Positions 1-6,286 of a stretch of 6,286 nt of DNA are shown here, in pieces. The DNA lies in assembly GCA_021204285.1 (NCBI GenBank), contig JAJPZP010000144.1, positions 1-6,286 on the forward strand, in the 5' to 3' direction. Positions within the stretch are counted from its first letter, which is position 1; each line of letters opens with the position of its first letter. This DNA is from Lachnospiraceae bacterium (GTDB taxonomy: Bacteria; Bacillota; Clostridia; Lachnospirales; Lachnospiraceae). Position numbers and translations under genes: made by a program. Under the pieces are notes generated by a model, which saw only the letters and a list, made by a program, of their open reading frames with translations, was not told where the DNA came from and did no database searches.

Positions 1-1574
1 TCCGTCTTATAGTCCAGCGCCGAGAAGGAATCGTCAAAGATCAGGATCTCCGGCTTCCTGGCGATGGCTCTCGCGATCGAAAGGCGCTGCTTCTGGCCGC
101 CCGATACATTGGAGCCGCTCTGGGAAATATGCCCTTTCAGCCCTCCGTCCATCGCACGGACGAAGTCAGAAGCCTGGGCGATATCCAGCGCGTTCTCCAC
201 ATCGGCCTGCGTCTTTTTCTGCCCGCTCTTTCCGAAGCTGACATTCCCCTCCACCGTATCGGCGAACAGCGTCGCCTTCTGCGGGATATAGCCGATCTTA
301 TTGTAAAGTGTCTCAAAGCTGTAGGTCCGGACGTCTTTCCCGTCCAACAGGACAGTGCCCGACGTGACATCATAAAGTCTCGCGGCGAGTCCGGCCAGCG
401 TCGATTTTCCTGAGCCGGTCGCACCGATGAACGCGACGGTTTCACCCTTCTTCGCGGTAAACGAGATATGCTTCAGGCAGTCCTCGGAAGCGTCGGGATA
501 GTGGAACGATACATCCCTGAACTCAATGCTCCCGCTCTCCTCCGATGCGGTTTCCGTGCCTTCCTTCACCGAGATGTCCGCGTCGATCACTTCATTGATA
601 CGGCCTGCGGACACCTGCGCACGGGGCAGCAGCATGAAGATCATCAGCAGCATCACGAAGGACATGATCACATACAGGGCATAGGAGCTGAAGGAGACAA
701 CCTCCCCGAGCATCACCGAGCGGGCGGAAACGGACGCCGCGATCGCCTCTGTCGTACCACCCAGTGGGATCTCAATTGCGTTGATCAGCCTGGCTCCCAC
801 AAAGTAAATACCAACGCTCACACAGCTCTGGACGAACATCATGATCGGCGAGAGGAAAGCCATCCCCCGCCCGGTAAAGAGCTGTGTCCGCATCAGGTTA
901 TTATTTGCTGTCTCGAACTTATCCTCCTGATATTGCTCCGCGTTGAACGCACGGACCACCCGGATGCCGTTCAGGTTTTCGCCTGTGATCCGGTTCACAT
1001 CGTCGATCTGCCGCTGAACGATGCGGAACTTCGGGATCATGATGGCCAGTAAGATAACCATCGCACTCACGATGATGACAACAGCGGCCGCCACAACTGC
1101 GGACAACTGCCAGCTCTTCCCAACAATCTTGATGATCGCCCAGATCGCCATGATCGGCGCGCGCAGCATCATCTGCAGGCCCATGGCGATGATCAGCTGG
1201 ATCTGCGTGATGTCATTCGTAGTACGGGTGATGAGACTGGCGGTAGAGAACTTTTTAATCTCCCCGCTGCCCATCGCCGCGACCTTGTTGAACACCTTCG
1301 CGCGGACATCAAAGGAAAAATCCGACGCGATCATGGCCGCAAAATAACCGACTATCACCGTCAGAACAGTGCTGCACAGGGCGCAGCCGAGCATCTTCCC
1401 GCCCGCCGCATAGTACTGTGAAAGCTCCGTGACCTCGCTGCTGATCAGCACCATAATTTCCGCCGTGTAATCCGGCAGGCGCAAATCAAAATATACCTGA
1501 CCGCAGACAAGCAGCAGACACAGAAGCGCCAGCCACCGGTCCTTGGTCTTCATGTTCCGGAAAATATGAAGCAT
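1..1574 (-). CDS. ABC exporter half-transporter (permease fused to ATPase), degenerate-site type; C-terminus beyond the window
   Basis: Membrane exporter subunit with an N-terminal six-helix domain and a C-terminal ATPase. It reads open for 524 codons from ATG at 1574 to the left edge, with no frameshift. AGGAGG (1582-1587) lies 7 bases upstream and fixes the start. Hydrophobic stretches lie near residues 13-34, 61-83, 137-157, 158-182, 243-262 and 295-318. The ATPase shows Walker A GATGSGKS (384-391), Q-loop Gln432, signature SGGQKQR (491-497) and Walker B ending Asp514. The next residue is Asp515, where the catalytic Glu is expected. In heterodimeric exporters of the TM287/288 or BmrCD kind this marks the degenerate half, so a partner with the canonical Glu probably lies just beyond the left edge. 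The D-loop SALD is present; the H-loop is cut off. The substrate cannot be read from sequence; drug, peptide or lipid export are all possible. The exporter assignment is firm and the heterodimer is inferred. Confidence 0.93.
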   Translation of the reverse strand, partial: MLHIFRNMKTKDRWLALLCLLLVCGQVYFDLRLPDYTAEIMVLISSEVTELSQYYAAGGKMLGCALCSTVLTVIVGYFAAMIASDFSFDVRAKVFNKVAAMGSGEIKKFSTASLITRTTNDITQIQLIIAMGLQMMLRAPIMAIWAIIKIVGKSWQLSAVVAAAVVIIVSAMVILLAIMIPKFRIVQRQIDDVNRITGENLNGIRVVRAFNAEQYQEDKFETANNNLMRTQLFTGRGMAFLSPIMMFVQSCVSVGIYFVGARLINAIEIPLGGTTEAIAASVSARSVMLGEVVSFSSYALYVIMSFVMLLMIFMLLPRAQVSAGRINEVIDADISVKEGTETASEESGSIEFRDVSFHYPDASEDCLKHISFTAKKGETVAFIGATGSGKSTLAGLAARLYDVTSGTVLLDGKDVRTYSFETLYNKIGYIPQKATLFADTVEGNVSFGKSGQKKTQADVENALDIAQASDFVRAMDGGLKGHISQSGSNVSGGQKQRLSIARAIARKPEILIFDDSFSALDYKT

Positions 1575-1600
1575 GTCAAAACCTCCTACTGCTTTTATAT

Positions 1601-1614
1601 GCAACATTTGTTGC
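1601..1614. promoter_or_regulatory. Palindromic operator 1, GCAACA-TT-TGTTGC
   Basis: Perfect 6-base arms around a 2-base centre. It sits just downstream of the predicted start point of the minus-strand exporter promoter, a position where a bound protein would block transcription. The 16 bases CAACATTTGTTGCATT (1602-1617) recur exactly at 1665-1680. The binding protein is inferred to be a TetR-type regulator from the neighbouring remnant. Confidence 0.75.
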
Positions 1615-1624
1615 ATTGCATGGT

Positions 1625-1653
1625 ATGTTATCACGATCTCTCGGAATTATCAA
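1625..1653 (-). promoter_or_regulatory. Sigma-A type promoter for the left ABC exporter
   Basis: On the minus strand, TTGATA (1648-1653) and TAACAT (1625-1630) are separated by exactly 17 bases. TG one base before the -10 gives an extended -10 (TG-A-TAACAT). Transcription would start near 1618, about 44 bases before the ATG at 1574. Operator 2 abuts the -35 from upstream and operator 1 lies just past the start point. The -10 matches consensus at only four of six positions, so the extended element matters to this call. Confidence 0.55.
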
Positions 1654-1663
1654 GCAACAATTT

Positions 1664-1677
1664 TCAACATTTGTTGC
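1664..1677. promoter_or_regulatory. Palindromic operator 2, CAACA-TT-TGTTG
   Basis: Perfect 5-base arms (1665-1676) with the same TT centre as operator 1. The shared 16-base block shows they are copies of one site. It lies between the two divergent promoters, upstream of the minus-strand -35 and upstream of the plus-strand -35, so one bound protein could touch both units. An extra half-site, GCAACA, lies at 1654-1659. Confidence 0.72.
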
Positions 1678-1695
1678 ATTTTTGCGTTTCAACGC

Positions 1696-1724
1696 TTGTT
1701 TTTTTACAACACACGTTGTATAAT
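1696..1724 (+). promoter_or_regulatory. Promoter for the regulator remnant
   Basis: TTGTTT (1696-1701) and a consensus TATAAT (1719-1724) are spaced by 17 bases. Transcription would start near 1731, leading into the ribosome binding site at 1776-1782 and the ATG at 1789. Operator 3 fills the spacer, as expected for an autorepressed regulator gene. The promoter appears intact although the gene behind it is not. Confidence 0.65.
1706..1719. promoter_or_regulatory. Palindromic operator 3, ACAAC-ACAC-GTTGT
   Basis: A diverged copy of the operator: 5-base arms with a 4-base centre, the same 14-base length and the same CAAC/GTTG cores as sites 1 and 2. It occupies the spacer between the -35 and -10 of the plus-strand promoter. 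A still weaker relative, TCAACGCTTGTTT (1689-1701), overlaps the -35 and matches operator 2 at 10 of 13 positions. Confidence 0.65.
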
Positions 1725-1788
1725 GCACGCGTGAATACGCAGCAAATCTTTTATATGTCGTTTTTGCGGGGGAATAAGGAGGCAACGC

Positions 1789-2030
1789 ATGAAAAAGCAG
1801 TCAAAAATCACAGATCTTGCCGGATACGAACGAACAACCTCTATATGCAGAATAACGACAGCCCCAGAAAAATGGTGGTGAGGGATATCTATTTTTATGG
1901 TATTTTCCATGCCATATCGGTCAACCTGCAGAACAAAGACGCGCTCCCCGATGAGGACCTGCTGGACATTATCCAGAACCTGTTTGAAAACTGGTACTGG
2001 CCGGAGATGAAAGATTCAGGCCGTTCATAA
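1789..2030 (+). pseudogene. Remnant of a probable TetR-family regulator (internal deletion and frame break)
   Basis: A strong ribosome binding site (AAGGAGG, 1776-1782) leads to ATG at 1789. That frame encodes only 30 residues, beginning MKKQSKITDL, which resembles a TetR N-terminus, and stops at 1879-1881. A different frame, from about 1820 to the TAA at 2028-2030, encodes some 68 residues including VVRDIYFYGIFHAISVNL and ending near FENWYWPEM. This has the helical, aromatic-rich look of a TetR C-terminal ligand-binding domain. The DNA-binding helix-turn-helix and most of the core are missing: about 110 residues fewer than a usual 190-residue TetR protein. Its place, divergent from an exporter with shared operators, fits a former local repressor. 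The TetR assignment is from pattern and context, not alignment. Alternatives are a small unrelated protein, or a 92-residue reading from ATG at 1755, which lacks a good ribosome binding site. Confidence 0.55.
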
Positions 2031-2134
2031 GTTCACTGCAGTCATATGAAGCTGTTTCGCTATTTCCGATTTTGCAATACATACCACAAGGCACAGGTTC
2101 GCATTGATCATTTTATGTCAACGCGTGTTTTGTA

Positions 2135-3154
2135 TCAAAACGTTTCCGAATCTTTGGAAAAGGCCTGACGCAGGATATTCTCCAGCTGCTGATCAAATAT
2201 ATTCAAAGACTCCTCTTTTCCCTTTTGGGAATATAGTCCACCGTCCTCATCAAAGCTGACAAGGCAGGCATCGCCTGAAATCACACCGTCAATGTAGCGA
2301 ATATCCTGAACCATATCCAGAGGCAGAGTCTGAAAATCCTGTTCGGTATGAAAGCCCGTGATTGCGCTGTATACCCGATCACGTGTAGCCTGAGAGCAGG
2401 ACACGTCGGGGAGAACCGCGGTGAAAACCGGATGCAGTTGTTCCGTGCTGTAGAACAGATCCCCGCCAACAATGCTATCCGCGTCTTTTTCCTCATATAC
2501 ATAGAATACAGAATAGAAAAGCTGTCTTTTTCGCAGCCGGCTGTACACGTCTCCGGCATTTTCATCGTAGCGGACGGCCAGCATCAGGTGCTTAACATCC
2601 GTCATGCAATCCAGAAAGGCAGAGGTGAGATCAGAGGGTTCACAGAACAGGATGAACGCACAGTCCGTATGTCTTCGCATCAGAGGCAGAACCTCCTGCA
2701 ACAATCCATGCGCATGCAGCATCCAGGTGTATATACCGAGCTTTTTCCCCTGTGTGAGGACGGCATCATAGCATTCCGGCTCTTTTATAATTTTTTCCAT
2801 ATCAACATCCATAGAAATCGTCCATGGAATATTGAAGCCATCTGCAGCTTCTTTTTTCCGGATCTTCTCCGCCCCCTCGGTGCAGCTGTTATAGCCCAGG
2901 TTCATTCCGAACTGCAGGATGCGATCCGTCTCAACATTGGCGACAGTGTCCTTTATAATATCATAGTAAGCGCTATTTTCATTCTTCAGCATCGCTTCCG
3001 CAACCGTAAAAAAGGAGCGCTGAAAGCGTCCCTCTGAGGAGTTCAGAGCCATGTCAACAAGGTTTCGGATGCTGCGCTCCGGAGAGTCCTTTAAATCCTT
3101 CAGAGTCCTCCTGACAATGGTTTCGATTAAAATGCGGGACATGCTGTCTGCCAT
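2135..3154 (-). CDS. Conserved-looking cytosolic protein of unknown function, 339 residues
   Basis: I do not recognise a characterised family, though I recall similar unnamed proteins from Lachnospiraceae. An open frame extends to TTG at 3178, but AAGGAAG (3163-3169) sits 8 bases before ATG at 3154, so that start is preferred. There is no signal peptide or membrane segment. Residues 1-80 look helical. The distinctive stretch FGMNLGYNSCTEGAEKIR spans 82-99. Then strand-like segments alternate with helices: NIPWTISMDVD (108-118), IYTWMLHA (141-148), CAFILFCEP (165-173), VKHLMLAVRYDE (187-198) and LFYSVFYVYEE (212-222). This suggests an alpha/beta, possibly barrel-like, domain. The pattern recalls the radical-SAM barrel, but no CxxxCxxC cluster motif exists among its seven cysteines, so that enzyme activity is not supported. 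It has its own promoter and appears monocistronic. Its base composition looks more AT-rich than the flanking exporter genes. It is a real gene; its function is unknown. Confidence 0.85.
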   Translation of the reverse strand: MADSMSRILIETIVRRTLKDLKDSPERSIRNLVDMALNSSEGRFQRSFFTVAEAMLKNENSAYYDIIKDTVANVETDRILQFGMNLGYNSCTEGAEKIRKKEAADGFNIPWTISMDVDMEKIIKEPECYDAVLTQGKKLGIYTWMLHAHGLLQEVLPLMRRHTDCAFILFCEPSDLTSAFLDCMTDVKHLMLAVRYDENAGDVYSRLRKRQLFYSVFYVYEEKDADSIVGGDLFYSTEQLHPVFTAVLPDVSCSQATRDRVYSAITGFHTEQDFQTLPLDMVQDIRYIDGVISGDACLVSFDEDGGLYSQKGKEESLNIFDQQLENILRQAFSKDSETF

Positions 3155-3162
3155 CCACGCCA

Positions 3163-3169
3163 CTTCCTT
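3163..3169 (-). promoter_or_regulatory. Ribosome binding site AAGGAAG deciding the start at 3154
   Basis: On the minus strand this lies 8 bases before ATG at 3154. It falls inside the longer open frame from TTG 3178, which itself has no suitable upstream site. This supports the shorter 339-residue protein. Confidence 0.7.
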
Positions 3170-3199
3170 TCTCTGCAAAACAATTCCTTATTTAATGTT

Positions 3200-3228
3200 A
3201 TGTTAATCTATTTTGCTGCTTATGACAA
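3200..3228 (-). promoter_or_regulatory. Promoter for the 339-residue unknown protein
   Basis: On the minus strand, TTGTCA (3223-3228) matches the -35 consensus at five of six positions. TAACAT (3200-3205) follows after 17 bases, and a second overlapping TAACAT lies at 3195-3200. Transcription would begin near 3193, giving a leader of about 40 bases. A direct repeat upstream of the -35 (3230-3240 and 3259-3269) could be an activator or repressor site. Confidence 0.6.
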
Positions 3229-3359
3229 GGTCACATTTTCGCCTGTTTGTCCAAAAGTGTTACATTTTCAGTTTTATGCCGAAATTCTTACCAAACGCTG
3301 ACAAATGACCAGTGAAGTCCGGGATTTCCGCCATTATAATTCACAGATTTTTCACAAAG

Positions 3360-3392
3360 CTGTTAGCACTCGATGCTTGACAGTGCTAACAG
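3360..3392. promoter_or_regulatory. CIRCE-like inverted repeat (HrcA-type operator) overlapping the marR promoter
   Basis: Arms CTGTTAGCACT (3360-3370) and AGTGCTAACAG (3382-3392) are perfectly complementary over 11 bases. Read as the heat-shock operator, it is TTAGCACTC (3363-3371), nine bases, then CAGTGCTAA (3381-3389): 17 of 18 conserved CIRCE positions, with the exact N9 spacing. CIRCE is the binding site of the HrcA repressor, usually in front of groESL and dnaK operons. Here it precedes a MarR regulator and exporters, and its right arm overlaps the -35 box. It may instead be the operator of the MarR protein itself. That the dyad is a functional operator is likely; which protein binds it is open. 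Confidence 0.8.
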
Positions 3393-3405
3393 TCCGTGCT
3401 ATAGT
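3377..3405 (+). promoter_or_regulatory. Strong sigma-A type promoter for the marR-ABC-ABC operon
   Basis: A consensus TTGACA (3377-3382), a 17-base spacer and TATAGT (3400-3405), five of six to consensus. Transcription should begin near 3412, leaving a leader of under 30 bases before the marR start. The inverted repeat at 3360-3392 covers the -35, so a bound repressor would exclude RNA polymerase. The half-site GTGCTA recurs at 3396-3401, running into the -10. Confidence 0.82.
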
Positions 3406-3423
3406 AACTCAAAGATAAAGAGG

Positions 3424-3431
3424 GGAGGTGA
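3424..3431 (+). promoter_or_regulatory. Ribosome binding site GGAGGTGA deciding the marR start
   Basis: A perfect match to the 16S rRNA tail. The in-frame GTG at 3428 overlaps this site and so cannot be the start. ATG at 3440 lies 8 bases after it and GTG at 3437 lies 5 bases after; the ATG is preferred. Confidence 0.75.
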
Positions 3432-3439
3432 AACTCGTG

Positions 3440-3865
3440 ATGCAGGATCACGGCAGGGACTGCGCCGCTCTGATCAAGCATATTGATACCAAGATGACAA
3501 AACAGGCGAACGAACGCTTCGATATGTACGGCGTTACCTTCCGGCAGGTGCGTCTGCTGATGCTTCTTTTGCAGAAGGGGTCTGAGGCCGTACCATTAAA
3601 ATTTCTGGAAAAGAATTTTGAAGTTGCTCAATCCACAGCTTCCGGTCTCGTTGTCCGTCTGGAGAAGAAGGGGCTGGTGCAGGGTTATGTCCCCGCTGAC
3701 GATAAACGGCAGAAGGTTGTCCGGCTCACAGAAAAAGGGAAGGAACTTTGTATCTCGATCGAAGAGGATATGCGAGAAGGCGAGAGAGTCCTGCTGCAGA
3801 GTCTGGACGAGAAAGAACGGATGCAGTTTTACAGTCTGCTCAGAAAAGTAAATGATTCGATGTAA
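3440..3865 (+). CDS. MarR-family transcriptional regulator
   Basis: A 141-residue winged-helix DNA-binding protein, the normal length for the MarR family, acting as a dimer in the cytoplasm. The N-terminal helix region is followed by VTFRQVRLLMLLLQ, typical of the helix leading into the DNA-binding domain. The recognition helix lies in AQSTASGLVVRLEKKGLV. The wing follows with DDKRQKVVRLTEKG, the family's hallmark D-x-R-x(3)-V-x-L-T-x(2)-G pattern. The C-terminal helices would complete the dimer interface. It is the first gene of an operon with two ABC exporter halves, 99 bases before the next start, an arrangement in which MarR proteins usually repress their own operon until a ligand, often the exported toxic compound, releases them. 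That role is inferred from family and position; the ligand is unknown. The dyad over the -35 is the obvious candidate operator, although it resembles CIRCE more than a short-spaced MarR site. Confidence 0.93.
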   Translation: MQDHGRDCAALIKHIDTKMTKQANERFDMYGVTFRQVRLLMLLLQKGSEAVPLKFLEKNFEVAQSTASGLVVRLEKKGLVQGYVPADDKRQKVVRLTEKGKELCISIEEDMREGERVLLQSLDEKERMQFYSLLRKVNDSM

Positions 3866-3870
3866 CGAAT

Positions 3871-3890
3871 GCCCGGTTTCCTGTTCGGGC
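3871..3890 (+). terminator. Weak hairpin after marR, possible attenuator
   Basis: GCCCG (3871-3875) and CGGGC (3886-3890) can form a short GC stem with a 10-base loop, six bases after the marR stop codon, followed by GTTAATTT. The stem is short and the T-tract poor, so a full terminator is unlikely. It could give partial termination or protect the marR message end, lowering exporter expression relative to marR. No new promoter was recognised before the next gene. Confidence 0.35.
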
Positions 3891-3964
3891 GTTAATTTAA
3901 GGCAAATCAAACGCATGCTATTAAACATATGCTTTTAAAATGCAGAAAGGAAGGATTACTTACT

Positions 3965-5701
3965 ATGTTAAAAACATTACTGAAAAGTGTGCGGCAATAT
4001 AAAAAAGAATCCATATTGGCGCCGATTTTTGTGGCGATCGAAGTGGTATTTGAATGTCTGCTGCCGCTGATCATGGCGAGCCTGATCGACCAGATGACAG
4101 GCGAGGCGTTCGGGCCGATCCTGCGCCTGGCCGTCATCCTGGTTGTCATGGCGCTGCTCTCGCTGCTCTTCGGCGTACTGTCCGGCGCGATGGCCTCCAC
4201 CGCGTCCTGCGGCTTCGCCAAAAATCTGCGGGAAGACCTGTTTTTCAAAATCCAGGATTTCTCCTTTGCGGATATTGACTATTTCTCGACGTCCTCTCTG
4301 GTGACGAGGATGACGACGGATGTGACGAACATCCAGAACGCGTATCAGATGATCATCCGTATCGTGGTCCGCACGCCGCTGATGCTTATCTTTTCCCTGG
4401 TGATGTGCCTCACGATCAACGTCCGGATGTCGTTCATCTTCCTCGCGCTGCTTCCGATCCTGGGCGTCGTTCTTTTTGGAATTTCGATGCACGTTCATCC
4501 GATTTTCAAAAAGATTTTCAAGAAGTACGACGCGCTCAACAATTCCGTGCAGGAAAATGTCGCCGGGATCCGCGTGGTAAAATCCTTTGTACGGGAAGAT
4601 TATGAGAAGGAAAAGTTCGACAAAGCGGCGCGGGAAGTCTGTGACGACTTTACGAGAGTAGAGAAAATCCTTGCCCTCAACCGGCCCTTCATGATGTTCT
4701 GTATTTATGCCGCCTTCATGCTGATCAGCTTTTTCGGAGCGAACATCATCATCAATACGGCGGGCTCGAGTCTCACGACCGGACAGCTTTCCTCGCTGAT
4801 CAGCTACGGTATCCAGATCCTGTCCTCCATGATGATGCTCTCCATGGTGTTCGTCATGGTCAGTATGGCGATGGAATCCGGGAACCGTGTCGCGGAGGTG
4901 CTCACCTGGGGCAGCTCACTCGAGTCGCCGGAGAACGGGCTGACGGAAGTGCCGGACGGGAGCATCGATTTCGACCATGTCTCCTTCCGCTATCAGAAGG
5001 ACAGCAAAAAAGCAGCCCTGTCCGATATCAGCCTGAACATCAAATCCGGGCAGACGATAGGCATCATGGGAGGCACCGGCTCGTCCAAGACGACGCTGAT
5101 CCAGCTCATCTCACGTCTCTATGACGTCAGCGAGGGCAGCGTGAAGGTCGGCGGGCACGACGTCCGGGAATACGATCTCGAGACGCTGCGTGACGCGGTC
5201 TCTGTCGTCCTGCAGAAAAACGTGCTGTTTTCCGGTACAATTAAGGAAAATCTGCGCTGGGGCAATAAGGAAGCTACCGATGAGGAGCTGGTGGAAGCCT
5301 GCAGGGCCGCGCAGGCGGAGGAATTCATCGAACAGCTGCCCGACCGCTATGACACACGTATCGAGCGCGGCGGCACCAACGTCTCCGGCGGGCAGAAGCA
5401 GCGGCTCTGCATTGCGCGGGCGCTGCTGAAGAAACCGAAAATCCTGATCCTCGACGACTCCACGTCCGCCGTCGACACGAAGACGGACGCCCTGATCCGC
5501 CGGGCGTTCCAGAATGAGATCCCGGATACGACAAAGATTATCATCGCGCAGCGGGTCTCCTCCGTGCAGGATGCAGATATGATTCTCGTGCTGGACGACG
5601 GGAAGATCGCGGAGCAGGGAACCCATGAGGAGCTGCTGGCTCTGAATGGCATCTATAAAGAAGCGTATGAGACGCAGACAAAGAGTAAGGAGGCGGTCTG
5701 A
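3965..5701 (+). CDS. ABC exporter half-transporter, degenerate-site (TM287-like) subunit
   Basis: Complete 578-residue membrane exporter subunit, typical half-transporter length. ATG at 3965 is chosen over the in-frame ATG at 3929 because AGGAAGG lies 10 bases before it and the protein then starts MLKTLLKSVRQYKKE, usual for this family. Six membrane segments fall near residues 17-40, 52-76, 130-150, 155-175, 243-265 and 282-303. The ATPase shows Walker A GGTGSSKT (369-376, Ser374 replacing the usual third Gly), Q-loop Gln417, signature SGGQKQR (474-480), Walker B ILILD ending Asp497, then Asp498 instead of catalytic Glu, and Gln529 (IIIAQRV) instead of the switch His. These three changes mark a catalytically degenerate site, so the protein should work only as a heterodimer with the next gene product, which starts one base after this stop codon. 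Substrate unknown; multidrug or toxic metabolite export under the upstream MarR protein is likely. Confidence 0.95.
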   Translation: MLKTLLKSVRQYKKESILAPIFVAIEVVFECLLPLIMASLIDQMTGEAFGPILRLAVILVVMALLSLLFGVLSGAMASTASCGFAKNLREDLFFKIQDFSFADIDYFSTSSLVTRMTTDVTNIQNAYQMIIRIVVRTPLMLIFSLVMCLTINVRMSFIFLALLPILGVVLFGISMHVHPIFKKIFKKYDALNNSVQENVAGIRVVKSFVREDYEKEKFDKAAREVCDDFTRVEKILALNRPFMMFCIYAAFMLISFFGANIIINTAGSSLTTGQLSSLISYGIQILSSMMMLSMVFVMVSMAMESGNRVAEVLTWGSSLESPENGLTEVPDGSIDFDHVSFRYQKDSKKAALSDISLNIKSGQTIGIMGGTGSSKTTLIQLISRLYDVSEGSVKVGGHDVREYDLETLRDAVSVVLQKNVLFSGTIKENLRWGNKEATDEELVEACRAAQAEEFIEQLPDRYDTRIERGGTNVSGGQKQRLCIARALLKKPKILILDDSTSAVDTKTDALIRRAFQNEIPDTTKIIIAQRVSSVQDADMILVLDDGKIAEQGTHEELLALNGIYKEAYETQTKSKEAV

Positions 5702-5702
5702 A

Positions 5703-6286
5703 ATGAGAGACAATCAATCCAGAAAACCGGGCAGTTTCAGCCGGCTGATTAAATATTTGTTTCACTACTATCCGGTGCAGCTGGTCGTCGTGATGGTCTG
5801 CATTGTGGTCAGCGCCGTCGCATCGGTTATATCCACCGCGTTCCTGCAGCGGCTGATCGACGAGTGCATCACACCGGGCATCACAAGCGGCCTGGCGGCG
5901 GTCTGGGATCAGCTGGTTTCCATCCTGATGATCATGGGAACCATCTATGTGCTGGGCGTCATGTCATCCTTTATTTATACGAGAATCATGGCGGGCGTCA
6001 CGCAGGGTACGCTGATGCACCTGCGTGAGGATATGTTTGACAAAATGGAGACGCTGCCGATAAAATATTTCGACACGCATGCGCACGTCGATATCATGAG
6101 TACCTACACGAATGATACGGACGCGCTGCGGCAGATGCTGGGGCAGAGCCTCCCGATGATCTTCCAGTCCGGCCTGACAATAATCGTGATTGTCGTCATG
6201 ATGCTGTACTACAGCCTCTGGCTGCCGCTGGTCGTGTTCGCCTTCGCCATCCTGATGCTGGTTATCACAAGAAGTTTCGGCGGCCG
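5703..6286 (+). CDS. ABC exporter half-transporter, likely catalytic partner subunit (N-terminal part only)
   Basis: Begins at ATG 5703, one base after the previous stop, with AAGGAGG (5687-5693) 9 bases upstream inside the preceding gene, so the two are translationally linked. It remains open for 194 codons to the right edge. The visible part is the start of an exporter membrane domain: a basic N-terminus (MRDNQSRKPGSFSRLIKYL), a first membrane helix near residues 25-47, a second near 73-95, the cytoplasmic loop with LREDMFDKMETLPIKYFD, then THAHVDIMSTYTNDTDALRQ, the usual coupling region, and a further hydrophobic pair near 155-190. The ATPase is outside the window. By family rule the partner of a degenerate half carries the canonical Walker B Glu and switch His; this is predicted, not seen. 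Confidence 0.92.
   Translation, partial: MRDNQSRKPGSFSRLIKYLFHYYPVQLVVVMVCIVVSAVASVISTAFLQRLIDECITPGITSGLAAVWDQLVSILMIMGTIYVLGVMSSFIYTRIMAGVTQGTLMHLREDMFDKMETLPIKYFDTHAHVDIMSTYTNDTDALRQMLGQSLPMIFQSGLTIIVIVVMMLYYSLWLPLVVFAFAILMLVITRSFGG

Follow-up and report, generated by a model that had tools for sequence, protein, structure and literature searches.

A chaperone-type CIRCE operator predicted on the promoter of a MarR–ABC exporter operon in a Lachnospiraceae bacterium

Introduction

CIRCE elements, with the consensus TTAGCACTC-N9-GAGTGCTAA, are bound by the heat-shock repressor HrcA, and a section of one report states that this repression is lifted once GroESL becomes unavailable (PMC3842655). 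The range of genes under HrcA control is usually narrow. A link between HrcA and transporters is not unheard of at the RNA level, since the same section describes altered transcripts of ABC and multidrug transporters—as a direct or an indirect effect—in a Lactobacillus plantarum hrcA mutant (PMC3842655). Titles and abstract openings in the open-access literature revealed no CIRCE-controlled MarR or efflux operon among the matches listed. Exporter operons headed by a MarR-family gene are represented by SatR-SatAB of Streptococcus suis, in which, according to part of the published account, the regulator gene shares an operon with two ABC exporter genes and acts directly on them, as does a second regulator, CiaR (PMC9241815).

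Here, we analyse a 6,286-nt stretch of Lachnospiraceae DNA (the window), in which the initial annotation had placed a CIRCE-like operator in front of a MarR–ABC exporter operon. A promoter of this kind on an exporter operon would let folding stress raise either export capacity or its regulator.

Results

A CIRCE-type operator overlaps a near-consensus promoter

The region upstream of marR contains the following elements:

3340..3356, plus strand: direct repeat TTCACA-N5-TTCACA with an 11-bp period; its end lies 20 nt upstream of the -35, and it is common in hsp20 promoters of the family
3360..3392, no strand assigned: perfect inverted repeat holding the operator, with arms of 11 nt each (3360-3370 and 3382-3392)
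3363..3389, plus strand: CIRCE-type operator and predicted HrcA site, from the consensus match and the hsp20/clpB form found across the family
3377..3382, plus strand: -35 element TTGACA, overlapping the right CIRCE arm
3397..3405, plus strand: extended -10 element TGCTATAGT, comprising TATAGT (3400-3405) with TG before the -10

The operator reads TTAGCACTC-GATGCTTGA-CAGTGCTAA. Its left arm (3363-3371) matches the consensus at 9/9 positions and its right arm (3381-3389) at 8/9, and the spacer (3372-3380) is exactly 9 nt long, which confirms the 17 of 18 conserved positions and the exact spacing claimed at the outset. The promoter, TTGACA and TATAGT separated by 17 nt, agrees with the consensus in 11 of 12 bases, and the right arm lies over TTGACA, again as first described. 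The 11-base perfect dyad of the initial annotation needs qualification: its arms are real in this genome, but the CTG/CAG extension is peculiar to it, and what orthologues share is GCACTC and CTTGACAGTGCTAACA.

Dinucleotide shuffling of the window (200 copies) returned no CIRCE match at ≤3 mismatches. These shuffles, together with the absence of reversed-control sites from the whole assembly, rule out a chance match. No Rfam family matched in the window at gathering thresholds.

The site resembles chaperone CIRCE elements of the genome, genus and family

Searching the assembly (2.19 Mb, 88.5% complete) at ≤3 mismatches returned five CIRCE sites—in front of htpG, groES-groEL, hrcA-grpE, lon and marR—and none for the reversed control. 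Those of htpG, groES and hrcA are perfect, the lon site has two mismatches and the marR site one; the proposed comparison with the groESL and dnaK-operon (hrcA-grpE) sites thus leaves a single base of difference. Upstream of two hsp20 genes of this genome (L156 and L165) lie weaker versions of the site, carrying 4 and 5 mismatches, respectively. The clpB promoter of this genome and the marR promoter of genome G016 fall beyond contig ends and stand outside these counts. HrcA itself is encoded in the same genome (TIGR00331, 316 bits against a cut-off of 197.2; PF01628).

Across 17 genomes of the genus, the same threshold gave 98 sites (reversed control, 16), 86 of which precede chaperone, protease or hrcA genes. 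By class, assigned by blastp of the downstream ORFs against reference proteins and otherwise by reading, they comprise htpG (16), groES (22), hrcA (17), lon (9), hsp20 (11), clpB (11), marR (5) and other genes (7). The last group consists of a perfect site at a CBASS cyclase gene, a perfect site before a remnant of groEL with MarR and MATE genes behind it, a one-mismatch site at a contig edge and four weak sites. We took the four weak ones (2-3 mismatches, near other genes in G002 and G005) as chance, given the 16 hits of the reversed control.

Two of these cases deserve description in their own right. A perfect CIRCE immediately precedes the gene for a CBASS cGAMP synthase (NF041078, 238 bits; L054, 1501-1527, and L228, G008:C10); through it, antiphage defence would come under the control of the heat-shock repressor. 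At L120, 888-1534 (G005:C11), a perfect CIRCE is followed by a short groEL remnant, a MarR gene and a MATE gene, and at L226 (G015:C6) groES-groEL occupy the corresponding place before the same MarR gene. G005 holds a second MarR–efflux pair behind CIRCE, an arrangement that apparently came about by loss of the chaperonin genes.

The marR site is like the other CIRCE sites of the organism, and its one mismatch recurs in the hsp20/clpB form of sister species, where the variant CAGTGCTAA over TTGACA also precedes hsp20 and clpB. In a family-wide set of 299 genomes, each from a different genus, 177 contain TAGCACTC-N5-TTGACAGTGCTAA exactly, and none contains the reversed control. The 30 loci fetched hold 31 such sites, 21 of them at hsp20, 7 at clpB and 2 at groES, with 1 too short to read. 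Given this distribution, the window site is the common hsp20/clpB operator–promoter of the family in an unusual place; judged by its sequence, its single mismatch is the ordinary hsp20/clpB form, in which TTGACA runs into the right arm. Not every hsp20 gene is preceded by CIRCE: one in G004 lacks any CIRCE-like site within the stretch examined (best, 7 mismatches).

HrcA was matched in 285 of the 299 family genomes; five of the 14 without a match still hold the site form, and all 14 are drafts of 80-400 contigs. Bacillus subtilis has CtsR, the alternative heat-shock regulator considered here. A search for CtsR gave no match in the 17 genus genomes, and its control also missed B. subtilis.

Within the marR-bearing clade, most hsp20/clpB right arms have drifted alike to TTGACTTGGCTAA (L142, L143, L144, L154, L158, L165, L169, L170, L173, L174 and L175; variants at L149, L156, L159 and L163). 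The groES, hrcA and htpG sites read there are perfect.

The operator is kept before orthologous marR genes

MarR orthologues with 78-90% identity are encoded in five other genomes of the genus. With the window included, CIRCE is kept in all five orthologues whose upstream DNA could be read, so that the operator is conserved at the marR promoters that the initial annotation had suggested comparing. The sixth orthologue, in G016, is interrupted by the end of its contig. Two genome pairs are nearly identical in this region, which reduces the sample to about three independent lineages. Operon-bearing genomes look like one clade, given that their HrcA proteins are 97-99% identical to that of the window genome, as opposed to 83-87% in other genus genomes with an hrcA site read. 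In G016, a one-mismatch CIRCE over TTGACA (L083, 18-44; G016:C52) points off the end of a contig; it is not linkable to marR, and might be the missing promoter.

The site has one mismatch in the window and two or three in the other orthologues. In the alignment of five, the left-arm GCACTC and CTTGACAGTGCTAACA are invariant and the DNA further upstream is poorly conserved. This pattern bears on whether the site could be a relic, that is, a captured chaperone promoter used for its strength alone, with HrcA control being of no consequence. The mismatches themselves would fit such a relic, as would the weakened right arms at hsp20/clpB sites of the same clade. However, the left-arm GCACTC, for which we know of no promoter role, has stayed invariant in five orthologues with poor conservation further upstream, and we consider a relic very improbable.

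A comparison set of 21 MarR homologues (30-44% identity), which covered other genera of the family, the wider order and the more distant species within the genus, yielded no CIRCE-like site upstream of marR (best, 6-9 mismatches; at L292 only 83 nt were readable). G013 encodes, besides its orthologue, a paralogue that is 56% identical and heads its own two-gene exporter operon, likewise with no CIRCE upstream. This genome is a natural experiment, with one marR–exporter operon carrying CIRCE and one paralogous operon lacking it.

Traces of a possible hsp20/clpB origin

Upstream DNA of the window shares its longest match, 21 nt, with an hsp20 promoter of G001, a length compared with at most 14 nt among 500 Markov-resampled copies. 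Over 27 bases that include the spacer, the marR sites of G001 and G013 match the most frequent hsp20/clpB site of the genus at 26. The spacers of four orthologues read ACCTC or GCCTC, as do 15 of 35 hsp20/clpB spacers of the genus and 8 of 31 family-site spacers (where ACCTA, also found in 8, is commonest).

We counted the TTCACA repeat over those genus promoters that carry CIRCE and were aligned. At ≤1 mismatch and some 22 nt before CIRCE, it occurs in 18/20 hsp20 (all 18 exact), 1/16 clpB and 1/22 groES promoters, and in 0/42 promoters of hrcA, htpG and lon (5/17 hrcA promoters have it at two mismatches). The marR promoter of the window carries it exactly and at the same distance as in hsp20 promoters; among orthologues, it has two mismatches in G010/G011 and is absent from G001/G013. 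Exact copies are found at five places in this genome. In the family, the repeat accompanies TAGCACTC in 93 of 299 genomes, and the 30 loci read comprise 25 hsp20 and 4 clpB genes and 1 unreadable case. Examples of hsp20 promoters with the repeat upstream of TAGCACTC are L066 and L253-L282. Its 11-bp period resembles the boxes of OmpR-type response regulators, and by this analogy hsp20 may have a second regulator.

As proof of an hsp20 origin, the repeat is weakened by two of the 21 CIRCE-less marR promoters (L016 and L285), which carry it exactly; it could therefore be ancestral to marR. Taking these observations together, we infer that a chaperone promoter was captured by the marR–exporter operon in the ancestor of a small clade.

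A predicted MarR operator lies between marR and the exporter genes

Downstream of the promoter, the operon comprises:

3437..3865, plus strand: marR, a MarR-family regulator gene (PF12802 and PF01047 over cut-off)
3868..3893, plus strand: hairpin with a 9-bp stem and an 8-nt loop, followed by TTAATTT, in a region alike in six orthologues
3909..3922, plus strand: predicted MarR operator AAACGCATGCTATT, 0 mismatches, between marR and the exporter genes
3965..5701, plus strand: exporter subunit A, ABC membrane and ATPase domains (PF00664, PF00005)
5703..6284, plus strand: exporter subunit B (PF00664), cut by the window end

For marR, a GTG start at 3437 is likelier than the listed ORF start at 3428, on visual inspection of the ribosome-binding site and comparison with the orthologues. 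The hairpin is a possible weak terminator or attenuator; its stability does not exceed that of shuffles (z -0.56). Read by eye, the Walker A of subunit A is the non-canonical GGTGSSKT and its catalytic E is replaced by D, and the orthologue of subunit B, complete in L231, has canonical ATP-site motifs there. Compared with solved structures, subunit A scored 446 bits against 4q4j chain A, below eukaryotic ABCB proteins (up to 480); 4q4j and 3qf4 are its solved bacterial relatives. They belong to the TM287/288 type of heterodimeric exporter, the partner chain being annotated TM_0288.

Elsewhere in the window, a 347-aa ORF on the minus strand (2135-3178) diverges from marR and matches nothing in Pfam or NCBIfam at E 0.001. 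Repeated palindromes like ATGCAACATTTGTTGCAT (1597-1680) lie upstream of another ABC gene (3-1634, minus strand), and they adjoin what appears by eye to be a truncated regulator gene at about 1790-2030.

Many of the distant MarR homologues carry a gapless palindrome, AATAGCATGCTATT or AAACGCATGCTATT, upstream. At ≤2 mismatches within 200 nt upstream of marR, it was found in 10/21 of them, in nine of the ten directly before TTGA (-35-like), and in 0/5 marR promoters of the window's group; it is absent upstream of the G013 paralogue (L132) too. Within the window's CIRCE site, the best match to it has six mismatches. In the window's group, the palindrome recurs 47 nt after marR in 6/6 orthologues (≤2 mismatches, window included), against a background of four places in 271 kb of other loci, two of them being marR operons of the clade. 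From this place and recurrence, we deduce that the palindrome is probably the MarR operator.

A clean swap of the MarR operator for CIRCE at the promoter was considered, and is weakened by the CIRCE-less paralogue: as L132 also lacks the upstream palindrome, loss of the palindrome may predate CIRCE.

Is the dyad itself a MarR site?

MarR genes usually control their own promoters. The initial annotation had offered the alternative that this MarR protein evolved an operator resembling CIRCE, with possible cross-talk to HrcA. On this view, MarR would repress its own promoter through TAGCA/TGCTA half-sites flanking the -35, and HrcA would have no role or only cross-talk. Besides the self-control typical of such genes, this alternative could draw on the half-site TAGCA/TGCTA, which lies within the CIRCE arms and is shared with AATAGCATGCTATT of the distant homologues; on a presumed recognition helix closely similar between this MarR and its homologues; and on the G012 homologue (L016), which has a long dyad (12-nt arms, gap of 6) centred on its -35. 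Yet the palindrome of the homologues is gapless, whereas the half-sites at the CIRCE dyad are 15 nt apart, and a perfect copy of the palindrome stands downstream at 3909-3922. Within the dyad, the outer TAGCA is altered in G010/G011 (CTGGCACTC), but the inner CIRCE bases are invariant. In addition, the site that the G001/G013 versions match so closely precedes hsp20 and clpB genes, and the paralogous operon of G013 does without CIRCE. Because the homologues' palindrome is gapless and CACTC/AGTG—bases that belong to CIRCE only—are invariant in five orthologues, the look-alike is disfavoured, and we rate it as unlikely.

The same half-sites raise the question of a shared dyad, at which HrcA would repress by way of CIRCE while MarR used the outer half-sites, in direct cross-talk. 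Their position within the CIRCE arms is compatible with this, and in G001/G013 the left arm, AATAGCA, amounts to a full half of the MarR-type palindrome. The geometry described above speaks against joint use, as does the changed left half-site of G010/G011, and we give this arrangement little credence.

Discussion

We favour the reading that 3363-3389 is a chaperone-type CIRCE operator on the marR–exporter promoter, which HrcA likely represses, that the promoter was captured, and that MarR gates the exporter; we put its probability at roughly 0.73. The claim of a CIRCE operator before this operon has thus become well supported at the sequence level: the genome encodes HrcA and has its four other sites at genes of proteostasis, and the form is family-wide. 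The further claim, that efflux is thereby tied to folding stress, is partly supported. HrcA likely acts at the marR promoter, but its link to the exporter itself is less direct than first proposed owing to the predicted MarR operator and the hairpin in between, which the initial annotation had not foreseen.

Mechanistically, HrcA at 3363-3389 would block RNA polymerase at the -35 in unstressed cells. Once GroESL is occupied by damaged proteins, HrcA would become inactive and marR would be transcribed alongside htpG, groESL and hrcA-grpE. The share reaching the exporter genes would depend on how much transcription passes the hairpin and on MarR acting at 3909-3922, so HrcA would set transcript supply and MarR would gate the exporter. 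We would expect protein damage to turn on marR at the least. Because marR comes first in the operon, the effect of heat on the exporter could go two ways: higher expression, by read-through, or tighter repression, by more MarR, unless the MarR ligand is present. Against the favoured reading, the hairpin before the exporter genes may limit read-through.

A tentative extension, which uses all parts of the locus, is a two-input gate that arose by promoter capture, in which HrcA, sensing damage, would decide on transcription of the operon, and MarR, sensing its ligand, on passage into the exporter genes, which would be expressed only when both are sensed. If true, a multidrug-type exporter would join the heat-shock regulon. 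The favoured reading suggests a route by which regulons grow, namely promoter capture, with the local repressor keeping its own site.

Comparison with known systems

With the CIRCE/HrcA regulon, the locus shares the consensus and spacing, an encoded HrcA and an operator overlapping the promoter. It differs in that typical targets are chaperone operons, as opposed to a MarR regulator followed by an ABC exporter, and in that C replaces G in the part of its right arm shared with TTGACA. The likeness to Lachnospiraceae hsp20/clpB promoters extends to the CIRCE variant, the overlap with the -35, the extended -10 and, in this genome, the TTCACA repeat at the same distance; the downstream genes differ, and the right arms of this clade are mostly TTGACTTGGCTAA, whereas that of marR is not. 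Judged against the part of the SatR-SatAB account cited above, the gene order is of the same kind, marR followed by two ABC half-exporters. The second input is a two-component regulator there and a predicted heat-shock repressor here, where drug export is likewise a prediction. Exporters of the heterodimeric TM287/288 type, finally, resemble the encoded pair in consisting of two half-transporters, one with a degenerate ATP site, with activity here predicted from the sequence.
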